This document shows positions 1 through 64,000 of a DNA stretch of 64,000 nt, one piece after another (position 1 is the stretch's first letter; every line of letters starts with the position of its first letter). Location of the stretch: contig NZ_CP139420.1 of the NCBI RefSeq assembly GCF_034119845.1, positions 2,396,001 through 2,460,000 of the forward strand, read 5' to 3'. The position numbers were made by a program, and so were the translations under genes. Under the pieces are notes generated by a model. It did no database searches and had not been told where the DNA came from. It worked only from the letters and a program-made list of their open reading frames with translations. The DNA comes from Flavobacterium sp. NG2 (GTDB lineage: Bacteria > Bacteroidota > Bacteroidia > Flavobacteriales > Flavobacteriaceae).

Positions 1-171
1 AGGGTTTGAAAACGGAAAGCTTGAAACGGATGATGGGATTGAGCACCTGCTTGTAGTATTCAGTCACAGTTTTGGAATTTGGAATTTTATAATTGGAATT
101 TATATTTCATTTGGAGTTTTATCTCAATAAAAATAGCGAAAAGGAAAGCGAGAATATGAATAGAAATTTTG

Positions 172-179
172 TATTTTTG
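172..179 (+). promoter_or_regulatory. Bacteroidota-type -7 box upstream of prfA
   Basis: TATTTTTG matches the Bacteroidota -7 consensus TAnnTTTG and lies 25 bases before the chosen prfA start. No clear -33 TTTG is visible at the usual spacing. Confidence 0.5.
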
Positions 180-203
180 CACTCCAATAAAGGAATATAT
201 AGT

Positions 204-1280
204 ATGTTAGATAGACTTCAAATAGTAAAACAGCGTTTTGACGAGATTTCGGATTTGATTATTCAGCCGGATGTAATTGCTGATCAAAAGCGTTATGTAC
301 AACTAAATAAAGAATACAAAGACCTGAAGGCACTAGCCGAAAAAAGAGACGAGTACGTGCTCTTGATGGCGAATATTGACGAAGCAAACGAAATTATTGC
401 TGACGGTAGTGATGCGGATATGACCGAAATGGCCAAGATGCAACTAGAGGAAGCAAAGGAACGCTTGCCAGAACTAGAGGAGGAAATCAAGTTTATGTTG
501 ATACCTAAAGACCCTGAGGATGCTAAGAACGTGATGGTGGAGATTCGCGCGGGTACGGGAGGAGATGAGGCAAGTATTTTTGCTGGTGATTTGTTCCGTA
601 TGTACACTAAATACTGTGAAAATAGAGGTTGGAGAACCTCAGTAGTGGATATGAATGAAGGAACTTCTGGAGGTTTTAAAGAGGTAATCTTTGAGGTGAC
701 AGGTGAGGATGTATATGGTACTTTGAAGTTTGAAGCGGGTGTTCACCGTGTACAACGTGTACCTCAAACGGAAACGCAAGGTCGTGTGCATACATCTGCC
801 GCAACGGTAATGGTTTTGCCAGAAGCTGAAGAGTTTGATGTACAAATTGACATGAATGATGTGCGTGTGGATTTCTTTTGTTCGTCAGGACCTGGTGGAC
901 AATCGGTAAATACGACTAAATCGGCGGTACGTTTAACACATATTCCTACGGGATTAGTGGCGCAATGTCAGGATCAAAAATCTCAACACAAGAATAAAGA
1001 CAAGGCGTTTATTGTATTGCGTTCTCGTTTGTACGAACAAGAGTTAGCTAAAAAGCAGGCTGAGGATGCTACTAAACGTACATCTCAAGTAAGTTCAGGT
1101 GACCGTTCGGCTAAGATTCGTACGTACAACTACGCACAAGGACGTGTGACTGACCACCGTGTAGGATTGACTTTGTATGATTTGGGGAATATCATGAATG
1201 GTGATATCCAGAAGATTGTTGACGAATTACAATTGGTGAACAATACAGAGAAATTAAAAGATGCTAGTGAAATATTCTAA
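204..1280 (+). CDS. prfA: Peptide chain release factor 1 (RF1)
   Basis: Cytoplasmic class I release factor that recognises UAA and UAG stop codons and triggers peptide release. From the ATG at 204 the protein has 358 residues, the usual RF1 length. The reading frame is open from 93, but the extra 37 residues are not family-like and the -7 box at 172 lies inside them, so 204 is preferred. The anticodon-like PxT motif reads PQT (187-189), inside [10 protein letters not shown] at the same place as the PAT of E. coli. The peptidyl-transferase GGQ motif is at 231-233 within [20 protein letters not shown]. It ends at a strong terminator and is followed by genes on the opposite strand. Confidence 0.97.
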
Positions 1281-1301
1281 TTTTTAGAATTGATTATATA
1301 A

Positions 1302-1331
1302 AAAAATGAGGTCATAAAAGACCTCATTTTT
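1302..1331. terminator. Bidirectional intrinsic terminator after prfA
   Basis: Twelve-base arms (1302-1313 and 1320-1331) around a six-base loop, core GAGGTC/GACCTC, with A and T runs on the two sides. It can serve both prfA and the convergent lipoprotein gene that ends at 1361. Confidence 0.85.
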
Positions 1332-1360
1332 TGTCTGTACCCTGTAGTATTTTGCAGGTT

Positions 1361-2017
1361 TTATTGTTTTGCTTCTGCGTTTTCATCGGCTTTAGCTCCC
1401 ATTCTATTAAGAGTGTACATTGGGGCAAATTTCAGTTTCAGTCCTGCAATTTTCATATTGTCTTTGCTGGTCAAGCCTTCTTTTTCAACCGTGTTTTTTC
1501 GATTGTCTAAGGCTTCATAAACTAATTTGATTTCGTCCCAATCTTCACGAGAGTAAGCGTCTTTGTTTTCTTTTACAGTGTTTACAAAATTTTCATAAAC
1601 AGCAACAATGTTGTTTTTGTTTACCCATTCAAATTTCATGTCATCATTAACATAATCGGGTCCCAATAAGGCAGTATACATTGCTGTTTTACTTGATTTT
1701 GTATTATGAGCGACTACTTTCATTTTGTAATCTTCATAATCCATAGAGGACTTTTCAAAATCAGGTTGTAATTTAGTTTTATCTGTAGCAAGAGCGATAG
1801 CGCTTTCGGCTTCCATTTTTAATTGGGTATAATCATTTTCAATAGTAGCCCAATTTTCGGCTGCTTTCTCTTCAGTTACATTAGTTATCGAATCAATGTA
1901 ATGAACATAATTTTCAATAGTTTTTTCAGCTTGTTCTTGATTTTCATCTTTACAAGCGGTGAATATTAAAGCTGAAGCAATAAGTAATAATGATATTTTG
2001 ACTTTTTTCTTTTCCAT
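1361..2017 (-). CDS. Lipoprotein of unknown function (possibly DUF6565-like)
   Basis: 218 residues. A charged N-terminus and hydrophobic stretch end in a lipobox (LIFTAC, Cys about 22), so the protein is probably exported and lipid-anchored. The mature part is charged, predicted helical and without Cys, with several Trp/Tyr-containing helices such as EKAAENWATIENDYTQLKMEA. I recall similar flavobacterial lipoproteins labelled DUF6565, but the family assignment is tentative. It is the last gene of a minus-strand stress-like block, 58 bases after the YtxH gene. It may belong to the same regulon; no enzymatic motif is visible. Confidence 0.75.
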   Translation of the reverse strand: MEKKKVKISLLLIASALIFTACKDENQEQAEKTIENYVHYIDSITNVTEEKAAENWATIENDYTQLKMEAESAIALATDKTKLQPDFEKSSMDYEDYKMKVVAHNTKSSKTAMYTALLGPDYVNDDMKFEWVNKNNIVAVYENFVNTVKENKDAYSREDWDEIKLVYEALDNRKNTVEKEGLTSKDNMKIAGLKLKFAPMYTLNRMGAKADENAEAKQ

Positions 2018-2075
2018 TTTATAAAATTTTATTGATTTTAATCGAATAGGGAGAAAATGTTTTTGGAGTCAAGTC

Positions 2076-2339
2076 TTAATTGATATTTTTGATGTTATCA
2101 TACTTGTTTTTTCCTTTTTCGAAAAGTTCTTCTCCATTTTTAGCAAAACTGCTGTATTTTTCAGATACCGTTTGGCTTAACTGTTCCAGTTTTTCTTTTA
2201 TTTCATCTGTAGTTTCGGCGGTTTTTTTGATAATTTTTTTGCGTGTTTTTGAACCTTTGTCTGGTGCAAATAAAATTCCTAATACAGCTCCAACTGCTGC
2301 TGCTCCAATAACTCCTAAAATTGTGTTTCTTGTTTTCAT
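2076..2339 (-). CDS. YtxH domain-containing protein
   Basis: 87 residues. The N-terminal half has a glycine/alanine-rich hydrophobic segment (GVIGAAAVGAVLGILFAP) followed by a basic helix (DKGSKTRKKIIKKTAE), the signature of the YtxH/general stress family. The remainder is an amphipathic helix likely to form a coiled coil. Homologues are small membrane-associated stress proteins without known activity. It lies 23 bases downstream of a 50-codon membrane peptide gene, so co-transcription is likely. Confidence 0.85.
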   Translation of the reverse strand: MKTRNTILGVIGAAAVGAVLGILFAPDKGSKTRKKIIKKTAETTDEIKEKLEQLSQTVSEKYSSFAKNGEELFEKGKNKYDNIKNIN

Positions 2340-2362
2340 ATTATTTATTTTTTAAATGATTA

Positions 2363-2515
2363 TTAAATTCCTTTTCCTTTGATTAGCCTTAGTAAAATAG
2401 CAATTACAGCTATTACTAATAAAATATGAATTAATGATCCTGCGCTATACACGAAGACTCCCAGAGCCCATGAGATAACCAAGATGACTGCAATTAGATA
2501 CAATAAGTTTTGCAT
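2363..2515 (-). CDS. Small membrane protein, lmo0937/DUF5670 family
   Basis: A 50-codon reading frame starting at the ATG at 2515. It begins MQNLLYLIAVILVISWALGV, then continues through a YSAG turn into a second hydrophobic helix (HILLVIAVIAILLRLI) and a short basic tail (KGKGI). Two hydrophobic helices joined by a G/S-rich turn with a conserved Trp match the lmo0937-type (DUF5670) stress peptides that are common in Bacteroidota. It sits between the YtxH gene (23 bases) and the outer-membrane barrel gene (38 bases). The function is unknown; a stress association is inferred from family and neighbours. Confidence 0.8.
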   Translation of the reverse strand: MQNLLYLIAVILVISWALGVFVYSAGSLIHILLVIAVIAILLRLIKGKGI

Positions 2516-2553
2516 GATTTCTATTTTTTACATTTTGTTGATAGTACCTTTTA

Positions 2554-3204
2554 TTAGTTTAGTTTAAATGTCATATATAAACTAACATTGCTGTTTTTTC
2601 CATCTGGAACAGTATAAGTGTTTCCAGCAGTAGTTCTTTCTTTACCTACAGTTGTTAATCCATAGTTGTATCGTGCTCCAATTCCGATATTTTCAAAGTC
2701 TAGCCCAATTCCAGCTGATAGACCAGCATCAAATTTGTTGAAGTCGTCGTTGTTCAAATTGTCTTCGAAGTCGAAACTTCCATCATCTGAAATGTTCTTA
2801 ACTTGAGCATCCACTAAATAGGCAAAATAAGGTCCCGCGTGAATGTTAAGATTCTTAGTCAAGTTGGCTTTTACTAAGATGGGCATTTCGATATAATTTA
2901 ATTTAAACTGTGCTTTACCTGCTGCAAAAACGTTGTCATAAGTTAACTCAGAACCTTTTCGACTGTAAAGCACCTCTGGTTGTATGGCAATGAATTTGCT
3001 GATGGGCAATGTGGCGTAAATACCAGCATTAAAACTGGTTAATACATTGTTGTCGTCAACATCTTCCGTGTACATATTAGAGAAGTTAACTCCTCCTTTA
3101 ATACCAAATTGAGCTTCGCCATTATTAACTTGACCATGGACTGTTGTAACTGCTGCTCCCAACGAGAAAGCAAAAAGAGCTAAAGATTTAATTGTGTTTT
3201 TCAT
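2554..3204 (-). CDS. Outer membrane beta-barrel protein (PorT-like family)
   Basis: 216 residues. It has a Sec signal peptide (about 1-25, ending VHGQ), then alternating hydrophobic strands typical of a small eight-stranded barrel: FGIKGGVNFSNMYTED, FNAGIYATLPISKFIAIQPE, LNYIEMPILVKANL, GLSAGIGLDFENIGIGARYNYGL, and a final strand SNVSLYMTFKLN. This layout is typical of the outer-membrane beta-barrel (OMP_b-brl_2) family of Bacteroidota. Its ligand is unknown. It is the first gene of the sub-block 1361-3204, and barrels of this kind are often induced with envelope stress genes. Confidence 0.85.
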   Translation of the reverse strand: MKNTIKSLALFAFSLGAAVTTVHGQVNNGEAQFGIKGGVNFSNMYTEDVDDNNVLTSFNAGIYATLPISKFIAIQPEVLYSRKGSELTYDNVFAAGKAQFKLNYIEMPILVKANLTKNLNIHAGPYFAYLVDAQVKNISDDGSFDFEDNLNNDDFNKFDAGLSAGIGLDFENIGIGARYNYGLTTVGKERTTAGNTYTVPDGKNSNVSLYMTFKLN

Positions 3205-3562
3205 AACATAAATTTTTTTTGATTCCTACATTACAAAGATGCAATAGATATCAGCCGTTTATGTTATATGATATTTTGGTTGTTTTATAGAATTTCCATT
3301 CTGATAAAATTTGGACAAAAATCTCTTTAGTCAAAGCTTACTGTTTAGGGTAAGTTAAACTAGTTTTTGGATAAAAAGTTTTGGGACTATGGTATTGTGA
3401 AATGGAAAATCATTGCAGAAATTCATGTTGGTTGAATATACGAATAATATTTGCCATTACAAAATCAGAATTCAAAAATCGTAAAACTAGTATCGAAATT
3501 GATTATGACTATCAATTACAATGGAGTCGAATTAGGTTCTAAAATTAGCAATAGTGAATCGA
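3205..3562. other. Intergenic spacer
   Basis: 358 bases, AT-rich. No convincing gene, RNA or terminator is seen. The minus-strand promoter for the barrel gene must lie near 3220-3260, but no perfect TAnnTTTG is visible. Confidence 0.5.
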
Positions 3563-4537
3563 TTAAGTATTTTGATTTTTTTTGATTGCTTGGAATTTTT
3601 TTTCGGCTTTTTGCAATGTTTGTTCATCTGAAATGATTTCGATAGACTGGACCAAGTCGGCAAATTCAGAAGGGACGATAGGACTTGAAAACCGTATTGC
3701 ATAACTTTTTGCAAATTCGGCACCAAAATATAGGATTACAGAGGAATAATAAACCCAAACCATTAAGATGACAAAAGAACCTGCCGTGCCGTACACGTTT
3801 TGAATATTGGAGTTGGCGATGTAAAAGGAAATTAAAAACTTACCAATCATGAACAAAAAGGCAGTTGTAAAAGAGGCTAGTCTGACTTGTCTCCATTTGA
3901 TTTTTGCATCGGGTAAAATCTTAAAAATAGCACCAAAAAGCAACGAGATAATCGTAAATGTAAGTAGGCTATTGAATGTGTAAATAATATAAAATAACTG
4001 ATCCGAAAATTGTGAAAAAAAGCGTTCGCTTAATGCGTCCATGATTGTTGATACACCTAACGAAACTAATAAGATAAAACCAAAACTACCTATGACTCCA
4101 AAGGACAGCAGGCGAGCTCTGAGATATAATAAGAAGCCCGATTTTTTCTTCGGCTTAATTCCCCAAATGGTATTGATGGAATCTTGAATTTCAGCAAATA
4201 CTGAAGTGGCTCCTATCAATAAAGTGATTACACCTACGAGTCCTGCAATATTTCCATCGTTAGAGAGCGTTAGGTTTTCAATGATAGTTTGAATTTGCTT
4301 GGCACTTGATGGTCCTACAAAATTCTTTATTTGGTTATAAACAGTTCCTTCTATAGCTTGTCTGCCTAAAAATAAATCCGATAAGTATAAGATAACTAAA
4401 AGTAAGGGCCCCATTGAGAACATAGTAGTATAGGCAAGAGATGCACTCATTTTTAAAACTTTATGTTCTAAAAATCCTTGAAACGCTTGTTTTATTACTT
4501 GTAGTAATGAAATAAAATAGGATTTAGTTAGCATCAT
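3563..4537 (-). CDS. YihY/BrkB family inner-membrane protein
   Basis: 324 residues with about six membrane segments. The opening pattern FLEHKVLKMSASLAYTTMFSMGPLL and the later GSFVILMVWVYYSSVILYFGAEFAK are characteristic of the YihY/BrkB family, once misnamed RNase BN. The last 40 residues are a soluble charged tail. The molecular function of the family is unsettled; roles in envelope transport have been suggested. The start is only 4 bases after the stop of the upstream lipoprotein gene, so the two are probably translated from one mRNA. Confidence 0.88.
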   Translation of the reverse strand: MMLTKSYFISLLQVIKQAFQGFLEHKVLKMSASLAYTTMFSMGPLLLVILYLSDLFLGRQAIEGTVYNQIKNFVGPSSAKQIQTIIENLTLSNDGNIAGLVGVITLLIGATSVFAEIQDSINTIWGIKPKKKSGFLLYLRARLLSFGVIGSFGFILLVSLGVSTIMDALSERFFSQFSDQLFYIIYTFNSLLTFTIISLLFGAIFKILPDAKIKWRQVRLASFTTAFLFMIGKFLISFYIANSNIQNVYGTAGSFVILMVWVYYSSVILYFGAEFAKSYAIRFSSPIVPSEFADLVQSIEIISDEQTLQKAEKKFQAIKKNQNT

Positions 4538-4541
4538 ATTT

Positions 4542-5093
4542 TCATTTACTTAAACTTGTATTTAAAGCAATAATGTTTTGCTTTAGGGTTAGTTTTGATC
4601 GTACTGCAAATTGTACAAAGTCAGTATTTTTTGAGGTAGTTTCAATACTGTCAAATTGGGAAAGCTGATTTTTAATTTCGTTAATTAACCATTGTGAAAG
4701 ATACACCTCCGCATTTTGTCCCTGTAATGAATCGGCTTTGGAATTTAATGTGTAAATTGATTTAGGAACGATGATTAGGTTTTTTTGGGTTAGTTCTTTT
4801 AATTCTAATTCAATGTCTTGATGGTCTCTTTTTATTTTTAAAAGGAGTTGGCGTTTGTTTTTGTCGTTACTATGTTTAACGGCAAGAGCAGTGATATCAA
4901 TTATTTTTGTATTTGATTTGCTGAGGTAATTAATCAAATTAAAATCAATAGTAGACTCAATTTCGTCTGTTGTTGTTCCAAAAATAGATTCAGTAAAATC
5001 TTTCCCCTTTTTGTTACAAGAGACTAAACTGCCAATAATAAATATAAGGCAAATTGTATAATGAGTTAGCCGAAAGAGTAGAAAATTTTTCAT
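4542..5093 (-). CDS. Small lipoprotein, DUF4142-like
   Basis: 183 residues. The N-terminal hydrophobic segment ends in a lipobox (GSLVSC, Cys about 26). The mature part is helical and rich in Lys, Asp and Gln (VKHSNDKNKRQLLLKIKRDHQDIELELKELT), with a second helical stretch near the C-terminus. The shape resembles DUF4142 proteins, ferritin-like helical bundles of the envelope, but no family signature is decisive. It is tightly coupled to the YihY/BrkB gene (4 bases) and lies 97 bases downstream of the histidine kinase gene. Confidence 0.65.
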   Translation of the reverse strand: MKNFLLFRLTHYTICLIFIIGSLVSCNKKGKDFTESIFGTTTDEIESTIDFNLINYLSKSNTKIIDITALAVKHSNDKNKRQLLLKIKRDHQDIELELKELTQKNLIIVPKSIYTLNSKADSLQGQNAEVYLSQWLINEIKNQLSQFDSIETTSKNTDFVQFAVRSKLTLKQNIIALNTSLSK

Positions 5094-5190
5094 AAGTTTA
5101 GTTTCCTACAAATTTCGGTATATTATAAGTGATTATATTATAATATTTTACGATATGGTTGTATAATTACCATGATTTAAGGATTTTGAA

Positions 5191-7398
5191 TTATACAGGA
5201 AAGTAAATTGTAAATGTTGTCCCTAGTTGAGGTTGACTAGTGGCAAAAATATAGCCACGGTGATTTTCAACAATTTTTTTACAAATAGCCAATCCAACAC
5301 CAGTTCCATGATATTCGGTTTTACCATGAAGTCGGTTGAATAGAAGAAATATTTTTTCAGCATATTCTTGTTCAAAACCGATTCCGTTATCCGTAAATGT
5401 GATTTTATAGTATTTTTTTTCTGATTTATCTTTTAATATTTGTTCGTCTTTCGCAATTACTTCGGTACTATTTATGTCGATAATAGGCGCTAGGTTTTCT
5501 TTGGAATATTTTAAAGAATTACTTAATAAATTAGAGAATAGCTGTAGCATTTGAAAATGAATCCCTTTAATTATAGGCAATTGCGAATGATTAATGACGG
5601 CATTTTTATCTTCAATGTTTTGAGATAATTCATTCATGCTGTCTTGGATAACTTCATTCAAATCTGTTTTGATTAGATTTTTTTCGGTTCGATTAGTTCT
5701 AGAATACTGTAGCAAATCATTGATTAAAACACGCATTCTATCAGCCGCTTTTTCAATGCGACTGAGATATTCTTTTCCAAAATCAGATAAGTTTTCTTTT
5801 TCTTTATCATTAATTCTAGAAGTGAAAGTTTGAATTTTTCGCAATGGTTCTTGCAGATCATGACTGGCAACATGGTTAAATTCATTTAATTCTTTGATGT
5901 TTTGTTCTAGTTCTTTGTTTCGTTTTTTTAGTTGTAAACTTTTATTGTAATCTTCAGTCACATCTTGTGTGGTGCCTATCATACTGTGGGCTCCACTTAA
6001 ATCAGTAAATGAGGTTGCAATGGTTTTAAAACGTCTAATTTTTCCATCTGTACGAATGATTCGATAATTCATAGTTGGAATTTTCCTTGTCGTTAGAGCG
6101 CTTTCATTGGCTTCAATTACAATATGTTTGTCTTTGGGGTGAACAAATTCTAAAAGTTTTTCGATAGTAGGTTCAAAAGATTGTGGCTCACAGCCTAATA
6201 ACCTAAATTTATTGTCAGAATATCTAAACTTTAAACTGTCATAATCTAGTATCCAGCTACCATAATTTCCTAAAATTTCGGCTTGTTTACTTGATTCTTC
6301 AGATATTTTGAGATCGTTATTAACCTTTATAAGGTCCTGATAATTGCTTTTTAGTAATTCATTTTTATTGTGTTCGTCAGTAATATCTCCAGTTACCCCT
6401 AGTACAGTCTTATTTCCAGGGCTGTCAACAAATAATTTACCCACAGATCTTAAAATACGTACTTGACCATCAGGTCTAATAATTCTAAAATAAAAATAAG
6501 GTAAATCTTCATCTTCCAAAATTTTATCAAAAGCGGCATTGACATTGTTGATATCATCGGGATGAACAAATTTTATAAAGTTTTCTTGACCAGCTTCAAA
6601 GGATTGTGGTGTTACACCAAGAATACGATACAAATTGTCTGAATACGTAATTACTCCAGTATTCAAATTCCATTCCCAAGTACCAAATTCAGATAAAATT
6701 TCGGCTTGGTAGCTTAAGAATTGGGATTTGTTTAATTTAACATTTGATGCTTGAAGTCTTTCAACATCTTTTGTGGTTTGATGATAAGCAAAAATGATAA
6801 GAATAAGCGTGATGAATAAGATACTAAGAGTTAGAACGGGAGTAAAATAAATTTGGTTGTTGTATTGGGAATTACGTTGTTTTAAATATAATTCTTCAAT
6901 ATTAACCATCAGGTTCAGTTTGTCTCTTATTTCAAGTAGTAGCGTACTGCTTTCTTTGAAATTTTGTTTGAAATCCGTACTCTCTGAAATCTCAACAGCT
7001 TTTTTTTTGTCTACATAATTCGAGATGTATTCGTATCTTTTATTTACAATTTCATAAAGTTTTTCTAAATGATGCAACTGTACAGGGCTGTCTGCGTATA
7101 ATTCTTTTAAAAGTAAAAAAGAGTTGTTGACGTTTTTGGTAGCTTCTTGATACGGCTTAAAATAAAGGGTGTCTTTTGAAATTAAATAGCCTCTAATGCT
7201 GTTTTCCGAATCTTTGATATGAGAAAAGAGATGTTCTAATTCAAGATTTACTTCATAGGTATGAATAAGTAATTTGGACGAATCGGAGATGTTATTGATA
7301 TGTTTCACGGTAATCACCCCAATAAACAAGATTATAAAGGTGCTTATCGCAAATATAATTTGGTGAAAAGTGGATGATTTGTGTTTGATATCTTTCAT
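5191..7398 (-). CDS. CHASE3/PAS sensor histidine kinase
   Basis: 735 residues. The order is: a membrane segment (about 12-32); a periplasmic CHASE3-type helical sensor with EDSENSIRGYLIS-like sequence (about 35-185); a second membrane segment (about 187-207); two PAS_3 domains (about 230-345 and 370-490, each with FGTWEWN or YGSWILD openings); a HisKA domain with the H-box FNHVASHDLQEPLRKIQ and phospho-acceptor His513; and a HATPase domain with N, G1 (DNGIGF) and G2 (GTGVGLAIC) boxes at the C-terminus. There is no HAMP domain and no fused receiver. The response regulator gene lies 5 bases upstream on the same strand, so the two form an operon with the AraC-type gene. Confidence 0.93.
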   Translation of the reverse strand: MKDIKHKSSTFHQIIFAISTFIILFIGVITVKHINNISDSSKLLIHTYEVNLELEHLFSHIKDSENSIRGYLISKDTLYFKPYQEATKNVNNSFLLLKELYADSPVQLHHLEKLYEIVNKRYEYISNYVDKKKAVEISESTDFKQNFKESSTLLLEIRDKLNLMVNIEELYLKQRNSQYNNQIYFTPVLTLSILFITLILIIFAYHQTTKDVERLQASNVKLNKSQFLSYQAEILSEFGTWEWNLNTGVITYSDNLYRILGVTPQSFEAGQENFIKFVHPDDINNVNAAFDKILEDEDLPYFYFRIIRPDGQVRILRSVGKLFVDSPGNKTVLGVTGDITDEHNKNELLKSNYQDLIKVNNDLKISEESSKQAEILGNYGSWILDYDSLKFRYSDNKFRLLGCEPQSFEPTIEKLLEFVHPKDKHIVIEANESALTTRKIPTMNYRIIRTDGKIRRFKTIATSFTDLSGAHSMIGTTQDVTEDYNKSLQLKKRNKELEQNIKELNEFNHVASHDLQEPLRKIQTFTSRINDKEKENLSDFGKEYLSRIEKAADRMRVLINDLLQYSRTNRTEKNLIKTDLNEVIQDSMNELSQNIEDKNAVINHSQLPIIKGIHFQMLQLFSNLLSNSLKYSKENLAPIIDINSTEVIAKDEQILKDKSEKKYYKITFTDNGIGFEQEYAEKIFLLFNRLHGKTEYHGTGVGLAICKKIVENHRGYIFATSQPQLGTTFTIYFPV

Positions 7399-7403
7399 AA
7401 AAA

Positions 7404-7850
7404 TTAAAGTCTCAGTAAAAAGTTTTCTTTATTCAAGCCGTTAGTATGATATTGCCAATTGGTAACGACAACTTCTGATAATATCTTTTTTAAGTCATTA
7501 AAATTACTTGGTTTTTTGATGTAAATGTTGGCACCTAAAACAAAAGTATTTTCAACATCCTTATCCGATGAAGAAGTCGAATATATAGCTATTACAATAT
7601 CCTTGAATTTTTCGTTTTGCTTGATTTCTTTCAAGCAATCAATACCATTCATGATGGGCATATTTAAATCCAAGAATATGATATTGGGTAAAACAGTGTC
7701 AGGATGATTTAAGAAACGAAGTAATTCTCTACCATCATTAACTGTGTTGACAACGGTATTTATTTTTAATTCATCAAAAGCGTCAGTAAAAAACAATCTG
7801 TCGTCTTCATCGTCGTCTGCAAGTGTTATAATAATATGATCGTTCTGCAT
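7404..7850 (-). CDS. Single-domain response regulator (Rcp1-like receiver)
   Basis: 148 residues, a lone CheY-like receiver without output domain. The acidic pocket is at Asp12-Asp14, the phosphoacceptor is Asp61 in IIFLDLNMP, and the conserved Lys lies in NIYIKKPS. The insertion after beta-1 (DDDEDDRLFFTDAF) and the length are typical of Rcp1/phytochrome-type receivers that pair with PAS kinases. It probably relays phosphate from the adjacent CHASE3 kinase. The spacing is 1 base to the AraC-type gene and 5 bases to the kinase, strongly suggesting one transcript. How it signals onward cannot be seen; a protein partner is required. Confidence 0.92.
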   Translation of the reverse strand: MQNDHIIITLADDDEDDRLFFTDAFDELKINTVVNTVNDGRELLRFLNHPDTVLPNIIFLDLNMPIMNGIDCLKEIKQNEKFKDIVIAIYSTSSSDKDVENTFVLGANIYIKKPSNFNDLKKILSEVVVTNWQYHTNGLNKENFLLRL

Positions 7851-7851
7851 T

Positions 7852-8418
7852 TTAATTTATTTTTTGTGAAGCGATTTCCCTTCGTTGTTTTATAATTCTT
7901 TGAAAAGCTGAGGGTGTGATTCCAGTTGTATTTTTGAACTGTGAACTCAAGTGCGCCACGCTCGAATAATTGAGCTTAAAGGCAATTTCGGTTAAAGATA
8001 GTTGGTTGCTAATGATTAATTGTTTGGTGTATTCTATTTTTTGTAAAATAATAAAGTTTTCGATAGATGTATAAGTGACTTCCGAAAAGATATTTGATAA
8101 ATAACCATAACTATGCCCTAGTTTTTCTGCCAAATAAACTGAACTTTTGACGCTAACATTGGTTTCTTCGTTAAAAACCATATCGACAATAGTATCTTTT
8201 ATTTTTTGAATCAGAATGGATTTCTGGTTTTCGACAATTTCTATTCCGTAATTTTCTAGCGAATTAGTAAAGGAATTTAGCTTTTCGTTGTCTACTTTTT
8301 CTAAAAATTCAACTTCTCCAAAGCCTAATATTTTATATTTTATACCAGATTTCTCTAAATTTTCCTCTAGGACTTTATTGCAAATACTGTTAAAATCAAA
8401 TTTTATAAATACCTTCAT
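7852..8418 (-). CDS. AraC-type transcriptional regulator
   Basis: 188 residues. The C-terminal half (about 85-185) is an AraC/XylS double helix-turn-helix, with LTEIAFKLNYSSVAHLSSQF as the second helix-turn-helix and TGITPSAFQR as the trailing signature. The N-terminal 80 residues are a small alpha/beta domain (MKVFIKFDFNSIC...KYKILGFGEVEFLE) rather than a cupin. It is the first gene of the regulator-receiver-kinase operon, so the receiver may control it by direct contact. Targets are unknown; the flanking stress-like genes are the natural candidates. Confidence 0.88.
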   Translation of the reverse strand: MKVFIKFDFNSICNKVLEENLEKSGIKYKILGFGEVEFLEKVDNEKLNSFTNSLENYGIEIVENQKSILIQKIKDTIVDMVFNEETNVSVKSSVYLAEKLGHSYGYLSNIFSEVTYTSIENFIILQKIEYTKQLIISNQLSLTEIAFKLNYSSVAHLSSQFKNTTGITPSAFQRIIKQRREIASQKIN

Positions 8419-8556
8419 ATTTCATTGTTTTGGCACTAAATTAATTAAAAAATCACGGAGACTCATTTTATTAACAATACTTTCATTTTCTTAATATTCG
8501 ATTAATAATTCTAGAAATATTAAAAGTTTAGGTTTAGCTAGTTTGTAAGTTATAAT

Positions 8557-9690
8557 TCAGTTAATTAGCTTTTTGTTTTTTTTAGTTCTTATTTTTTTCC
8601 AAGTTTTCAATCGATTCATGGTTTTTATGGAAAAGTATTTTTGTTTAGCTTCTCCTAATAAAAAGCCAATAGGTTTCATCCTCTCAGAATGATCAAATAG
8701 TACTTTTAAGGAAGCTGTGATTGGCAAAGCCAAAATCATACCAGGAATTCCCCACAACATAGAAAATAAAACAATAGACAAAATAGAAACAAAGGCATTC
8801 AATGATACTTTGGAGCCAGTGATTTTTGGAGTGATAAAATTACCTTCGATAAATTGGATAAAACCAAATATTCCAATGACACCAATAGCGTACCAATAAG
8901 AATCTTTCGTGGCTAAGGCTATTAGGGCTGGTAATAACGAGCCAATGATAATTCCTATATAAGGAACGAGTAATAAAAGGGCACATAGAAAACCAAAGAA
9001 AAATGGGTGTTCAATACCTAATATAAGTAATCCTAGACTATTGAGTAACCCCACAATTGCCATAACACTAACCAAGCCTAGTAAATAGTTTTGTTGTACT
9101 TTGTATAATTGTTGTAAAATAACTCTTGTATGTTGCTTTGTACTTATTCCAGTAGTGATTTTGTATATAAAACTCACAAGGAAATTACGGTATAATAGGA
9201 ATAAAAACATGTATAGAGGTGACAAAACAAAATCACCCAAAATACTGCCCGAAGTAGTAATGAAGTTAACAATCTTGTTAGAGTTTTTCTTAACAATCTC
9301 TTTGACGCCTAGGTTCCCATCACCCACAATGTCTTTACTGTTAATTCCTGTAGACTGTTCTGTTTGTGCTAAAAGGGGAGTTAGTTTTTGACCAATTTGT
9401 TTGTAATAGGCATCACTTTTATTCATGATTTCTTCAAATTGTATTCCAATCAAAACAAAAATGGCAAAAATGATGAAGGTAAATATGATGATTGCTATGG
9501 AAATAGATACAATTCTATTGAAGTACAAGCGAGATTCAAAAAATTGTACAATTGGATAAATTAGCACACTAAGAATAATAGCAAAGATCAATGGAATTAA
9601 AAAATCTTGTAAAATATATGACAAGAAAACAATAGAAATAAAACTTAGTAAGTCCAGTGCGAGATGATTTCTTTTAGCTGTTGTATTCAT
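8557..9690 (-). CDS. AI-2E family transporter (PerM/TqsA-like)
   Basis: 377 residues with about eight membrane segments and the family layout: two N-terminal hairpins, a long soluble loop (about 95-160, EIMNKSDAYYKQIGQKLTP), then the conserved C-terminal block GFLCALLLLVPYIGIIIGSLLPALIAL and the EGNFITPKITGSKVSLNAF motif. Family members export small molecules such as AI-2 or act in Na+/H+ exchange; the substrate here is not evident. It lies 138 bases upstream of the AraC-type gene and has its own promoter, but belongs to the same stress-like neighbourhood. Confidence 0.88.
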   Translation of the reverse strand: MNTTAKRNHLALDLLSFISIVFLSYILQDFLIPLIFAIILSVLIYPIVQFFESRLYFNRIVSISIAIIIFTFIIFAIFVLIGIQFEEIMNKSDAYYKQIGQKLTPLLAQTEQSTGINSKDIVGDGNLGVKEIVKKNSNKIVNFITTSGSILGDFVLSPLYMFLFLLYRNFLVSFIYKITTGISTKQHTRVILQQLYKVQQNYLLGLVSVMAIVGLLNSLGLLILGIEHPFFFGFLCALLLLVPYIGIIIGSLLPALIALATKDSYWYAIGVIGIFGFIQFIEGNFITPKITGSKVSLNAFVSILSIVLFSMLWGIPGMILALPITASLKVLFDHSERMKPIGFLLGEAKQKYFSIKTMNRLKTWKKIRTKKNKKLIN

Positions 9691-9721
9691 ATAGGGTATT
9701 ATTTATATAAATCCGTCTTTA

Positions 9722-9729
9722 CAAATATA
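9722..9729 (-). promoter_or_regulatory. -7 box upstream of the AI-2E transporter gene
   Basis: TATATTTG on the minus strand, 32 bases before the start codon; a perfect match to TAnnTTTG. Confidence 0.6.
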
Positions 9730-9941
9730 ATTCATTGTGAATATAAGAATTACTTTTCTTGTGTGACAGTGTTTTTTTAATAGGGATTGGAATAACGAAT
9801 TACTGATTCTTTAGTTTATATGATTCCTATTGTTATTTTGAAAAAAGTGTATTACCAAATATATTGTTATTAGGAATATAATTGATTATACAATTTTTAA
9901 GGATTATTGTAAAATTCCAAGTTTTTTAAAATTCTAGTTTG

Positions 9942-9949
9942 TAAATTTG
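9942..9949 (+). promoter_or_regulatory. -7 box upstream of pyrF
   Basis: TAAATTTG, 20 bases before the pyrF ATG; matches TAnnTTTG. A -33 TTTG is not clear. Confidence 0.55.
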
Positions 9950-9968
9950 TCTCAGAATCAAACTGCAA

Positions 9969-10781
9969 ATGACAACAGAAGAACTTTACAACCAAATTCA
10001 GCTTAAAAAATCTTTTCTATGCGTAGGCTTAGATGTCGATTTAAACAAAATTCCAGAACATTTATTAGCACTTGAAGATCCTATTTTTGAGTTTAACAAA
10101 GCCATAATTGATGCGACGCATGATTTGTGTGTTTCTTATAAGCCTAATACGGCTTTCTTTGAAGCCTATGGAATAAAAGGATGGATGTCTTTGCAAAAAA
10201 CCATTAATTACATCAACGAAAATTATCCTAATGTATTCACAATTGCCGATGCTAAAAGAGGTGATATTGGGAATACTTCTTCGATGTATGCCAAAGCATT
10301 TTTTGAAGATTTAAACTTTGATAGTGTGACTGTCGCTCCTTATATGGGGAAAGATTCGGTGGAGCCGTTCTTGGCATTCGAAAACAAACACACTATTATG
10401 TTGGCTTTGACTTCTAACGAAGGTGCTTTTGATTTTCAGACTTTGAATGTTGATGGAAAGGAATTGTACAAACAAGTATTGGAAACTTCAAAAACTTGGA
10501 AAAACAGCCATAACTTAATGTATGTAGTTGGTGCGACCAAAGCCGAATACTTTACAGAAATTCGTAAAATTGTTCCTGATAGTTTCTTGTTAGTTCCTGG
10601 AGTAGGAGCACAAGGAGGAAGTCTTTCTGAAGTTTGTAAATACGGAATGAATGACAAAGTAGGTTTGTTAATCAACTCTTCTCGTGGAATTATATATGCA
10701 TCTAAAGGGCATGATTTTGCTGAAAAAGCAAGAGCCGAAGCTTTGAAAATGCAACAAGAGATGGCGACTTTATTAGTTTAA
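9969..10781 (+). CDS. pyrF: Orotidine 5'-phosphate decarboxylase (type 2)
   Basis: Converts OMP to UMP, the last step of de novo pyrimidine synthesis, in the cytoplasm. The length of 270 residues fits the longer type 2 OMP decarboxylases. The N-terminal [17 protein letters not shown] carries the substrate-binding Asp, and the catalytic D-x-K-x-x-D motif is DAKRGD with Lys96, followed by IGNTSSMYA. The phosphate-binding region is [10 protein letters not shown]. It follows a good -7 box and is monocistronic or co-transcribed with the binding-protein gene 135 bases downstream. Confidence 0.96.
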
Positions 10782-10838
10782 ATAATGGTTTTTTGATTAA
10801 TTGAAAAAGTACAGACTTGTAAGATTATCTGAATTCTA

Positions 10839-10893
10839 ACCAGTTAAACAATTAAGCAGTTAAGCAGTTAACCAGTTAACCAGTTAACCGATT
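10839..10893. repeat. Short tandem repeat, unit about CAGTTAAC
   Basis: About six copies of an octamer related to CAGTTAAC, the last four nearly perfect, lie between pyrF and the binding-protein gene. The array ends a few bases before the candidate start codons at 10902 and 10917. Confidence 0.8.
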
Positions 10894-10916
10894 ACCCCTT
10901 TGTGTTTAAACAGCCT

Positions 10917-11714
10917 ATGAAAACTTTCGTTGATCAACTCGGAACTACGCATACCTTTGAAACTACTCCTCAGCGAATTATTTCGCTTGTTCCTTCGCAA
11001 ACCGAATTGTTGTATGATTTAGGTTTAGAGGAAAATATCATTGGAATCACCAAGTTTTGTGTACACCCTTATCACTTTAAACCAACTAAAACCAAAGTAG
11101 GAGGGACTAAGAAGGTGCATTATGAGAAGATAAGGTTGCTAGAACCAGATATTATTATTTGCAATAAAGAAGAAAATACCAAAGAAATAGTTGAAAAATT
11201 AAGCGAAATATGTCCTGTTTGGGTAACTGATATTCTTACTATTGAAGATAATATCAAAATGATATCCGACTTCGGGCAATTATTCAACCGTCGTACGGAA
11301 GCTCGTAAATGGACTGATAAACTCACTTTTGCCTTGAGCGATTTTAAACAATTTATTAAGGATAAACCAAGTAGGAAAGTAGCTTATTTTATATGGAAAA
11401 ATCCTTATATGGTAGCAGGGTCTGAAAATTACATCAATGAATTGCTCCAACTTAATCATTTCACAAACGTCTATGATTCTATTCCAAGATACCCTGAAGT
11501 AACATTGGAAAATCTACAAGAAGAACACCAACCAGATGTACTATTGCTGTCCTCAGAGCCTTATCCTTTCAAAAAAGAGGATGCTTATGAAATTCAACCG
11601 CTAGTGTCTAAATCTCAAATTATTTTAGTGGATGGCGAAATGTTTTCATGGTACGGAACCCGACTTTTAAAAGCCTTTACATACTTTAAAATGTTGCATA
11701 AGAATATAGGGTAA
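10917..11714 (+). CDS. Helical-backbone metal receptor (BtuF/FhuD-like binding protein)
   Basis: 265 residues from the ATG at 10917 (a GTG at 10902 would add five). The sequence TPQRIISLVPSQTELLYDLGLEENIIGITKFCVHP is the opening of the TroA/BtuF-type periplasmic binding-protein fold (PF01497), followed by VGGTKKVHYEKIRLLEPDIIICNKEEN and the C-terminal lobe with PEVTLENLQEEHQPDVLLLSSEPYPF. No signal peptide or lipobox is visible, which is unusual for a transporter subunit. It may be cytoplasmic or act without an ABC partner; no permease or ATPase is nearby. The ligand (cobalamin, heme or siderophore) cannot be told. Confidence 0.85.
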   Translation: MKTFVDQLGTTHTFETTPQRIISLVPSQTELLYDLGLEENIIGITKFCVHPYHFKPTKTKVGGTKKVHYEKIRLLEPDIIICNKEENTKEIVEKLSEICPVWVTDILTIEDNIKMISDFGQLFNRRTEARKWTDKLTFALSDFKQFIKDKPSRKVAYFIWKNPYMVAGSENYINELLQLNHFTNVYDSIPRYPEVTLENLQEEHQPDVLLLSSEPYPFKKEDAYEIQPLVSKSQIILVDGEMFSWYGTRLLKAFTYFKMLHKNIG

Positions 11715-11865
11715 TAAAAGAACCTGATTGCATTCTAATTAAATAGTTAGCTGCGTGATATTAAAAAAAAGCTACTTTTTAGTTTATTTAAATCAAATAG
11801 ATTAACCACATATTAGTAAATTATAAAACGTTTCAAAAATCAATTTTTAATTCAAATATATTCAC

Positions 11866-11873
11866 TATATTTG
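11866..11873 (+). promoter_or_regulatory. -7 box upstream of guaB
   Basis: TATATTTG followed by C, 27 bases before the guaB ATG; a perfect TAnnTTTG match. Confidence 0.65.
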
Positions 11874-11899
11874 CACGCAATTCAACTAGAAATTGCAAC

Positions 11900-13372
11900 A
11901 TGATAGCACACAACACAAAGATTATCGGCGAAGGTTTAACTTACGATGATGTATTATTAGTTCCAAATTACTCCAATGTGCTTCCTCGCGAAGTGAGTAT
12001 CCAATCAAAATTTTCAAGAAACATAACACTTAACGTTCCAATTGTATCCGCTGCAATGGATACCGTTACTGAAAGTGCAATGGCTATTGCTATGGCGCAA
12101 GAAGGCGGAATAGGTGTACTACATAAAAATATGACTATCGATCAGCAAGCTGCTAAAGTACGTAAAGTAAAACGTGCAGAGTCTGGAATGATTATCGATC
12201 CTGTTACTTTACCTTTAACATCTACTGTAAAAGATGCTAAAGCTGCTATGAAAGAATATGGTATTGGTGGTATTCCAATTGTTGACGAAAATCAAACCTT
12301 AAAAGGAATCGTTACTAATCGTGATTTGCGTTTTGAGAAAAACAATGCAAGACCTATTATTGAGGTAATGACTAGTGAAAACCTAATCACTGTGGCGGAA
12401 GGTACTTCCTTAGAACAAGCTGAAGTAGTATTACAAGGTCACAAAATCGAAAAATTACCTGTTGTAAGTAAAGACAATAAGTTAGTAGGTTTAATTACTT
12501 TTAGAGATATTACTAAATTAACACAAAAACCTATTGCTAATAAAGATGTTTACGGACGTTTGCGTGTAGCGGCTGCTATTGGTGTTACTGGTGATGCTGT
12601 TCAAAGAGCAGAAGCTTTAGTTAACGCTGGAGTTGATGCTATTATTATTGATACGGCTCATGGTCATACTCAAGGAGTGGTAAACACGTTGAAAGAAGTA
12701 AAATCAAAATTCCCTCAAATTGATGTTATTGTTGGAAATATAGCTACTCCAGAAGCAGCTAAGTATTTAGTTGAAAATGGAGCTGATGGTGTGAAAGTGG
12801 GTATTGGACCAGGTTCAATCTGTACGACTCGTATCGTAGCTGGTGTTGGTTTTCCTCAATTCTCTGCAGTGTTAGAAGTAGCAGCTGCCTTGGAAGGAAC
12901 TGGAGTGCCAGTAATTGCTGATGGTGGAATTCGTTACACAGGAGATATTCCTAAAGCTTTGGCTGCTGGTGCTGACTGTGTGATGTTAGGTTCTCTTTTA
13001 GCTGGTACAAAAGAATCTCCTGGAGAAACAATTATTTTCGAAGGTAGAAAATTCAAATCATACCGTGGTATGGGGTCAGTTGAGGCTATGCAAGGTGGTT
13101 CTAAAGACCGTTATTTTCAAGATGTAGAAGATGATGTTAAGAAATTAGTTCCAGAAGGAATTGTAGGTCGTGTGCCATACAAAGGAGAATTAAACGAAAG
13201 TATGTTACAATTTATTGGAGGTCTTCGTGCTGGTATGGGGTACTGTGGAGCTAAAGACATTCCAACATTGAAAGCAACAGGACGTTTTGTTCGTATTACT
13301 TCAAGTGGAATCAACGAAAGTCACCCACACAACGTAACTATTACTAAAGAAGCGCCAAATTATTCAAGATAA
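11900..13372 (+). CDS. guaB: IMP dehydrogenase
   Basis: Oxidises IMP to XMP with NAD+, the committed step of GMP synthesis. 490 residues, the normal length. The N-terminal segment [18 protein letters not shown] is followed by a TIM-barrel half, two CBS domains (about 95-210, with [23 protein letters not shown] and [23 protein letters not shown]), then the catalytic half. The catalytic Cys308 is in [15 protein letters not shown] and the flap is near [13 protein letters not shown]. It has its own promoter and terminator and is therefore probably monocistronic. The window carries pyrF, guaB and purB, but scattered rather than in one operon. Confidence 0.97.
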
Positions 13373-13394
13373 TTTTAGCGATATTGATATAAGT

Positions 13395-13428
13395 AAAAAG
13401 GCAAAAGTTTTATAACTTTTGCCTTTTT
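13395..13428 (+). terminator. Intrinsic terminator of guaB
   Basis: Perfect 15-base arms (AAAAAGGCAAAAGTT and its complement) with a four-base loop, ending in a T run 20 bases after the stop codon. Confidence 0.9.
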
Positions 13429-13439
13429 TATTTGCCCCC

Positions 13440-13915
13440 AAAATAGTTAAAAGGATGTACTTTAGTGTATTTTGCTTTCGCTTGGGTGATAAAGTGTTGC
13501 TAACTTTAATTTAGATTAAAATCTAAATTATTATCTGCAAAAATCTGCCAAATCTACGTGCACTATTTTTTTTACGCAGATTTTCAAAAGAGTTAGATTG
13601 AATTTTAAAGATTCAAAGGATTGATTCTATCTAACTTCTTTTTTTGAATCGGATAAATGAAAGCCACAAATTCACGAATTAAATTTCGTAATTTGTGAAT
13701 TCGTGGCTATTCTAAATCATATAATCTAGTCGCTTCACCAAGTTAGCAACACTAACGTTAAAGTCTCAAAACCATTTTCTTGAAATCTATGGTAAATATA
13801 GTGTTTCTACATGCAGACTTTCAGTCCATAGTGGTTTAGCTTTGATATAGTTGTTTAAGTTAATGATCCACTTAAACTCTATAAAGCTGTTTTCTTAATA
13901 GTAGTAAAAGTTTAT
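13440..13915. repeat. Repeat-rich spacer with AATCTGC-type repeat and a long hairpin
   Basis: No gene is seen in this 475-base spacer. Positions about 13520-13600 carry an intergenic repeat (core AAAAATCTGCCAAATCT followed by CGTGC and an ACGCAGATTTT end) that recurs at 20700-20765 and in weaker form near 18024. Positions 13663-13706 form an imperfect hairpin with 18-base arms (CCACAAATTCACGAATTA) and two mismatches. These look like degenerate dispersed repeats of flavobacterial genomes. Confidence 0.65.
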
Positions 13916-16159
13916 TTATTTCTCATGAAATAAGTCATTCAATAATTTTTTGTTCCCTACAATCCAAAGGTTGTCATTTTTTTCAAGAACGATATTCGAT
14001 TCGGGATTTAGAATTCGGTTACCATTACGTTCGATACCAACAATCAAACCATTGGTGCGTTCACGAAGTTTGGAGCGTCCAATACTTAAGCCAATAAAGT
14101 CTTCGTTATGTAATTCTATTTGGCGTAATACAATCTCATCCTGTGGTGTTATTTTAGGAACTTCAATTTCATTTTGAGTCAAGAAATGTGAAAACTCGTT
14201 TACTTGTTTATCTGTACCGATGACACAAATTTCATCGCCTGGAAATAAACGTTCGGTTTTGTTAGGGACCTGAATCATAATTCCTCCCCGTTTGATATAA
14301 GCGATATTAATTCCCAGTTCTTCCCTCATACGGATTTCTCGAAGGGTTTTACCGGCCAAATTGGATTCTTTTTGAATTTTAAAAGTAGTCATGTGACCGT
14401 CCCAAGGAGTGATGTTTGCATAACGTCTGTCAATCACTTTGGTGTCTTTTTCATAGAAATTTTTTAAAAAATGCTCTTCAATTTTGTGGTACTGTTCGTG
14501 TAATTTTTTAGGGAATAAAAAATATACGACAATAGCTAATATCAAGGCAAAAAAGGCTACGATTGGCGAGAAAAAGATATTCAGTAAGAAACCAATGAAT
14601 AATAAGGCTAATCCCATTCTGAAGAAAAAGAGCATCAAAATAGGTCCTTTGTATTTACGTTCTTGAAATAGAATTTCGACTTCTTTTACAGCAACTCTTC
14701 TCAGTGATAAGGCCCATAAAAAAGGGGATATGATAACCATTGTAATCAGCGCTGCAATGGTATTTCCAAAAATAGAATTAGCAACCAAAGGCAATACATA
14801 TTGAGAAGACAATAAGGTGATTGAAGTTATAATGATGGCATGAATGATAATTTGGAATAAGTGTGCTCGTATTACTACCTGCCATGTGCTTACGGCTCTA
14901 ATAGCTTGGGCATTGGTACTGTAACGATTTATTTTTTTTGTAATTCTACGGGGTAATTTTTTTTCTAGAAATTCAGAAAAAGGTACTGCCGCCTTCACCA
15001 TAAAGGGTGTGGTAAAAGTCGTAATCGCTGATACTGCTACTACAATTGGATAAAGGAAACTGCTAGTAACATTCATCGTCATTCCTAGCGTCGCAATGAT
15101 AAAAGAGAACTCTCCAATTTGCGCCAAACTCATCCCTGTTTGTACAGATTGTTTTAAAGGCTGCCCTGATATTAGCGCTCCCACTGTTGAACTGATAGAC
15201 TGTCCAAAAATGGTGATAAATGTCAAAATTATTACAGGAATATAATGTTCGTATAGGGCCGTTGGGTCAATCAACATTCCTACTGATACAAAGAATACCG
15301 CTCCAAATAAATCTTTTACAGGTTTTATAAGATGCTCAATATGTTCTGCTTGTGTGGTTTCGGCTATGATGGAACCCATAATAAAAGCGCCAAGAGCAGG
15401 TGAAAAACCTACATTAGAAGCTAGAATTACCATCGTTAAACACAAGGCTAACGAGATAATCAATAGCATTTCATCGGTTAATAAGCTTTTTGCTTTTTTG
15501 AGTAAAGTAGGAATGAAAAATATACCTCCCACAAACCAAGCAGTCAAGAAAAAAGCCAGTTTTAAAACCGAAAAAATTAATTCTCCACCCGAAAATTGTT
15601 GCGTTGCTGCGACTGTCGATAGTAATACCATCATCAAGATGGCAACTATATCCTGAACAATAAGGGAACCTATCACAATTCCGGCAAACTTTTGAGCCTT
15701 AACACCTAATTCATCAAAGGTTTTTAAGATAATGGTTGTAGAAGAAACCGAGAGAATAACTCCGAGGAATATACAATCCATCGGTTTCCAACCCATCCAT
15801 TTCCCGGCTAAGAACCCCACTAGAACCATCGTAATGATTTGGGTGACGGCGGTGATGGAAGCAGTTCCGCCCACCTTCATTAGTTTTTTAAAACTAAATT
15901 CAAGACCTAAACTAAATAGTAAGATGATAACACCAATGTCAGCCCAGATTTCGACACTTTTAATATCCTTTACAGAAGGGAAGAAATCAAAGTGATTACC
16001 TGCCAAAAATCCTGCGATTAAGTAACCAAGAACTAAAGGTTGTTTTAGTTTTTTAAATAATAGTACTGCAATTCCGGCGGTCATCAGGATTAATCCTAAG
16101 TCGCTTATTAAGGGTTTTAAATGATTCGTTGTTTCGGCTATCGTTGCTGCGGCACTCAT
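13916..16159 (-). CDS. CPA2-type monovalent cation:proton antiporter with two RCK-C domains
   Basis: 747 residues. The first 390 are a Na_H_Exchanger (KefB/C-like) membrane domain with 11-13 segments, including the GYLIAGFLAGNHFDFFPSV, LFSLGLEFSFKKL and QIGEFSFIIATLGM motifs. After another group of membrane helices (about 430-560) the cytoplasmic tail holds two TrkA_C/RCK-C modules (about 585-660 and 670-745), the second ending NDNLWIVGNKKLLNDLF. No TrkA_N nucleotide-binding domain is present, so NAD control of the Kef type is unlikely. It probably exports K+ or Na+ in exchange for protons. It is transcribed separately from purB, which ends in a terminator upstream. Confidence 0.9.
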   Translation of the reverse strand: MSAAATIAETTNHLKPLISDLGLILMTAGIAVLLFKKLKQPLVLGYLIAGFLAGNHFDFFPSVKDIKSVEIWADIGVIILLFSLGLEFSFKKLMKVGGTASITAVTQIITMVLVGFLAGKWMGWKPMDCIFLGVILSVSSTTIILKTFDELGVKAQKFAGIVIGSLIVQDIVAILMMVLLSTVAATQQFSGGELIFSVLKLAFFLTAWFVGGIFFIPTLLKKAKSLLTDEMLLIISLALCLTMVILASNVGFSPALGAFIMGSIIAETTQAEHIEHLIKPVKDLFGAVFFVSVGMLIDPTALYEHYIPVIILTFITIFGQSISSTVGALISGQPLKQSVQTGMSLAQIGEFSFIIATLGMTMNVTSSFLYPIVVAVSAITTFTTPFMVKAAVPFSEFLEKKLPRRITKKINRYSTNAQAIRAVSTWQVVIRAHLFQIIIHAIIITSITLLSSQYVLPLVANSIFGNTIAALITMVIISPFLWALSLRRVAVKEVEILFQERKYKGPILMLFFFRMGLALLFIGFLLNIFFSPIVAFFALILAIVVYFLFPKKLHEQYHKIEEHFLKNFYEKDTKVIDRRYANITPWDGHMTTFKIQKESNLAGKTLREIRMREELGINIAYIKRGGIMIQVPNKTERLFPGDEICVIGTDKQVNEFSHFLTQNEIEVPKITPQDEIVLRQIELHNEDFIGLSIGRSKLRERTNGLIVGIERNGNRILNPESNIVLEKNDNLWIVGNKKLLNDLFHEK

Positions 16160-16190
16160 TGTTTATATTTTGGTAATTAAAATCAATAAA

Positions 16191-16214
16191 AAAGCTATCG
16201 ATAAAGATAGCTTT
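16191..16214 (-). terminator. Intrinsic terminator downstream of purB
   Basis: Perfect nine-base arms AAAGCTATC/GATAGCTTT with a six-base loop and flanking A and T runs, between the purB stop and the antiporter start. Confidence 0.8.
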
Positions 16215-16310
16215 TTTTTGAATATTTAGTTTGAAATCGTAGTCGTCCTACTGATATAACTGAATTTTTGCTAATTAAATTCTTACAGCACAACAATTTT
16301 CATATTTTAA

Positions 16311-17657
16311 TTATATACCTATGAAATTACTAGGAGTAATTTGTAATAATTCATTTTTAATTTCATCAGATACTTCAAGTGTTCCAATAAAAGCATGAAT
16401 AGAATCCTTTGTAATCGCTTCGTTAGTTCTTGTTAAACCTTTCAAAGCTTCGTAAGGATTAGGATAAGCCTCACGACGTAAAATAGTTTGGATCGCCTCA
16501 GCTACTACCGCCCAGTTTTTCTCTAAATCTTCTTCGAATTTACTTTCGTTCAATAACAATTTGTTTAGTCCTTTCAAAGTAGCTTCAAAGGCAATGATCG
16601 TGTGACCTACAGGAACACCTACGTTTCTTAAAACCGTACTATCTGTCAAATCACGTTGTAATCTTGAGATAGGCAATTTAGCCGAAAGGTGTTCGAAAAT
16701 CGCATTGGCAATTCCTAAGTTTCCTTCTGAGTTTTCAAAATCAATAGGGTTTACTTTATGTGGCATCGCTGACGAACCGATTTCGCCTGCTTTAATTTTT
16801 TGTTTGAAATAATCCATAGACACATACGTCCAGATATCACGATCTAAATCGATGATGATGGTGTTGATGCGTTTCAAAGCATCGAAAAACGCTGCAAAGT
16901 GATCGTAATGCTCAATTTGTGTTGTTGGGAACGAATGGTGTAGTCCTAAAGTATCTTGAACAAATTTGTTTCCAAATTGTTTCCAGTCAATCTGTGGGTA
17001 AGCCACGTGGTGTGCATTGTAGTTTCCTGTTGCACCACCAAATTTAGCAGCAAACGGAACATTAAACAACAAACGCATTTGCTCTTCTAAACGTTCTACG
17101 AAAACCGCAATTTCTTTCCCCAAACGTGTTGGCGAAGCCGGTTGTCCGTGTGTACGAGCAAGCATTGGGATATGTGCCCATTCTTGGCTTAACTCTTTCA
17201 ACTTTGCAATCACTGAAATCAATGATGGCATGTACACTTTTTCAAACGCTTCTTTGGTAGATAATGGTATCGCAGTGTTGTTGATATCTTGTGAAGTCAA
17301 TCCAAAGTGGATGAACTCTTTATATTCTGATAAGCCTAATTTCTCAAAAGCATCTTTAATAAAGTATTCCACCGCTTTTACATCGTGGTTGGTTACTTTT
17401 TCAGTCTCTTTAATCCAAAGTGCATCTTCAGTAGAGAAATTTTTATAAATCGCACGCAAACTTTCAAACAAATCCTTGTTTACACCAGCAAGCTGAGGCA
17501 AAGGCACTTCGCATAAAGCAATAAAATATTCAACTTCAATTAAAACTCGGTATTTTATTAAGGCCTCTTCAGAGAAAAAAGGAGCCAAATTTTGCGTCTT
17601 ACTTCTATATCTTCCGTCAATAGGAGAAATAGCATTCAATTCGTTTAAAGTCGTCAT
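16311..17657 (-). CDS. purB: Adenylosuccinate lyase
   Basis: Cleaves SAICAR in purine synthesis and adenylosuccinate in AMP synthesis, both releasing fumarate. 448 residues. Visible family motifs are LNAISPIDGRYRSKT at the N-terminus, HFGLTSQDINNTA, the ARTHGQPASPTRLGKE region, and the fumarase/lyase signature GSSAMPHKVNPIDFEN with the catalytic serine loop. The length and the SPIDGRY start match the longer E. coli-type PurB. It has a perfect -7 box 25 bases upstream and a terminator downstream, so it is monocistronic. Confidence 0.97.
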   Translation of the reverse strand: MTTLNELNAISPIDGRYRSKTQNLAPFFSEEALIKYRVLIEVEYFIALCEVPLPQLAGVNKDLFESLRAIYKNFSTEDALWIKETEKVTNHDVKAVEYFIKDAFEKLGLSEYKEFIHFGLTSQDINNTAIPLSTKEAFEKVYMPSLISVIAKLKELSQEWAHIPMLARTHGQPASPTRLGKEIAVFVERLEEQMRLLFNVPFAAKFGGATGNYNAHHVAYPQIDWKQFGNKFVQDTLGLHHSFPTTQIEHYDHFAAFFDALKRINTIIIDLDRDIWTYVSMDYFKQKIKAGEIGSSAMPHKVNPIDFENSEGNLGIANAIFEHLSAKLPISRLQRDLTDSTVLRNVGVPVGHTIIAFEATLKGLNKLLLNESKFEEDLEKNWAVVAEAIQTILRREAYPNPYEALKGLTRTNEAITKDSIHAFIGTLEVSDEIKNELLQITPSNFIGI

Positions 17658-17681
17658 TGTGTGTTATTTTTTTGAAAGGCA

Positions 17682-17689
17682 CAAATATA
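17682..17689 (-). promoter_or_regulatory. -7 box upstream of purB
   Basis: TATATTTG on the minus strand, 25 bases before the start codon; a perfect consensus match. Confidence 0.65.
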
Positions 17690-17779
17690 GGTAGAATTTT
17701 AGGATTTAGGACAGCCTAAAAACGTTTTTTATCAAGAAATTAGCCGTTTAATATGAAATAAATAATCTATTTTTTTAGG

Positions 17780-17862
17780 AGCTATTTCCTGCTATCCGTT
17801 TCAATCTTGTGGGGGCAAAGGCAAAGCCCCCACAAGGATTTCCACTTCTATCAGGGCTAGGA
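17780..17862 (-). repeat. Dispersed hairpin element, copy A
   Basis: Read on the minus strand the element begins CCTGATAGAAGTGG, contains a variable strong hairpin (CTTGTGGGGGC and its complement, loop of nine), and ends GGATAGCAGGAAATAGC. Related elements with the same outer parts but different hairpins are at 25266-25361 and 62713-62785. Confidence 0.75.
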
Positions 17863-17949
17863 CATCTGTGTTCCTATGAAAATTGAGTTTTGTAAAGGAA
17901 ATAATTATTCTTAAGATGAAATTTCAAATAGCATTAATATGGAATTAAA

Positions 17950-18215
17950 CTTAGATTACACATTGGAACACAGATAACACAGATGAAAGGGATTTACACT
18001 GATTTTTTAATTGTTTTATAACATGAAATCTGCGAAAATCGGCCTAATCTGCGTGAAAAAAATCATTGAAATTCTAATGGGGATTTTGGGCTAAAAGTAA
18101 ATGATAATCCAAACCCTATGATTTCCTATGCCAAGTAAAACGCCTTATCGAGCAAAACAAGCCTATGACCCGAGGCTGCACTGAGCAAAGTCGAAGTGTG
18201 TTTAAAAAAAACATA
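17950..18215. repeat. Degenerate intergenic repeats
   Basis: No gene is seen. The stretch holds ACACAGAT-type tandem motifs (about 17955-17985), a weak copy of the AATCTGC repeat (about 18024-18062), and a segment near 18175-18205 with CACTGAGCAAAGTCGAAGTG, a palindrome-like sequence I associate with flavobacterial intergenic regions. Confidence 0.5.
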
Positions 18216-18249
18216 CCGTATAAGCTCAGACTGACATGCTGCCTACTAA

Positions 18250-19263
18250 TTAACCTTGATTTATTTCCTGAATAATTTCAGCCACTAATTGATACGATTT
18301 GATTCGCGCCTCTTGGTTGTGGCAATTGGTCGTTACAATCAATTCATCCACCTCTGTTTTAGCAATAAAATCAATCAGTTGGTTTTTAACCGTGTTTTTT
18401 GAACCAATAAAAGTATAACGTGCCATTTGCTGAACCGTAGGATGTTCTAGTGTTTCTCTTAAATCAGGTGTCATTTCGCAAGCTTCGTCTAATGATTCCC
18501 TTTTGGTTCCCGTCAATAAAGCCACAATCATTTTGATAAACGAAGTCGCCATTCGTTCTGCTGCTTCATCCGTATCGGCTACAAAAACATTAATTCCTGT
18601 CATAACATAAGGTCTTGATAAGACCGCTGACGGCATGAACTCATCACGGTATATCTTCAAAGCAGGAAACAATTGAGCCGTTGCAAAATGACTAGCAAAA
18701 GCATAAGGCAATCCTTTTCTGGCGGCTAAGTGCGCGCTCTCCGTACTAGAACCTAAAATATAGATAGGCACATCAACACCTTCGGCTATGGTGGCTCTTA
18801 CTTTCGAATTCTGATTGTTAGCCGAAAAGTAGGTTTGAATTTTTTCAATCTCATCAGGAAAAGAATGTGCGGCATCCATAAAATCAGAGCGAATCGCACG
18901 CGCGGTTTCTTGGTCGGTTCCAGGTGCTCTTCCTAAGCCTAAATCAATTCGGTTAGGGTAAATTGTTCCTAAAGTTCCAAACTGTTCCGCCACAATAAGC
19001 GGAGAATGATTAGGGAGCATAATACCACCTGAACCCACTTTCAAAGTTGTGGTTGCTTGTGCCACATGACCAATCAAAACGGCCGTTGCACTACTAGCAA
19101 TAGCAGGCATATTGTGATGTTCGGCTAACCAAAATCGGGTGTAACCTGCTTCCTCAGCCTTTTGCGCTAAGCTAACGGTGTTTTTTATTGTTTGTTGAGT
19201 AGAATTTCCTTTGGTAACAATAGCTAAATCTAAAATAGAATAAGCAATATTTTTGGTAGGCAT
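18250..19263 (-). CDS. LLM-class flavin-dependent oxidoreductase
   Basis: 337 residues of a bacterial luciferase-like TIM barrel. Diagnostic stretches are YSILDLAIVTKG, AEEAGYTRFWLAEHHNMPAIASS, KVGSGGIMLPNHSPLIVAEQFG and PNRIDLGLGRAPGTD, which mark the YhbW/MsnO8-like group within the family. It presumably uses reduced FMN for a monooxygenase reaction on an unknown substrate. No flavin reductase gene is adjacent. A perfect -7 box lies 21 bases upstream; the gene stands alone among repeat-rich spacers. Confidence 0.9.
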   Translation of the reverse strand: MPTKNIAYSILDLAIVTKGNSTQQTIKNTVSLAQKAEEAGYTRFWLAEHHNMPAIASSATAVLIGHVAQATTTLKVGSGGIMLPNHSPLIVAEQFGTLGTIYPNRIDLGLGRAPGTDQETARAIRSDFMDAAHSFPDEIEKIQTYFSANNQNSKVRATIAEGVDVPIYILGSSTESAHLAARKGLPYAFASHFATAQLFPALKIYRDEFMPSAVLSRPYVMTGINVFVADTDEAAERMATSFIKMIVALLTGTKRESLDEACEMTPDLRETLEHPTVQQMARYTFIGSKNTVKNQLIDFIAKTEVDELIVTTNCHNQEARIKSYQLVAEIIQEINQG

Positions 19264-19283
19264 AATTTCTTTATTTGTGTATA

Positions 19284-19291
19284 CAAATATA
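19284..19291 (-). promoter_or_regulatory. -7 box upstream of the flavin oxidoreductase gene
   Basis: TATATTTG on the minus strand, 21 bases before the start codon. Confidence 0.6.
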
Positions 19292-19371
19292 AGGCTGTTT
19301 TGCTAGCTTCGTTGAATAGTGAATCATAAAATAAAACTAAAGTTGGTTAAGCACTCGTTAAATAAAAACCG

Positions 19372-20493
19372 CTAATTTCCGAGTAACACTTTGTTATACT
19401 GATTGAATTTTACTTCGTTAAAAATGATTTGAAAATCACTTTTCTGATTAGACCATTGTCCCGTTAAATATTGGGAGTTGTTTTCATTTTCGTAGACAAA
19501 AAATCCTTTATCGTTATAATCATTTTCAAACTTTAAACTAAACTTACCTGTATTTACATTGTTAGAAAATTCGTTTAATGAAATTGCCTTTTTAGAATAC
19601 GTTCCGCTAAGTTTTATTTTGATTTTCTTCTTGTCATAATAGTAATAACCACTTACAGAATTGTCCTTTTTTGAAAGATTTAGTGCCATACTAATTGGAT
19701 ACAAATTATTTATTTTTCCAAAAAGATAGATGTTGTTTTCACAGTTGGGTTTTTCTTTTTGGTTCATTAAAAAAAGAGCAATTTTATTCTTTGAAGTATA
19801 ATTGTTGGTAAAAAGCATTCGATATGCCCAATCATTTAGGTATTGTTTCATCACCTCTTTGGAGACTGATTTCGTAAAATAGGGCGTGCAGGCTTGGGCA
19901 ACATGAGGATAACAATCATTGGTCAATGAAAAATTGAGTTGGTTGTCTTTTACTTCATACTTTTCAATATCATAGTAAGAACAAAAAGGTTCTGAACCTT
20001 CACAATCGGCTATGGAGGTTGTAAATTCTTTTTTAATGTCGGGTAGCCAATATTTCTCCATAAAATCTAAATAGCCATTCAACGTAAATAACGCTTGGAA
20101 CGGAATTTTTTGGCTATCTTGAATGGCTCCTGTTTTAATGTGAAAGATAAATTCCTTTTCAAACTCACTAGGATAAGGACCTAAATACCCAATATCCATT
20201 TTTAGGAACAAATAGTCATTGTTGATTTGGTATTCAAACGTACAACCTGAAAATCGAAAATCTTCCTCTTTCTTTAGTTGATAGCCTTCAATCATAAACT
20301 CATCTAAAATAAATTGATTGATCTTTTTTACAGCAGGTTCAAATTCCTTTTTTAAGGCAATCACTTTAGGAATTTCGTTTTCAGATTGGAAGGATAAAGT
20401 CGATTTGATCATCACTTTTTTAACGGCTATTTTTTCTTGACTAGAAGCTATAAAGGAAAACAATAATAGTAATAGTAGGGAGAGTTTTTTCAT
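19372..20493 (-). CDS. Secreted protein of unknown function
   Basis: 373 residues with a clear signal peptide (MKKLSLLLLLLFSFIASSQE, cleavage about 18-19). The central part (about 25-220) has alternating beta strands and Cys residues at SGCTFEYQ, IADCEGSEPFCSYY, TNDCYPHVAQACTPYF, which could form disulfides in the periplasm. The C-terminal third (about 250-350: NLYPISMALNLSKKDNSVSG, then YYYYDKKKIKIKLSGTYSKK) is a small beta domain seen in other Bacteroidota secreted proteins, where it describes a calyx-like repeat rather than an enzyme. No active site was recognised. The gene is flanked by non-coding repeats on one side and the flavin oxidoreductase on the other. Confidence 0.75.
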   Translation of the reverse strand: MKKLSLLLLLLFSFIASSQEKIAVKKVMIKSTLSFQSENEIPKVIALKKEFEPAVKKINQFILDEFMIEGYQLKKEEDFRFSGCTFEYQINNDYLFLKMDIGYLGPYPSEFEKEFIFHIKTGAIQDSQKIPFQALFTLNGYLDFMEKYWLPDIKKEFTTSIADCEGSEPFCSYYDIEKYEVKDNQLNFSLTNDCYPHVAQACTPYFTKSVSKEVMKQYLNDWAYRMLFTNNYTSKNKIALFLMNQKEKPNCENNIYLFGKINNLYPISMALNLSKKDNSVSGYYYYDKKKIKIKLSGTYSKKAISLNEFSNNVNTGKFSLKFENDYNDKGFFVYENENNSQYLTGQWSNQKSDFQIIFNEVKFNQYNKVLLGN

Positions 20494-20881
20494 TGATTAA
20501 TGAGAATAAATTTTTATAGGTTACAAATGAAGATAAAGTTAGTGATTTAGCTTCTAAAATTTTTAGCCACAGATTTAAAGAAAGTGGTCGGACTTTGACA
20601 AAGAGTTGCTAACTTGGAAAAAGACCACAAATTACACAAATTAGCACAAATTCAAAAATGTATTAAATTGAATTACACAAATTTCTAATTAATATCAAAA
20701 TTATTATCTGCAAAAATCTGCCAAATCTGCGTGCTTATTTTTTGCACGCATATTTACACAGATTTTTTTTAATAGAAATATTTGATAAACACACATTTAG
20801 ACAAAGAGTTAGATAGAATTAAAATGATTAACACAGATTAATCCATTTAATCCTTTAAATCTGTGGCTAATTAAAAAAATC
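20494..20881. repeat. Repeat-rich spacer with AATCTGC-type repeat
   Basis: No gene is seen. About 20595-20765 resembles the spacer at 13485-13650: both have GTTGCTAACTT, then AAAAATCTGCCAAATCT and a CGTGC end, and later GAGTTAGAT. ACACAAATT-type short repeats lie between 20620 and 20690. Confidence 0.6.
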
Positions 20882-22249
20882 TTACTCAATCCAAATGGTT
20901 TTGATATTCACAAATTCCCGAATACCATAACCTGATAGTTCTCTTCCAAAACCACTATTTTTAATCCCTCCAAAAGGCATTCTAGGGTCTGAAACCACCA
21001 ATTTATTGACAAAACTATTTCCTGCTTCTAATTGTAGCGCTATTTTTTCGCCTCTTTCCGTATTCGATGTAATCACTCCTGAACCCAAACCAAATACCGA
21101 ATTATTAGCCAATGCAATAGCATGATTTTCGTCTTTCGCTTTAATGACTGAGGCAACGGGTCCAAAAAGTTCATTGTCAAAAGCTTCCATTCCGGGAGTT
21201 ACCTCGGCCAAAATAGTCGCTGGGTAATAAGCACCTTTTCCTTCGGGAATTGTTCCACCTAAAACCAATCGGGCGCCTTGCGAAATGGATTTTTCAACTT
21301 GTTTGTGTAAATCATCACGCAAATTCACTCGGGCTAATGGGCCGTAGTAAGTCGTTTCATCTGTAGGTTCGCCCATTTTGGCGGCTTTCATTTTGGTGGT
21401 GTATAAGGCCAAAAAAGCATCATAAATCGATTCCAAAACCACAAAACGCTTGGCAGCAATACAGGTTTGTCCGTTGTTTTGTAACCTGCCAAAAGTCGCT
21501 AAATCAGTAGCTGCTTCTAAGTCGGCGTCGTCCAAAATGATGTAAGCGTCACTACCTCCTAATTCTAGCACTGTTTTCTTTAAATTTTGTCCGGCAATAG
21601 CTGCAACAGAGCGACCGGCAGGTTCGCTACCCGTCAATGTAACCGCTACGATTGTTTGGTCTTCAATAATATCTTTGACGTTTTCTGCATTAATATTAAA
21701 ATTGGTAAAAATACCTTTTGGGAATCCCGCTTTAATAAAAGCTTCCTCAATCGCAAAGGCACATCCTTGGACGTTTGAGGCATGTTTCAAAACCCCAACA
21801 TTTCCAGCCATAAGAGCAGGAGCCGCAAACCGAATCACTTGATAGAAAGGGAAATTCCACGGCATAACCGCTAATACGGTACCCATAGGCTGAAAAGTTA
21901 CATAGCTTTTACTAGCCTCCGTTTTTACGGTTTCGTCTTTTAATAAGCTATCAGCATGATCGGCATAATAGCGAGTGACCAAAGCACATTTTTCTATTTC
22001 TTTGCGCGCTTGTCCAATCGTTTTTCCCATTTCGGCAGTGGCAAGTTGGGCTAGTTTTTCGTTATCTGCATCCAGTATATCAGCCAAATTTTTCATCAAA
22101 GTAGCTCGTTCTTCAAAACTGGTTTTCTTCCAAGAATCAAAAGCTTTTTTGACTTTGACTAAGGTTTCTTTTGCTTCTGTGACAGTAATGCGTGGATAGG
22201 TTCCTATAGTTTCTCCATTGGCTGGATTGATGCTTATGGTGTTTTTCAT
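20882..22249 (-). CDS. NAD(P)-dependent succinate-semialdehyde dehydrogenase-type enzyme
   Basis: 455 residues of an aldehyde dehydrogenase. The cofactor region is VLAVMPWNFPFYQVIRFAAP, the general-base Glu lies in VLELGGSDAYIILDDADL, and the catalytic Cys263 lies in NNGQTCIAAKRF; the C-terminal half has EAFDNELFGPVASV and PFGGIKNSGFGRELS. The sequence is closest in style to the short SSADH group (GabD/Sad-like), oxidising succinic semialdehyde to succinate, but the true substrate is not fixed by the sequence. No GABA transaminase is adjacent, and it appears to be transcribed alone. Confidence 0.88.
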   Translation of the reverse strand: MKNTISINPANGETIGTYPRITVTEAKETLVKVKKAFDSWKKTSFEERATLMKNLADILDADNEKLAQLATAEMGKTIGQARKEIEKCALVTRYYADHADSLLKDETVKTEASKSYVTFQPMGTVLAVMPWNFPFYQVIRFAAPALMAGNVGVLKHASNVQGCAFAIEEAFIKAGFPKGIFTNFNINAENVKDIIEDQTIVAVTLTGSEPAGRSVAAIAGQNLKKTVLELGGSDAYIILDDADLEAATDLATFGRLQNNGQTCIAAKRFVVLESIYDAFLALYTTKMKAAKMGEPTDETTYYGPLARVNLRDDLHKQVEKSISQGARLVLGGTIPEGKGAYYPATILAEVTPGMEAFDNELFGPVASVIKAKDENHAIALANNSVFGLGSGVITSNTERGEKIALQLEAGNSFVNKLVVSDPRMPFGGIKNSGFGRELSGYGIREFVNIKTIWIE

Positions 22250-22370
22250 GGGGTTGGTGCAATTTAGTACGAGTAAAAGTATCTCAATTTTATAAAATTA
22301 CAATAAAAATGTAAATTTTATAATGGAATAAAAGAACGCTAATCCAGAGGCATAAGTGTAATAGGGGATT

Positions 22371-22900
22371 ATTTCACAGAGACGCTCAAAGAAAAAAAAC
22401 ACTAAGGTTCACAAAAAAAACACTAAGGTTCACAAAAAAAACACAAAGATTCATAAAGTTTTAAGTCAAAGTAACCCCAATCTTGTCATTCTGACGAAGG
22501 AAGAACCTCCGTAAGTAACTCTACAAAGTATTTCCGTACTTTATTTGCTCATTGTTGTGGGCACGAGCCAGAGGCATCGCGCCAGCCGTTTGACGATTTC
22601 TGCTCGGAACAGCTAGGGGCAAAGAATGCAATTCTGAGCTATCCGTTTAGGAGAGTATTTATTGCATATTCGAGCAATCGGGTTTTAGTATTTCACAAAG
22701 AAACTCAAAGAAAAAAACACAAAGATTCACAAAGTTTTAAGTCACAGTAACCCCAATCATGTCTTTCTGACGAAGGAAGAATCTTCACAAGTAACTCTAC
22801 AAAGTGTTTACGTACTTTATTTGCTCATTGTTGCGGGCACAGAATGCAATTCTGCGCTATCCGTTCACGAGAGTATTTATTGCATATTCGAGCGATCGGG
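22371..22900. repeat. Imperfect tandem duplication of a non-coding unit
   Basis: Two copies of a roughly 210-base unit, at 22371-22682 and 22690-22900, share long blocks: AAAGTTTTAAGTCA, TTCTGACGAAGGAAGAA, TACTTTATTTGCTCATTGTT, GAGAGTATTTATTGCATATT. The first copy also has an extra block of about 58 bases near 22565-22625 and a tripled 21-base AACACTAAGGTTCAC-type motif near 22400-22450. No reading frame or RNA was recognised in either copy. Confidence 0.85.
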
Positions 22901-22971
22901 ATTTCTATGACTTGAAATACTTGTTTTTAAGCACCTCAATTTTAAAACTTCCAACTTAAAAGCAAAAATAA

Positions 22972-22999
22972 ACCTCGCTTAAATGTGCTTAAACGAGGT
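22972..22999 (-). terminator. Probable terminator of the TIR-like gene
   Basis: Eleven-base arms (ACCTCGCTTAA and TTAAACGAGGT, one mismatch) with a six-base loop, flanked by T-rich sequence on the minus-strand 3' side, 79 bases beyond the stop codon. Confidence 0.6.
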
Positions 23000-23077
23000 A
23001 GTTTTTTATGTTTATTTTTTAAAATTCACTTTTAAAGAGGGTTGCGCAACAGCTACGTGTGTTAGTGGCTGTTTTTT

Positions 23078-23785
23078 TTATTCATTATTGTTCTGTTGTC
23101 CTAATTGAATTAGTGTTTTAATTGCATCTGGCTGGTCTTTAAATAGTTGTAATGCCATCATACCTTTTTCCATGTCTCCAAGTGAATTATCTGTAATTAA
23201 TGGAAGCATATCAGGATTTGCAGCTAAAAGAGAGAACATATTTACCATTAAGTCTGTTTGGATTTCTTGTTTAGGTTGTGCATATTTGGGAAACTCAAAT
23301 TTTATTAATTGAGCTAAATGCAAAACTTGATTATCTGGTTTCAATGGGTTTTTTTCGTACCAATTAAAAAACTCTCTAAGCTGTTTCGCTAAGTCTTGTA
23401 TTCCTTTAGGCGTGCATTCATATTCAATATATCTTTGATGCGAAATATCAAATGGAGTTTTTATTTTAACACTAGAGTTTCTTATTAAAATCGTACCTGG
23501 TTTAAAGCTATGTCTAAGTCCTAATTCATAAAATACATTCGGATTTGGAAATGTCACGTCTGCAATAACAAAAGTATCATACATTAAATGTGTTAAAATA
23601 TCAGTTGTAATAGTACCAGGAACAGCACATTCATCAGCTCTTACAATATTCATTTTTGATCTCGCACTTAAAATTGCAGGTTTTATTACATTTTCGTAAT
23701 CATCTTTCAATTGATCAGCTGAAATTTCTAAATCATCATATTTTTGATCACTTATAGCCATTATTACAAAACAATTATCTTCCAT
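23078..23785 (-). CDS. TIR / nucleoside deoxyribosyltransferase-like protein
   Basis: 235 residues. The first 130 form an alpha/beta nucleotide-like domain: CFVIMAISDQKYDD at the start, a helix with YENVIKPAILSA, the DECAVPGTITTDILTHLMYD segment, and the hallmark VIADVTFPNPNVFYELGLRH with Glu87 in the position of the catalytic Glu of deoxyribosyltransferases and TIR NADases. Such domains occur as effectors in antiphage systems (TIR or SLOG-like sensors), but also in solitary proteins. The C-terminal 100 residues are helical and not recognised. It stands alone between duplicated non-coding repeats and the trp operon, with no cyclase, NTPase or other defence gene beside it. Confidence 0.7.
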   Translation of the reverse strand: MEDNCFVIMAISDQKYDDLEISADQLKDDYENVIKPAILSARSKMNIVRADECAVPGTITTDILTHLMYDTFVIADVTFPNPNVFYELGLRHSFKPGTILIRNSSVKIKTPFDISHQRYIEYECTPKGIQDLAKQLREFFNWYEKNPLKPDNQVLHLAQLIKFEFPKYAQPKQEIQTDLMVNMFSLLAANPDMLPLITDNSLGDMEKGMMALQLFKDQPDAIKTLIQLGQQNNNE

Positions 23786-23860
23786 TTTCTTTTTTTTAAA
23801 TTCTTAATTTTCTCACCCTGCGGCAAAATAGCCACTAACTTGTGTATACTACTGATGTTA

Positions 23861-23898
23861 TCAGACTTATACACCCCTATTTGGGTGGATAAATCTGA
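23861..23898. repeat. Inverted repeat upstream of the TIR-like gene
   Basis: Sixteen-base arms (TCAGACTTATACACCC and GGGTGGATAAATCTGA, two mismatches) around a six-base loop, about 75 bases before the TIR-like start codon. It could be an operator or the remains of a palindromic repeat. Confidence 0.6.
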
Positions 23899-23957
23899 CG
23901 GTAATCAATTTTTATTCCAATCCCAAATATAAAGAAATAATCTTACAGTAATTAAAA

Positions 23958-24000
23958 AAACCGCTAATTCACAAATTTAAAATTTGCGAATTAGCGGTTT
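23958..24000 (-). terminator. Intrinsic terminator of the trp operon
   Basis: Twenty-one-base arms with one mismatch (stem end AAACCGCTAATTC), a one-base spacer and a T run on the minus-strand 3' side, 20 bases after the trpA stop codon. Confidence 0.9.
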
Positions 24001-24019
24001 AAAATAAAGTATGAAATTG

Positions 24020-24781
24020 TTATCGAATAGCTTTCACGAATTCGGCATTTTTCTTGCTTCCGTTTTCGGTAAGGTGGTTGATGTAAGCACTACCTATAAT
24101 CGCTCCTTTGGCGTGCTCTGTAGCTTGTTTGAAGGTTTCGGCATTGTTGATTCCAAAACCAATGATTTGTGGATTCTTAAGGTTCATTCCTGCGATACGC
24201 TTGAAATAGTCTTCTTGTGTGTTTCCAAAACCAGATTGTGAACCTGTCACACTTGCTGAACTTACCATATAGATAAATCCATTAGAAACACTATCAATAA
24301 AACGGATACGTTCGTCGCTGGTTTGCGGTGTGATTAAGAATACGTTGATTAGGCCGTATTTTTCAAAAATAGCTTTGTATTGGTCTGCATATACATCAAC
24401 AGGAAGGTCTGGGATGATTAATCCGTCGATTCCTATTTCGGCACATTTAGCACAAAAGGCTTCTACACCATATTGTAACATCGGGTTGAAATATCCCATA
24501 ATAATCAACGGAATCGAAACGGTTTTACGAATGTCTTTCAATTGATTGAATAGGACTTCGGTCGTCATTCCGTTGTGTAAAGCTTGTGTTGAACTGGCTT
24601 GAATGGTTGGTCCATCCGCCAAAGGGTCGCTAAAAGGCAATCCGATTTCGATTAAATCGACACCGTTTTTTTCTAAATCCTCAATGATTTGGACGCTATC
24701 GTTAAGGTTAGGGTATCCAGCTGAAAAATAGATGGAAAGTATCTTTTTATCTTCTTGTAATTTTTGATTGATTCTGTTCAT
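24020..24781 (-). CDS. trpA: Tryptophan synthase alpha chain
   Basis: Cleaves indole-3-glycerol phosphate to indole and glyceraldehyde 3-phosphate; the indole is channelled to TrpB. 253 residues. The catalytic acids are Glu45 and Asp56 in VDLIEIGLPFSDPLADGPTI, equivalent to Glu49 and Asp60 of the enteric enzyme. Other family blocks are the GYFNPML loop, IPDLPVD, and the phosphate-binding region near GFGINN and GAIIGSAYI. It is the last gene of the operon and is followed by a strong terminator. Unlike the usual trpBA order, it is separated from trpB by a small unrelated gene and a repeat element. Confidence 0.97.
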   Translation of the reverse strand: MNRINQKLQEDKKILSIYFSAGYPNLNDSVQIIEDLEKNGVDLIEIGLPFSDPLADGPTIQASSTQALHNGMTTEVLFNQLKDIRKTVSIPLIIMGYFNPMLQYGVEAFCAKCAEIGIDGLIIPDLPVDVYADQYKAIFEKYGLINVFLITPQTSDERIRFIDSVSNGFIYMVSSASVTGSQSGFGNTQEDYFKRIAGMNLKNPQIIGFGINNAETFKQATEHAKGAIIGSAYINHLTENGSKKNAEFVKAIR

Positions 24782-24901
24782 TCGTATGTTTTTTATCAGA
24801 TGCTTTGTCTGTACTATTTATTAATGACAAATGGTTTTTACCACAAATTGCACAAATTGCACAAATTCATTGATGAAATTATTTTGTTTGTGTTGGAAAA
24901 A

Positions 24902-25222
24902 TTAGTTGGTAACGATATACGCCCAAGCTACTTCTCCTGATTCTAGTTTTACCTCGATGCGTCTGTAGTGCAGTCCTTCGTAAGTGTCTGCTAGATGGAT
25001 GTCTTCTTCGGTTATTTCAAATAACATTCCACTAACCACATCTGTTGGGTTTTCTGATTCTTCTAAAATAGGATATTTAGCTATTCCAAACTCCTCTTCG
25101 ATTTTGATTTCAGAAACGGTAAATCCTTTCAATACATCATGTTCTCCTTTGAGTATGCGACCAAAAATGGTTTGCTGAGTATCTATGTCTTTTAGAGTTC
25201 CGTATGCGAATAATTTTGCCAT
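24902..25222 (-). CDS. Gamma-glutamylcyclotransferase-like (AIG2/GGACT fold) protein
   Basis: 106 residues. The AYGTLKD motif at the N-terminus (FAYGTLKDIDTQQTIFGR) is the YGxL substrate-binding loop of the AIG2/GGCT fold, and ADTYEGLHYRRIEV carries the conserved acidic and YxR residues near the C-terminus. Members act on gamma-glutamyl compounds or gamma-glutamylamine crosslinks; the substrate here is unknown. It sits on the trp strand between trpB and trpA, 120 bases before trpA and 197 bases after trpB, with a dispersed repeat in the upstream gap. A role in tryptophan synthesis is not suggested by the family. Confidence 0.88.
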   Translation of the reverse strand: MAKLFAYGTLKDIDTQQTIFGRILKGEHDVLKGFTVSEIKIEEEFGIAKYPILEESENPTDVVSGMLFEITEEDIHLADTYEGLHYRRIEVKLESGEVAWAYIVTN

Positions 25223-25265
25223 TTTTATGTTTTTTATACTTTCGTTATTATGACTACTGTCTGCG

Positions 25266-25361
25266 TTAGGGATGGGAGCGGCATCCTTTTTTAGGGGGCT
25301 TTTTTGCCACCTAAAAAAGATATAGCGTACAGCCCGACCGCCTTTTTCTGGCGGGAACGCC
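25266..25361 (+). repeat. Dispersed hairpin element, copy B
   Basis: Begins GATGGGAGCGGCATCC, has a variable inner hairpin with a T-rich loop (CTTTTTTAGG region pairing with CCTAAAAAAG), and continues GATATAGCGTACAGCCC followed by a second CCGCC/GGCGG hairpin. It shares its outer parts with copies A and C. It lies between trpB and the AIG2-like gene, and is followed by TTTAAAG tandem repeats at 25374-25398. Confidence 0.75.
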
Positions 25362-25419
25362 CATGTTATTTTGTTTAAAGTTTAAAGTTTAAAGTTTTTT
25401 TAAACGATTAACTTTTTAA

Positions 25420-26604
25420 TTATAGATTAAAATGATCTATATAAGTACTCAAATCTTTGTCACCGCGACCTGATAAACAGATTACGACCACGTCTGTAGG
25501 TTTGAATTTTTTCTCGTTCAAAACCGCCAAAGCGTGTGAGGATTCAATCGCTGGAATAATTCCTTCGAGTTTACACAATTCCAAACCAGATTTCATGGCT
25601 TCGTCATCTGTAATTGAATAAAATTCGGCACGACCTGTGGTTGCCAAATGCGCGTGCATAGGTCCAACACCAGGGTAATCCAATCCTGCAGATATTGAAT
25701 ACGGCTCAGTGATTTGACCATCAGGAGTTTGCATTAATAAGGTTTTACAACCGTGGATAACGCCCACTTTTCCGAGTTTACTTGTAGCTGCACTGTGACC
25801 ACTATTAACGCCTTTTCCAGCTGCTTCGACAGCGATGATTCCCACCTCTGGCTCGTGTAAAAAGTGGTAATAAGTTCCTGCAGCGTTGCTTCCACCCCCG
25901 ATACAAGCGACTACATAATCAGGGTTTTCACGTCCTTCTTTTTCTTTTAACTGCCATTTGATTTCCTCAGAAATGATGCTCTGAAAACGAGTCACCATAT
26001 CAGGATAAGGGTGTGGCCCAATGGCTGAACCGATGATATAATGCGTATCAACAGGATTGTTAATCCAGTCGCGAATCGCTTCGTTTGTTGCATCTTTCAA
26101 CGTACGAGAACCTGATAAGGCTGGTCGAACGGTTGCTCCGAGCATTTTCATACGGGCAACGTTTGGCGCTTGACGCTCAATGTCGATTTCGCCCATATAA
26201 ACGATACATTCTAATCCCATCAAAGCACAAACGGTAGCCGTAGCCACTCCGTGTTGCCCTGCTCCAGTTTCAGCAATGATACGTTTCTTTCCTAGTTTTT
26301 TAGCCACTAAGATTTGGCCAATCGTATTGTTGATTTTGTGTGCTCCTGTATGATTCAGGTCTTCACGCTTTAGATAAATTTTAGTTCCGTATTTTTCAGA
26401 CAAACGTGTAGCAAAATACAAGGGACTAGGGCGACCAACATAATCTTTCAATAATTGGTCAAATTCCTTTTTGAATTCAGGTTCAGCGGTGATAGTCAGG
26501 TATTGTTGGCGTAATTCTTCTACATTAGGATACAACATTTCAGGGATGTATGCCCCACCAAATTCGCCATAATAGCCTTTTTCATCTACGTTATATGATG
26601 TCAT
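25420..26604 (-). CDS. trpB: Tryptophan synthase beta chain
   Basis: PLP enzyme that joins indole and serine to give tryptophan, working as an alpha2-beta2 complex with TrpA. 394 residues, the usual length. The PLP lysine is Lys90 in [10 protein letters not shown]; the phosphate cup GGGSNAAG lies in [15 protein letters not shown]; the N-terminal [15 protein letters not shown] and the C-terminal [12 protein letters not shown] are also conserved. Upstream, between trpF and trpB, lie two short palindromic elements; downstream comes the AIG2-like gene and then trpA. Confidence 0.98.
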
Positions 26605-26624
26605 TTTTTGTTTTTTATTTATTC

Positions 26625-26711
26625 TGTAGGGACAGCTCGCGAGCTGTCCGTACGATATGATTATTTTAATTTGGTTTTGTAGAGAGGCACCGCAGTGCCT
26701 CTTTACGATAT
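26625..26711. repeat. Two palindromic mini-elements with common flanks
   Basis: Both units begin TGTAG and end TACGATAT. The first has a perfect 20-base palindrome GGACAGCTCGCGAGCTGTCC (26630-26649); the second has AGAGGCAC/GTGCCTCT arms around CGCA (26683-26702). A third unit of similar design is at 33878-33897. Confidence 0.8.
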
Positions 26712-26718
26712 CACGTAT

Positions 26719-27417
26719 TTATGAATTTTTAAACAACAATATATCTTTACACAATTGTATGTTTTTTAATCCCGGTTCTATTTCTAGTTTGCTATTTAGG
26801 TCGATGGCGAAAATAGGCAAATTTGTTTTCAATATTTCGTTGACAGCATCCATTTCGTCTAATCCGATTCCGCCACTGAGGAAGAAGGGTTTAGAGGATG
26901 GATAATCTTTGAGAACTGTCCAGTCAAAGGTGGTTCCGTTACCTCCTGGAAGCTTGCCTTTGGTATCAAAAAGGAAGTAATCACAAACCGATTCAAAGGG
27001 GGCTAAGACCTCAAAATTAAAGTCGTCTAAGATAGAAAAAACTTTTATGATTTCAATCTGTGTCTGTGCTGGTTTGAGTTTTTTTAACTCGCTTTTAAGT
27101 TCTGTGCAATAGGCAACAGTTTCTTTGCCGTGTAACTGAACCGCTTGCAGATCATGTTGGTTAACTTTGTCAATAACATTAGCAAGGGTTTCATTCACAA
27201 AAACACCTGTTTTTTTGATTGATGCAGGCAAGGCAGGAATAGTCCCCTCAAAATGGCGAGCCGATTTTTCCCAGAAAATAAATCCCATATAATCGGGTAG
27301 GAGTGCTCCTAACTCGACGATATTGTCGGGATATTTCATACCACAGATTTTTATCCCCACCTCAGCCCTCCCCGAAGGGAAGGGAGGCGTTGTGTTATGT
27401 TGGGTTGAATTATTCAT
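26719..27417 (-). CDS. trpF: Phosphoribosylanthranilate isomerase
   Basis: Amadori rearrangement of phosphoribosylanthranilate in tryptophan synthesis. From the ATG at 27417 the protein has 232 residues (a GTG at 27444 would add nine). The core begins IKICGMKYPDNI with the catalytic Cys, then GFIFWEKSAR, VFVNETLANVID, VQLHGKET, and FLFDTKGKLPGGNGTTFDW with the catalytic Asp, and ends with FLSGGIGLDEMDAV. The first 22 residues, with TPPFPSGRAEVG, are encoded by a GC-rich palindromic repeat (27355-27389) and are not part of the normal fold. It lies between trpC and trpB, 97 bases downstream of the trpC stop. Confidence 0.95.
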   Translation of the reverse strand: MNNSTQHNTTPPFPSGRAEVGIKICGMKYPDNIVELGALLPDYMGFIFWEKSARHFEGTIPALPASIKKTGVFVNETLANVIDKVNQHDLQAVQLHGKETVAYCTELKSELKKLKPAQTQIEIIKVFSILDDFNFEVLAPFESVCDYFLFDTKGKLPGGNGTTFDWTVLKDYPSSKPFFLSGGIGLDEMDAVNEILKTNLPIFAIDLNSKLEIEPGLKNIQLCKDILLFKNS

Positions 27418-27514
27418 TTTTTCTTTTTTTAACCACAAAGACACAAAGTAAGCACAAAGGTCACTAAGTTTTAATTTTTCTGTGTGCTTAGTGAATGCTT
27501 AGTGAACTTCGTGT

Positions 27515-28297
27515 TTAAGTTAATTTTGATATAAACTCCGTTGCTGCTTTACCAGCATTATCCGTTTTCATGAAGTTTTCTCCAATTAAGAATCCTTTGT
27601 AACCGTAAGGCTTTAATTCGTTGATGGCTTCGATAGAAGAGATACCACTTTCAGATACTTTTACAAAATCATTTGGGATTTGATCTGCTAGTTGCTTACT
27701 GAAATCTAGGCTTACTTCGAATGTTTTTAGGTTTCTATTATTTACACCAATCATGTTTAACGTTGGCATAATTGATTTTTCTAGTTCTTCTTGGTTGTGT
27801 ACTTCTAGTAAAACTTCCAATCCTAAACCTTGCGCAAACTCAGAAAGCGATTTGATTTCGTCACGAGTCAAAACAGCTGCGATAAGCAAAATTAAATCGG
27901 CACCGTGGGCTTTGGCTTCTAGGATTTGGTATTCGTCAACGATGAATTCTTTGCGTAACAAAGGAATTTCGACAGAAGCTCTTGCTAATAGTAAATCATC
28001 TAAGGAACCACCAAAGTATTTTCCATCGGTCAAAACGGAGATTCCACAAGCACCAGCATCTTCGTATCCTTTTACAACTTCTTCCACTGTAAAACCGTGA
28101 TTAATCACTGATTTGGATGGAGAACGGCGTTTGTGCTCGGCAATAATTCCTGAAGTACTATTTCTTAAATTGTTACTTAAGGAGATTGTTTTCTTCCCAA
28201 AAAAGACAGAAGCCTCTAATTGTGAAACGGGGATGATTGATTTTTTAAGAACGACTTCACGTTTTTTGTCAACTATAATTTTATCTAAAATATTCAT
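27515..28297 (-). CDS. trpC: Indole-3-glycerol phosphate synthase
   Basis: Converts the CdRP intermediate into indole-3-glycerol phosphate. 260 residues, a single-function TIM barrel not fused to TrpF. It shows MNILDKIIVDKKREV at the N-terminus, the IIAEHKRRSPSK motif with the catalytic Lys, SVLTDGKYFGGSLDDL, LLRKEFIVDEYQI with a second catalytic Lys, and VGVNNRNLKTFEV and SESGI at the phosphate site. It follows the three MscS genes after a 240-base gap that contains only repeats such as GTTTCAGGTTT and no evident terminator, so it may rely on read-through from the trp promoter. Confidence 0.97.
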   Translation of the reverse strand: MNILDKIIVDKKREVVLKKSIIPVSQLEASVFFGKKTISLSNNLRNSTSGIIAEHKRRSPSKSVINHGFTVEEVVKGYEDAGACGISVLTDGKYFGGSLDDLLLARASVEIPLLRKEFIVDEYQILEAKAHGADLILLIAAVLTRDEIKSLSEFAQGLGLEVLLEVHNQEELEKSIMPTLNMIGVNNRNLKTFEVSLDFSKQLADQIPNDFVKVSESGISSIEAINELKPYGYKGFLIGENFMKTDNAGKAATEFISKLT

Positions 28298-28537
28298 TTA
28301 TTACTATTTTGTTTCAGGTTTTTTTGTTTCGGGTTTCAGGTTTCAAACGGTAACTTGAAACCTTAAACTTGAAACTGTTTTCTAAACTATTTCTTCAGCA
28401 AAGTTACTAATTTACCGATTGACATTTCTTGTACAAGATTGGTAATAGTAATTCAAAAATCTTTTTCTAATTCCTTTCCTATAGATAAGGCTAAAACGAC
28501 AAGAAGTGCTTTTTAACCATTAGTACTAAAAGCGAAA

Positions 28538-29443
28538 TTATCTATTATTTTTTATGTTAACATTAAAATCAGGTGCTTCCACCAGTTGAAAAGTAGCCGA
28601 CGCAAATTTGATACTTCCTTGACAGGCATCTACTTTTTTTAATATTTTGGTAAATAATTGCGTTTTAGTTGCTCTCCGTTTTTTATAGCTTACTACATAT
28701 CGTAAGGTATATTCAACCCAGTTGTCATTGAAAATCAAGGAAACCATAGGTTCTGTTTGAGCATCTTCTAACAGGTATTTGTTTTGCATGGCAATCCATT
28801 TTTCATGAGATTGCGCCGTTAAGTCCCCTGCAACTTCTTTTCCTACTTCTAGTAAAATTTCGTTGACTTTATCGTAATCACTTCCAAATTGGATTGGAAT
28901 CTTAATTTCGTCCCATAGAAACGGAAAATCACCTGAGTAATTAAAAACGGGCTCTTTGAAAACGAAACTGTTGGCAATGAGAACTATGCGGCCATTGTAT
29001 AAATCGCCATCTACCCATTGTCCAGTTTCCATGATGGTAGTACGCAAGACCCCAATATCCATCACGTCACCTTTAATTCCACCTAGCTGTACACGATCAC
29101 CAGTTTTGTAAAACCCACCAAACATAATGGCCAACCAACCCGCTACACTGGCAATGACTTCTTGTAATGCAAAAGCAATTCCAGCACCCGCTACTCCTAA
29201 TGCTACTGTAAGTCCGCCTAGTCTGTCACTAAAGATAACCGTAAGCAACACTATAGAAAGGAAGTAACCAATAAAACTGCTGAATTTTTTAGCCTTGTAA
29301 CGGTTGTCTGTATCCTTAATTTTGGTAACCAAATTTTTTTGCAAGGCTTTGATGATAAGCCATATTATGGTGACACCAATAAAAATAGTTGCAAGTTTCC
29401 CAATTATAGGGTCATACAGTATCTGATTAATTTGTTCGTTCAT
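28538..29443 (-). CDS. Small-conductance mechanosensitive channel, MscS family (1)
   Basis: 301 residues. An N-terminal pair of membrane helices is followed by the pore helix and beta domain (GVAGAGIAFALQEVIASVAGWLAIMFGGFYKTGDRVQLGG within about 75-125), then MDIGVLRTTIMETGQWVDGDLYNGRIVLIANS and a C-terminal alpha/beta domain. The pore-lining helix has the glycine/alanine pattern of MscS. Such channels open under membrane tension in hypo-osmotic shock. It is the last of three adjacent MscS genes that separate trpD from trpC, and is separated by only 6 bases from the upstream one. Confidence 0.9.
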   Translation of the reverse strand: MNEQINQILYDPIIGKLATIFIGVTIIWLIIKALQKNLVTKIKDTDNRYKAKKFSSFIGYFLSIVLLTVIFSDRLGGLTVALGVAGAGIAFALQEVIASVAGWLAIMFGGFYKTGDRVQLGGIKGDVMDIGVLRTTIMETGQWVDGDLYNGRIVLIANSFVFKEPVFNYSGDFPFLWDEIKIPIQFGSDYDKVNEILLEVGKEVAGDLTAQSHEKWIAMQNKYLLEDAQTEPMVSLIFNDNWVEYTLRYVVSYKKRRATKTQLFTKILKKVDACQGSIKFASATFQLVEAPDFNVNIKNNR

Positions 29444-29449
29444 GATGTC

Positions 29450-30256
29450 TTATGATTGGTGAATAACACGTTGTGGGAACGGAATTTCAATATTTTCTTT
29501 TCGAAAGGCTTCTATAATGATTTCTCTCAATTCGCCTTTTATATTTTCTACTCGAAAAACTTCTTCTGACCAAAAAAAGAGGGTAAATGTTAGTGCTGAG
29601 TCTCCAAAATCATCAAAGCGAACAAATGGTTCTTTGCCTTTTAAAATTGCCGTATGTTTCATTGCGGAGTCTTTCAATATTCTTTTAACGATAGTCACGT
29701 CTGAACTGTATGAAACTCCTACTGAAAATTCAAATCGAGCTGCTTTAGCATTATGTGTCCAATTGATTAAAGGATTACGAGTTAAATCGGTATTGGGTAG
29801 AATAATATATTTATCATCTCTAGTTAATACGATTGTGGTTCTAAGGTTGATTTCCATTACTTGGCATACAATGTCATTAACTTGAATTACATCTCCAATT
29901 TTGACGCTATTATCAAAAAGAATGATAATTCCAGAAACATAGTCACTGAATAAATTTTGAATACCTAAACCTAAACCTACTAACAAGGCAGCAGAACCAG
30001 CTACTAGTAAAGAAATATTAAAACCTAAAATCTCTAAAGAAAAGGTAAAGGCAAAAACATAAATGAAATATTTTAATAAGGAGTAAATAGAGTATTTTTT
30101 TCCTTCATCAATTTTTCCATATGAATTAATGGATTTTTGAAGAATTCTAAGTACAATATTTATTAAAATAAGAAAACCAACCAATGCTAAAATGGAACCT
30201 ACCGTAATAACATGAGTAGTATTTGTAAAAATTACTTTGTCTAGATATTCGTTCAT
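29450..30256 (-). CDS. Small-conductance mechanosensitive channel, MscS family (2)
   Basis: 268 residues, with two or three membrane helices, the pore helix LLVAGSAALLVGLGLGIQNLFSDYVSG (about 88-114), and the beta domain IGDVIQVNDIVCQVMEINLRTTIVLTRDDKYIILPNTDL. A C-terminal alpha/beta domain ends with ENIEIPFPQRVIH, as in MscS. The pore helix matches the MscS core better than its two neighbours. It is tightly packed between them (39 and 6 bases), so the three probably form one transcription unit. Confidence 0.92.
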   Translation of the reverse strand: MNEYLDKVIFTNTTHVITVGSILALVGFLILINIVLRILQKSINSYGKIDEGKKYSIYSLLKYFIYVFAFTFSLEILGFNISLLVAGSAALLVGLGLGIQNLFSDYVSGIIILFDNSVKIGDVIQVNDIVCQVMEINLRTTIVLTRDDKYIILPNTDLTRNPLINWTHNAKAARFEFSVGVSYSSDVTIVKRILKDSAMKHTAILKGKEPFVRFDDFGDSALTFTLFFWSEEVFRVENIKGELREIIIEAFRKENIEIPFPQRVIHQS

Positions 30257-30295
30257 AATTTCGAGCTTTTTTATTATAAATCGTATCAGTTTTGT

Positions 30296-32179
30296 TTATT
30301 TTTTATCCATATTTACATTAAAACTAGGTGTTTGATAGTCTTGGGGTAAATAACTTTCAGGGATAGTGGTTCTGTTTCCGTCTCTAGCTGCTCGGTAATG
30401 AGGAGATAAGATTTCGATACCTAATTCGTTACAACAATCTTGAATGTTTTGATGTAAATCAGAATAGATTATAGCTTGTTTATTAGCATCTTTTGTATGT
30501 GCATTAATTTGATAAGACACATAAAAATCATCTAAACTCGTTTGTAGAACAAAGGGTTTAGGTTCTTTTAAAAGTAAATTAGTTCTGTCAGCAGCGTTTA
30601 ATAAAGCTTGGTGAACGGTCTTCCATGGTACATCATATCCAATGGTTATTGTGGTATGAATGATTAATCCTTGTGTTAAGGTTTCACTAGTGTAATTCGT
30701 AGTGTGACTGTTCATAACCGTTGAATTAGGAATAGAAATAATTTCGTTTTTTATTGTCTTAATTCTAGTGACCAAAAGCGATTTTTCGATTACATTTCCA
30801 GTGATGTCTCCTATCTTGACACGATCCCCAATTTTGAATAATCGCATATAAGTTAAAACGATTCCTGCAATAACATTTGATAACGCACCCGAAGAACCAA
30901 ATGTAAACAAAAAACCAAGAAAAACAGAAACTCCTTGAAAGATAGGAGAATCACTACCTGGTAAATATTTGAAAATTAACACAAACATAAAAGCGTACAA
31001 AAGCACTCTTATTATTTGGTAGGTAGGATTTGCCCATTCGGGATAAAAATTCGTTAACTGTAAGTTTCCTTTTGCGATTTCCTCTTTTAAGAATTCAATG
31101 CCTTTTAAAACATAATGAAATACAAAATAGATGACAATGATGGTAATTAAATTGGGTAAATAATTCCAAATACTTAAACCAATATTTTTTAAAGGAGTCA
31201 GTACATAGCCAAAAAGGGTATTTGCAAAGTTTTTGGTCCAAGGGAAAATTCCAAATAACACCGGTAAAGTAACGTAGATGAGAACTAAATTTACAATCCA
31301 CTTCAATAATTTATTCAAAAACAAAACAAATGATACTTGTCTTTCTTCATCAAATAAAGTATAGTTTTTTATTGTAAAACCTTTTAAGCGATTTCCTTTC
31401 TTTCCTTCGATATTTAAGGCCGTCCAATTGAAAAAACGGTTGATGTAAAAAAGTACAATGGCTAAGATAGATAGAATCAATAAAGCAGTACCAACTTCTT
31501 TTATTAAAGTCGAGGTGCTTGTTTCGTTTTTATAATGACTTACTGAATTTGCAATAATCGATTGGTATTTTTGAGCCAGTGCTTCTTTACTACTGCCATT
31601 CCAAATGGCATCGTTTTCAGAGATACTCATAATGATTTTTTCACCATAGGTAATATCTAAAACCGTCTCAGAAGGAACAATCTTCAGCGAATCTTTTGTA
31701 AATGTAAAATGATCTGCTAATTGTTGCACACGATTACTAATGGCATCAGCTCTATCACTGGCTGAGAAGCTTCCTAGTTTGCTGTAAATCAAAAACAAAG
31801 TATCGTCAAAAAAGCCTTTTACAGGATAAGCTTTTGCAGTTGAACGCAAGGCATCTATTTGTGCTTTTTTCTTCTCAATACGTATTCTATCTTGGTTGTT
31901 GAGTTCTTCTATTTGCTTTAGAAGGGCTTCTTTTTTTAAATTATCAGTAGTTTTAAGCGAATTTAATTTGGACTCTAAACCAGCTCTTTTTACAGAATCT
32001 TGAATTCGCTGTTTCTCAATTTGCGCAATCTTACTATTGTATTCCGTTAGTAAAGCTGTGTTCAAAGAATCTTTGGCTTTTATTGAATCCTTTTTTATAG
32101 CTAATTTTTCTTGACTATAAGTAGCTGTTGCAACGACTAAAAAGAGAAGAAAAGCAGTTTTAGTGATGAAATTTTTCAT
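30296..32179 (-). CDS. Large MscS-family channel with periplasmic coiled coil (3)
   Basis: 627 residues. A signal peptide (about 1-22), a Lys/Glu/Gln-rich coiled coil (about 40-115), and a periplasmic domain (about 115-220) precede several membrane helices (about 228-420). The pore region is SVFLGFLFTFGSSGALSNVIAGIVLTYMRLFKIGDRVKIGD (split over about 420-465), followed by the beta domain TGNVIEKSLLVTRIKTIKNEIISIPNSTVMNS and an alpha/beta end. The large N-terminal part recalls MscK/YbiO-type channels. It starts 43 bases after the trpD stop, so it probably continues the trp transcript. Confidence 0.9.
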   Translation of the reverse strand: MKNFITKTAFLLFLVVATATYSQEKLAIKKDSIKAKDSLNTALLTEYNSKIAQIEKQRIQDSVKRAGLESKLNSLKTTDNLKKEALLKQIEELNNQDRIRIEKKKAQIDALRSTAKAYPVKGFFDDTLFLIYSKLGSFSASDRADAISNRVQQLADHFTFTKDSLKIVPSETVLDITYGEKIIMSISENDAIWNGSSKEALAQKYQSIIANSVSHYKNETSTSTLIKEVGTALLILSILAIVLFYINRFFNWTALNIEGKKGNRLKGFTIKNYTLFDEERQVSFVLFLNKLLKWIVNLVLIYVTLPVLFGIFPWTKNFANTLFGYVLTPLKNIGLSIWNYLPNLITIIVIYFVFHYVLKGIEFLKEEIAKGNLQLTNFYPEWANPTYQIIRVLLYAFMFVLIFKYLPGSDSPIFQGVSVFLGFLFTFGSSGALSNVIAGIVLTYMRLFKIGDRVKIGDITGNVIEKSLLVTRIKTIKNEIISIPNSTVMNSHTTNYTSETLTQGLIIHTTITIGYDVPWKTVHQALLNAADRTNLLLKEPKPFVLQTSLDDFYVSYQINAHTKDANKQAIIYSDLHQNIQDCCNELGIEILSPHYRAARDGNRTTIPESYLPQDYQTPSFNVNMDKK

Positions 32180-32222
32180 GTCATTTAATATTAATAGGAC
32201 GGATTCTATCAGCTTTTCTATA

Positions 32223-33221
32223 TTATTGTTGACTGCTTAGATTTTTCAGAATATTGAGTGCTTCTAATCCTTTTCCTGAAAACAAACTTTCTTTGGCCTG
32301 CTCAAATCCTTCAAGAGGGGTACATCCTGTTACTGTAGCAATTGCCATGGCTGCATTGGCACAAACCACATTAGATTGCGCTTCATTTCCTTTACCTGCG
32401 ATAATAGTAGTAAATAGTTGCGCTGATTCTTCAATGGTTTTTCCTCCTTCAATTTCCGATTGCAATAAATGTTTAACACCAAAATCGGATGGATTTAATA
32501 TTCCTTCTTTGGTGTTTGAAATGAATTTAGTAGGACATGTCAATGATACTTCATCATATCCGTCTAATGAATGTAAAATGGTAAAGTTTCTATCTGTGTT
32601 TTGATACAAATAGCCATACATACGAGCCAATTCGAGATTAAAAACACCTACTAATTGGTTTTGTGGAAAGGCAGGGTTTACCATTGGACCTAACATATTG
32701 AAGAAGGTTTTTACCCCTAATTCTTTACGAATTGGCCCCACGTTTTTCATTGCGGGATGAAATAAAGGAGCGTGTAAAATACAGATACCCGCTTTTTCCA
32801 TACATTTTCTTAGAAAATCATTATCATTGCTAAATTTGATACCTAATTGTTCCATTACGTTACTAGAACCAGATATTGAGGAAACCCCATAATTTCCATG
32901 CTTAGCAACTTTTATTCCTGCACCAGCTGCCACAAAAGAGGCTAAAGTCGAAATATTGAAAGTGTCTTTTCCATCACCACCAGTTCCGCATAAATCAATG
33001 GTATTGTAATCCGATAAATCAACTCGAATACACAAATCAAGTAAGGCTTCTCTAAAACCCGCTAACTCATCAATACTAATACTTCGCATCATATAAACAG
33101 TTAAAAAAGCTGCTATTTGACTCGGATTGTAATTGCCACTAGAGATGTTTACCAACACGTTTTTGGCTTCCTCTTTAGAGAGTATTTCGTGATTGATTAG
33201 TCTGTTTAAAATATTTTTCAT
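32223..33221 (-). CDS. trpD: Anthranilate phosphoribosyltransferase
   Basis: Transfers the phosphoribosyl group of PRPP to anthranilate. 332 residues, not fused to TrpG. The PRPP/phosphate motif is DLCGTGGDGKDTFNIST, the second loop KHGNYGVSSISGSSNVMEQLG binds the substrate, and HPAMKNVGPIRKELGVKTFFNMLGPM and the DEVSL segment are conserved. It follows trpG by 71 bases and is followed at 43 bases by the large MscS gene. Confidence 0.97.
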   Translation of the reverse strand: MKNILNRLINHEILSKEEAKNVLVNISSGNYNPSQIAAFLTVYMMRSISIDELAGFREALLDLCIRVDLSDYNTIDLCGTGGDGKDTFNISTLASFVAAGAGIKVAKHGNYGVSSISGSSNVMEQLGIKFSNDNDFLRKCMEKAGICILHAPLFHPAMKNVGPIRKELGVKTFFNMLGPMVNPAFPQNQLVGVFNLELARMYGYLYQNTDRNFTILHSLDGYDEVSLTCPTKFISNTKEGILNPSDFGVKHLLQSEIEGGKTIEESAQLFTTIIAGKGNEAQSNVVCANAAMAIATVTGCTPLEGFEQAKESLFSGKGLEALNILKNLSSQQ

Positions 33222-33292
33222 TTTTTATTCCGCTAAGACGCAAAGGCGCAAATTCTATATGATGGTTTTATCTGATTACGAATGACTGAATA

Positions 33293-33859
33293 CTAATTGT
33301 TGACCCAGTTTTCTAGCATTTTTTTACCTGTAGGAGTTAATACGCTTTCAGGGTGAAATTGTACGCCTCTTACATCAAATGTTTTGTGACGCAGCGACAT
33401 TACTTGTCCGTTTTCGTCAAATGAAGTAGCTTCTAAAACTTCGGGTAAAGTAGCATCTACAACCCATGAATGGTAGCGGCCAACTTCAAATTCGTTTTCT
33501 AATCCTTGGAATAAGATTTCGTCATCAACTACTGTTTTTACATTAGTAGCCACACCATGATAGACTTTATCAAGGTTTGATAGTGTTCCTCCGTAAACTT
33601 CACCAATGGCTTGTTGTCCAAGGCAAACTCCAAAAATACTTTTGGTAGCACCATATTTTTCAATTACGGGTTTAAGTAAGCCCGCTTCATCAGGAATACC
33701 TGGTCCTGGTGATAGTAATATTTTATCGAAATGCGCTATTTCATCAATATCAAATTCATCATTTCGATACACGGTTACTTCGCAGTTTAAATCTTCAAGA
33801 TAATGCACTAAATTATAAGTGAAACTATCGTAATTGTCTATGACTAATATTTTTTTCAT
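33293..33859 (-). CDS. trpG: Anthranilate synthase, glutamine amidotransferase subunit
   Basis: Supplies ammonia from glutamine to TrpE. The chosen start is the ATG at 33859 (188 residues), which places ILVIDNYDSFTYNLVHY at the N-terminus as in the family. An upstream in-frame ATG at 33898 would add 13 residues encoded by a palindromic mini-element and is unlikely. The catalytic triad is Cys79 in FGVCLGQQAIGE with the His and Glu of VQFHPESVLTP; the oxyanion region is LLSPGPGIPDEAG. It is adjacent to trpE (43 bases) and trpD (71 bases). Confidence 0.97.
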   Translation of the reverse strand: MKKILVIDNYDSFTYNLVHYLEDLNCEVTVYRNDEFDIDEIAHFDKILLSPGPGIPDEAGLLKPVIEKYGATKSIFGVCLGQQAIGEVYGGTLSNLDKVYHGVATNVKTVVDDEILFQGLENEFEVGRYHSWVVDATLPEVLEATSFDENGQVMSLRHKTFDVRGVQFHPESVLTPTGKKMLENWVNN

Positions 33860-33877
33860 TTTATAGGTATTGTTTAG

Positions 33878-33897
33878 TGACAAGTCGCAACTTGTCA
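33878..33897. repeat. Palindromic mini-element between trpE and trpG
   Basis: Perfect eight-base arms TGACAAGT/ACTTGTCA around CGCA, preceded by TTTAG and followed by TTAC, like the pair at 26625-26711. Confidence 0.75.
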
Positions 33898-33902
33898 TTA
33901 CT

Positions 33903-35303
33903 TTATATTGTTTCTGCTAAATCTAAAGCGGTATTTAAGGCTCTTAGTTTATTATAAACTTCTTGCATTTCACTTTCTTCGTCAGAACTAGCAACTATTC
34001 CAGCTCCAGCTTGAGAGTGTAATTGATGATTTTTGCTTAAAAAAGTTCGAATCATAATGGCATGGTTAAAGTTGCCTTCAAAATCCATAAAACCGATGGC
34101 TCCACCATAGAAATTACGATTGGTTTTCTCATAATCTTCAATCAACTGCATGGCTCTATGTTTAGGAGCTCCACTTAAAGTCCCTGCAGGGAAAGTATCG
34201 GCTACAACTTGTAGGGTAGTGGCATTGTCATGCAAATGACCAGTAACTTTGGATACCAAATGGATAACGTGAGAAAAGAATTGAACTTCTCTGTAGCGTT
34301 CTACATTTACATTGTGTCCGTGGCGGCTAAGGTCATTACGAGCTAAGTCAACAAGCATTACGTGTTCGCTGTTTTCTTTTTTATCTTCTGATAATTGTTT
34401 TGCAAGTACCGCATCTTTTTCGTCGTCACCAGTACGCTTGAAAGTACCAGCAATAGGATGTATCTCAGCTTTACGGTCTTTTACAATAATTTGAGCTTCA
34501 GGGGAAGAACCAAATATTTTGAAATCACCATAATCAAAAAAGAATAAATAGGGAGAAGGATTGATGCTTCGCAACGCTCTGTAAACATTAAATTCATCTC
34601 CTTTGAATCCTTGTGTGAAACGTCTAGACAATACTAATTGAAACACATCACCACGGTAGCAGTGTTTTTTAGCCAAGGCTACATTTTGTTTGAATTCTTC
34701 GTCTGTTAAATTTGAAAATCCTTCGCCATCTCTCGTAAATTGATAGGTAGCTAAGTTTCTAGATTGTAATAACTGCTCTAATTCAGCAATGTTGTTTCTA
34801 CCGTCTAAACTATGGCTAAAGATATATGCTTGGTTCTTGAAATGATTGATTGCAATGATGTTTTGGTACACTGCATAATAGACATCAGGTATGGTATTGC
34901 TGTTTTCTTTTTTAGCAATGGTTACTTTTTCAAAATAACGCACGGCATCATAAGAAATGTATCCAAATAATCCATTATTAATGAATTTGAAATCATTTTT
35001 CTCAGACTTAAACTGACCTGAAAATTCTTGGATAATATCAGGGATGTTCGTTTTTGAATCAATCGCAATTGTTTCAGAAGTTCCATCAGGGAAAGATTTA
35101 TAGATAGTTTCATTTTCGATCTTTATCGATGCAATAGGATTGCAGCAGATATACGAAAAACTATTATCGTTTCCATGATAGTCGCTACTTTCCAGCAACA
35201 AACTATTAGGGAATTTATCTCTAATTTTTAGATATACACTAACAGGAGTTATCATATCTGCTAGGATTTGCTTGTAATGTGTTTTAAGTATAAAAGGTTT
35301 CAA
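33903..35303 (-). CDS. trpE: Anthranilate synthase component I
   Basis: Makes anthranilate from chorismate with ammonia from TrpG, the committed step of tryptophan synthesis. 466 residues, the normal length. The tryptophan feedback site LLESSD (about 34-39) is intact, so allosteric inhibition is expected. The C-terminal chorismate-binding domain (about 200-460) has FQLVLSRRFTQGFKGDEFNVYRALR, SPEAQIIVKDRKAEIHPIAGT, DLARNDLSRHG and DTFPAGTLSGAPKHRAMQLI. It is the first structural gene of the operon and follows an attenuator with a Trp-codon leader peptide and terminator. Confidence 0.98.
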   Translation of the reverse strand: MKPFILKTHYKQILADMITPVSVYLKIRDKFPNSLLLESSDYHGNDNSFSYICCNPIASIKIENETIYKSFPDGTSETIAIDSKTNIPDIIQEFSGQFKSEKNDFKFINNGLFGYISYDAVRYFEKVTIAKKENSNTIPDVYYAVYQNIIAINHFKNQAYIFSHSLDGRNNIAELEQLLQSRNLATYQFTRDGEGFSNLTDEEFKQNVALAKKHCYRGDVFQLVLSRRFTQGFKGDEFNVYRALRSINPSPYLFFFDYGDFKIFGSSPEAQIIVKDRKAEIHPIAGTFKRTGDDEKDAVLAKQLSEDKKENSEHVMLVDLARNDLSRHGHNVNVERYREVQFFSHVIHLVSKVTGHLHDNATTLQVVADTFPAGTLSGAPKHRAMQLIEDYEKTNRNFYGGAIGFMDFEGNFNHAIMIRTFLSKNHQLHSQAGAGIVASSDEESEMQEVYNKLRALNTALDLAETI

Positions 35304-35359
35304 TAGAAATGATTTTTTAATGATTAATAGTTCTGAGATATTAATTAAATTAACGTAAA

Positions 35360-35386
35360 AAAGGCTTGTCGTGACGACAAGCCTTT
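35360..35386 (-). terminator. trp attenuator terminator
   Basis: Perfect 12-base arms (AAAGGCTTGTCG and its complement) with a three-base loop and a run of T on the minus-strand 3' side, about 57 bases before the trpE start. A seven-base segment of the loop and 3' arm (TCACGAC, 35368-35374) is exactly complementary to GTCGTGA (35423-35429), which covers the leader stop codon. Ribosome position can therefore decide whether the terminator forms. Confidence 0.9.
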
Positions 35387-35422
35387 ATATATTTATAGTT
35401 TACAATACTATAGGAGCTTTGT

Positions 35423-35479
35423 TCACGACGTCTGACGTAAATTGTTCCACCACCAAGTATTGTTTGTAATTGCTATCAT
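35423..35479 (-). CDS. trpL: trp operon leader peptide
   Basis: An 18-codon reading frame, MIAITNNTWWWNNLRQTS, starting about 11 bases after the predicted transcription start. It has three consecutive Trp codons (35447-35455), and its TGA stop lies inside the segment that can pair with the terminator. I infer ribosome-mediated attenuation: with scarce charged tRNA-Trp the ribosome stalls at codons 9-11, the stop-codon region stays free to pair with the terminator and trpE is transcribed; with ample Trp the ribosome reaches the stop and the terminator forms. A second pairing, ACAATACT (35456-35463) with AGTATTGT (35402-35409), may help switching. Confidence 0.9.
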   Translation of the reverse strand: MIAITNNTWWWNNLRQTS

Positions 35480-35496
35480 AATATTTTTTGTTGATA

Positions 35497-35527
35497 CAAA
35501 TATAGAAATGAATTTTGATTTTTCAAA
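35497..35527 (-). promoter_or_regulatory. trp operon promoter
   Basis: On the minus strand TTTG (35524-35527) and TATATTTG (35497-35504) are separated by 19 bases, a complete Bacteroidota -33/-7 promoter, just upstream of the leader peptide. Confidence 0.85.
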
Positions 35528-35571
35528 TTTTAAGGAATAAAAATGTGTTGTTGATTTTAATAGGTCTTAAT

Positions 35572-36144
35572 TTAAAAAACTAAATCCACTTTTAAATCAA
35601 ATTGATCGTAAATGGTCTTGTCCCCTAAGTCGTCAAAATAACTTCCTGAACCATATCTAATGCTATATTTTGTTCGGTCAACTGTTAACTTAGCGGTAGC
35701 AGAATTGCCTTTTACAATTAAGTCAAAAATAATTGGGTGCGAAACACCTTTGATGGTTAAACTTCCAATTACAGTATATACATTATTTGCCTTAGGAGTA
35801 ATATTTCTAAAATCTAACATAGAAGTGTTGAAATTATAAATACCAAAAAAATCATCTGATTTTAAATGTCCTTCGAGCTTAGCTTTTGAACTTCCTGTTT
35901 GGTCAGTATTGTTAAGTGTCGTCATGTCGGCTACAAAATTTCCTCCTACAACTTTATTATTTTTGAAAACTAGAACTCCTTCTTTAAATTTAATAGTTCC
36001 TTCATGTTGTCCTGTTATTTTTTTTCCTGTCCAAGTAATAAGACTCTTAGAAACATCTATTTTTTTGTTTTGCGCTTCAGCTGTTGTAAAAGAGAAAGAG
36101 AAAAGGACAATCAGTGCGAGTATTAGTAATTTTAAATTTTTCAT
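35572..36144 (-). CDS. YceI family periplasmic protein
   Basis: 190 residues with a signal peptide (about 1-24, ending TAEAQ) and a lipocalin-like YceI fold: DVSKSLITWTGKKITGQHEGTIKFKEG at the start, FVADMTTLNNTD, KLEGHLKSDDFFGIYNFNTSMLDFRNI in the middle, and a final strand YDQFDLKVDLVF. YceI proteins bind isoprenoid or other hydrophobic ligands in the periplasm; the ligand here is unknown. It is on the minus strand just upstream of the trp promoter region. No terminator was found between the two, so its transcript may run toward the trp leader. Confidence 0.9.
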   Translation of the reverse strand: MKNLKLLILALIVLFSFSFTTAEAQNKKIDVSKSLITWTGKKITGQHEGTIKFKEGVLVFKNNKVVGGNFVADMTTLNNTDQTGSSKAKLEGHLKSDDFFGIYNFNTSMLDFRNITPKANNVYTVIGSLTIKGVSHPIIFDLIVKGNSATAKLTVDRTKYSIRYGSGSYFDDLGDKTIYDQFDLKVDLVF

Positions 36145-36380
36145 TATACAGCGGTTTTAGGTTAATAATAGTAGTTTTTATTCGTATTCGTAACAAAGTG
36201 ATGGTCTTTTCTCAAAGTTACAATAAAAAACATAATATTTTTATTAAAAAAACATTAAAGAATCCTTCTTCTGGAAATAAATTAACAGTAATGAATTTAA
36301 ATTGATGTAAAACGGATTTCAACGTTAAGCAATTCAACAAAAGAGTTTTATTTCTATAACTATAGTCGTGATTAATTTTA

Positions 36381-39300
36381 TTATCGTTTTAAACTAAAAT
36401 GCCCTTTTGCTTCACGACCATCATCTAGTTTTATAGTGTACCAATAATCATCGGCAGGAAGTAAACTACCATTGTATAGCCCATCCCATCCTTGTTCTAA
36501 AGGACTTATGGTTTTTAATAGTTTTCCATAACGATCAAAAATATAGATGAACGTTTGGGAATTGGTAATTCCTTTGATGTTCCAATAGTCATTATATCCA
36601 TCATTATTAGGAGTGAAAAATTTTGGAGCGCCTACGACTGTAACGGTTTGATTTACGGTTCCGCATCCGTTTAAGTCTTTGACAGAAACAACGTGAATCC
36701 CTAAAGCTACATTATCAAAAACATTAGACTCTTGAAAATAGGCATTAACATCATCGATGTTGTAAACATATTTCCCAGGTCCTGTGGTATTTACTGTTAT
36801 GGAGTTGTTTTCGGAAAAATCAATAACTTCAATACTAGTAATTGTTGCAATATTTGAAGGAGTTGCTTTTATGTTGCGAATTTGACTACATCCTGTTGCT
36901 TTTGAGGTTACTTCAACACTGTAATTACCTAAACTGTTTATGTTAAGGGTAGGGTTTGTAGCACCTGGGATGTTTTGACCGTCTTTTGACCAGATATAAG
37001 TGTAATTGGAAGTCGAGCTGCCATCTAGGATTCCTGCATTTAATTCAACTACAAAAGATGGAAGATTAGAGCAAATTAATACATCATTCGATCCATCACT
37101 ATTTAGGTCTATTTTTGGTTTTGGATTTACTACAAGTTTGACATATGGTCCTATTCCGTAACAAGAATTATCGGTATCGCTATCCACTCTAACCCAGATG
37201 AATTGTTGATTTGGAGAAAGTTGGTTTCTGTAATTATTAGTGTTAGTAATTTCGTTTATCTCTGCCAAAGCATCTTTTCCATTGGCATAATATTTTATAC
37301 TATAGGAGGACGAGGAAGCTGGAAGTTGGGCTAGGAGGGCGCTTGAACTACTGCTAAAATCAAAAGTAGCGATTCCGTCTTTATCATTATTGATTTCGTC
37401 AATATAGTCATCGCAGACTTCGAAGATTTTGTTGAAAGAGGATGGAATAGTCGTTGTACTGACTTTTAAAGTGATTTTAGCAACTCTAAAACATCCGTTA
37501 GCATTGGTTACTCTTGCCCAAACATCAACCGGACTAGCTACTGTGTTAGTATATGCTTGAGGATTTGTAATTAATTGAGCTGGATTAGCAGTTGTGGCCC
37601 CTGTCTGTGAGCTGTAGTAGCTAAATGTTTCAGAAGTTGAATTAGCACTTATTTCCTTGTTTTTCACAGTTAAATTAAAAGCAGTGAAACCATCTGAATT
37701 ATCATCACATTGTACAATTGTAATATCATTAACAACAGGTGCTGGATTTAATTGCAATGTTGTTTCTGAGGATAATAAACCACATGAATTTCCAGATTTA
37801 TTTACAAATACTCTATATTTATAGCCATTCATACTGAGTGTAGCATTCGAAATCGCTAAAATATTAGTTGTTACACCTGAGTAAGTAGTATTGTTAGTTA
37901 GTGAATTCCAAATTAAACCATCTGTTGATACTTGCCATTGGTAACTATCACCGTTTGAAGCGATACTAATGGTCGAGTTTTGTAATTCACAAAAAGGAGT
38001 GGCTATTGGTTGGGTTGTGATTAGTATTGGAGCGGCAATTATATAATTGTTATTGGGTGTAGTATAGCCTATAGCACTGGTAACTTGTCCTCTTGTATTT
38101 ACTGTTACAGGGGAACTTCCTAATATACCGTCATTATTAAAGTCAAAAAAACCAGCTTCAATAACATCATTACATAAATCATTGTCACTGTCTAATTCTC
38201 GGTAATTTTTTATGCCATCGTTATCTACATCTGGATTAGTTGCATTTGTTCCAGATTCGTCAATGTCATTTATTCCATCATTGTCACTGTCCCAATCGAT
38301 ATAATCCGGAATTCCATCATTATCTGTATCAACTGGGGTTAAACCATTTCCAAAAGCATTGTCTATACCGTCTTTGTTAGTGTCGCTATTTGCTAGTGCT
38401 AATGCATTGTTGTTTTGGGCTTCAATTCTGTCTAAAATGCCATCGTTATCACTGTCTAAATCAAATTGATCAGCAATGCTATCACCATCGGAATCTCTAG
38501 GGATACATTGGGCATAAAGTTTGAATGTTGCTTTATTAGTATTCGTCTCCGATAAGTTTTTGTGTTGGATGCTAAAAGTTTTCGTTAATGAAGTGAGAAA
38601 TTTGAAATCACCTGTGCCAGCTGCTAATGGTACTACATTGTTTAGTCTAAATCGAATTTCAAACGATGAATATTCTGTTACACCACTTTCGTAAATCCCA
38701 TCATAATTAGTGTCAATTAATAATTGATTAGAAGGGTTTAGAACTGTGATGGTTCGATTGGTATCGGAGTTAACGATAAACTCAGCATTAGAGTTTAGTA
38801 AATCAGTAGTATTGGCGGATGGAGCGTATTCTAATCCAATCGAAATAGGCTGATTGAATGTCATTTTATACTTAACAAAATTGCCAATTCCAGTTGGAGT
38901 TTCGGTTACAATAATTCCATTTGCATTTCCAGTAAATGGAGTTGTACTAGAATTGGTAGAAGTAGTAATTTGTCCTGAAAATGTATTTGAATAATCACCT
39001 ATAGCAATAGTTCCTGTGCTACTGTTTGCGGTATTGATATTTTGATTACCGTAGGATTCGGTACAATTTGTAATTCCGTCATTATCATTATCGAGGTCAA
39101 TATTATCATTTATAGTGTCACCATCAAAATCAGTTGGGCATTCGCTTACAGGAATTTTATCCGAAAATAATGGAATGGTGTTTGGGCAATTTGAAATAGT
39201 TCCACGTACAGCGTAGTAACCTGGTGCTGTTGGGGTATATTCTGGTGTTGTCGCACCAGTGATGGCTACATCATTAAAAAACCATTGGAAAGCATCATAG

Positions 39301-40736
39301 GAGGAAATCGTACTTGTTTTTAGAATAATATTTGGGATACAAGATGAAGCGGTATTCGAAATTTTACTCGAAATTACTTCTGGTTTGGTATCAAAACCAG
39401 AATAGTAGCCGCCGTAAGTTGCGGATGTATTGGTTCCGTAATAAGAAACATAAAGTTGTTTTGTAGATTTTACCGAGATATTTCCTGATAGCCCATCAAC
39501 AGTATATCGTTCGAGTCCAGGATTACCTGTAATTGGTACAGGAGAAGTTGTAATAGGACTATTATTTATGGTGACACTAGCGCCTGTTTCGGTTACGATA
39601 TTAAGACCACCGGTATAGGTTGTGTTTCCTATGGATTGAATTAATGGGATATTGTCTACAATTCTAGGTGTGGTACAATTTACAGGAGGTACAAAGAAAA
39701 GATTTTGGTTGGCTGCCGATGAACCTCTCGCTCCTATACTTTGATACGCAAATACGTTTTCAGAACTAGTGAGGTATAAATTACCATTACTAAAATAACT
39801 ACCTCCGATATCTGCAAACTCTCCTGCATTAAGTGTTTTAAATGGTGTTGTACTACCGTTAAGGTAAATTACAGTTTGGTCTTTTTGAGCAATTATTAAA
39901 ACGCGTTCTAAATCATCGGAACCCAATCCTTTGACAAAAACATATTCTTTTCCTGTTTTTTCGAAAGGGACAATCTGGTCAAAACCAATGTCTCTTCCAG
40001 AGGAAATGCTATTGCTACCAGCAAATGAACCTGAATTAACGGCCACGGGTTTGTCTGTTTCTACTAATGCACCAATCATATTTGAACTATTAGAATTAGA
40101 ATTGTTGTAGTTTTCTAATGCTAATACATAGCTTTCATTTTTATTTAAATTAAGTGTTATTGGTCCATTTATGATGGTGCCATCGGTAAGAATTGTACCG
40201 TTTGGGATATTAGAAATGGTTAATGTGGTATTATTTTCAGTTGCGAGTATAGATGAAAAATTTAACAAAGAAACATCGTAAACGGGATTAAACATGGCTC
40301 CTAATCTGAAAATAGTTCCTAAAGCACTATTACCTTTAGAAACGAGTCCTCCAGCATGATTGAAATTTCCAGTATTAGTGTTTAAAGCGGAGTTGATTCT
40401 CATACTTACATAAACTAAATCATCGGCTTCGATAATGTATCCTTTATCTATAATTTTTCCAATTACGGTTTTTGGTGTCATTAACTGAGTGCCGCTGCCA
40501 GTTCCAATGGAATGAACATAAGGAGTGGTGTTGTTTACTACTCCATTGATGACTGTACCTCCGATAGCTATAATTTTAAAACTGACATTAGTGGTACTAG
40601 GTGTAGAAATGTAAAAATAGTGATCAAATGCTAAATTCGTATTGCAACTTATAGGGGGTATATAATGTGTTTTGCTAAATTGCGCAAAACAATTTAATGA
40701 TAGTAATATCAATAAAACAAGTGGTATTTTTTTCAT
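36381..40736 (-). CDS. T9SS type B surface protein with thrombospondin-3 repeats and gliding-motility C-terminal domain
   Basis: 1451 residues, with a signal peptide (about 1-18). The N-terminal third (about 20-460) resembles the IgGFc-binding/beta-rich domain of large Bacteroidota adhesins (DHYFYISTPSTTNVSFKIIAIGG, RDIGFDQIVPFEKTGKEYVFVKG). About 535-880 has calcium-binding thrombospondin type 3 motifs (DFDGDTINDNIDLDNDNDGI, DSDGDSIADQFDLDSDNDGI, DTDNDGIPDYIDWDSDNDGI). Ig-like and PKD-like stretches follow. The final 90 residues form the gliding-motility-associated C-terminal (CHU_C, type B sorting) domain: FFTPNNDGYNDYWNIKGI, FDRYGKLL, WDGLYNG, GHFSLKR. It is probably secreted by the type IX system onto the cell surface. 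Its specific function is unknown. Confidence 0.9.
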   Translation of the reverse strand: MKKIPLVLLILLSLNCFAQFSKTHYIPPISCNTNLAFDHYFYISTPSTTNVSFKIIAIGGTVINGVVNNTTPYVHSIGTGSGTQLMTPKTVIGKIIDKGYIIEADDLVYVSMRINSALNTNTGNFNHAGGLVSKGNSALGTIFRLGAMFNPVYDVSLLNFSSILATENNTTLTISNIPNGTILTDGTIINGPITLNLNKNESYVLALENYNNSNSNSSNMIGALVETDKPVAVNSGSFAGSNSISSGRDIGFDQIVPFEKTGKEYVFVKGLGSDDLERVLIIAQKDQTVIYLNGSTTPFKTLNAGEFADIGGSYFSNGNLYLTSSENVFAYQSIGARGSSAANQNLFFVPPVNCTTPRIVDNIPLIQSIGNTTYTGGLNIVTETGASVTINNSPITTSPVPITGNPGLERYTVDGLSGNISVKSTKQLYVSYYGTNTSATYGGYYSGFDTKPEVISSKISNTASSCIPNIILKTSTISSYDAFQWFFNDVAITGATTPEYTPTAPGYYAVRGTISNCPNTIPLFSDKIPVSECPTDFDGDTINDNIDLDNDNDGITNCTESYGNQNINTANSSTGTIAIGDYSNTFSGQITTSTNSSTTPFTGNANGIIVTETPTGIGNFVKYKMTFNQPISIGLEYAPSANTTDLLNSNAEFIVNSDTNRTITVLNPSNQLLIDTNYDGIYESGVTEYSSFEIRFRLNNVVPLAAGTGDFKFLTSLTKTFSIQHKNLSETNTNKATFKLYAQCIPRDSDGDSIADQFDLDSDNDGILDRIEAQNNNALALANSDTNKDGIDNAFGNGLTPVDTDNDGIPDYIDWDSDNDGINDIDESGTNATNPDVDNDGIKNYRELDSDNDLCNDVIEAGFFDFNNDGILGSSPVTVNTRGQVTSAIGYTTPNNNYIIAAPILITTQPIATPFCELQNSTISIASNGDSYQWQVSTDGLIWNSLTNNTTYSGVTTNILAISNATLSMNGYKYRVFVNKSGNSCGLLSSETTLQLNPAPVVNDITIVQCDDNSDGFTAFNLTVKNKEISANSTSETFSYYSSQTGATTANPAQLITNPQAYTNTVASPVDVWARVTNANGCFRVAKITLKVSTTTIPSSFNKIFEVCDDYIDEINNDKDGIATFDFSSSSSALLAQLPASSSSYSIKYYANGKDALAEINEITNTNNYRNQLSPNQQFIWVRVDSDTDNSCYGIGPYVKLVVNPKPKIDLNSDGSNDVLICSNLPSFVVELNAGILDGSSTSNYTYIWSKDGQNIPGATNPTLNINSLGNYSVEVTSKATGCSQIRNIKATPSNIATITSIEVIDFSENNSITVNTTGPGKYVYNIDDVNAYFQESNVFDNVALGIHVVSVKDLNGCGTVNQTVTVVGAPKFFTPNNDGYNDYWNIKGITNSQTFIYIFDRYGKLLKTISPLEQGWDGLYNGSLLPADDYWYTIKLDDGREAKGHFSLKR

Positions 40737-40965
40737 ATGATAAAAATAATGATAATTTTTTTCACATTTGATGATATAATCAATATTTTCTTGAGGTGTA
40801 GGCTGTTAAAAAAAGCATAAAAAAAATATTTTACCCCATTTTTTTTAATTTATTATCAAATTCTGATAATTTCAAAGGAATCGTATTAGAACAAATTGTT
40901 TTCTATCATAGAATATTAAAATTAAATTCAACCAGTAATTCAGGAAATAAAGGATTTATTTAGTG

Positions 40966-40973
40966 TAAATTTG
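40966..40973 (+). promoter_or_regulatory. -7 box upstream of the 40991 gene
   Basis: TAAATTTG, 17 bases before the ATG at 40991. Confidence 0.6.
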
Positions 40974-40990
40974 TATTAAATCCAATAATT

Positions 40991-42055
40991 ATGAGTGATT
41001 CTTCTGTTTTATTTAAAAAGCCTACCTATCCAATTAATGACGCATTGTTAGGATATCTAGAGCGTTTTGATCGCATATCAAGCGTTTCTGTTTGTTATGA
41101 TGATTTATTGCGATTTTCTGGGGCCATAAGTGTGTACGACAAAAATGATCAAGATACCTTATGGGTGCGGGTATATTATTCAGAACATGAAAGGAAAGAG
41201 ATTGATTTAAATTTAAAAAAAATCTATACGCTGTTGCATTCTGATGGGAACGTCGAAATTATAAAGTTTTTGAACATAGATGCTATAGATTATTGTACGT
41301 TTGGGAATTCCAAACCGTTTCGAATAAAAGTTAGAAATATTCTCAATGATAACTATGTTCATTTTTATATCAAAAAAGCAGATGCCTCTCGAATCTACGG
41401 TCTTGAATTAGAAGATATACTTTCGCCCGACAAAATAAATTTTTTGGTCTATCATGATACTTTGATTGAGGAGCATATTATTGGTATTCCTGGTGATGTT
41501 TTTATGGAAACCTTGTTGAAAAACTGTACCGAAACCGAAAAATCCCAAATAGCTAAAGAGTTTGTGAAATTCAATGAACGTTGTATGATTCGGCTTTTGG
41601 GTGATATGAGAGCTTATAATTATGTGGTATTGCCTATCCATGATTTTGATCAAGTAGTGTATAAAATTCGACCAATCGATTTCGATCAGCAATGTTACGA
41701 AGGAAATTTTAAAATTTACCGACCACAGTTTTTTAAAGAAAACAATCCTATGGTACAATTGGTAAAAACCAAATTACAAGATTCTTCCATCGAACAATAT
41801 AAAAATGAAGAACGTGCCGCTCTGGCCAAAAGATTGCACTCTGCCAACAAACGTATAAATAGATTGTTGCAAATTATGAGCAAAGATGTCATTGCACCTG
41901 ACGAGCATATCAAAAGGCTAAAATTAGAATTGTACCGTTACACGAATGATTTGAATTTTAAAAATGCCGCCTCCATGGGGAAAGTACTAGAAGCTGCTTT
42001 TGAATTTGTTTCTAGAAACTATAAAAATGCTAACATTTTTAAAACAGATTTTTGA
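40991..42055 (+). CDS. Conserved protein of unknown function with kinase-like motifs
   Basis: 354 residues with no signal peptide. I do not recognise a named family. The middle part resembles the C-lobe of a protein-kinase-like or aminoglycoside-phosphotransferase fold: GDMRAYN (204-210) looks like a catalytic loop (D...N), and PIDFDQQ (228-234) looks like the metal-binding DFD/DFE motif. Upstream, FYIKKADASRIYGLELEDIL could be the ATP-binding Lys and helix. The H of the usual HxD is replaced by Gly, so activity is uncertain. The C-terminal 80 residues are a basic coiled-coil-like helix (ALAKRLHSANKRINRLLQIM). It is followed 16 bases later by a lipoprotein gene on the same strand. Confidence 0.6.
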   Translation: MSDSSVLFKKPTYPINDALLGYLERFDRISSVSVCYDDLLRFSGAISVYDKNDQDTLWVRVYYSEHERKEIDLNLKKIYTLLHSDGNVEIIKFLNIDAIDYCTFGNSKPFRIKVRNILNDNYVHFYIKKADASRIYGLELEDILSPDKINFLVYHDTLIEEHIIGIPGDVFMETLLKNCTETEKSQIAKEFVKFNERCMIRLLGDMRAYNYVVLPIHDFDQVVYKIRPIDFDQQCYEGNFKIYRPQFFKENNPMVQLVKTKLQDSSIEQYKNEERAALAKRLHSANKRINRLLQIMSKDVIAPDEHIKRLKLELYRYTNDLNFKNAASMGKVLEAAFEFVSRNYKNANIFKTDF

Positions 42056-42071
42056 TTTCTAAAGACAGCTA

Positions 42072-42941
42072 ATGAAAAAATATTATAAACTCTTATTGGT
42101 GTTTTTAGTTTTAGCTTGTCACCAAAAAACTGAAGATTTAATAGAATTGTTTTCATTTCCAAAATCACTTAAAGAAGTGTCAGGTATAAACAGTAATGAA
42201 TCTGGATTGATTTGGGCAATTGAAGATAGTGGCAATAAAAATGAAATCTACGCTCTAGATAAAAACGGAAAAATTCAACAAACGATTCGTGTAAACGGTG
42301 TTGAAAACAACGATTGGGAAGATATTACCAAGGATAAACTTGGGAATTTATACGTTGGTGATTTTGGGAATAACGACAATTATCGAAAAGATTTAGCGAT
42401 TTATAAAATTGATAAAACGGCACTTTCAGATTCAGAAACAACTCCTGCTGCTATCATTCGGTTTGCCTATCCAGAACAGAAGGATTTTCCACCAAAAAAG
42501 AAAAATAGGCATTTTGATGTTGAAGGTTTTATAGAGTGGAAGGGCAATTTTTATTTGTTTACCAAAAACCGAAGTTCCAATTTTGATGGAACTGCTTTCA
42601 TTTATAAAATTCCCAATACTGCTGGTTTCCATCAAGCGCAACGCATTGGAGAATTCAAAACGGGTCCTGATTTTGAAAATTATGCCATTACCAGTGCAGC
42701 GATAAGTCCTGATGAAAAGAAATTAGTGCTGTTGACGCATAGCAAAATTATTTTATTCGAAAATTTTAAAAATGACGACTTCCTATCTGGAAAAAGAACC
42801 GATTTAGAATTGAATCATTTTTCTCAAAAAGAAGCGGTTTGTTTCAAAGACAATGCAACTTTATACATCGCTGACGAAAAAGTCAAAAAGACAGGAGGGA
42901 AGCTGTATGAATTTAAAATCCAAAACCAACCCCAAAACTAA
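42072..42941 (+). CDS. Beta-propeller-like lipoprotein
   Basis: 289 residues. The signal and lipobox end LVFLVLACHQ, so it is probably an outer- or inner-membrane lipoprotein. The rest has repeated strands with NxxGxIWAIEDSG, DKNGKIQQTIRVNG, DKLGNLYVGDFGNN and VEGFIEWKGNFYLFTKNR, a pattern found in SdiA-regulated or phytase-like six-bladed propellers. The DGTAFIYKIPN and ISPDEKKLVLLTH segments fit the blades. No catalytic residues stand out. It follows the kinase-like gene by 16 bases and its 3' end overlaps the convergent metallophosphoesterase gene by 29 bases. Confidence 0.75.
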   Translation: MKKYYKLLLVFLVLACHQKTEDLIELFSFPKSLKEVSGINSNESGLIWAIEDSGNKNEIYALDKNGKIQQTIRVNGVENNDWEDITKDKLGNLYVGDFGNNDNYRKDLAIYKIDKTALSDSETTPAAIIRFAYPEQKDFPPKKKNRHFDVEGFIEWKGNFYLFTKNRSSNFDGTAFIYKIPNTAGFHQAQRIGEFKTGPDFENYAITSAAISPDEKKLVLLTHSKIILFENFKNDDFLSGKRTDLELNHFSQKEAVCFKDNATLYIADEKVKKTGGKLYEFKIQNQPQN

Positions 42942-45900
42942 TTCTTGCTTCTTCATTCTTGCTTTTGAAATAAGTAAGTCTGGCGGTGATGGTGTTAATA
43001 CCGTTAAGCCACAAACCACCTCCATAGGATTGCTTCCATTGGTCTGAGTTTTCGCCATCAAGCCACACACGACCGTAATCAAATCCACCTAGAATACCAT
43101 AGCTCATCGGAATAAAACTTTCTTTGATTTGTCCGATGTTAAATCTCAAATCACTACTTTGATAAAACGAACTTTTTCCTAAAAAGCGTTCGTTTCTAAA
43201 ACCACGCAAATTGTTATTTCCTCCTAAAACGGCTCCTTGATAAAACTCAAAGTTGTTGTTCAGAATCATTTTGGCTTTCATAATAGTAGCCAAAACCCAT
43301 TTGCCTTGAGCGTCAATTTTATGATTGAAATTCAGTTTAGATTCTATCGAAGGGAAGTTTTTACGGCTGTCTTGAAGGTTTGTTTTCCAACTTCCCACAA
43401 CTGAAAATCCCATTCCCATCGTTGGGAGTGAAGGCGTGTCATAATTTTCAAAATGGTACCCAATACTGGCTCCTGCAAATTGTTGATTATCAAAAACTGC
43501 TGTATTGACTGTATTTGATGTTGCAATAAAACGATCTGCGGTTTTTTCGACTTGGATGTTTTCAAAGCTTGGTTGGAATTCTAAACGACTTCCAAAACGA
43601 CCTGTTTTTACAAATTGTGGTGCTATTTTAATAATACTGATACGCACTCTATTGTAATCCATGCCTAAGGTTTCATCGTTATTTATTGTTTGGTTTCCAT
43701 AACCAAAATAATTGATTGCGAAATTAGGACTGGTAAAACGAGTTTCAAGGTTAAAATCCCATTTCCCAATGGCTTTTGGTGATTTAAAAGCATAAAGCAA
43801 CTCGTAACCACTGGTAGCAAAATAGTAATTTGCAGTTAGCATATGCTTGTTTGTATACGTGTTTTGTTTAAAATTATTTACCGTGTAATTGGTATTGATT
43901 CCTAGTTTGATACCATCATCAGGATTAAAGCCAATAGTTGGCAAACCTGAAAAAGCATTGTATTTAGGACGTCTGTAGTCGTAAAGGTTGGTTTGGTAAT
44001 CGTCAGTTAGTTTTTTGGATGTTTTAGAATCTAACACAAAACTGTTTTTCTTAGATTTAAAATCGATAATACTCACTTTTTTTCCATTGTCAACCGAGTA
44101 CATATCGTGATTTTGACCACCAATCAATAGGGTTTTAATAGTCGATTTTTGGTTACCGATCACTTTGAATTCATCATCGTCATCTAGTCCGTAAATCCAA
44201 ATATTTTTGGTTTCCTTTCCTGAAATGGATTTGGTGTACTCAAATTCTAGTCCCTCTTTCTTTAAACGAGAAACCCTAACTTCAATAGTATTTCCAGCTT
44301 TCTTTTCAATTAAAAATTGGTCTTTTTTATTGGTTCCAACTATGATAACCGTTTTTTGCAAGCTTTTGTAATAACTGCTAGCATATTTTTGAAGTTGTTT
44401 TTTGCGAAGTTTTAATTTTTCTTGAATAGACTTAATCGTTTCGTCCTGAACTTCTTTAGGTAGGTTGGCAAAAGCATTGTCAATATCGTTGTCGGTCAAG
44501 TGCTCTTGAATGTATGCTGCTTGTGTGAGCCAATCTTCTTGAGTTGCTGTTTTTAAAAAAGCTACATCCAAAGGATAAGGTTCGCGGTTGAACCATTTTA
44601 CATTTTTGATATCCTCTTTAAAGCTTTGCATATGTCGCAAATCAGGAATATTCATTAATATTGACAATAGGGCACCATCGTATTTAGAAAATGCTTGGTC
44701 TCTATCTCTTGGAATCGGTTTGTAAATGATTTGGTCGCCTATTTTATGTTCTCCCCAACGCCATTGGTCGTAATGCCTGTCCCAATCCCCAATAAGCATA
44801 TCAAATAATCTCGCTTTGATGTATTCTTTTTCGTCAATATGGTACTTTTCATCTTTGTGAATTTTCTCTAAAACTTCTTCGGTACTGATGATAGCAGAAG
44901 GTTTTCCAAAACTAGCCAAATCGTTATGTCCGTCGGAAGTGTGTTCTTCGATATAATACAATTCGTCCCCAAAATTAGTGTTGAATTCGCCTAAAGCTTT
45001 TTGTTTTGGAATATAAAACAAAACTGGGTTAGAATGGCTTACGCCAATTTTATCCGCCAAATTCCCAACAGCCATTGGTGTATAAGGGTGCGAACTGGTA
45101 TAAAAATCAAGTAGAAAATCCTCAGCTGAGGTGTTTTCAAAATCATGTTCTACAAATTGTTCTTTGAAAGCTACACTTTGTAAAAATCGTGTAGCACTCT
45201 TTTTCAACGCTCTCATGGCGTATTCTTTACCGTTCGAATCTATCAAACGTAAGGACTTGGATTGATGTCCGCCTCCAGCTCGTTTCGGTGCTAATCCGCC
45301 GTATAATGTGTCTAGATTTGCTGTTTTACTTTCGACAAGGGTACTGTAGTAAGGGCGATAATGTTGTCCAAAAATAAAATTATGAGCTCCTGTTTTCTGA
45401 GTCATTTCAGGGGTATAAACCGATGCTTTTTTGGTTTTTGAAAATGAAGCATAATCAGTATTTATTATTGTTTTTGGAGTAAAAATAGTGTGCTCAAATA
45501 GGAGTTTGCTTTTTCCAAAAAAGGAAACAGTTGCTTTTCCATTGTTGTACAGGGAGAGTGTAGCGAAACCTTTTTGTCCATACGAGAAATCATTGGGATA
45601 AATCGCTTTGGCAGCTTCTTGTTTAGAACCTGCACCACTGATAATTTGTTTGATGTTATGATGCTCGATGTATTGTAAATTGTGGTCGTGACCAGACACA
45701 ACAATTACATTGTCTAGTCCTTGAATTAAGGTTTTGATTCGGTTGGTAAGTTTGCTGTATAGTTTGTTTTGAAGGTCTTGTGGACTGGCGCCAGAAGTTT
45801 TTCGCAGCAGATTGCCAAATGACCCAATAATAGGTAAAGGGATTTTTTGTTCTAGTGGAAACAATTGTTTTTCCAAAGAAAACTGCCCTCCATGCGATCC

Positions 45901-46605
45901 ATTTGTCATCAATGGATGATGCATTGCCAACACTACTGTCTTGTCTTTGTTTTTGTTCAAAAGGCTTTCTAATTCTTCAAAGAAAGCGTCACGGGTTTTG
46001 ATGTCGCAGTCATCATTCAAAGTGGGTGTTTTGTCCCAATCTTCTAAAAACCATTGACTGTCAATTGTTATCAGGATAGCGTTATCATTTATTTTAATAT
46101 CATCAATAGCACAACCTTTTCTTGGTGAAAATGATTTTTTGTTTTTGAAATAATCAGTTACAATATCCTCTTGCTCTTCAAGTCCTTTTTTGCCATTATA
46201 CCAATCGTGATTTCCAGGAATAAAAACGGTTTTACCTTTGTAATTTTTGGTGATTTCGAGTTGATTGGTCAATTTTAGTTTAGCCCCTTCATAATTAGTA
46301 TTTTTTGCACTAGCAGGAATTCCTTTTGGGTAAACATTGTCTCCTAAGAAAATTAAAGTCGAATTTTTATCGGCAGTTTTGAGTTTTTCTTTTAGAGCAA
46401 GCAGGGCTTCTTTTGAATTTTCATCTGTGGTATTTCCAGCATCGCCAATCAAATAAAAAGTATGGGCAATTTTTGAAGTGTCTTTTTCGTTAGTTGGGTT
46501 CCAGTTCGCAACATTTTTACCAAATTGTTCTTTGTGAGTTGCGCAAGAAAACAGTAAAAAGGATATAAATAGTTGAATAAGTCTTTTTTCCAAAAACAAT
46601 TTCAT
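42913..46605 (-). CDS. Metallophosphoesterase fused to an outer-membrane beta-barrel
   Basis: 1230 residues beginning with a lipobox-like signal (FLLFSC, Cys21). The N-terminal half holds a calcineurin-type phosphoesterase: GDAGN (54-58), GDNVYPKG (88-95), GNHDW (131-135), AMHHP and GHDHNLQY supply the two-metal site. A middle region (about 440-800: GGGHQSKSLRLIDSNGKEYAMRALKKSA, KYHIDEKEYIKARLFDMLIGDWDRHYDQWRWGEH, PRDRDQAFSKYDG) looks like a separate kinase-like or phosphatase-linked domain. The C-terminal 330 residues are a barrel of the surface antigen/BamA type (GNNNLRGFRNERFLGKSSFYQSSDLRF). It is probably an outer-membrane enzyme facing the exterior or periplasm; the substrate is unknown. 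Confidence 0.9.
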   Translation of the reverse strand: MKLFLEKRLIQLFISFLLFSCATHKEQFGKNVANWNPTNEKDTSKIAHTFYLIGDAGNTTDENSKEALLALKEKLKTADKNSTLIFLGDNVYPKGIPASAKNTNYEGAKLKLTNQLEITKNYKGKTVFIPGNHDWYNGKKGLEEQEDIVTDYFKNKKSFSPRKGCAIDDIKINDNAILITIDSQWFLEDWDKTPTLNDDCDIKTRDAFFEELESLLNKNKDKTVVLAMHHPLMTNGSHGGQFSLEKQLFPLEQKIPLPIIGSFGNLLRKTSGASPQDLQNKLYSKLTNRIKTLIQGLDNVIVVSGHDHNLQYIEHHNIKQIISGAGSKQEAAKAIYPNDFSYGQKGFATLSLYNNGKATVSFFGKSKLLFEHTIFTPKTIINTDYASFSKTKKASVYTPEMTQKTGAHNFIFGQHYRPYYSTLVESKTANLDTLYGGLAPKRAGGGHQSKSLRLIDSNGKEYAMRALKKSATRFLQSVAFKEQFVEHDFENTSAEDFLLDFYTSSHPYTPMAVGNLADKIGVSHSNPVLFYIPKQKALGEFNTNFGDELYYIEEHTSDGHNDLASFGKPSAIISTEEVLEKIHKDEKYHIDEKEYIKARLFDMLIGDWDRHYDQWRWGEHKIGDQIIYKPIPRDRDQAFSKYDGALLSILMNIPDLRHMQSFKEDIKNVKWFNREPYPLDVAFLKTATQEDWLTQAAYIQEHLTDNDIDNAFANLPKEVQDETIKSIQEKLKLRKKQLQKYASSYYKSLQKTVIIVGTNKKDQFLIEKKAGNTIEVRVSRLKKEGLEFEYTKSISGKETKNIWIYGLDDDDEFKVIGNQKSTIKTLLIGGQNHDMYSVDNGKKVSIIDFKSKKNSFVLDSKTSKKLTDDYQTNLYDYRRPKYNAFSGLPTIGFNPDDGIKLGINTNYTVNNFKQNTYTNKHMLTANYYFATSGYELLYAFKSPKAIGKWDFNLETRFTSPNFAINYFGYGNQTINNDETLGMDYNRVRISIIKIAPQFVKTGRFGSRLEFQPSFENIQVEKTADRFIATSNTVNTAVFDNQQFAGASIGYHFENYDTPSLPTMGMGFSVVGSWKTNLQDSRKNFPSIESKLNFNHKIDAQGKWVLATIMKAKMILNNNFEFYQGAVLGGNNNLRGFRNERFLGKSSFYQSSDLRFNIGQIKESFIPMSYGILGGFDYGRVWLDGENSDQWKQSYGGGLWLNGINTITARLTYFKSKNEEARISFGVGFGF

Positions 46606-46629
46606 AATTTAGTAGTATAAATAATTCCT

Positions 46630-47820
46630 ATGCATCTTATCGACCAAACGGAATCTTTTGTGTGTAATTTACTCAAAGATAAACTTTCTATTTCATTTAC
46701 ATATCATAATTGCAACCACAGTTTAGTGGTGGTTAATGCTGTTAAAGAAATTGCCGAAAGTCAAGGAATCACGGGTTCTGATTATGAAGCGCTAGTGGTA
46801 GCGGCATGGTTTCATGATACAGGTTATATTAAAGGCTGTACCAAGCATGAAGATTCTAGTGTGGAAATTGCAACTGAATTTTTAAAAGAACAGGGGCAAT
46901 CGGATGAGTTTATTCAAAAGGTAAATTCGTTAATTCAAGCAACAGTTTATAATTATGTCCCTCAAAATGAATTAGAAAAAATTATTAGGGATGCTGATTA
47001 TTCTCATTTTGGGGATAAGAAATACTTTGTTTATTGTGAGCTTCTTAGAGACGAGTGGGAGGTGACAATGAAAAAGAAGTTTACTGATGAGGAATGGAGT
47101 AAGGAAAACTTAAATATTTTAGAGCATGGGCATCAGTATTATACAGATTATGCGATTCAGCATTGGCAACCTATAAAAGAAGAAAACATTAAATTAATAA
47201 AGAAAATGATTCAAGAGAATCCGTTAGATGTTATAGATTCGTCCTCAGTAAAGAAGACTAAAAAGAAGAAAGCAAAGAAGGATAAACCAGATCGTGGGAT
47301 TGATACTTTGTTTCGAATTACCTTGAGCAATCACACCCGTTTGAGTGGTATTGCCGATAGTAAAGCAAATATTCTATTGTCTGTAAATGCGATTATCATT
47401 TCGATTGCTTTATCTTCTATTATCCCAAAATTAGACAGTCCAGGGAACGCTCATTTGATTTTGCCAACTTTTGTTTTGCTAATGTTTAGTGTGGTTTCTA
47501 TCATTTTTGCTATTTTGTCCACCCGACCAAAAGTGACTACGGGAACTTTCACCCGTGAAGATATTGACAACCAAAAAGTCAATTTACTGTTTTTTGGAAA
47601 TTTTTATAAAATGCCTGTTGAAGAATATCAGTGGGCGGTCAATGAGATGATGAAAGACCGTGATTATTTGTACAACGCTATGATTAAAGACTTGTACTAC
47701 TTAGGGGTAGTTCTTGAGAAAAAATACCGACTGCTAAGAATTACCTATAATATTTTTATGATAGGAATCATAATTTCTGTGATTGCTTTTATTTTTGCCT
47801 TTAACGCGATACTAGTTTAA
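46630..47820 (+). CDS. HD phosphohydrolase fused to Pycsar-type membrane domain (DUF5706/PycTM)
   Basis: 396 residues. The N-terminal half (about 1-190) is an HD domain: YHNCNHSLVVVNA, AAWFHDTGY (HD at 62-63), CTKHEDSS and IIRDADYSHFG supply metal ligands. A Lys-rich linker (KKTKKKKAKKDK, about 210) leads to a C-terminal domain (about 218-396) starting RGIDTLFRITLSNHTRLSGI and containing DSKANILLSVNAIIISIALSS and further membrane helices; this is the DUF5706/PycTM domain seen in Pycsar effectors. No cyclase gene is adjacent, so it is an orphan fusion. It is divergent from the metallophosphoesterase gene with only 24 bases between starts. Confidence 0.82.
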   Translation: MHLIDQTESFVCNLLKDKLSISFTYHNCNHSLVVVNAVKEIAESQGITGSDYEALVVAAWFHDTGYIKGCTKHEDSSVEIATEFLKEQGQSDEFIQKVNSLIQATVYNYVPQNELEKIIRDADYSHFGDKKYFVYCELLRDEWEVTMKKKFTDEEWSKENLNILEHGHQYYTDYAIQHWQPIKEENIKLIKKMIQENPLDVIDSSSVKKTKKKKAKKDKPDRGIDTLFRITLSNHTRLSGIADSKANILLSVNAIIISIALSSIIPKLDSPGNAHLILPTFVLLMFSVVSIIFAILSTRPKVTTGTFTREDIDNQKVNLLFFGNFYKMPVEEYQWAVNEMMKDRDYLYNAMIKDLYYLGVVLEKKYRLLRITYNIFMIGIIISVIAFIFAFNAILV

Positions 47821-47981
47821 TTCTGTGAATTTTTGTTATGTCTTTATCGAGTAATTAATGAAATTAAGTCAAGTTTAATATGACTTAACTTTTTAATGAT
47901 TTAAAAAAAGGTATCGTTATGTAAGGGGATTTAGAGAGCTCTTTGCATTTAAACTTTTCTAACTTTTGGCTAAATAATAAA

Positions 47982-48602
47982 CTAGCAAACTTTACGGTAA
48001 AATAAATCAGCCATTACTTCATAGCCCAATCGGTTTGGATGTACGCCATCATCTGCGTAAGTACTAATCATTCCATCCTTCTCATCCACCATGACGGAGT
48101 AATAATCCAAGTACTGAATTTTATTTAGCGCTGCGTATTCTTTAAGAATTTTATTTAAAGCAATAATTTTTTGAGAAGGATTTTCTCCCTGTTTCCATGG
48201 AAATCTGTTAGCAGGCAAAACTGAACATAAAATAACTTTTATATGGTGTACTTGCGCCAATTCTATCATCGAAAAAAGATTATTCGTAATCATTTCTATA
48301 GTGGTAGGGCCTGTATTTCCTGCGATATCATTGGCTCCAGCCAAAATAACAACGACTCTAGGTTGTAACGCAATCACATCGGCTCTGAAGCGAACGAGCA
48401 TTTGTGGTGTCGTTTGTCCACTGATACCACGATTAAGATACGGTTTACCATCAAAGAATTCAGGCATTAGATTTTTCCAAAATTCGGTAATTGAGTCGCC
48501 CAAAAACACTACTCTATTTTCTTCTTTAGTAGGTGGTGGAGTAGAGACGTTTTCTGCTTCGTATCTCTTTAAATAAGGCCAGTCTTGTTGTTGTTTTGTC
48601 AT
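47982..48602 (-). CDS. SGNH/GDSL-family hydrolase
   Basis: 206 residues. Block I is VVFLGDSITEFW with the nucleophile Ser, block II is NRGISGQTTPQMLVRF (Gly), block III is ILAGANDIAG (Asn) and block V is DDGVHPNRLGYEVMADLF (Asp and His), so all four SGNH residues are present. No signal peptide is visible in this reading, although the N-terminus (MTKQQQDWPYLKRYEAEN) is not typical of a cytoplasmic start. Such enzymes are esterases or lipases, sometimes acting on cell-surface glycans or acyl groups. A -7 box lies 23 bases upstream. Confidence 0.9.
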   Translation of the reverse strand: MTKQQQDWPYLKRYEAENVSTPPPTKEENRVVFLGDSITEFWKNLMPEFFDGKPYLNRGISGQTTPQMLVRFRADVIALQPRVVVILAGANDIAGNTGPTTIEMITNNLFSMIELAQVHHIKVILCSVLPANRFPWKQGENPSQKIIALNKILKEYAALNKIQYLDYYSVMVDEKDGMISTYADDGVHPNRLGYEVMADLFYRKVC

Positions 48603-48625
48603 TTAAGGTAGCTTTAATTTTGATG

Positions 48626-48633
48626 CAAATTTA
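48626..48633 (-). promoter_or_regulatory. -7 box upstream of the SGNH hydrolase gene
   Basis: TAAATTTG on the minus strand, 23 bases before the start codon at 48602. Confidence 0.55.
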
Positions 48634-49107
48634 TCTAATTTAAAATTAATCTGTGGTCGATGTTTAATTGTATTATTGTTATTTACTATATTTTTTAATG
48701 TTAATGAAGTGATTTGGATTTATAATTAAGTTGTTTTAACTGTTTGATAATTAAGGATGAAGTGTTTGTTTTCTTTGAAATTAACTTGTTGATTTTAATT
48801 TGTAAGAATTGTATTAGTTGTTATTTTGGTTAAAGATGTAGTTTAAAGTTTTTTTTAACACTTTTATCGAAAACATGCTAATGTCATGAATTATTTTTTG
48901 AGTTCTGTTTTAAATTAGTAGTCTGTCTTTGAAAAAACAATAATAAAGGATAATGCTTTTCATCTTCAATAGGAAGTATCTGTTTTTATTTATTTCAGAC
49001 TAGCATAAAAAAAAATACCACTTTTTGTTTATCGTTTTTCATAATAGCAATTACTATTTGTAATTGCTTTGCTGTTCGTTGTTTTATTACTTTAAAATTG
49101 AATAAAT
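48634..49107. other. Long AT-rich spacer upstream of the adhesin gene
   Basis: About 470 bases without a gene. It is T-rich and has a perfect eight-base inverted repeat GCAATTAC/GTAATTGC with a five-base loop at 49047-49067, 40 bases before the adhesin ATG. No exact TAnnTTTG was found at the right distance, although TACTATTTG (49053-49061) is one base longer than the consensus. Confidence 0.5.
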
Positions 49108-52095
49108 ATGAAAGTATTTTTACCCACCTCCCGATTTTTGTTTATTGTTTTTTTTATTGCTAATTTGTTTGTTGTCAACTCTGTATTTGGACAGGCAACA
49201 GTAACAACAGATAAGGATGATTATGCTCCTGGTGAGTATGTTATTATTACAGGAACTGGTTGGTCACCAGGGGAAACTGTGAGTTTTCATTTTGATGAAA
49301 CCCCCAAACCAGCTACTTGTGTCAATTCGCATGATTTAGTCGCAATTGCGGATTCTAGTGGGAATATTTATAATGATCAGTTTTTGATAAAAGTAAATCA
49401 TATTGGAGTTACTTTTGTTTTGACAGCAACTGGTGAATCTTCGGGATTCATAGCCTATAGAACTTTTACAGATGGTAATGTTGGTTTTGGTCAAACGGGG
49501 GTGCCTGGTCAAAATATTAATATGACTGCAACTGTTACTTACACAAAAGCAACTACAAACACATTAGTAACAGAAACAATTACATTTAAAAATAATGGAA
49601 CAGAAACTGTTGGAGCTAAAGATGGTACTTCCATTTCATGGGTATTTAATCCAGTAACTGTAGGGACTATAACTTATTATTGGACAGGTGTTTCGTCATA
49701 TACGCAAGGTTTTAATATCGGAACATCAAATTATACGGGATCAAATGCAATAATTGGCACATATAGTGGTGTTTCTTCAACAAATTTATCAGTTAGTAGT
49801 GCTACAGGCACATATGGTGGTACAGTGGTACTAAGTGCCACGCTATCTTCTGGAACAACTAATCTTGATGGGAAAACTGTAAACTTCTCTCTGAATGGAA
49901 CCCTAGTAGGTTCAGCAGTAACGAATTCAAGTGGGGTTGCAACTTTAAGTAACGCCAGTTTAATAGGGATTAATGCATCAACATATCCCACTGGAGTAAC
50001 TGCTAGTTTCGCTGGCGATGCAAGTTATGCTGAGAGAAATGATAGTAATAGTTTGACAGTAAATGCAAAAGCCTTATTAATTACAGCCAATAATCAATCC
50101 AAAACCTATGGAGAGACAAAAGTGTTGGGAACTACAGCCTTTACAGCCCCTGCCTTGGAGAGTTTTGATGCTATTACAGGAGTATCCTTAAGCAGTACAG
50201 GATCTGTTAATACAGCTACAGTAGCAGGTTCTACTTATCCTATAGTTGCAAGTGCCGCCACAGGAACAGGCTTAGGGAATTATACCATTACCTATGCCGA
50301 TGGAGCGTTGACAGTAAATGCAAAAGCCTTATTAATTACAGCCAATAATCAATCCAAAACCTATGGAGAGACAAAAGTGTTGGGAACTACAGCCTTTACA
50401 GCCCCTGCCTTGGAGAGTTTTGATGCTATTACAGGAGTATCCTTAAGCAGTACAGGATCTGTTAATACAGCTACAGTAGCAGGTTCTACTTACCCTATAG
50501 TTGCAAGTGCCGCCACAGGAACAGGCTTAGGGAATTATACCATTACCTATGCCGATGGAGCGTTGACAGTAAATGCAAAAGCCTTATTAATTACAGCCAA
50601 TAATCAATCCAAAACCTATGGAGAGACAAAAGTGTTGGGAACTACAGCCTTTACAGCCCCTGCCTTGGAGAGTTTTGATGCTATTACAGGAGTATCCTTA
50701 AGCAGTACAGGATCTGTTAATACAGCTACAGTAGCAGGTTCTACTTACCCTATAGTTGCAAGTGCCGCCACAGGAACAGGCTTAGGAAATTATACCATTA
50801 CCTATGCCGATGGAGCGTTGACAGTAAATGCAAAAGCCTTATTAATTACAGCCAATAATCAATCCAAAACCTATGGAGAGACAAAAGTGTTGGGAACTAC
50901 AGCCTTTACAGCCCCTGCCTTGGAGAGTTTTGATGCTATTACAGGAGTATCCTTAAGCAGTACAGGATCTGTTAATACAGCTACAGTAGCAGGTTCTACT
51001 TACCCTATAGTTGCAAGTGCCGCCACAGGAACAGGCTTAGGGAATTATACCATTACCTATGCCGATGGAGCGTTGACAGTAAATGCAAAAGCCTTATTAA
51101 TTACAGCCAATAATCAATCCAAAACCTATGGAGAGACAAAAGTGTTGGGAACTACAGCCTTTACAGCCCCTGCCTTGGAGAGTTTTGATGCTATTACAGG
51201 AGTATCCTTAAGCAGTACAGGATCTGTTAATACAGCTACAGTAGCAGGTTCTACTTACCCTATAGTTGCAAGTGCCGCCACAGGAACAGGCTTAGGGAAT
51301 TATACCATTACCTATGCCGATGGAGCGTTGACAGTAAATGCAAAAGCCTTATTAATTACAGCCAATAATCAATCCAAAACCTATGGAGAGACAAAAGTGT
51401 TGGGAACTACAGCCTTTACAGCCCCTGCCTTGGAGAGTTTTGATGCTATTACAGGAGTATCCTTAAGCAGTACAGGATCTGTTAATACAGCTACAGTAGC
51501 AGGTTCTACTTACCCTATAGTTGCAAGTGCCGCCACAGGAACAGGCTTAGGGAATTATACCATTACCTATGCCGATGGAGCGTTGACAGTAAATGCAAAA
51601 GCCTTATTAATTACAGCCAATAATCAATCCAAAACCTATGGAGAGACAAAAGTGTTGGGAACTACAGCCTTTACAGCCCCTGCCTTGGAGAGTTTTGATG
51701 CTATTACAGGAGTATCCTTAAGCAGTACAGGATCTGTTAATACAGCTACAGTAGCAGGTTCTACTTACCCTATAGTTGCAAGTGCCGCCACAGGAACAGG
51801 CTTAGGGAATTATACCATTACCTATGCCGATGGAGCGTTGACAGTAAATGCAAAAGCCTTATTAATTACAGCCAATAATCAATCCAAAACCTATGGAGAG
51901 ACAAAAGTGTTGGGAACTACAGCCTTTACAGCCCCTGCCTTGGAGAGTTTTGATGCTATTACAGGAGTATCCTTAAGCAGTACAGGATCTGTTAATACAG
52001 CTACAGTAGCAGGTTCTACTTACCCTATAGTTGCAAGTGCCGCCACAGGAACAGGCTTAGGAATTATACCATTACCTATGCCGATGGAGCGTTGA
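49108..52095 (+). CDS. Giant T9SS adhesin-like protein, N-terminal part (frameshifted gene)
   Basis: 995 residues as read. It has a signal peptide (about 1-29, ending SVFGQ), a beta-rich domain (DKDDYAPGEYVIITGTGWSPGE, about 33-55), and an Ig-like domain (about 228-315, GTYGGTVVLSATLSSGTTNLD). From residue 316 come eight copies of an 85-residue MBG-type repeat (ALLITANNQSKTYGETKVLG...). In the eighth copy a base is missing at about 52060-52062, so the frame shifts and stops after GLGIIPLPMPMER. With the base restored the frame joins the next entry to give one protein of 2706 residues. The real gene is thus 49108-57227; phase variation, a loss-of-function mutation or an assembly error in the repeats could explain the break. 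Confidence 0.85.
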   Translation: MKVFLPTSRFLFIVFFIANLFVVNSVFGQATVTTDKDDYAPGEYVIITGTGWSPGETVSFHFDETPKPATCVNSHDLVAIADSSGNIYNDQFLIKVNHIGVTFVLTATGESSGFIAYRTFTDGNVGFGQTGVPGQNINMTATVTYTKATTNTLVTETITFKNNGTETVGAKDGTSISWVFNPVTVGTITYYWTGVSSYTQGFNIGTSNYTGSNAIIGTYSGVSSTNLSVSSATGTYGGTVVLSATLSSGTTNLDGKTVNFSLNGTLVGSAVTNSSGVATLSNASLIGINASTYPTGVTASFAGDASYAERNDSNSLTVNAKALLITANNQSKTYGETKVLGTTAFTAPALESFDAITGVSLSSTGSVNTATVAGSTYPIVASAATGTGLGNYTITYADGALTVNAKALLITANNQSKTYGETKVLGTTAFTAPALESFDAITGVSLSSTGSVNTATVAGSTYPIVASAATGTGLGNYTITYADGALTVNAKALLITANNQSKTYGETKVLGTTAFTAPALESFDAITGVSLSSTGSVNTATVAGSTYPIVASAATGTGLGNYTITYADGALTVNAKALLITANNQSKTYGETKVLGTTAFTAPALESFDAITGVSLSSTGSVNTATVAGSTYPIVASAATGTGLGNYTITYADGALTVNAKALLITANNQSKTYGETKVLGTTAFTAPALESFDAITGVSLSSTGSVNTATVAGSTYPIVASAATGTGLGNYTITYADGALTVNAKALLITANNQSKTYGETKVLGTTAFTAPALESFDAITGVSLSSTGSVNTATVAGSTYPIVASAATGTGLGNYTITYADGALTVNAKALLITANNQSKTYGETKVLGTTAFTAPALESFDAITGVSLSSTGSVNTATVAGSTYPIVASAATGTGLGNYTITYADGALTVNAKALLITANNQSKTYGETKVLGTTAFTAPALESFDAITGVSLSSTGSVNTATVAGSTYPIVASAATGTGLGIIPLPMPMER

Positions 52096-55000
52096 CAGTA
52101 AATGCAAAAGCCTTATTAATTACAGCCAATAATCAATCCAAAACCTATGGAGAGACAAAAGTGTTGGGAACTACAGCCTTTACAGCCCCTGCCTTGGAGA
52201 GTTTTGATGCTATTACAGGAGTATCCTTAAGCAGTACAGGATCTGTTAATACAGCTACAGTAGCAGGTTCTACTTACCCTATAGTTGCAAGTGCCGCCAC
52301 AGGAACAGGCTTAGGGAATTATACCATTACCTATGCCGATGGAGCGTTGACAGTAAATGCAAAAGCCTTATTAATTACAGCCAATAATCAATCCAAAACC
52401 TATGGAGAGACAAAAGTGTTGGGAACTACAGCCTTTACAGCCCCTGCCTTGGAGAGTTTTGATGCTATTACAGGAGTATCCTTAAGCAGTACAGGATCTG
52501 TTAATACAGCTACAGTAGCAGGTTCTACTTACCCTATAGTTGCAAGTGCCGCCACAGGAACAGGCTTAGGGAATTATACCATTACCTATGCCGATGGAGC
52601 GTTGACAGTAAATGCAAAAGCCTTATTAATTACAGCCAATAATCAATCCAAAACCTATGGAGAGACAAAAGTGTTGGGAACTACAGCCTTTACAGCCCCT
52701 GCCTTGGAGAGTTTTGATGCTATTACAGGAGTATCCTTAAGCAGTACAGGATCTGTTAATACAGCTACAGTAGCAGGTTCTACTTACCCTATAGTTGCAA
52801 GTGCCGCCACAGGAACAGGCTTAGGGAATTATACCATTACCTATGCCGATGGAGCGTTGACAGTAAATGCAAAAGCCTTATTAATTACAGCCAATAATCA
52901 ATCCAAAACCTATGGAGAGACAAAAGTGTTGGGAACTACAGCCTTTACAGCCCCTGCCTTGGAGAGTTTTGATGCTATTACAGGAGTATCCTTAAGCAGT
53001 ACAGGATCTGTTAATACAGCTACAGTAGCAGGTTCTACTTACCCTATAGTTGCAAGTGCCGCCACAGGAACAGGCTTAGGGAATTATACCATTACCTATG
53101 CCGATGGAGCGTTGACAGTAAATGCAAAAGCCTTATTAATTACAGCCAATAATCAATCCAAAACCTATGGAGAGACAAAAGTGTTGGGAACTACAGCCTT
53201 TACAGCCCCTGCCTTGGAGAGTTTTGATGCTATTACAGGAGTATCCTTAAGCAGTACAGGATCTGTTAATACAGCTACAGTAGCAGGTTCTACTTACCCT
53301 ATAGTTGCAAGTGCCGCCACAGGAACAGGCTTAGGGAATTATACCATTACCTATGCCGATGGAGCGTTGACAGTAAATGCAAAAGCCTTATTAATTACAG
53401 CCAATAATCAATCCAAAACCTATGGAGAGACAAAAGTGTTGGGAACTACAGCCTTTACAGCCCCTGCCTTGGAGAGTTTTGATGCTATTACAGGAGTATC
53501 CTTAAGCAGTACAGGATCTGTTAATACAGCTACAGTAGCAGGTTCTACTTACCCTATAGTTGCAAGTGCCGCCACAGGAACAGGCTTAGGGAATTATACC
53601 ATTACCTATGCCGATGGAGCGTTGACAGTAAATGCAAAAGCCTTATTAATTACAGCCAATAATCAATCCAAAACCTATGGAGAGACAAAAGTGTTGGGAA
53701 CTACAGCCTTTACAGCCCCTGCCTTAGAGAGTTTTGATGCTATTACAGGAGTATCCTTAAGCAGTACAGGATCTGTTAATACAGCTACAGTAGCAGGTTC
53801 TACTTACCCTATAGTTGCAAGTGCCGCCACAGGAACAGGCTTAGGGAATTATACCATTACCTATGCCGATGGAGCGTTGACAGTAAATGCAAAAGCCTTA
53901 TTAATTACAGCCAATAATCAATCCAAAACCTATGGAGAGACAAAAGTGTTGGGAACTACAGCCTTTACAGCCCCTGCCTTGGAGAGTTTTGATGCTATTA
54001 CAGGAGTATCCTTAAGCAGTACAGGATCTGTTAATACAGCTACAGTAGCAGGTTCTACTTACCCTATAGTTGCAAGTGCCGCCACAGGAACAGGCTTAGG
54101 AAATTATACCATTACCTATGCCGATGGAGCGTTGACAGTAAATGCAAAAGCCTTATTAATTACAGCCAATAATCAATCCAAAACCTATGGAGAGACAAAA
54201 GTGTTGGGAACTACAGCCTTTACAGCCCCTGCCTTGGAGAGTTTTGATGCTATTACAGGAGTATCCTTAAGCAGTACAGGATCTGTTAATACAGCTACAG
54301 TAGCAGGTTCTACTTACCCTATAGTTGCAAGTGCCGCCACAGGAACAGGCTTAGGGAATTATACCATTACCTATGCCGATGGAGCGTTGACAGTAAATGC
54401 AAAAGCCTTATTAATTACAGCCAATAATCAATCCAAAACCTATGGAGAGACAAAAGTGTTGGGAACTACAGCCTTTACAGCCCCTGCCTTAGAGAGTTTT
54501 GATGCTATTACAGGAGTATCCTTAAGCAGTACAGGATCTGTTAATACAGCTACAGTAGCAGGTTCTACTTACCCTATAGTTGCAAGTGCCGCCACAGGAA
54601 CAGGCTTAGGGAATTATACCATTACCTATGCCGATGGAGCGTTGACAGTAAATGCAAAAGCCTTATTAATTACAGCCAATAATCAATCCAAAACCTATGG
54701 AGAGACAAAAGTGTTGGGAACTACAGCCTTTACAGCCCCTGCCTTAGAGAGTTTTGATGCTATTACAGGAGTATCCTTAAGCAGTACAGGATCTGTTAAT
54801 ACAGCTACAGTAGCAGGTTCTACTTACCCTATAGTTGCAAGTGCCGCCACAGGAACAGGCTTAGGGAATTATACTATTACCTATGCCGATGGAGCGTTGA
54901 CAGTAAATGCAAAAGCCTTATTAATTACAGCCAATAATCAATCCAAAACCTATGGAGAGACAAAAGTGTTGGGAACTACAGCCTTTACAGCCCCTGCCTT

Positions 55001-55406
55001 GGAGAGTTTTGATGCTATTACAGGAGTATCCTTAAGCAGTACAGGATCTGTTAATACAGCTACAGTAGCAGGTTCTACTTACCCTATAGTTGCAAGTGCC
55101 GCCACAGGAACAGGCTTAGGGAATTATACCATTACCTATGCCGATGGAGCGTTGACAGTAAATGCAAAAGCCTTATTAATTACAGCCAATAATCAATCCA
55201 AAACCTATGGAGAGACAAAAGTGTTGGGAACTACAGCCTTTACAGCCCCTGCCTTGGAGAGTTTTGATGCTATTACAGGAGTATCCTTAAGCAGTACAGG
55301 ATCTGTTAATACAGCTACAGTAGCAGGTTCTACTTACCCTATAGTTGCAAGTGCCGCCACAGGAACAGGCTTAGGGAATTATACCATTACCTATGCCGAT
55401 GGAGCG
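50053..55406 (+). repeat. Array of 21 nearly identical 255-bp repeats encoding MBG domains
   Basis: Period 255 bases (85 codons), 21 units from 50053 to 55406, one of them one base short. Units differ by only a handful of substitutions, for example Gly GGA for GGG near 50787 and 54100, Leu TTA for TTG near 53727, 54491 and 54742, Thr ACT for ACC near 54875, and Tyr TAT in unit 1. All that I checked are synonymous; the only exception is the one-base deletion in unit 8. The array therefore expanded recently or is kept uniform by recombination. Confidence 0.97.
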
Positions 55407-57227
55407 TTGACAGTAAATGCAAAAGCCTTATTAATATCTGCAACTGGAATTAATAAAGTATACGATGGTAATACAATAGCAACAGTTTCTTTGAGTGACA
55501 ACCGTTTTAGCTGGGATGCATTGACTTTGACGACAGCATATACTACTGCAAATTTTGCAAATGAGAATATAGGTACATGGAATGTTTCGGTAACAGGAAT
55601 TAGTATCAGTGGAGTATCTGCAGGGAATTATAACTTGGTAAATACAATCGCAAGTACTTCTGCTACTATAAGTACTTCTCCGACATCTATTACAACTATA
55701 GTATTACCAAATCCAGTTCAATATTCAGACAAAGTGACCATGGTAGCATCGGTAACTTCGGCTACGGCACAGGCGCAATTGAATGCACATGGTGGTACAG
55801 TTGAATTTAAATTGAAATCTTCTGGAGGTATCGTAACAAGTTTAGGAACTTCGTTACTTTCAGATTTTAATAATAGTGACGGTACTGTTTCGAAGCAATT
55901 TACCATGTTGTATGCTCCGGGAACATATACAATCATAGCGGTGTTTAGTCCTGCAACAACTAATTTTACAGGTGTAACAAATTGGAACTGTGGTTCTCTA
56001 ACAATAATACAAGAAGACGCCAGAGCAGAATTTACTGGAACTGACATTGTAGCGACCCAAAGTGCTTCTAGTAGTATTGCTGTTATTGAATTAAGGGCTA
56101 CTATTCAGGATATAACAGCTACATCAGAGGCTTCGGGAGATGCTGATTTTGGAGATATACGAAAAGCAAAAGTTAGGTTTTTAAATGATAATGTTCCAAT
56201 TGTTATTGATGGTCTGACAGATATTAATGGCTGGGTATTAAATCCAATTGCATTAGTAAATGCAAGCGACACAAAAACAGGGACTATTTCCGTATCTTGG
56301 CCAGTTAATATTGGAAGTATGACTTCAATGGATTACACAATCGGTATTGAAGTAGGAGGCTATTATAAAAGAAACTCTTCGGAAGACAATGTAGTAATCA
56401 CTGTGTATAAACCTACTGGAGATTTTATTACAGGAGGAGGATATATTGTACCTACGCAATCAGCAGGAAGTTATGCTTCTGATGCAGGTAGAAAAACTAA
56501 TTTTGGGTTTAATGTTAAATACAATAAATCAGGGAAAAGTTTGCAAGGGAATATGAATTTTATTTTCCGTAGAACTGTTGCAGGTGTTGTTAAAGTGTAT
56601 CAAGTAAAATCAAATGCAATGCAATCTTTAGGAGTTAATATTTCAAATGCCAGTGCAAAAACAGCAGTGTTTGTTTCAAAATGTAACTTAAAAGATATAA
56701 CGGACCCTGTAAATCCTATTTCTTTAGGAGGAGGTTTGTTAATGCAAGTAAACATGGTTGATAAGGGAGAACCAGGGAATATGGATGAAATTGGTTTTTC
56801 TTTATATGATGGTAATACATTGTTGTACTCTAGTAATTGGGTTAGTAGTAATACTATTAAGAAGATATTGTCGGGTGGGAATTTAGTTGTTCATAGTGGA
56901 TTTAGTGTTGGGACTGTAACTTCAAAAGTAGATTTTTCTAAATCAGAATTAATTGAAGAAGGTGAAGTAGATAATCAAAAAGTTGAATTAAATGTTGTAG
57001 CATACCCGATTCCTACGAATGATGTGTTTAATATTGAAATTCAAGGGGCTAATAATGATTCGAATGTTAGTATTAGAATAGTTGATATGTTAGGTAAATT
57101 AATATATACAACAACTGGTAATAATGTTCAGAATTATAGTTTCGGAAATCATTTTCCTTCGGGAACTTACATTATGCAAGTAATTGTAGACTCTAAAATA
57201 TTTACTTCAAAAATTATTAAAAATTAG
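52092..57227 (+). CDS. Giant T9SS adhesin-like protein, C-terminal part (frameshifted gene)
   Basis: Continuation of the gene that starts at 49108; this frame opens with a TTG inside repeat 9 and is not an independent start. It has 13 further 85-residue MBG repeats, then a YDG-type domain (INKVYDGNTIATVSLSDNRF, about 1106-1195), an Ig-like domain (about 1195-1290), a post-COAP-1-like beta domain (ARAEFTGTDIVATQSASSSI to GDFITGGGYIVPTQSAGSY), and a type A T9SS sorting domain at the end (VAYPIPTNDVFNIEI, IRIVDMLGKLIYT, FPSGTYIMQVIVDSKIFTSK). The product is expected to be secreted and attached to the surface, perhaps for adhesion or matrix formation. Confidence 0.85.
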   Translation: MTVNAKALLITANNQSKTYGETKVLGTTAFTAPALESFDAITGVSLSSTGSVNTATVAGSTYPIVASAATGTGLGNYTITYADGALTVNAKALLITANNQSKTYGETKVLGTTAFTAPALESFDAITGVSLSSTGSVNTATVAGSTYPIVASAATGTGLGNYTITYADGALTVNAKALLITANNQSKTYGETKVLGTTAFTAPALESFDAITGVSLSSTGSVNTATVAGSTYPIVASAATGTGLGNYTITYADGALTVNAKALLITANNQSKTYGETKVLGTTAFTAPALESFDAITGVSLSSTGSVNTATVAGSTYPIVASAATGTGLGNYTITYADGALTVNAKALLITANNQSKTYGETKVLGTTAFTAPALESFDAITGVSLSSTGSVNTATVAGSTYPIVASAATGTGLGNYTITYADGALTVNAKALLITANNQSKTYGETKVLGTTAFTAPALESFDAITGVSLSSTGSVNTATVAGSTYPIVASAATGTGLGNYTITYADGALTVNAKALLITANNQSKTYGETKVLGTTAFTAPALESFDAITGVSLSSTGSVNTATVAGSTYPIVASAATGTGLGNYTITYADGALTVNAKALLITANNQSKTYGETKVLGTTAFTAPALESFDAITGVSLSSTGSVNTATVAGSTYPIVASAATGTGLGNYTITYADGALTVNAKALLITANNQSKTYGETKVLGTTAFTAPALESFDAITGVSLSSTGSVNTATVAGSTYPIVASAATGTGLGNYTITYADGALTVNAKALLITANNQSKTYGETKVLGTTAFTAPALESFDAITGVSLSSTGSVNTATVAGSTYPIVASAATGTGLGNYTITYADGALTVNAKALLITANNQSKTYGETKVLGTTAFTAPALESFDAITGVSLSSTGSVNTATVAGSTYPIVASAATGTGLGNYTITYADGALTVNAKALLITANNQSKTYGETKVLGTTAFTAPALESFDAITGVSLSSTGSVNTATVAGSTYPIVASAATGTGLGNYTITYADGALTVNAKALLITANNQSKTYGETKVLGTTAFTAPALESFDAITGVSLSSTGSVNTATVAGSTYPIVASAATGTGLGNYTITYADGALTVNAKALLISATGINKVYDGNTIATVSLSDNRFSWDALTLTTAYTTANFANENIGTWNVSVTGISISGVSAGNYNLVNTIASTSATISTSPTSITTIVLPNPVQYSDKVTMVASVTSATAQAQLNAHGGTVEFKLKSSGGIVTSLGTSLLSDFNNSDGTVSKQFTMLYAPGTYTIIAVFSPATTNFTGVTNWNCGSLTIIQEDARAEFTGTDIVATQSASSSIAVIELRATIQDITATSEASGDADFGDIRKAKVRFLNDNVPIVIDGLTDINGWVLNPIALVNASDTKTGTISVSWPVNIGSMTSMDYTIGIEVGGYYKRNSSEDNVVITVYKPTGDFITGGGYIVPTQSAGSYASDAGRKTNFGFNVKYNKSGKSLQGNMNFIFRRTVAGVVKVYQVKSNAMQSLGVNISNASAKTAVFVSKCNLKDITDPVNPISLGGGLLMQVNMVDKGEPGNMDEIGFSLYDGNTLLYSSNWVSSNTIKKILSGGNLVVHSGFSVGTVTSKVDFSKSELIEEGEVDNQKVELNVVAYPIPTNDVFNIEIQGANNDSNVSIRIVDMLGKLIYTTTGNNVQNYSFGNHFPSGTYIMQVIVDSKIFTSKIIKN

Positions 57228-57249
57228 ATGGTAGATAAAATAATGATCA

Positions 57250-57279
57250 AAACCAGTTCAAGTAATTTTGAGCTGGTTT
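57250..57279 (+). terminator. Intrinsic terminator of the adhesin gene
   Basis: Twelve-base arms with one G-T pair (AAACCAGTTCAA and TTGAGCTGGTTT) followed by a T run, 23 bases after the stop codon. Confidence 0.85.
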
Positions 57280-57292
57280 TTTTATATAAAAA

Positions 57293-57312
57293 AAGCACTA
57301 AAATTAGTGCTT
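57293..57312 (-). terminator. Intrinsic terminator of cysM
   Basis: Nine-base perfect arms AAGCACTAA/TTAGTGCTT around AA, with a T run on the minus-strand 3' side, 23 bases after the cysM stop. Confidence 0.85.
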
Positions 57313-57335
57313 AGATTTTGAGTTGTAATTTCATA

Positions 57336-58223
57336 TCAATCAAACAAATCCGAAGATAAATATCGGTCTCCACGATCACAGATGATAGCTACAACCACAC
57401 CAGATTCTAGTTGGTTGGCAATTTTTACGGCTACAGCTACAGAGCCACCGCTACTCATTCCGGCGAAGACGCCTTCTTCAAGAGCGAGACGCTTGGTCAT
57501 TTCGCGTGCTTCAGCTTCAGAGATATCGATGGTTTGATCTACTTTTGAAGGATTGAATATTTTTGGTAAATATTCTTGTGGCCATTTACGGATTCCTGGA
57601 ATTTGAGAACCTTCGCTAGGTTGTGCTCCTATGATTTGAATTGCTGGATTCTTTTCTTTTAAAAATGTCGAAGTTCCCATGATGGTTCCTGTAGTTCCCA
57701 TTGCGGATACAAAATGAGTAATGCTACCTTCAGTATCTCTCCAAATTTCTGGACCAGTGGTGTTGTAATGCGCTTTCCAGTTGTCTTCATTCGCAAATTG
57801 ATTGAGCATAATGTAACCGCCTTCGGCTACTTTTTTGTCGGCATAATCTCTAGAACCGATGATTCCTTCTTTGGCAGAAGTCAAGATTACAGTTGCGCCA
57901 TAGGCACGCATGGTTTGAGTGCGTTCTTTGGTTGAATCTTCAGGAAGGATTAATTCGATTTCAATGCCAAGTAATTGTGCAATCATCGCTAAAGCAATTC
58001 CAGTGTTCCCACTCGTGGCTTCTATTAATTTGTCTCCTTTTTTGATTTCACCACGGTCAAGAGCGCCTTTAATCATATAATAAGCGGCTCTATCTTTGAC
58101 ACTGCCGCCAGGGTTATTTCCTTCTAGTTTTAAAAGGAGTTTTACATTTTTATTTTGTACTAAATTGACTGTTTCAACAAGTGGAGTGTTTCCTATTAAG
58201 TCAACTAATTTTTGAGGTTTCAT
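57336..58223 (-). CDS. cysM: Cysteine synthase (CysM type)
   Basis: PLP enzyme that forms cysteine from O-acetylserine and sulfide, or thiosulfate in the CysM group. 295 residues. The PLP lysine is in NNPGGSVKDRAAYYM, the substrate loop is EATSGNTGIALAMIAQ, and the phosphate site is AMGTTGTIMGTSTFLKEKNP; the C-terminal CDRGDRYLSSDLF is typical. The short length and KWPQEYLPKIF stretch favour CysM over CysK. It lies 41 bases downstream of cysE and ends at a strong terminator, so the pair makes cysteine from serine as one operon. Confidence 0.95.
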   Translation of the reverse strand: MKPQKLVDLIGNTPLVETVNLVQNKNVKLLLKLEGNNPGGSVKDRAAYYMIKGALDRGEIKKGDKLIEATSGNTGIALAMIAQLLGIEIELILPEDSTKERTQTMRAYGATVILTSAKEGIIGSRDYADKKVAEGGYIMLNQFANEDNWKAHYNTTGPEIWRDTEGSITHFVSAMGTTGTIMGTSTFLKEKNPAIQIIGAQPSEGSQIPGIRKWPQEYLPKIFNPSKVDQTIDISEAEAREMTKRLALEEGVFAGMSSGGSVAVAVKIANQLESGVVVAIICDRGDRYLSSDLFD

Positions 58224-58264
58224 ATTTTGGACGGTATGTTTAAAAGCAAAAAACGGCTTTTAAA

Positions 58265-59056
58265 TTATTTAATTTCTTTAACTTTTACTTCGGTGGTGGT
58301 GGTGTTTAGCACAATTGACCTAGCTGGTATAGATTTAGTAACCCAAGCATTTCCACCTACAATACTATTTTGGCCAATTATGGTTTCTCCACCTAAAATG
58401 GTTGCATTGGCATAGATACAAACATTTTCTTCTACTGTTGGGTGTCGTTTGGCATTTTTCATGTCCTTACTTACACTTAATGCGCCTAAAGTAACTCCTT
58501 GGTATATTTTGACGTATTTTTTTATAACAGATGTCTCACCAATTACAATTCCTGTTGCATGGTCAATAAAGAAAGGAGAATCGATTTGAGCTCCCGCATT
58601 AATATCGGTTCCAGTAATTTTATGGGCATACTCACTCATTAGTCTAGAGAAAAGCATTAAATCAAGACAGTAAAGTTCGTGACTTAGTCTGTAAATGGCG
58701 ATAGCGTAAAAACCAGGGTAAGCCAAGTAAACTTCTTCAATACTATTAGATGCTGGGTCGTTTTCCAGAATGTAAGCGGCATCTTGATTAAGTTTTTCAA
58801 GTACAGTAGGTAGTTTTTGAAGAAAGCTAATCCAAATGGTGTCACAATCACTTTGAGGTTTTTTGCAAGCTACTTTTGAGATGTCTTTGAAAATCTTTTC
58901 AAGTTCATCGACACTCTCCGTTAAAGAGGCATTGGAGTCAAAAAGAGTATAGAATAATTTTTCGGTGAAATTTTCTATTTTAGTTTTGATTCCATAATTG
59001 ATAGATAAATGACTTTTTAAAGCGTCAATATTTTGGATAATCAGATCTTTTGTCAT
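58265..59056 (-). CDS. cysE: Serine O-acetyltransferase
   Basis: Activates serine with acetyl-CoA, the first step of cysteine synthesis. 263 residues. The N-terminal 130 residues are helical (CysE/EpsC-like), then the left-handed beta-helix begins: HKITGTDINAGAQIDSPFFIDHATGIVIGETSVIKKYVKIYQGVTLGA, with the catalytic His and Asp in DHATG, and KRHPTVEENVCIYANATILGGETIIGQNSIVGGNAWVTKSIPARS. The C-terminal tail (VLNTTTTEVKVKEIK) lacks the usual terminal Ile that binds the synthase in enteric enzymes in an obvious form. It follows a polycysteine leader reading frame 51 bases upstream. Confidence 0.95.
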   Translation of the reverse strand: MTKDLIIQNIDALKSHLSINYGIKTKIENFTEKLFYTLFDSNASLTESVDELEKIFKDISKVACKKPQSDCDTIWISFLQKLPTVLEKLNQDAAYILENDPASNSIEEVYLAYPGFYAIAIYRLSHELYCLDLMLFSRLMSEYAHKITGTDINAGAQIDSPFFIDHATGIVIGETSVIKKYVKIYQGVTLGALSVSKDMKNAKRHPTVEENVCIYANATILGGETIIGQNSIVGGNAWVTKSIPARSIVLNTTTTEVKVKEIK

Positions 59057-59096
59057 GATTATAAAAGTTTAAAAGGTGAAAGAAAATGTAAATTCA

Positions 59097-59119
59097 TGCT
59101 GTAATTTTTAGCAACAGCA
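59097..59119 (-). promoter_or_regulatory. Hairpin between Cys codons and the cysE 5' region
   Basis: TGCTGT within the polycysteine codons (59114-59119) is complementary to ACAGCA (59097-59102) in the spacer before cysE, with an 11-base loop containing the leader stop. A ribosome stalled on the Cys codons would keep this hairpin open. No T-run terminator is visible before cysE, so the mechanism may act on translation or mRNA stability. Confidence 0.5.
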
Positions 59120-59185
59120 ACAACAATGACACAATGGAGTTTGTGAATTGAAAGAGAATGAATCTTGTGAATAGTTGATTTGCAT
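59108..59185 (-). CDS. Polycysteine leader peptide upstream of cysE-cysM
   Basis: A 25-codon reading frame on the minus strand. It begins MQINYSQDSFSF and ends TPLCHCCCCC just before a TAA stop, so six of the last seven codons are Cys, a very rare residue in bacterial proteins. The ATG lies about 26 bases after a predicted transcription start, and the stop is 51 bases before cysE. By analogy with the trp leader in this window and with polycysteine leader peptides known upstream of sulfur genes in mycobacteria, I infer that ribosome progress through the Cys codons senses cysteinyl-tRNA. Function is inferred; the reading frame and composition are direct. Confidence 0.8.
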   Translation of the reverse strand: MQINYSQDSFSFNSQTPLCHCCCCC

Positions 59186-59217
59186 TTTTGAAATGATTTT
59201 TCGGTAATTATGCTTCA

Positions 59218-59225
59218 CAAATATA
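59218..59225 (-). promoter_or_regulatory. -7 box of the cys operon
   Basis: TATATTTG on the minus strand, 32 bases before the polycysteine leader ATG; a perfect consensus match. The -33 element is weak. Confidence 0.65.
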
Positions 59226-59253
59226 TTGAACTATTTTTGATTAACGGTATCTT

Positions 59254-59547
59254 TTAAGAAGACAAAAGGAAATAATTCTTGTAACCATAACCTATAATCA
59301 TAAATAGGAGTTGTGTCCAAAATAGTAATTGAATAGTTTTTTGGGAAACGGTTTTTTTATACAAATATTGAAAGCTGATAAAAACTAAAAAAAGAATGGT
59401 CGTAAAAATAGCGGGATACATTTCGAAAGCAGCTTGAAAATTGCCTTGCGCTAAAAGTAAAAAGGAACGTTGAAAACCACAGCCTAAACACTCCATTCCA
59501 AAGAGGGTTTTACTGATGCAGGGGAGTAAGATTTTTTGGGTTTCCAA
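59254..59547 (-). CDS. DUF2752 membrane protein
   Basis: About 97 residues from a TTG at 59547 (giving LETQKILLPCISKTLFGMECLGCGFQRS), then two membrane helices (FLLLAQGNFQAAFEMYPAIFTTILFLVFISFQYLY; LLFWTQLLFMIIGYGYKN). The CxGCGxxRS motif and the AAFxMYPA stretch are DUF2752 hallmarks; the family is small, with unknown role. The frame is open upstream to a TTG at 59652, but there is no ATG before the conserved motif, so the start codon is uncertain. The start region would face the divergent small membrane gene at 59652. Confidence 0.75.
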   Translation of the reverse strand: METQKILLPCISKTLFGMECLGCGFQRSFLLLAQGNFQAAFEMYPAIFTTILFLVFISFQYLYKKTVSQKTIQLLFWTQLLFMIIGYGYKNYFLLSS

Positions 59548-59651
59548 GGGGTGATTTTTGAGGCAATTTACAAAATTAAAAAGAATGTTTTGAGTGTAAA
59601 AAAGGATGCTAGTTTTTAATTTCTTATTTTTGAAACCAGATAAAAAATACA

Positions 59652-59834
59652 ATGAAAATAATTCGAATTTTAATTATGATAATTGCGATACTTGTTATTT
59701 TGACAGAGCAAGTGAGCGCCAAAAAAAATGTGTACTTGATGGTGGGTGCTATCGTTGTTTTCATGTTTGGAATGATGCAATTGAGTGCCAAAACACCTAG
59801 TAAGAATCAAAGTAAAGAAGAAGAAAATGTTTAG
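59652..59834 (+). CDS. Small membrane protein of unknown function
   Basis: 60 residues. Two hydrophobic helices (MKIIRILIMIIAILVILTEQ and VYLMVGAIVVFMFGMMQL) with a polar tail ending SKNQSKEEENV. No family was recognised. Its last codons overlap the start of the Smr-domain gene by 8 bases (ATGTTTAG), implying translational coupling. Confidence 0.7.
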   Translation: MKIIRILIMIIAILVILTEQVSAKKNVYLMVGAIVVFMFGMMQLSAKTPSKNQSKEEENV

Positions 59835-60381
59835 CAAAGGAGATAAGGTTTCGGTTCTAGATGATGCTGTAGATGGTGTCGTTATTTCGGTGAAAGATAA
59901 GGAGGTAGTAATTGAAACTACCGATGGGTTTGTGATGACATATTTTGTCAACGAAATAATTAAAGTAAACGATTCCAGTAGTTTAGATGATTCTATTAAA
60001 AGAATTAATATAAGTGAGGTTAAAAAAGAAAAAGCCATTCCAAAACCCAGAAGTTTTGTGAAGGAACGTAAAAGTAAAAGTGAAACACCAGTTCCTGAGT
60101 TTGATTTGCACATCGAAAAACTGGTCAAAAACAAACACGGGATGTCGAATTATGACATTCTAACATTGCAATCTGAAACGGCAAAAAGACATATTGAGTT
60201 CGCTATTAAAAACCGAATTCCGAAGATTGTTTTTATTCATGGAGTTGGTGAAGGAGTGTTAAAAGCAGAGTTGGATTTCCTTTTGGGAAGGTATGATAAT
60301 ATCGATTTTCAAGAAGCCAATTATCAAAAATATGGACAAGGTGCTACCGAGGTTTATATCAAACAAAGTAAAAATAATTAG
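59827..60381 (+). CDS. Smr-domain protein (MutS2-like C-terminal domain)
   Basis: 184 residues from the ATG at 59827. The frame is open from a GTG at 59785, but the overlap with the upstream gene and the MFSKGDKVSVLDD start favour 59827. The N-terminal 60 residues are a small beta domain (GDKVSVLDDAVDGVVISVKDKEVVIETTDG). A charged linker follows, and the Smr domain occupies about 105-180: FDLHIEKLV and IVFIHGVGEGVLKAELDFLL are the DLH and HGxG signatures. Smr domains are endonucleases or RNA-binding modules. Several Flavobacteriia carry this N-terminal plus Smr arrangement; the role is unknown. Confidence 0.9.
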   Translation: MFSKGDKVSVLDDAVDGVVISVKDKEVVIETTDGFVMTYFVNEIIKVNDSSSLDDSIKRINISEVKKEKAIPKPRSFVKERKSKSETPVPEFDLHIEKLVKNKHGMSNYDILTLQSETAKRHIEFAIKNRIPKIVFIHGVGEGVLKAELDFLLGRYDNIDFQEANYQKYGQGATEVYIKQSKNN

Positions 60382-60391
60382 CGTTTTTGAT

Positions 60392-60441
60392 CACATAAAA
60401 AAGGGATTAATTTCATTTGAAATTAATCCCTTTTTTATGTG
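60392..60441. terminator. Bidirectional intrinsic terminator
   Basis: Perfect 23-base arms (CACATAAAAAAGGGATTAAT plus three more bases, and their complement) with a four-base loop. It lies between the convergent Smr gene and the lipoprotein gene and has A and T runs on both sides. Confidence 0.92.
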
Positions 60442-60463
60442 AAATATTGTTCTGAAATTACTA

Positions 60464-61417
60464 CTAATTAGTCGTGTTTAGTTCGCCTAAAATATAGCTA
60501 TCACCCAATGTAAAACTATTATTTCCTTTCTTTAAGGTTGCTTTTTTTAATGTTATTGTGTGCTTGAAAGCATTAGGACCGTTTGTAGTTGTGGTTACTT
60601 CAATAATACCACTTGTGCCAGATACACCTGCAAGGCCAGTCCATTCTTGAGAAAGAGTAGGTGTGGTAGGTGTGGTTGTGTTACAGAAATAAGAACTACT
60701 TAAAAGACCAGAAAATAATCGATACGTAAGTGTGTTAGTTGTAGAGCCAATAAGTCCTGTTCTTGGGCTATTTGTAGCTGTAACTTCGTTAACGATTAAT
60801 GCAGGGTCTATGTTAAGCATGATGGCTTCGTCCTTTTTGAATTCATATAATATATTTGAATCGCTACATTTAGTTAGTAATTTTTCAAAATTTAACTGAA
60901 GTGGAGTGATTGTTTTTACATAATTACCAAAAGGAAGTGTTCTAAAAGTTTGTTCTCCATTTTTTATCGAAAAAGTTATGTCTGTTAGGGTTATGAGATG
61001 ATTGTATCCAGTAATTTTAGTACTGTTATTGCCGTCTGTTGAAGGAGGGGCTATAGCAGTAGTTACTATCTTGATAGTTCCAGAAGTAGCAGTCCATTGA
61101 TCAAGAACAATAGGTGTTGCTGGCTGGATTGTTTCGCAAAAATTATCAGATGAAACAGCACCGTCATAAAAGCGATAAATTACACGATTAGTTGTGGTGC
61201 CTATTGTTAGTGATGTGGTAGTAGGTTCAGTGCCAAAGCTAGTAGGTGGAATTTCGATAAGTAAAGCTTCTTTGTCGTTGATTTTGTAAATGATATTGTT
61301 TGTTGAACAACTTTGAGTAGTGAAATCTTCAAAATCAATGTCTTCTTGAGTAAGGTTTCCGTCGTCACAGCCATTTAAAATCAACATAAAAGCCAGTAGG
61401 CTTGCTATTTTTTTCAT
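60464..61417 (-). CDS. Lipoprotein with two tandem domains
   Basis: 317 residues from the ATG at 61417 (an upstream in-frame start would add 14 residues without signal-like character). The signal ends in a lipobox, LILNGCDDG. The mature part contains two repeats of about 130 residues: CSTNNIIYKINDKEALLIEI ... RVIYRFYDGAVSSDNFCETIQPATPIVLDQWTA, and CSDSNILYEFKKDEAIMLNI ... LTYRLFSGLLSSSYFCNTTTPTTPTLSQEWTG. Each has paired Cys that could form a disulfide and a hydrophobic strand pattern. No family was recognised. It is divergent from the cysteine desulfurase gene. Confidence 0.75.
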   Translation of the reverse strand: MKKIASLLAFMLILNGCDDGNLTQEDIDFEDFTTQSCSTNNIIYKINDKEALLIEIPPTSFGTEPTTTSLTIGTTTNRVIYRFYDGAVSSDNFCETIQPATPIVLDQWTATSGTIKIVTTAIAPPSTDGNNSTKITGYNHLITLTDITFSIKNGEQTFRTLPFGNYVKTITPLQLNFEKLLTKCSDSNILYEFKKDEAIMLNIDPALIVNEVTATNSPRTGLIGSTTNTLTYRLFSGLLSSSYFCNTTTPTTPTLSQEWTGLAGVSGTSGIIEVTTTTNGPNAFKHTITLKKATLKKGNNSFTLGDSYILGELNTTN

Positions 61418-61491
61418 TGTAAAGAATATTTGCCACAAAAATAGCGAAAAAAATGGCAAATGATATTGAAGATTTCACAATTGATATTTCA

Positions 61492-61499
61492 TAACTTTG
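61492..61499 (+). promoter_or_regulatory. -7 box of the cysteine desulfurase gene
   Basis: TAACTTTG matches TAnnTTTG and ends only 5 bases before the ATG at 61505, suggesting a nearly leaderless transcript. Confidence 0.55.
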
Positions 61500-61504
61500 C
61501 TACA

Positions 61505-62629
61505 ATGAAAAAAGTATATCTAGATAACGCATCAACAACTCAAATCAGACCTGAAGTTGTACAAGAAATGACTAAAATAATGTTGGAGGATTATGGTAAT
61601 CCTTCTTCAACGCATAGTTTAGGTCGTAATAGTAAAAGCATCCTAGAACTTTCACGAAAAGGGATTGCTAAATGTATCAACGCTACGGCTTCGGAAATCA
61701 TATTTACTTCTTCGGCTACTGAGGCTAATAATTGGATTCTTCGCTCAGCTGTGGTGGATTTGAATGTGCGTCGCATTATTACTAGTAGAATCGAGCATCA
61801 TGCTGTTTTGTATGTGGTTCAGGAATTGCAAAAAGAGTTTAATATTCAGGTGGATTATGTGGATATTAAAGCAGATGGAACAGTTGATTTAACGCATTTA
61901 GTAGAGCTTTTAGGGATAGAAGGGAAGACTTTGGTGAGTTTGATGCATGTCAATAATGAAACTGGTGTTGTTTTGGATTTACAGCGTGTAAGTATGCTTT
62001 GCAAAGAGTATAAGACATTGTTTCATTCGGATACCGTGCAATCTATAGGAAAGCTTGATATTGACTTACAATTGGTTTCGGTAGATTTTATTGTGGCTAG
62101 TGCGCATAAATTTCATGGACCAAAAGGGGTAGGTTTTGCTTTTGTAAAGAAAAATTCAGGTTTGCAACCATTATTGTATGGTGGTGAACAAGAAAAGGGA
62201 TTGCGTGCTGGAACTGAAGCAGTGCATCAGATTGCTGGAATGGCAAAAGCGCTAGAGTTGTCAACCAAGCTGATGAATGAAGAAATAGCCGAAATATCAA
62301 ATTTGAAATCCTATTTAGTGTCCCAACTTTCAGAAGCTTTTCCGGGATTTATAATCAATGGAAATGAAAATAGTTTGTGTACGGTTTTAAATGTAAGCTT
62401 GCCTTTTTCTCCTGATAAAACGGCGATGATTTTGTTTCATTTGGATATGAAAGGAATTGCGGTTTCTCGTGGTAGTGCTTGTCAGAGTGGAAGTATTCGT
62501 CCTTCACACGTATTAGCAGAGATGCTTTCAGTTGAAGAGTTGAAGAGACCTAATTTGCGTATTTCGTTGAGTCATTATAATACAAAAGAGGATATTGATA
62601 TTTTTATTGCTGCATTAAAAACTTTGTAA
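61505..62629 (+). CDS. Cysteine desulfurase (NifS/IscS-like)
   Basis: Releases sulfur from cysteine as a persulfide for Fe-S or other cofactors. 374 residues from the ATG at 61505; the frame is open from 61460, but the start KKVYLDNASTTQIRPEV fits the family. The PLP lysine is in VASAHKFHGPKGVGFAFV, the second strand has MHVNNETGVVLD and HSDTVQSIGKLDID, and the catalytic cysteine loop is AVSRGSACQSGS. It is closer to the NifS/IscS group than to SufS. No scaffold gene is adjacent. Confidence 0.92.
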   Translation: MKKVYLDNASTTQIRPEVVQEMTKIMLEDYGNPSSTHSLGRNSKSILELSRKGIAKCINATASEIIFTSSATEANNWILRSAVVDLNVRRIITSRIEHHAVLYVVQELQKEFNIQVDYVDIKADGTVDLTHLVELLGIEGKTLVSLMHVNNETGVVLDLQRVSMLCKEYKTLFHSDTVQSIGKLDIDLQLVSVDFIVASAHKFHGPKGVGFAFVKKNSGLQPLLYGGEQEKGLRAGTEAVHQIAGMAKALELSTKLMNEEIAEISNLKSYLVSQLSEAFPGFIINGNENSLCTVLNVSLPFSPDKTAMILFHLDMKGIAVSRGSACQSGSIRPSHVLAEMLSVEELKRPNLRISLSHYNTKEDIDIFIAALKTL

Positions 62630-62712
62630 TTATCAATCTTTTATTGTGATTTATTTAAAGTTGTAATTTAGATAAATTTATACTTCATTATGAAAATGAA
62701 ACGTTCATAAAT

Positions 62713-62785
62713 AGTCCTGATGGAAGCGGCATCCTCGTAGTCCCGCTTTTTCGGGACGGAGAGATATAGCGGACAGCAGGGCGAG
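62713..62785 (+). repeat. Dispersed hairpin element, copy C
   Basis: Begins GTCCTGATGGAAGCGGCATCC, has a GTCCCG/CGGGAC hairpin, and ends ATATAGCGGACAGCAGGGCG. It shares outer sequences with copies A (17780, reverse strand) and B (25266). Confidence 0.8.
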
Positions 62786-62822
62786 ATGTTGTTGTGATTT
62801 CAAATCGTTTTACTCCAAAAAA

Positions 62823-62850
62823 AAAACCACGCTTGATGTGGCGTGGTTTT
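62823..62850 (-). terminator. Intrinsic terminator of the acyl-CoA ligase gene
   Basis: Perfect ten-base arms AAAACCACGC/GCGTGGTTTT with an eight-base loop, and a long T run on the minus-strand 3' side, 6 bases after the stop codon. Confidence 0.88.
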
Positions 62851-62855
62851 GAAGT

Positions 62856-64000
62856 TTAGCTGTATATTTTATCGTATAAGTTTTTGTATTTCTCTAAGAT
62901 GATTTTACGTTTTAGTTTCATCGTAGGAGTCAGATGTCCATTGTCTGGCGTCCATACATCAGGTGTAAGTTCGAATCGCTTGATTTGTTCCCAATGACCA
63001 AATTTTTCGTTTATGACGTTTATTTCTTCTTGAAAACGACCAATTACAATTTTGTTAGCAATCATAGATTCATTGGTGTTGCCAATATTTATTTTGTGAA
63101 TTTTAGCCCAATCTTTGACAAAATCAAAATTAGGTTGAATGAAAGCAGCGGGCATTTTTTGACCGTCACCTATGACCATAATTTGCTCGATGAAACGCGA
63201 TTGCTTCATAGCATTTTCTAAAATTTGTGGAGCAATGTATTTCCCTCCTGATGTTTTGAACATTTCTTTCTTACGGTCGGTGATTTTTAGGAATCCTTCG
63301 GCATCTATTTCGCCAATGTCTCCTGTGTGGAAATAGCCGTTTTCAATGACTTCGGCAGTTTTGGTTTCGTCTTTAAAATAGCCTAGCATAACGTTAGGGC
63401 CTTTGCAAAGGATTTCGCCATCTTCGGCAATTTTTACTTCTACATTATCGATAGGCTTGCCCACGGTTCCAATTTTGAAACCGCGATTACGCATATCATT
63501 TACGGAAATTACAGGCGAAGTTTCTGATAAGCCGTAACCTTCCATGACAGGGATTTCGGCAGCTGCAAAAACGCGGCAAAGTCTAGGTTGTAGTGCGGCA
63601 CTTCCAGAAACCATCAATTCTAGATTTCCGCCAAGGCCTTCTTTCCATTTGCTAAAAATTAATTTACGAGCTATTTTTAGTTGGAATTCATACCAAAATC
63701 CATTGGCTCCATAGGGTTCGTATTTTAGACCTAATTCGATAGCCCAGAAAAATAGTTTTCGTTTGATGCCTGAAAGATCATTTCCTTTGGCATAAATTTT
63801 ATCGTATACTTTTTCAATTAGTCTAGGGACAACTGTCATAACTGTAGGTTTGACCTCCTTAATGTTGTCGCTAATTTTTTCAATTGATTCGCCAAAGTAG
63901 ATTGCCACGCCATAGTGCTGGTATAAATAAACGACCATTCGCTCAAAAATATGGCAAATAGGTAAGAAGCTTAAAGCACGACTTTTTCCTGCTTGAAAAG
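62856..64000 (-). CDS. Long-chain acyl-CoA ligase, partial (5' end beyond window)
   Basis: The C-terminal 381 or so residues of an AMP-forming ligase, continuing past 64000 (FQAGKSRALSFLPICHIFER precedes MVVYLYQHYG). It shows ATP/AMP motifs GYGLSETSPVISVN, NGYFHTGDIGEIDAEGFLKITDRKKEMFKTSGGKYIAP and a C-terminal catalytic Lys region (TPTMKLKRKIILEKYKNLYDKIYS). It activates long-chain fatty acids as CoA esters for lipid synthesis or degradation, probably membrane-associated. The missing N-terminus must contain the first ATP-binding motif. Confidence 0.92.
   Translation of the reverse strand, partial: FQAGKSRALSFLPICHIFERMVVYLYQHYGVAIYFGESIEKISDNIKEVKPTVMTVVPRLIEKVYDKIYAKGNDLSGIKRKLFFWAIELGLKYEPYGANGFWYEFQLKIARKLIFSKWKEGLGGNLELMVSGSAALQPRLCRVFAAAEIPVMEGYGLSETSPVISVNDMRNRGFKIGTVGKPIDNVEVKIAEDGEILCKGPNVMLGYFKDETKTAEVIENGYFHTGDIGEIDAEGFLKITDRKKEMFKTSGGKYIAPQILENAMKQSRFIEQIMVIGDGQKMPAAFIQPNFDFVKDWAKIHKINIGNTNESMIANKIVIGRFQEEINVINEKFGHWEQIKRFELTPDVWTPDNGHLTPTMKLKRKIILEKYKNLYDKIYS

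Follow-up and report, generated by a model that had tools for sequence, protein, structure and literature searches.

A candidate cysteine-sensing leader peptide ahead of cysE-cysM, or of cysM alone, in Flavobacterium

The stretch of DNA analysed here, which is referred to as the window, comprises 64,000 nucleotides from Flavobacterium sp. NG2 and carries, on its minus strand, the cysteine biosynthesis genes cysE and, next after it, cysM (Table 1). CysE matches serine O-acetyltransferase models, at scores below their cut-offs (154.6 bits against 210.65 for TIGR01172, and 149.9 bits against 150 for the EpsC model). A short open reading frame (ORF) ends 51 nt ahead of the cysE start codon and lies behind a perfect -7 box, TAnnTTTG being the -7 consensus of Bacteroidetes promoters. 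The original prediction of a minus-strand frame with six Cys among its last seven codons, placed behind this box and directly upstream of cysE-cysM, was confirmed in coordinates, translation and gene order. The leader ATG comes 40 nt after the first base of the box; in ten such leaders the ATG lies 22-30 nt past the transcription start, the position of which is an assumption. The stretch around the box, TTCAAAATAGTTCAATATNTTTG, is conserved upstream of cysE or cysM in relatives, the copy in the window being two bases off.

A mini-ORF, MNLHFLSPFKLL, lies between the leader and cysE; its ATG overlaps ACAGCATG, and 2 nt separate its stop codon from the cysE ATG. It is present in the window only and, by eye, is absent from the related loci L010, L043 and L341. 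A terminator search of the window found no terminator-like site between leader and cysE, in agreement with what had been noted from the sequence. An Rfam scan, which included the uORFC-8-2 motif, gave four matches, all at 57237-57339, all below the gathering score and none at the leader. On the other strand, positions 52092-57227 hold an exceptionally long ORF in which a near-identical repeat (ALLITANNQSKTYGETK and so on) recurs many times and whose C-terminal end resembles a secretion sorting domain.

Table 1. Features of the cysE-cysM locus, by position in the window
Feature	Positions	Strand	Basis or remark
Leader ORF, 25 codons, MQINYSQDSFSFNSQTPLCHCCCCC	59108..59185	-	ATG at 59185, TAA at 59108
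Cys-rich leader end CHCCCCC, proposed sensor of charged tRNA-Cys	59111..59131	-	6 of the last 7 codons are Cys
-7 promoter box TATATTTG, perfect	59218..59225	-	sequence; TAnnTTTG consensus
cysE, serine O-acetyltransferase, 263 aa	58265..59056	-	profile matches below cut-offs
cysM, cysteine synthase B, 295 aa	57336..58223	-	passes NCBIfam cut-off
Terminator-like hairpin and T run, 3′ of cysM	57293..57312	-	terminator search
Complementarity of TGCTGT (59119-59114) and ACAGCA (59102-59097)	59097..59119	-	not above shuffles, not conserved
Mini-ORF MNLHFLSPFKLL, 12 codons, possible relay ORF	59059..59097	-	read by eye

Conservation of the frame and of its Cys codons in relatives had been set beforehand as the test of the prediction, and 25 leaders were found at the same place: in 12 Flavobacterium genomes ahead of cysE-cysM, in 10 ahead of cysM alone, in two of another genus and in one of another family. 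The suggested sensing role gains support from the distribution of Cys in these leaders: 105 of the 200 codons in the last eight positions are Cys, against 0 of the 327 codons elsewhere. Cys stands at codon -5 in 22, at -4 in 23, at -3 in 23 and at -2 in 20 of the 25. Ten cysE leaders vary over most of the peptide, yet every one has Cys at codons -4 and -5 counted from the stop; outside the Cys run both sequence and length (15-27 codons) vary freely. All 14 cysE leaders stop 46-52 nt ahead of the cysE start codon; the spacer is 71-97 nt ahead of cysM, and 76 nt ahead of the SAT gene in genome G038. In two respects the arrangement is what a Cys-codon leader peptide (a ribosome-mediated attenuator in the broad sense) would show: a short ORF with Cys codons lies directly 5′ of a cysteine gene, and the Cys codons are kept where the remaining peptide is variable. 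At codons -5 to -2 the exact pattern TGT TGT TGC TGT is favoured, and this preference in the third letter possibly reflects a constraint on the RNA besides decoding, or shared ancestry.

Leaders were defined as ATG-started ORFs with at least three Cys within the last eight codons. By this definition, 8 of the 114 rows (duplicates included) of a first set of regions upstream of cysE have a leader, four of them among the 80 best-matching named loci: Flavobacterium sp. MLJ.10 (L042), F. sp. UMI-01 (L044), F. muglaense (L045) and F. gillisiae (L064). A leader was present in four rows of 60 further upstream regions, one of these being the F. muglaense peptide again. Examples of the peptides are MLQRTTTHLSPSHIELILCCCCC, MSTDNKHLLPHYILQISLYKCCCCL, MNNRQLRFYFKISISLGNCCCCF and MSNSQLIFNLNVSNSYWNCCCHY. 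Many relatives with the same operon are without the leader, including the one whose cysE is nearest (L009/L038, 89% identical). One group keeps the promoter stretch at only 61-70 nt ahead of cysE. A large group, class D, has mostly GTG starts and a TTACTTTTA box near the gene, with neither promoter stretch nor leader; F. johnsoniae (L096) belongs to it. Remnants are seen in L193 (ending in GNYCCCF before the stop, start codon absent), in L021 (stop lost) and in L043 (ending in HCC before the stop), and within class D, again with no start, in L213 (NCCCNF and stop) and L200 (NCCGNF and stop). In class D rows, at loci L048-L117, a common box, TTTCTAAAAACRCCTTACTTTTA, resembles the sequence that surrounds and follows the leader stop of L042, L013 and L389; the promoter may have shifted to where the old leader ended.

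In a tree of cysE-cysM from 64 loci, rooted at the midpoint, a single branch separates the 35 class D rows from all others, and the short form needs two changes. To explain the ten leader rows, seven gains or losses are required, five of them forced by well-supported branches. These rows, interspersed with decayed and leaderless ones, are found to either side of the midpoint root, and the two forks next to that root are weak (SH-aLRT 28). Since promoter, spacing and Cys run are common to the leaders, we read this as an ancestral leader that was lost or decayed several times, repeated gain being a formal alternative.

A scan of 398 genomes of the genus for the promoter stretch TTCAAAATAGTTCAATATNTTTG, with up to two mismatches, found it in 38. 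Among these, 12 have an intact leader with cysE-cysM, 10 an intact leader with cysM alone, three a decayed leader and 11 none, and two have sites elsewhere only; two genomes with a good site have a second, unrelated one as well. The promoter stretch was also considered as a marker of a regulon and was rejected, as its 11 other places in the genome of the window (up to three mismatches) are identical copies of one repeat. This repeat, GTCAAAATAGTTTAATATGTTTT, which occurs in eleven identical copies across genome G000 (loci L310-L320), is probably a dispersed repeat. In the wider family Flavobacteriaceae, 147 genomes have a serine acetyltransferase match; in the 50 whose upstream regions were read, a leader is present in two, both of genus g109 (MFSNKQQNTFHALLQYSLLRCCCCF and MLATQTYQITSFTTQYSLCDCRCCF), and 48 are without. 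In the one genome examined from another family, MIRINYTYYFSCCCC precedes an acetyltransferase-cysteine synthase pair. The peptide end CCCCF-stop occurs at 32 places in 319 genomes of the family, and the 30 places read comprise one clear leader (again in g109), the doubtful L378, L379 without an ATG, and 27 over long frames. In L378 (MSFCCCCF-stop) and L379, which belong to two genera, CCCCF-stop lies 42-44 nt ahead of a similar 145-aa gene, which looks like one for a MarR regulator, and a frame of roughly 100 aa overlaps it; only L378 has the ATG.

A chance or neutral TGY repeat that lies ahead of cysE and has no function could be argued from the nearest relatives, which lack the leader, and from the genome itself, which has 49 matches to four consecutive TGY codons. 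However, of the 30 such matches read, an in-frame ATG precedes only two rows, both being the leader site, and the other 28 are without one. Five consecutive TGY codons occur at six sites in the genome, and the leader site is the only one where a short ORF begins with ATG and lies clear of longer frames, the other five being inside or against longer frames or without an ATG. In 4000 dinucleotide shuffles of each of ten leader regions, a short ORF carrying CCC among its final eight codons arose 3 times in 40,000, and nine of the ten real leaders have one (the exception, L011, has CCRC). A search for four TGY codons followed by TAA in 395 genomes of the order gave, among the matches listed (30 loci read), coding matches only; TGY-run matches elsewhere lie over long frames in 30 of 30 and, for the CCCCF-stop places, 27 of 30 sampled, none of those being leader-like. 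With 25 counterparts at matching positions, conservation contradicts a neutral repeat, and we regard it as having hardly any likelihood. A functional small Cys-rich peptide, rather than a cis-acting leader, is very improbable too: runs of Cys can bind metal, and a role in, e.g., metal or thiol binding is conceivable on such general grounds, but the free variation of sequence and length outside the Cys run, and the constant attachment of the ORF to cysE or cysM, argue against it.

As the Cys codons are kept and little else of the peptide is, translation of the leader probably measures the supply of cysteine and sets the expression of cysE-cysM. That the ORF is a cysteine-sensing leader peptide of this operon is therefore the reading preferred here, at a probability of about 0.88 from comparison of sequences. 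How the signal might be passed to the genes was approached through base pairing.

For the cysE form, the Cys codons had been predicted to pair with a segment between leader and cysE (TGCTGT with ACAGCA). The complementarity is present in the window; its significance was not upheld, for it is not kept in relatives and the hairpin does not exceed shuffles (z -0.32, p 0.34 at L008, where the Cys codons against the whole spacer likewise give p 0.34). No conserved pairing was found between Cys codons and the segment after the stop in 11 leaders (Stouffer -0.57), nor, the window included, between Cys codons and the cysE start beyond chance (Fisher p 0.22 with G-U pairs, 0.32 without), the exceptions being a three-member clade, L294-L296, with 9-11 contiguous pairs to positions -21 to -11 of cysE, and L042, where eight pairs link the Cys codons to the cysE start region. 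Six segment pairs were then compared post hoc in ten cysE leaders, and the first 30 nt of the leader against its own Cys codons gave a Stouffer value of -6.0 in this post hoc comparison (10 of 10 negative, 6 of 10 with p<0.05), own partners pairing better than swapped ones (P 0.033). This pairing held up poorly on new leaders, with -0.13 over nine; a retest that used each distinct start once, within somewhat altered bounds, gave -1.81 for four cysE leaders, -1.35 for six cysM leaders and +1.65 for G038. The signal is weak. Taken whole, leader regions give a slightly stronger fold than their shuffles (mean z -1.29 for 11, against -0.12 for 18 class D controls). A small TAATC/GATTA hairpin at the cysE start codon was discarded as a feature of the leader, because it is present in leaderless class D loci as well as in loci with a leader and is thus not leader-specific.

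In the cysM-only form, the leaders are shorter, with 17 codons from a nearer ATG (e.g. MSLNYKNIPFCYCCCCF). These loci and the window have a common upstream neighbour, a short ORF with CLGCGFQRS, which identifies them as the same locus with cysE missing between leader and cysM; the leader thus accompanies promoter and cysM even in the absence of cysE. Here AAAAYAGCA, at the cysM AUG, has its complement in TGCTGTTTT, within the last Cys codons, in all ten leaders, which are related to one another. Pairing extends to 87 of 100 cells, against 38-68 in controls slid by 1-3, and seven of the ten positions are paired in all ten leaders; one of these is G-C in five, G-U in four and A-U in one, and there is one two-sided change, from G-C to A-U. 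The cysM start site is predicted to be more accessible with the Cys codons masked in nine of the ten (0.62-0.94, against 0.24-0.63 unmasked), and hardly more so in L333. Shuffles discriminate weakly in this form (Stouffer -2.6, p<0.05 in 1 of 10), and the Fisher value is 0.077 with G-U pairs and 0.0018 with Watson-Crick pairs only; an A-rich start site and a T-rich Cys run limit the power of such tests, and the ten leaders are close relatives. It is plausible that in the cysM form the Cys codons, by pairing with the start site, act as a direct switch, one that is not general to the cysE form. In seven of the cysM-only loci (L323, L343, L344, L346, L349, L355 and L356), an alignment of the spacers displays a hairpin-like inverted repeat, TTGTAAT...ATTACAA with variation, which lies between leader stop and cysM and ends about 20 nt 5′ of the gene.

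We infer the following course from the sequences. Transcription would begin a few bases past the -7 box, and a ribosome would translate the leader. With ample charged tRNA-Cys, it would pass the Cys codons, terminate and depart, after which the messenger around these codons would again become unfavourable for expressing the following gene. A shortage of cysteine would make the ribosome wait at the Cys codons and cover the end of the leader, and expression would rise. A classical attenuator would have an intrinsic terminator, and from leader to gene there is no hairpin with a T run, so that control probably targets translation of the gene that follows, through accessibility of its start site. 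Taken together, the pairing results, the weakness of the shuffle tests and the relatedness of the ten leaders make translation the likeliest target and direct pairing with the start site a good lead; that control acts on translation of the downstream gene is probable, at moderate confidence, with Rho-dependent termination or messenger stability as alternative targets. In Bacteroidota, translation initiation is said to do without Shine-Dalgarno pairing. Perhaps the Cys run is sensor and blocker in one, a tentative proposal in which the TGCTGTTTT bases would hold the next gene's start site in a duplex and a ribosome awaiting charged tRNA-Cys would directly free it; such a switch would need no terminator, no sequestration of a Shine-Dalgarno sequence and no separate antisense segment. 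In the window, TGCTGT faces ACAGCATG at the start of the relay ORF, and the switch would therefore act on cysE via coupled translation. If true, it would be at its plainest in the cysM-only lineage.

The same sensor could instead govern Rho-dependent attenuation, the spacer being open to Rho after read-through and masked by a stalled ribosome. Each spacer of 46-52 nt has between 9 and 15 C and at most three G, the genome has a rho gene, and an equivalent proposal exists for the Cys leaders of Actinobacteria (PMC1262725). However, the last 48 nt before the leaderless class D cysE are equally rich in C and poor in G (8-13 C and 0-3 G, 18 loci), so that this composition is not special to leaders, and we consider Rho rather unlikely. 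Less likely still is that a stalled ribosome stabilises the 5′ end of the messenger, or that the relay ORF feeds cysE. The relay ORF exists in the window, and the cysE form is without terminator and without conserved hairpin, as such an output would allow; but the absence of this ORF from the three related loci named above speaks against it.

Leaders with runs of Cys codons have been described for the cys operons of Mycobacterium and Propionibacterium acnes and for cbs of Bifidobacterium longum (Seliverstov et al. 2005, PMC1262725). The leaders reported here are like those in being short ORFs with a Cys run near the stop, cysteine genes next and no conserved terminator, but they belong to Bacteroidota, have a -7 TAnnTTTG promoter and precede cysE-cysM or cysM. 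Mycobacterial polycysteine attenuators, encoded by leaderless short ORFs, were cysteine-responsive when tested (Canestrari et al. 2020, via PMC9031893 and PMC13236596). There, too, contiguous Cys codons lie 5′ of cysteine operons, and the cysteine-dependent control is termed translation attenuation; whereas the mycobacterial ORFs are leaderless, those in Flavobacterium are predicted to have their ATG downstream of the assumed start. In Rhodobacterales, the uORFC-8-2 motif likewise places an upstream ORF, with two tandem Cys codons, ahead of a cysteine-related gene, cysS, although it has two stems and an intrinsic terminator (PMC8632094), the latter not being found here. Within the genus itself, leader-peptide attenuation was deduced upstream of amino-acid operons from the transcriptome of Flavobacterium psychrophilum, there with structured 5′ regions (PMC9723704); the absence of Shine-Dalgarno sequences is mentioned in that paper, and cysE and cysM do not occur in its main text. 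Searches of open-licence full texts gave no Cys leader from Bacteroidota. If the preferred reading is true, cysteine-sensing leader peptides would be present in a third bacterial phylum, having arrived there by their own route, and the sensing would take place in bacteria that are said not to rely on Shine-Dalgarno sequences. Because leaders that are intact, decayed or lost occur naturally at one operon of one genus, and in both gene arrangements, reporters can address the question directly.
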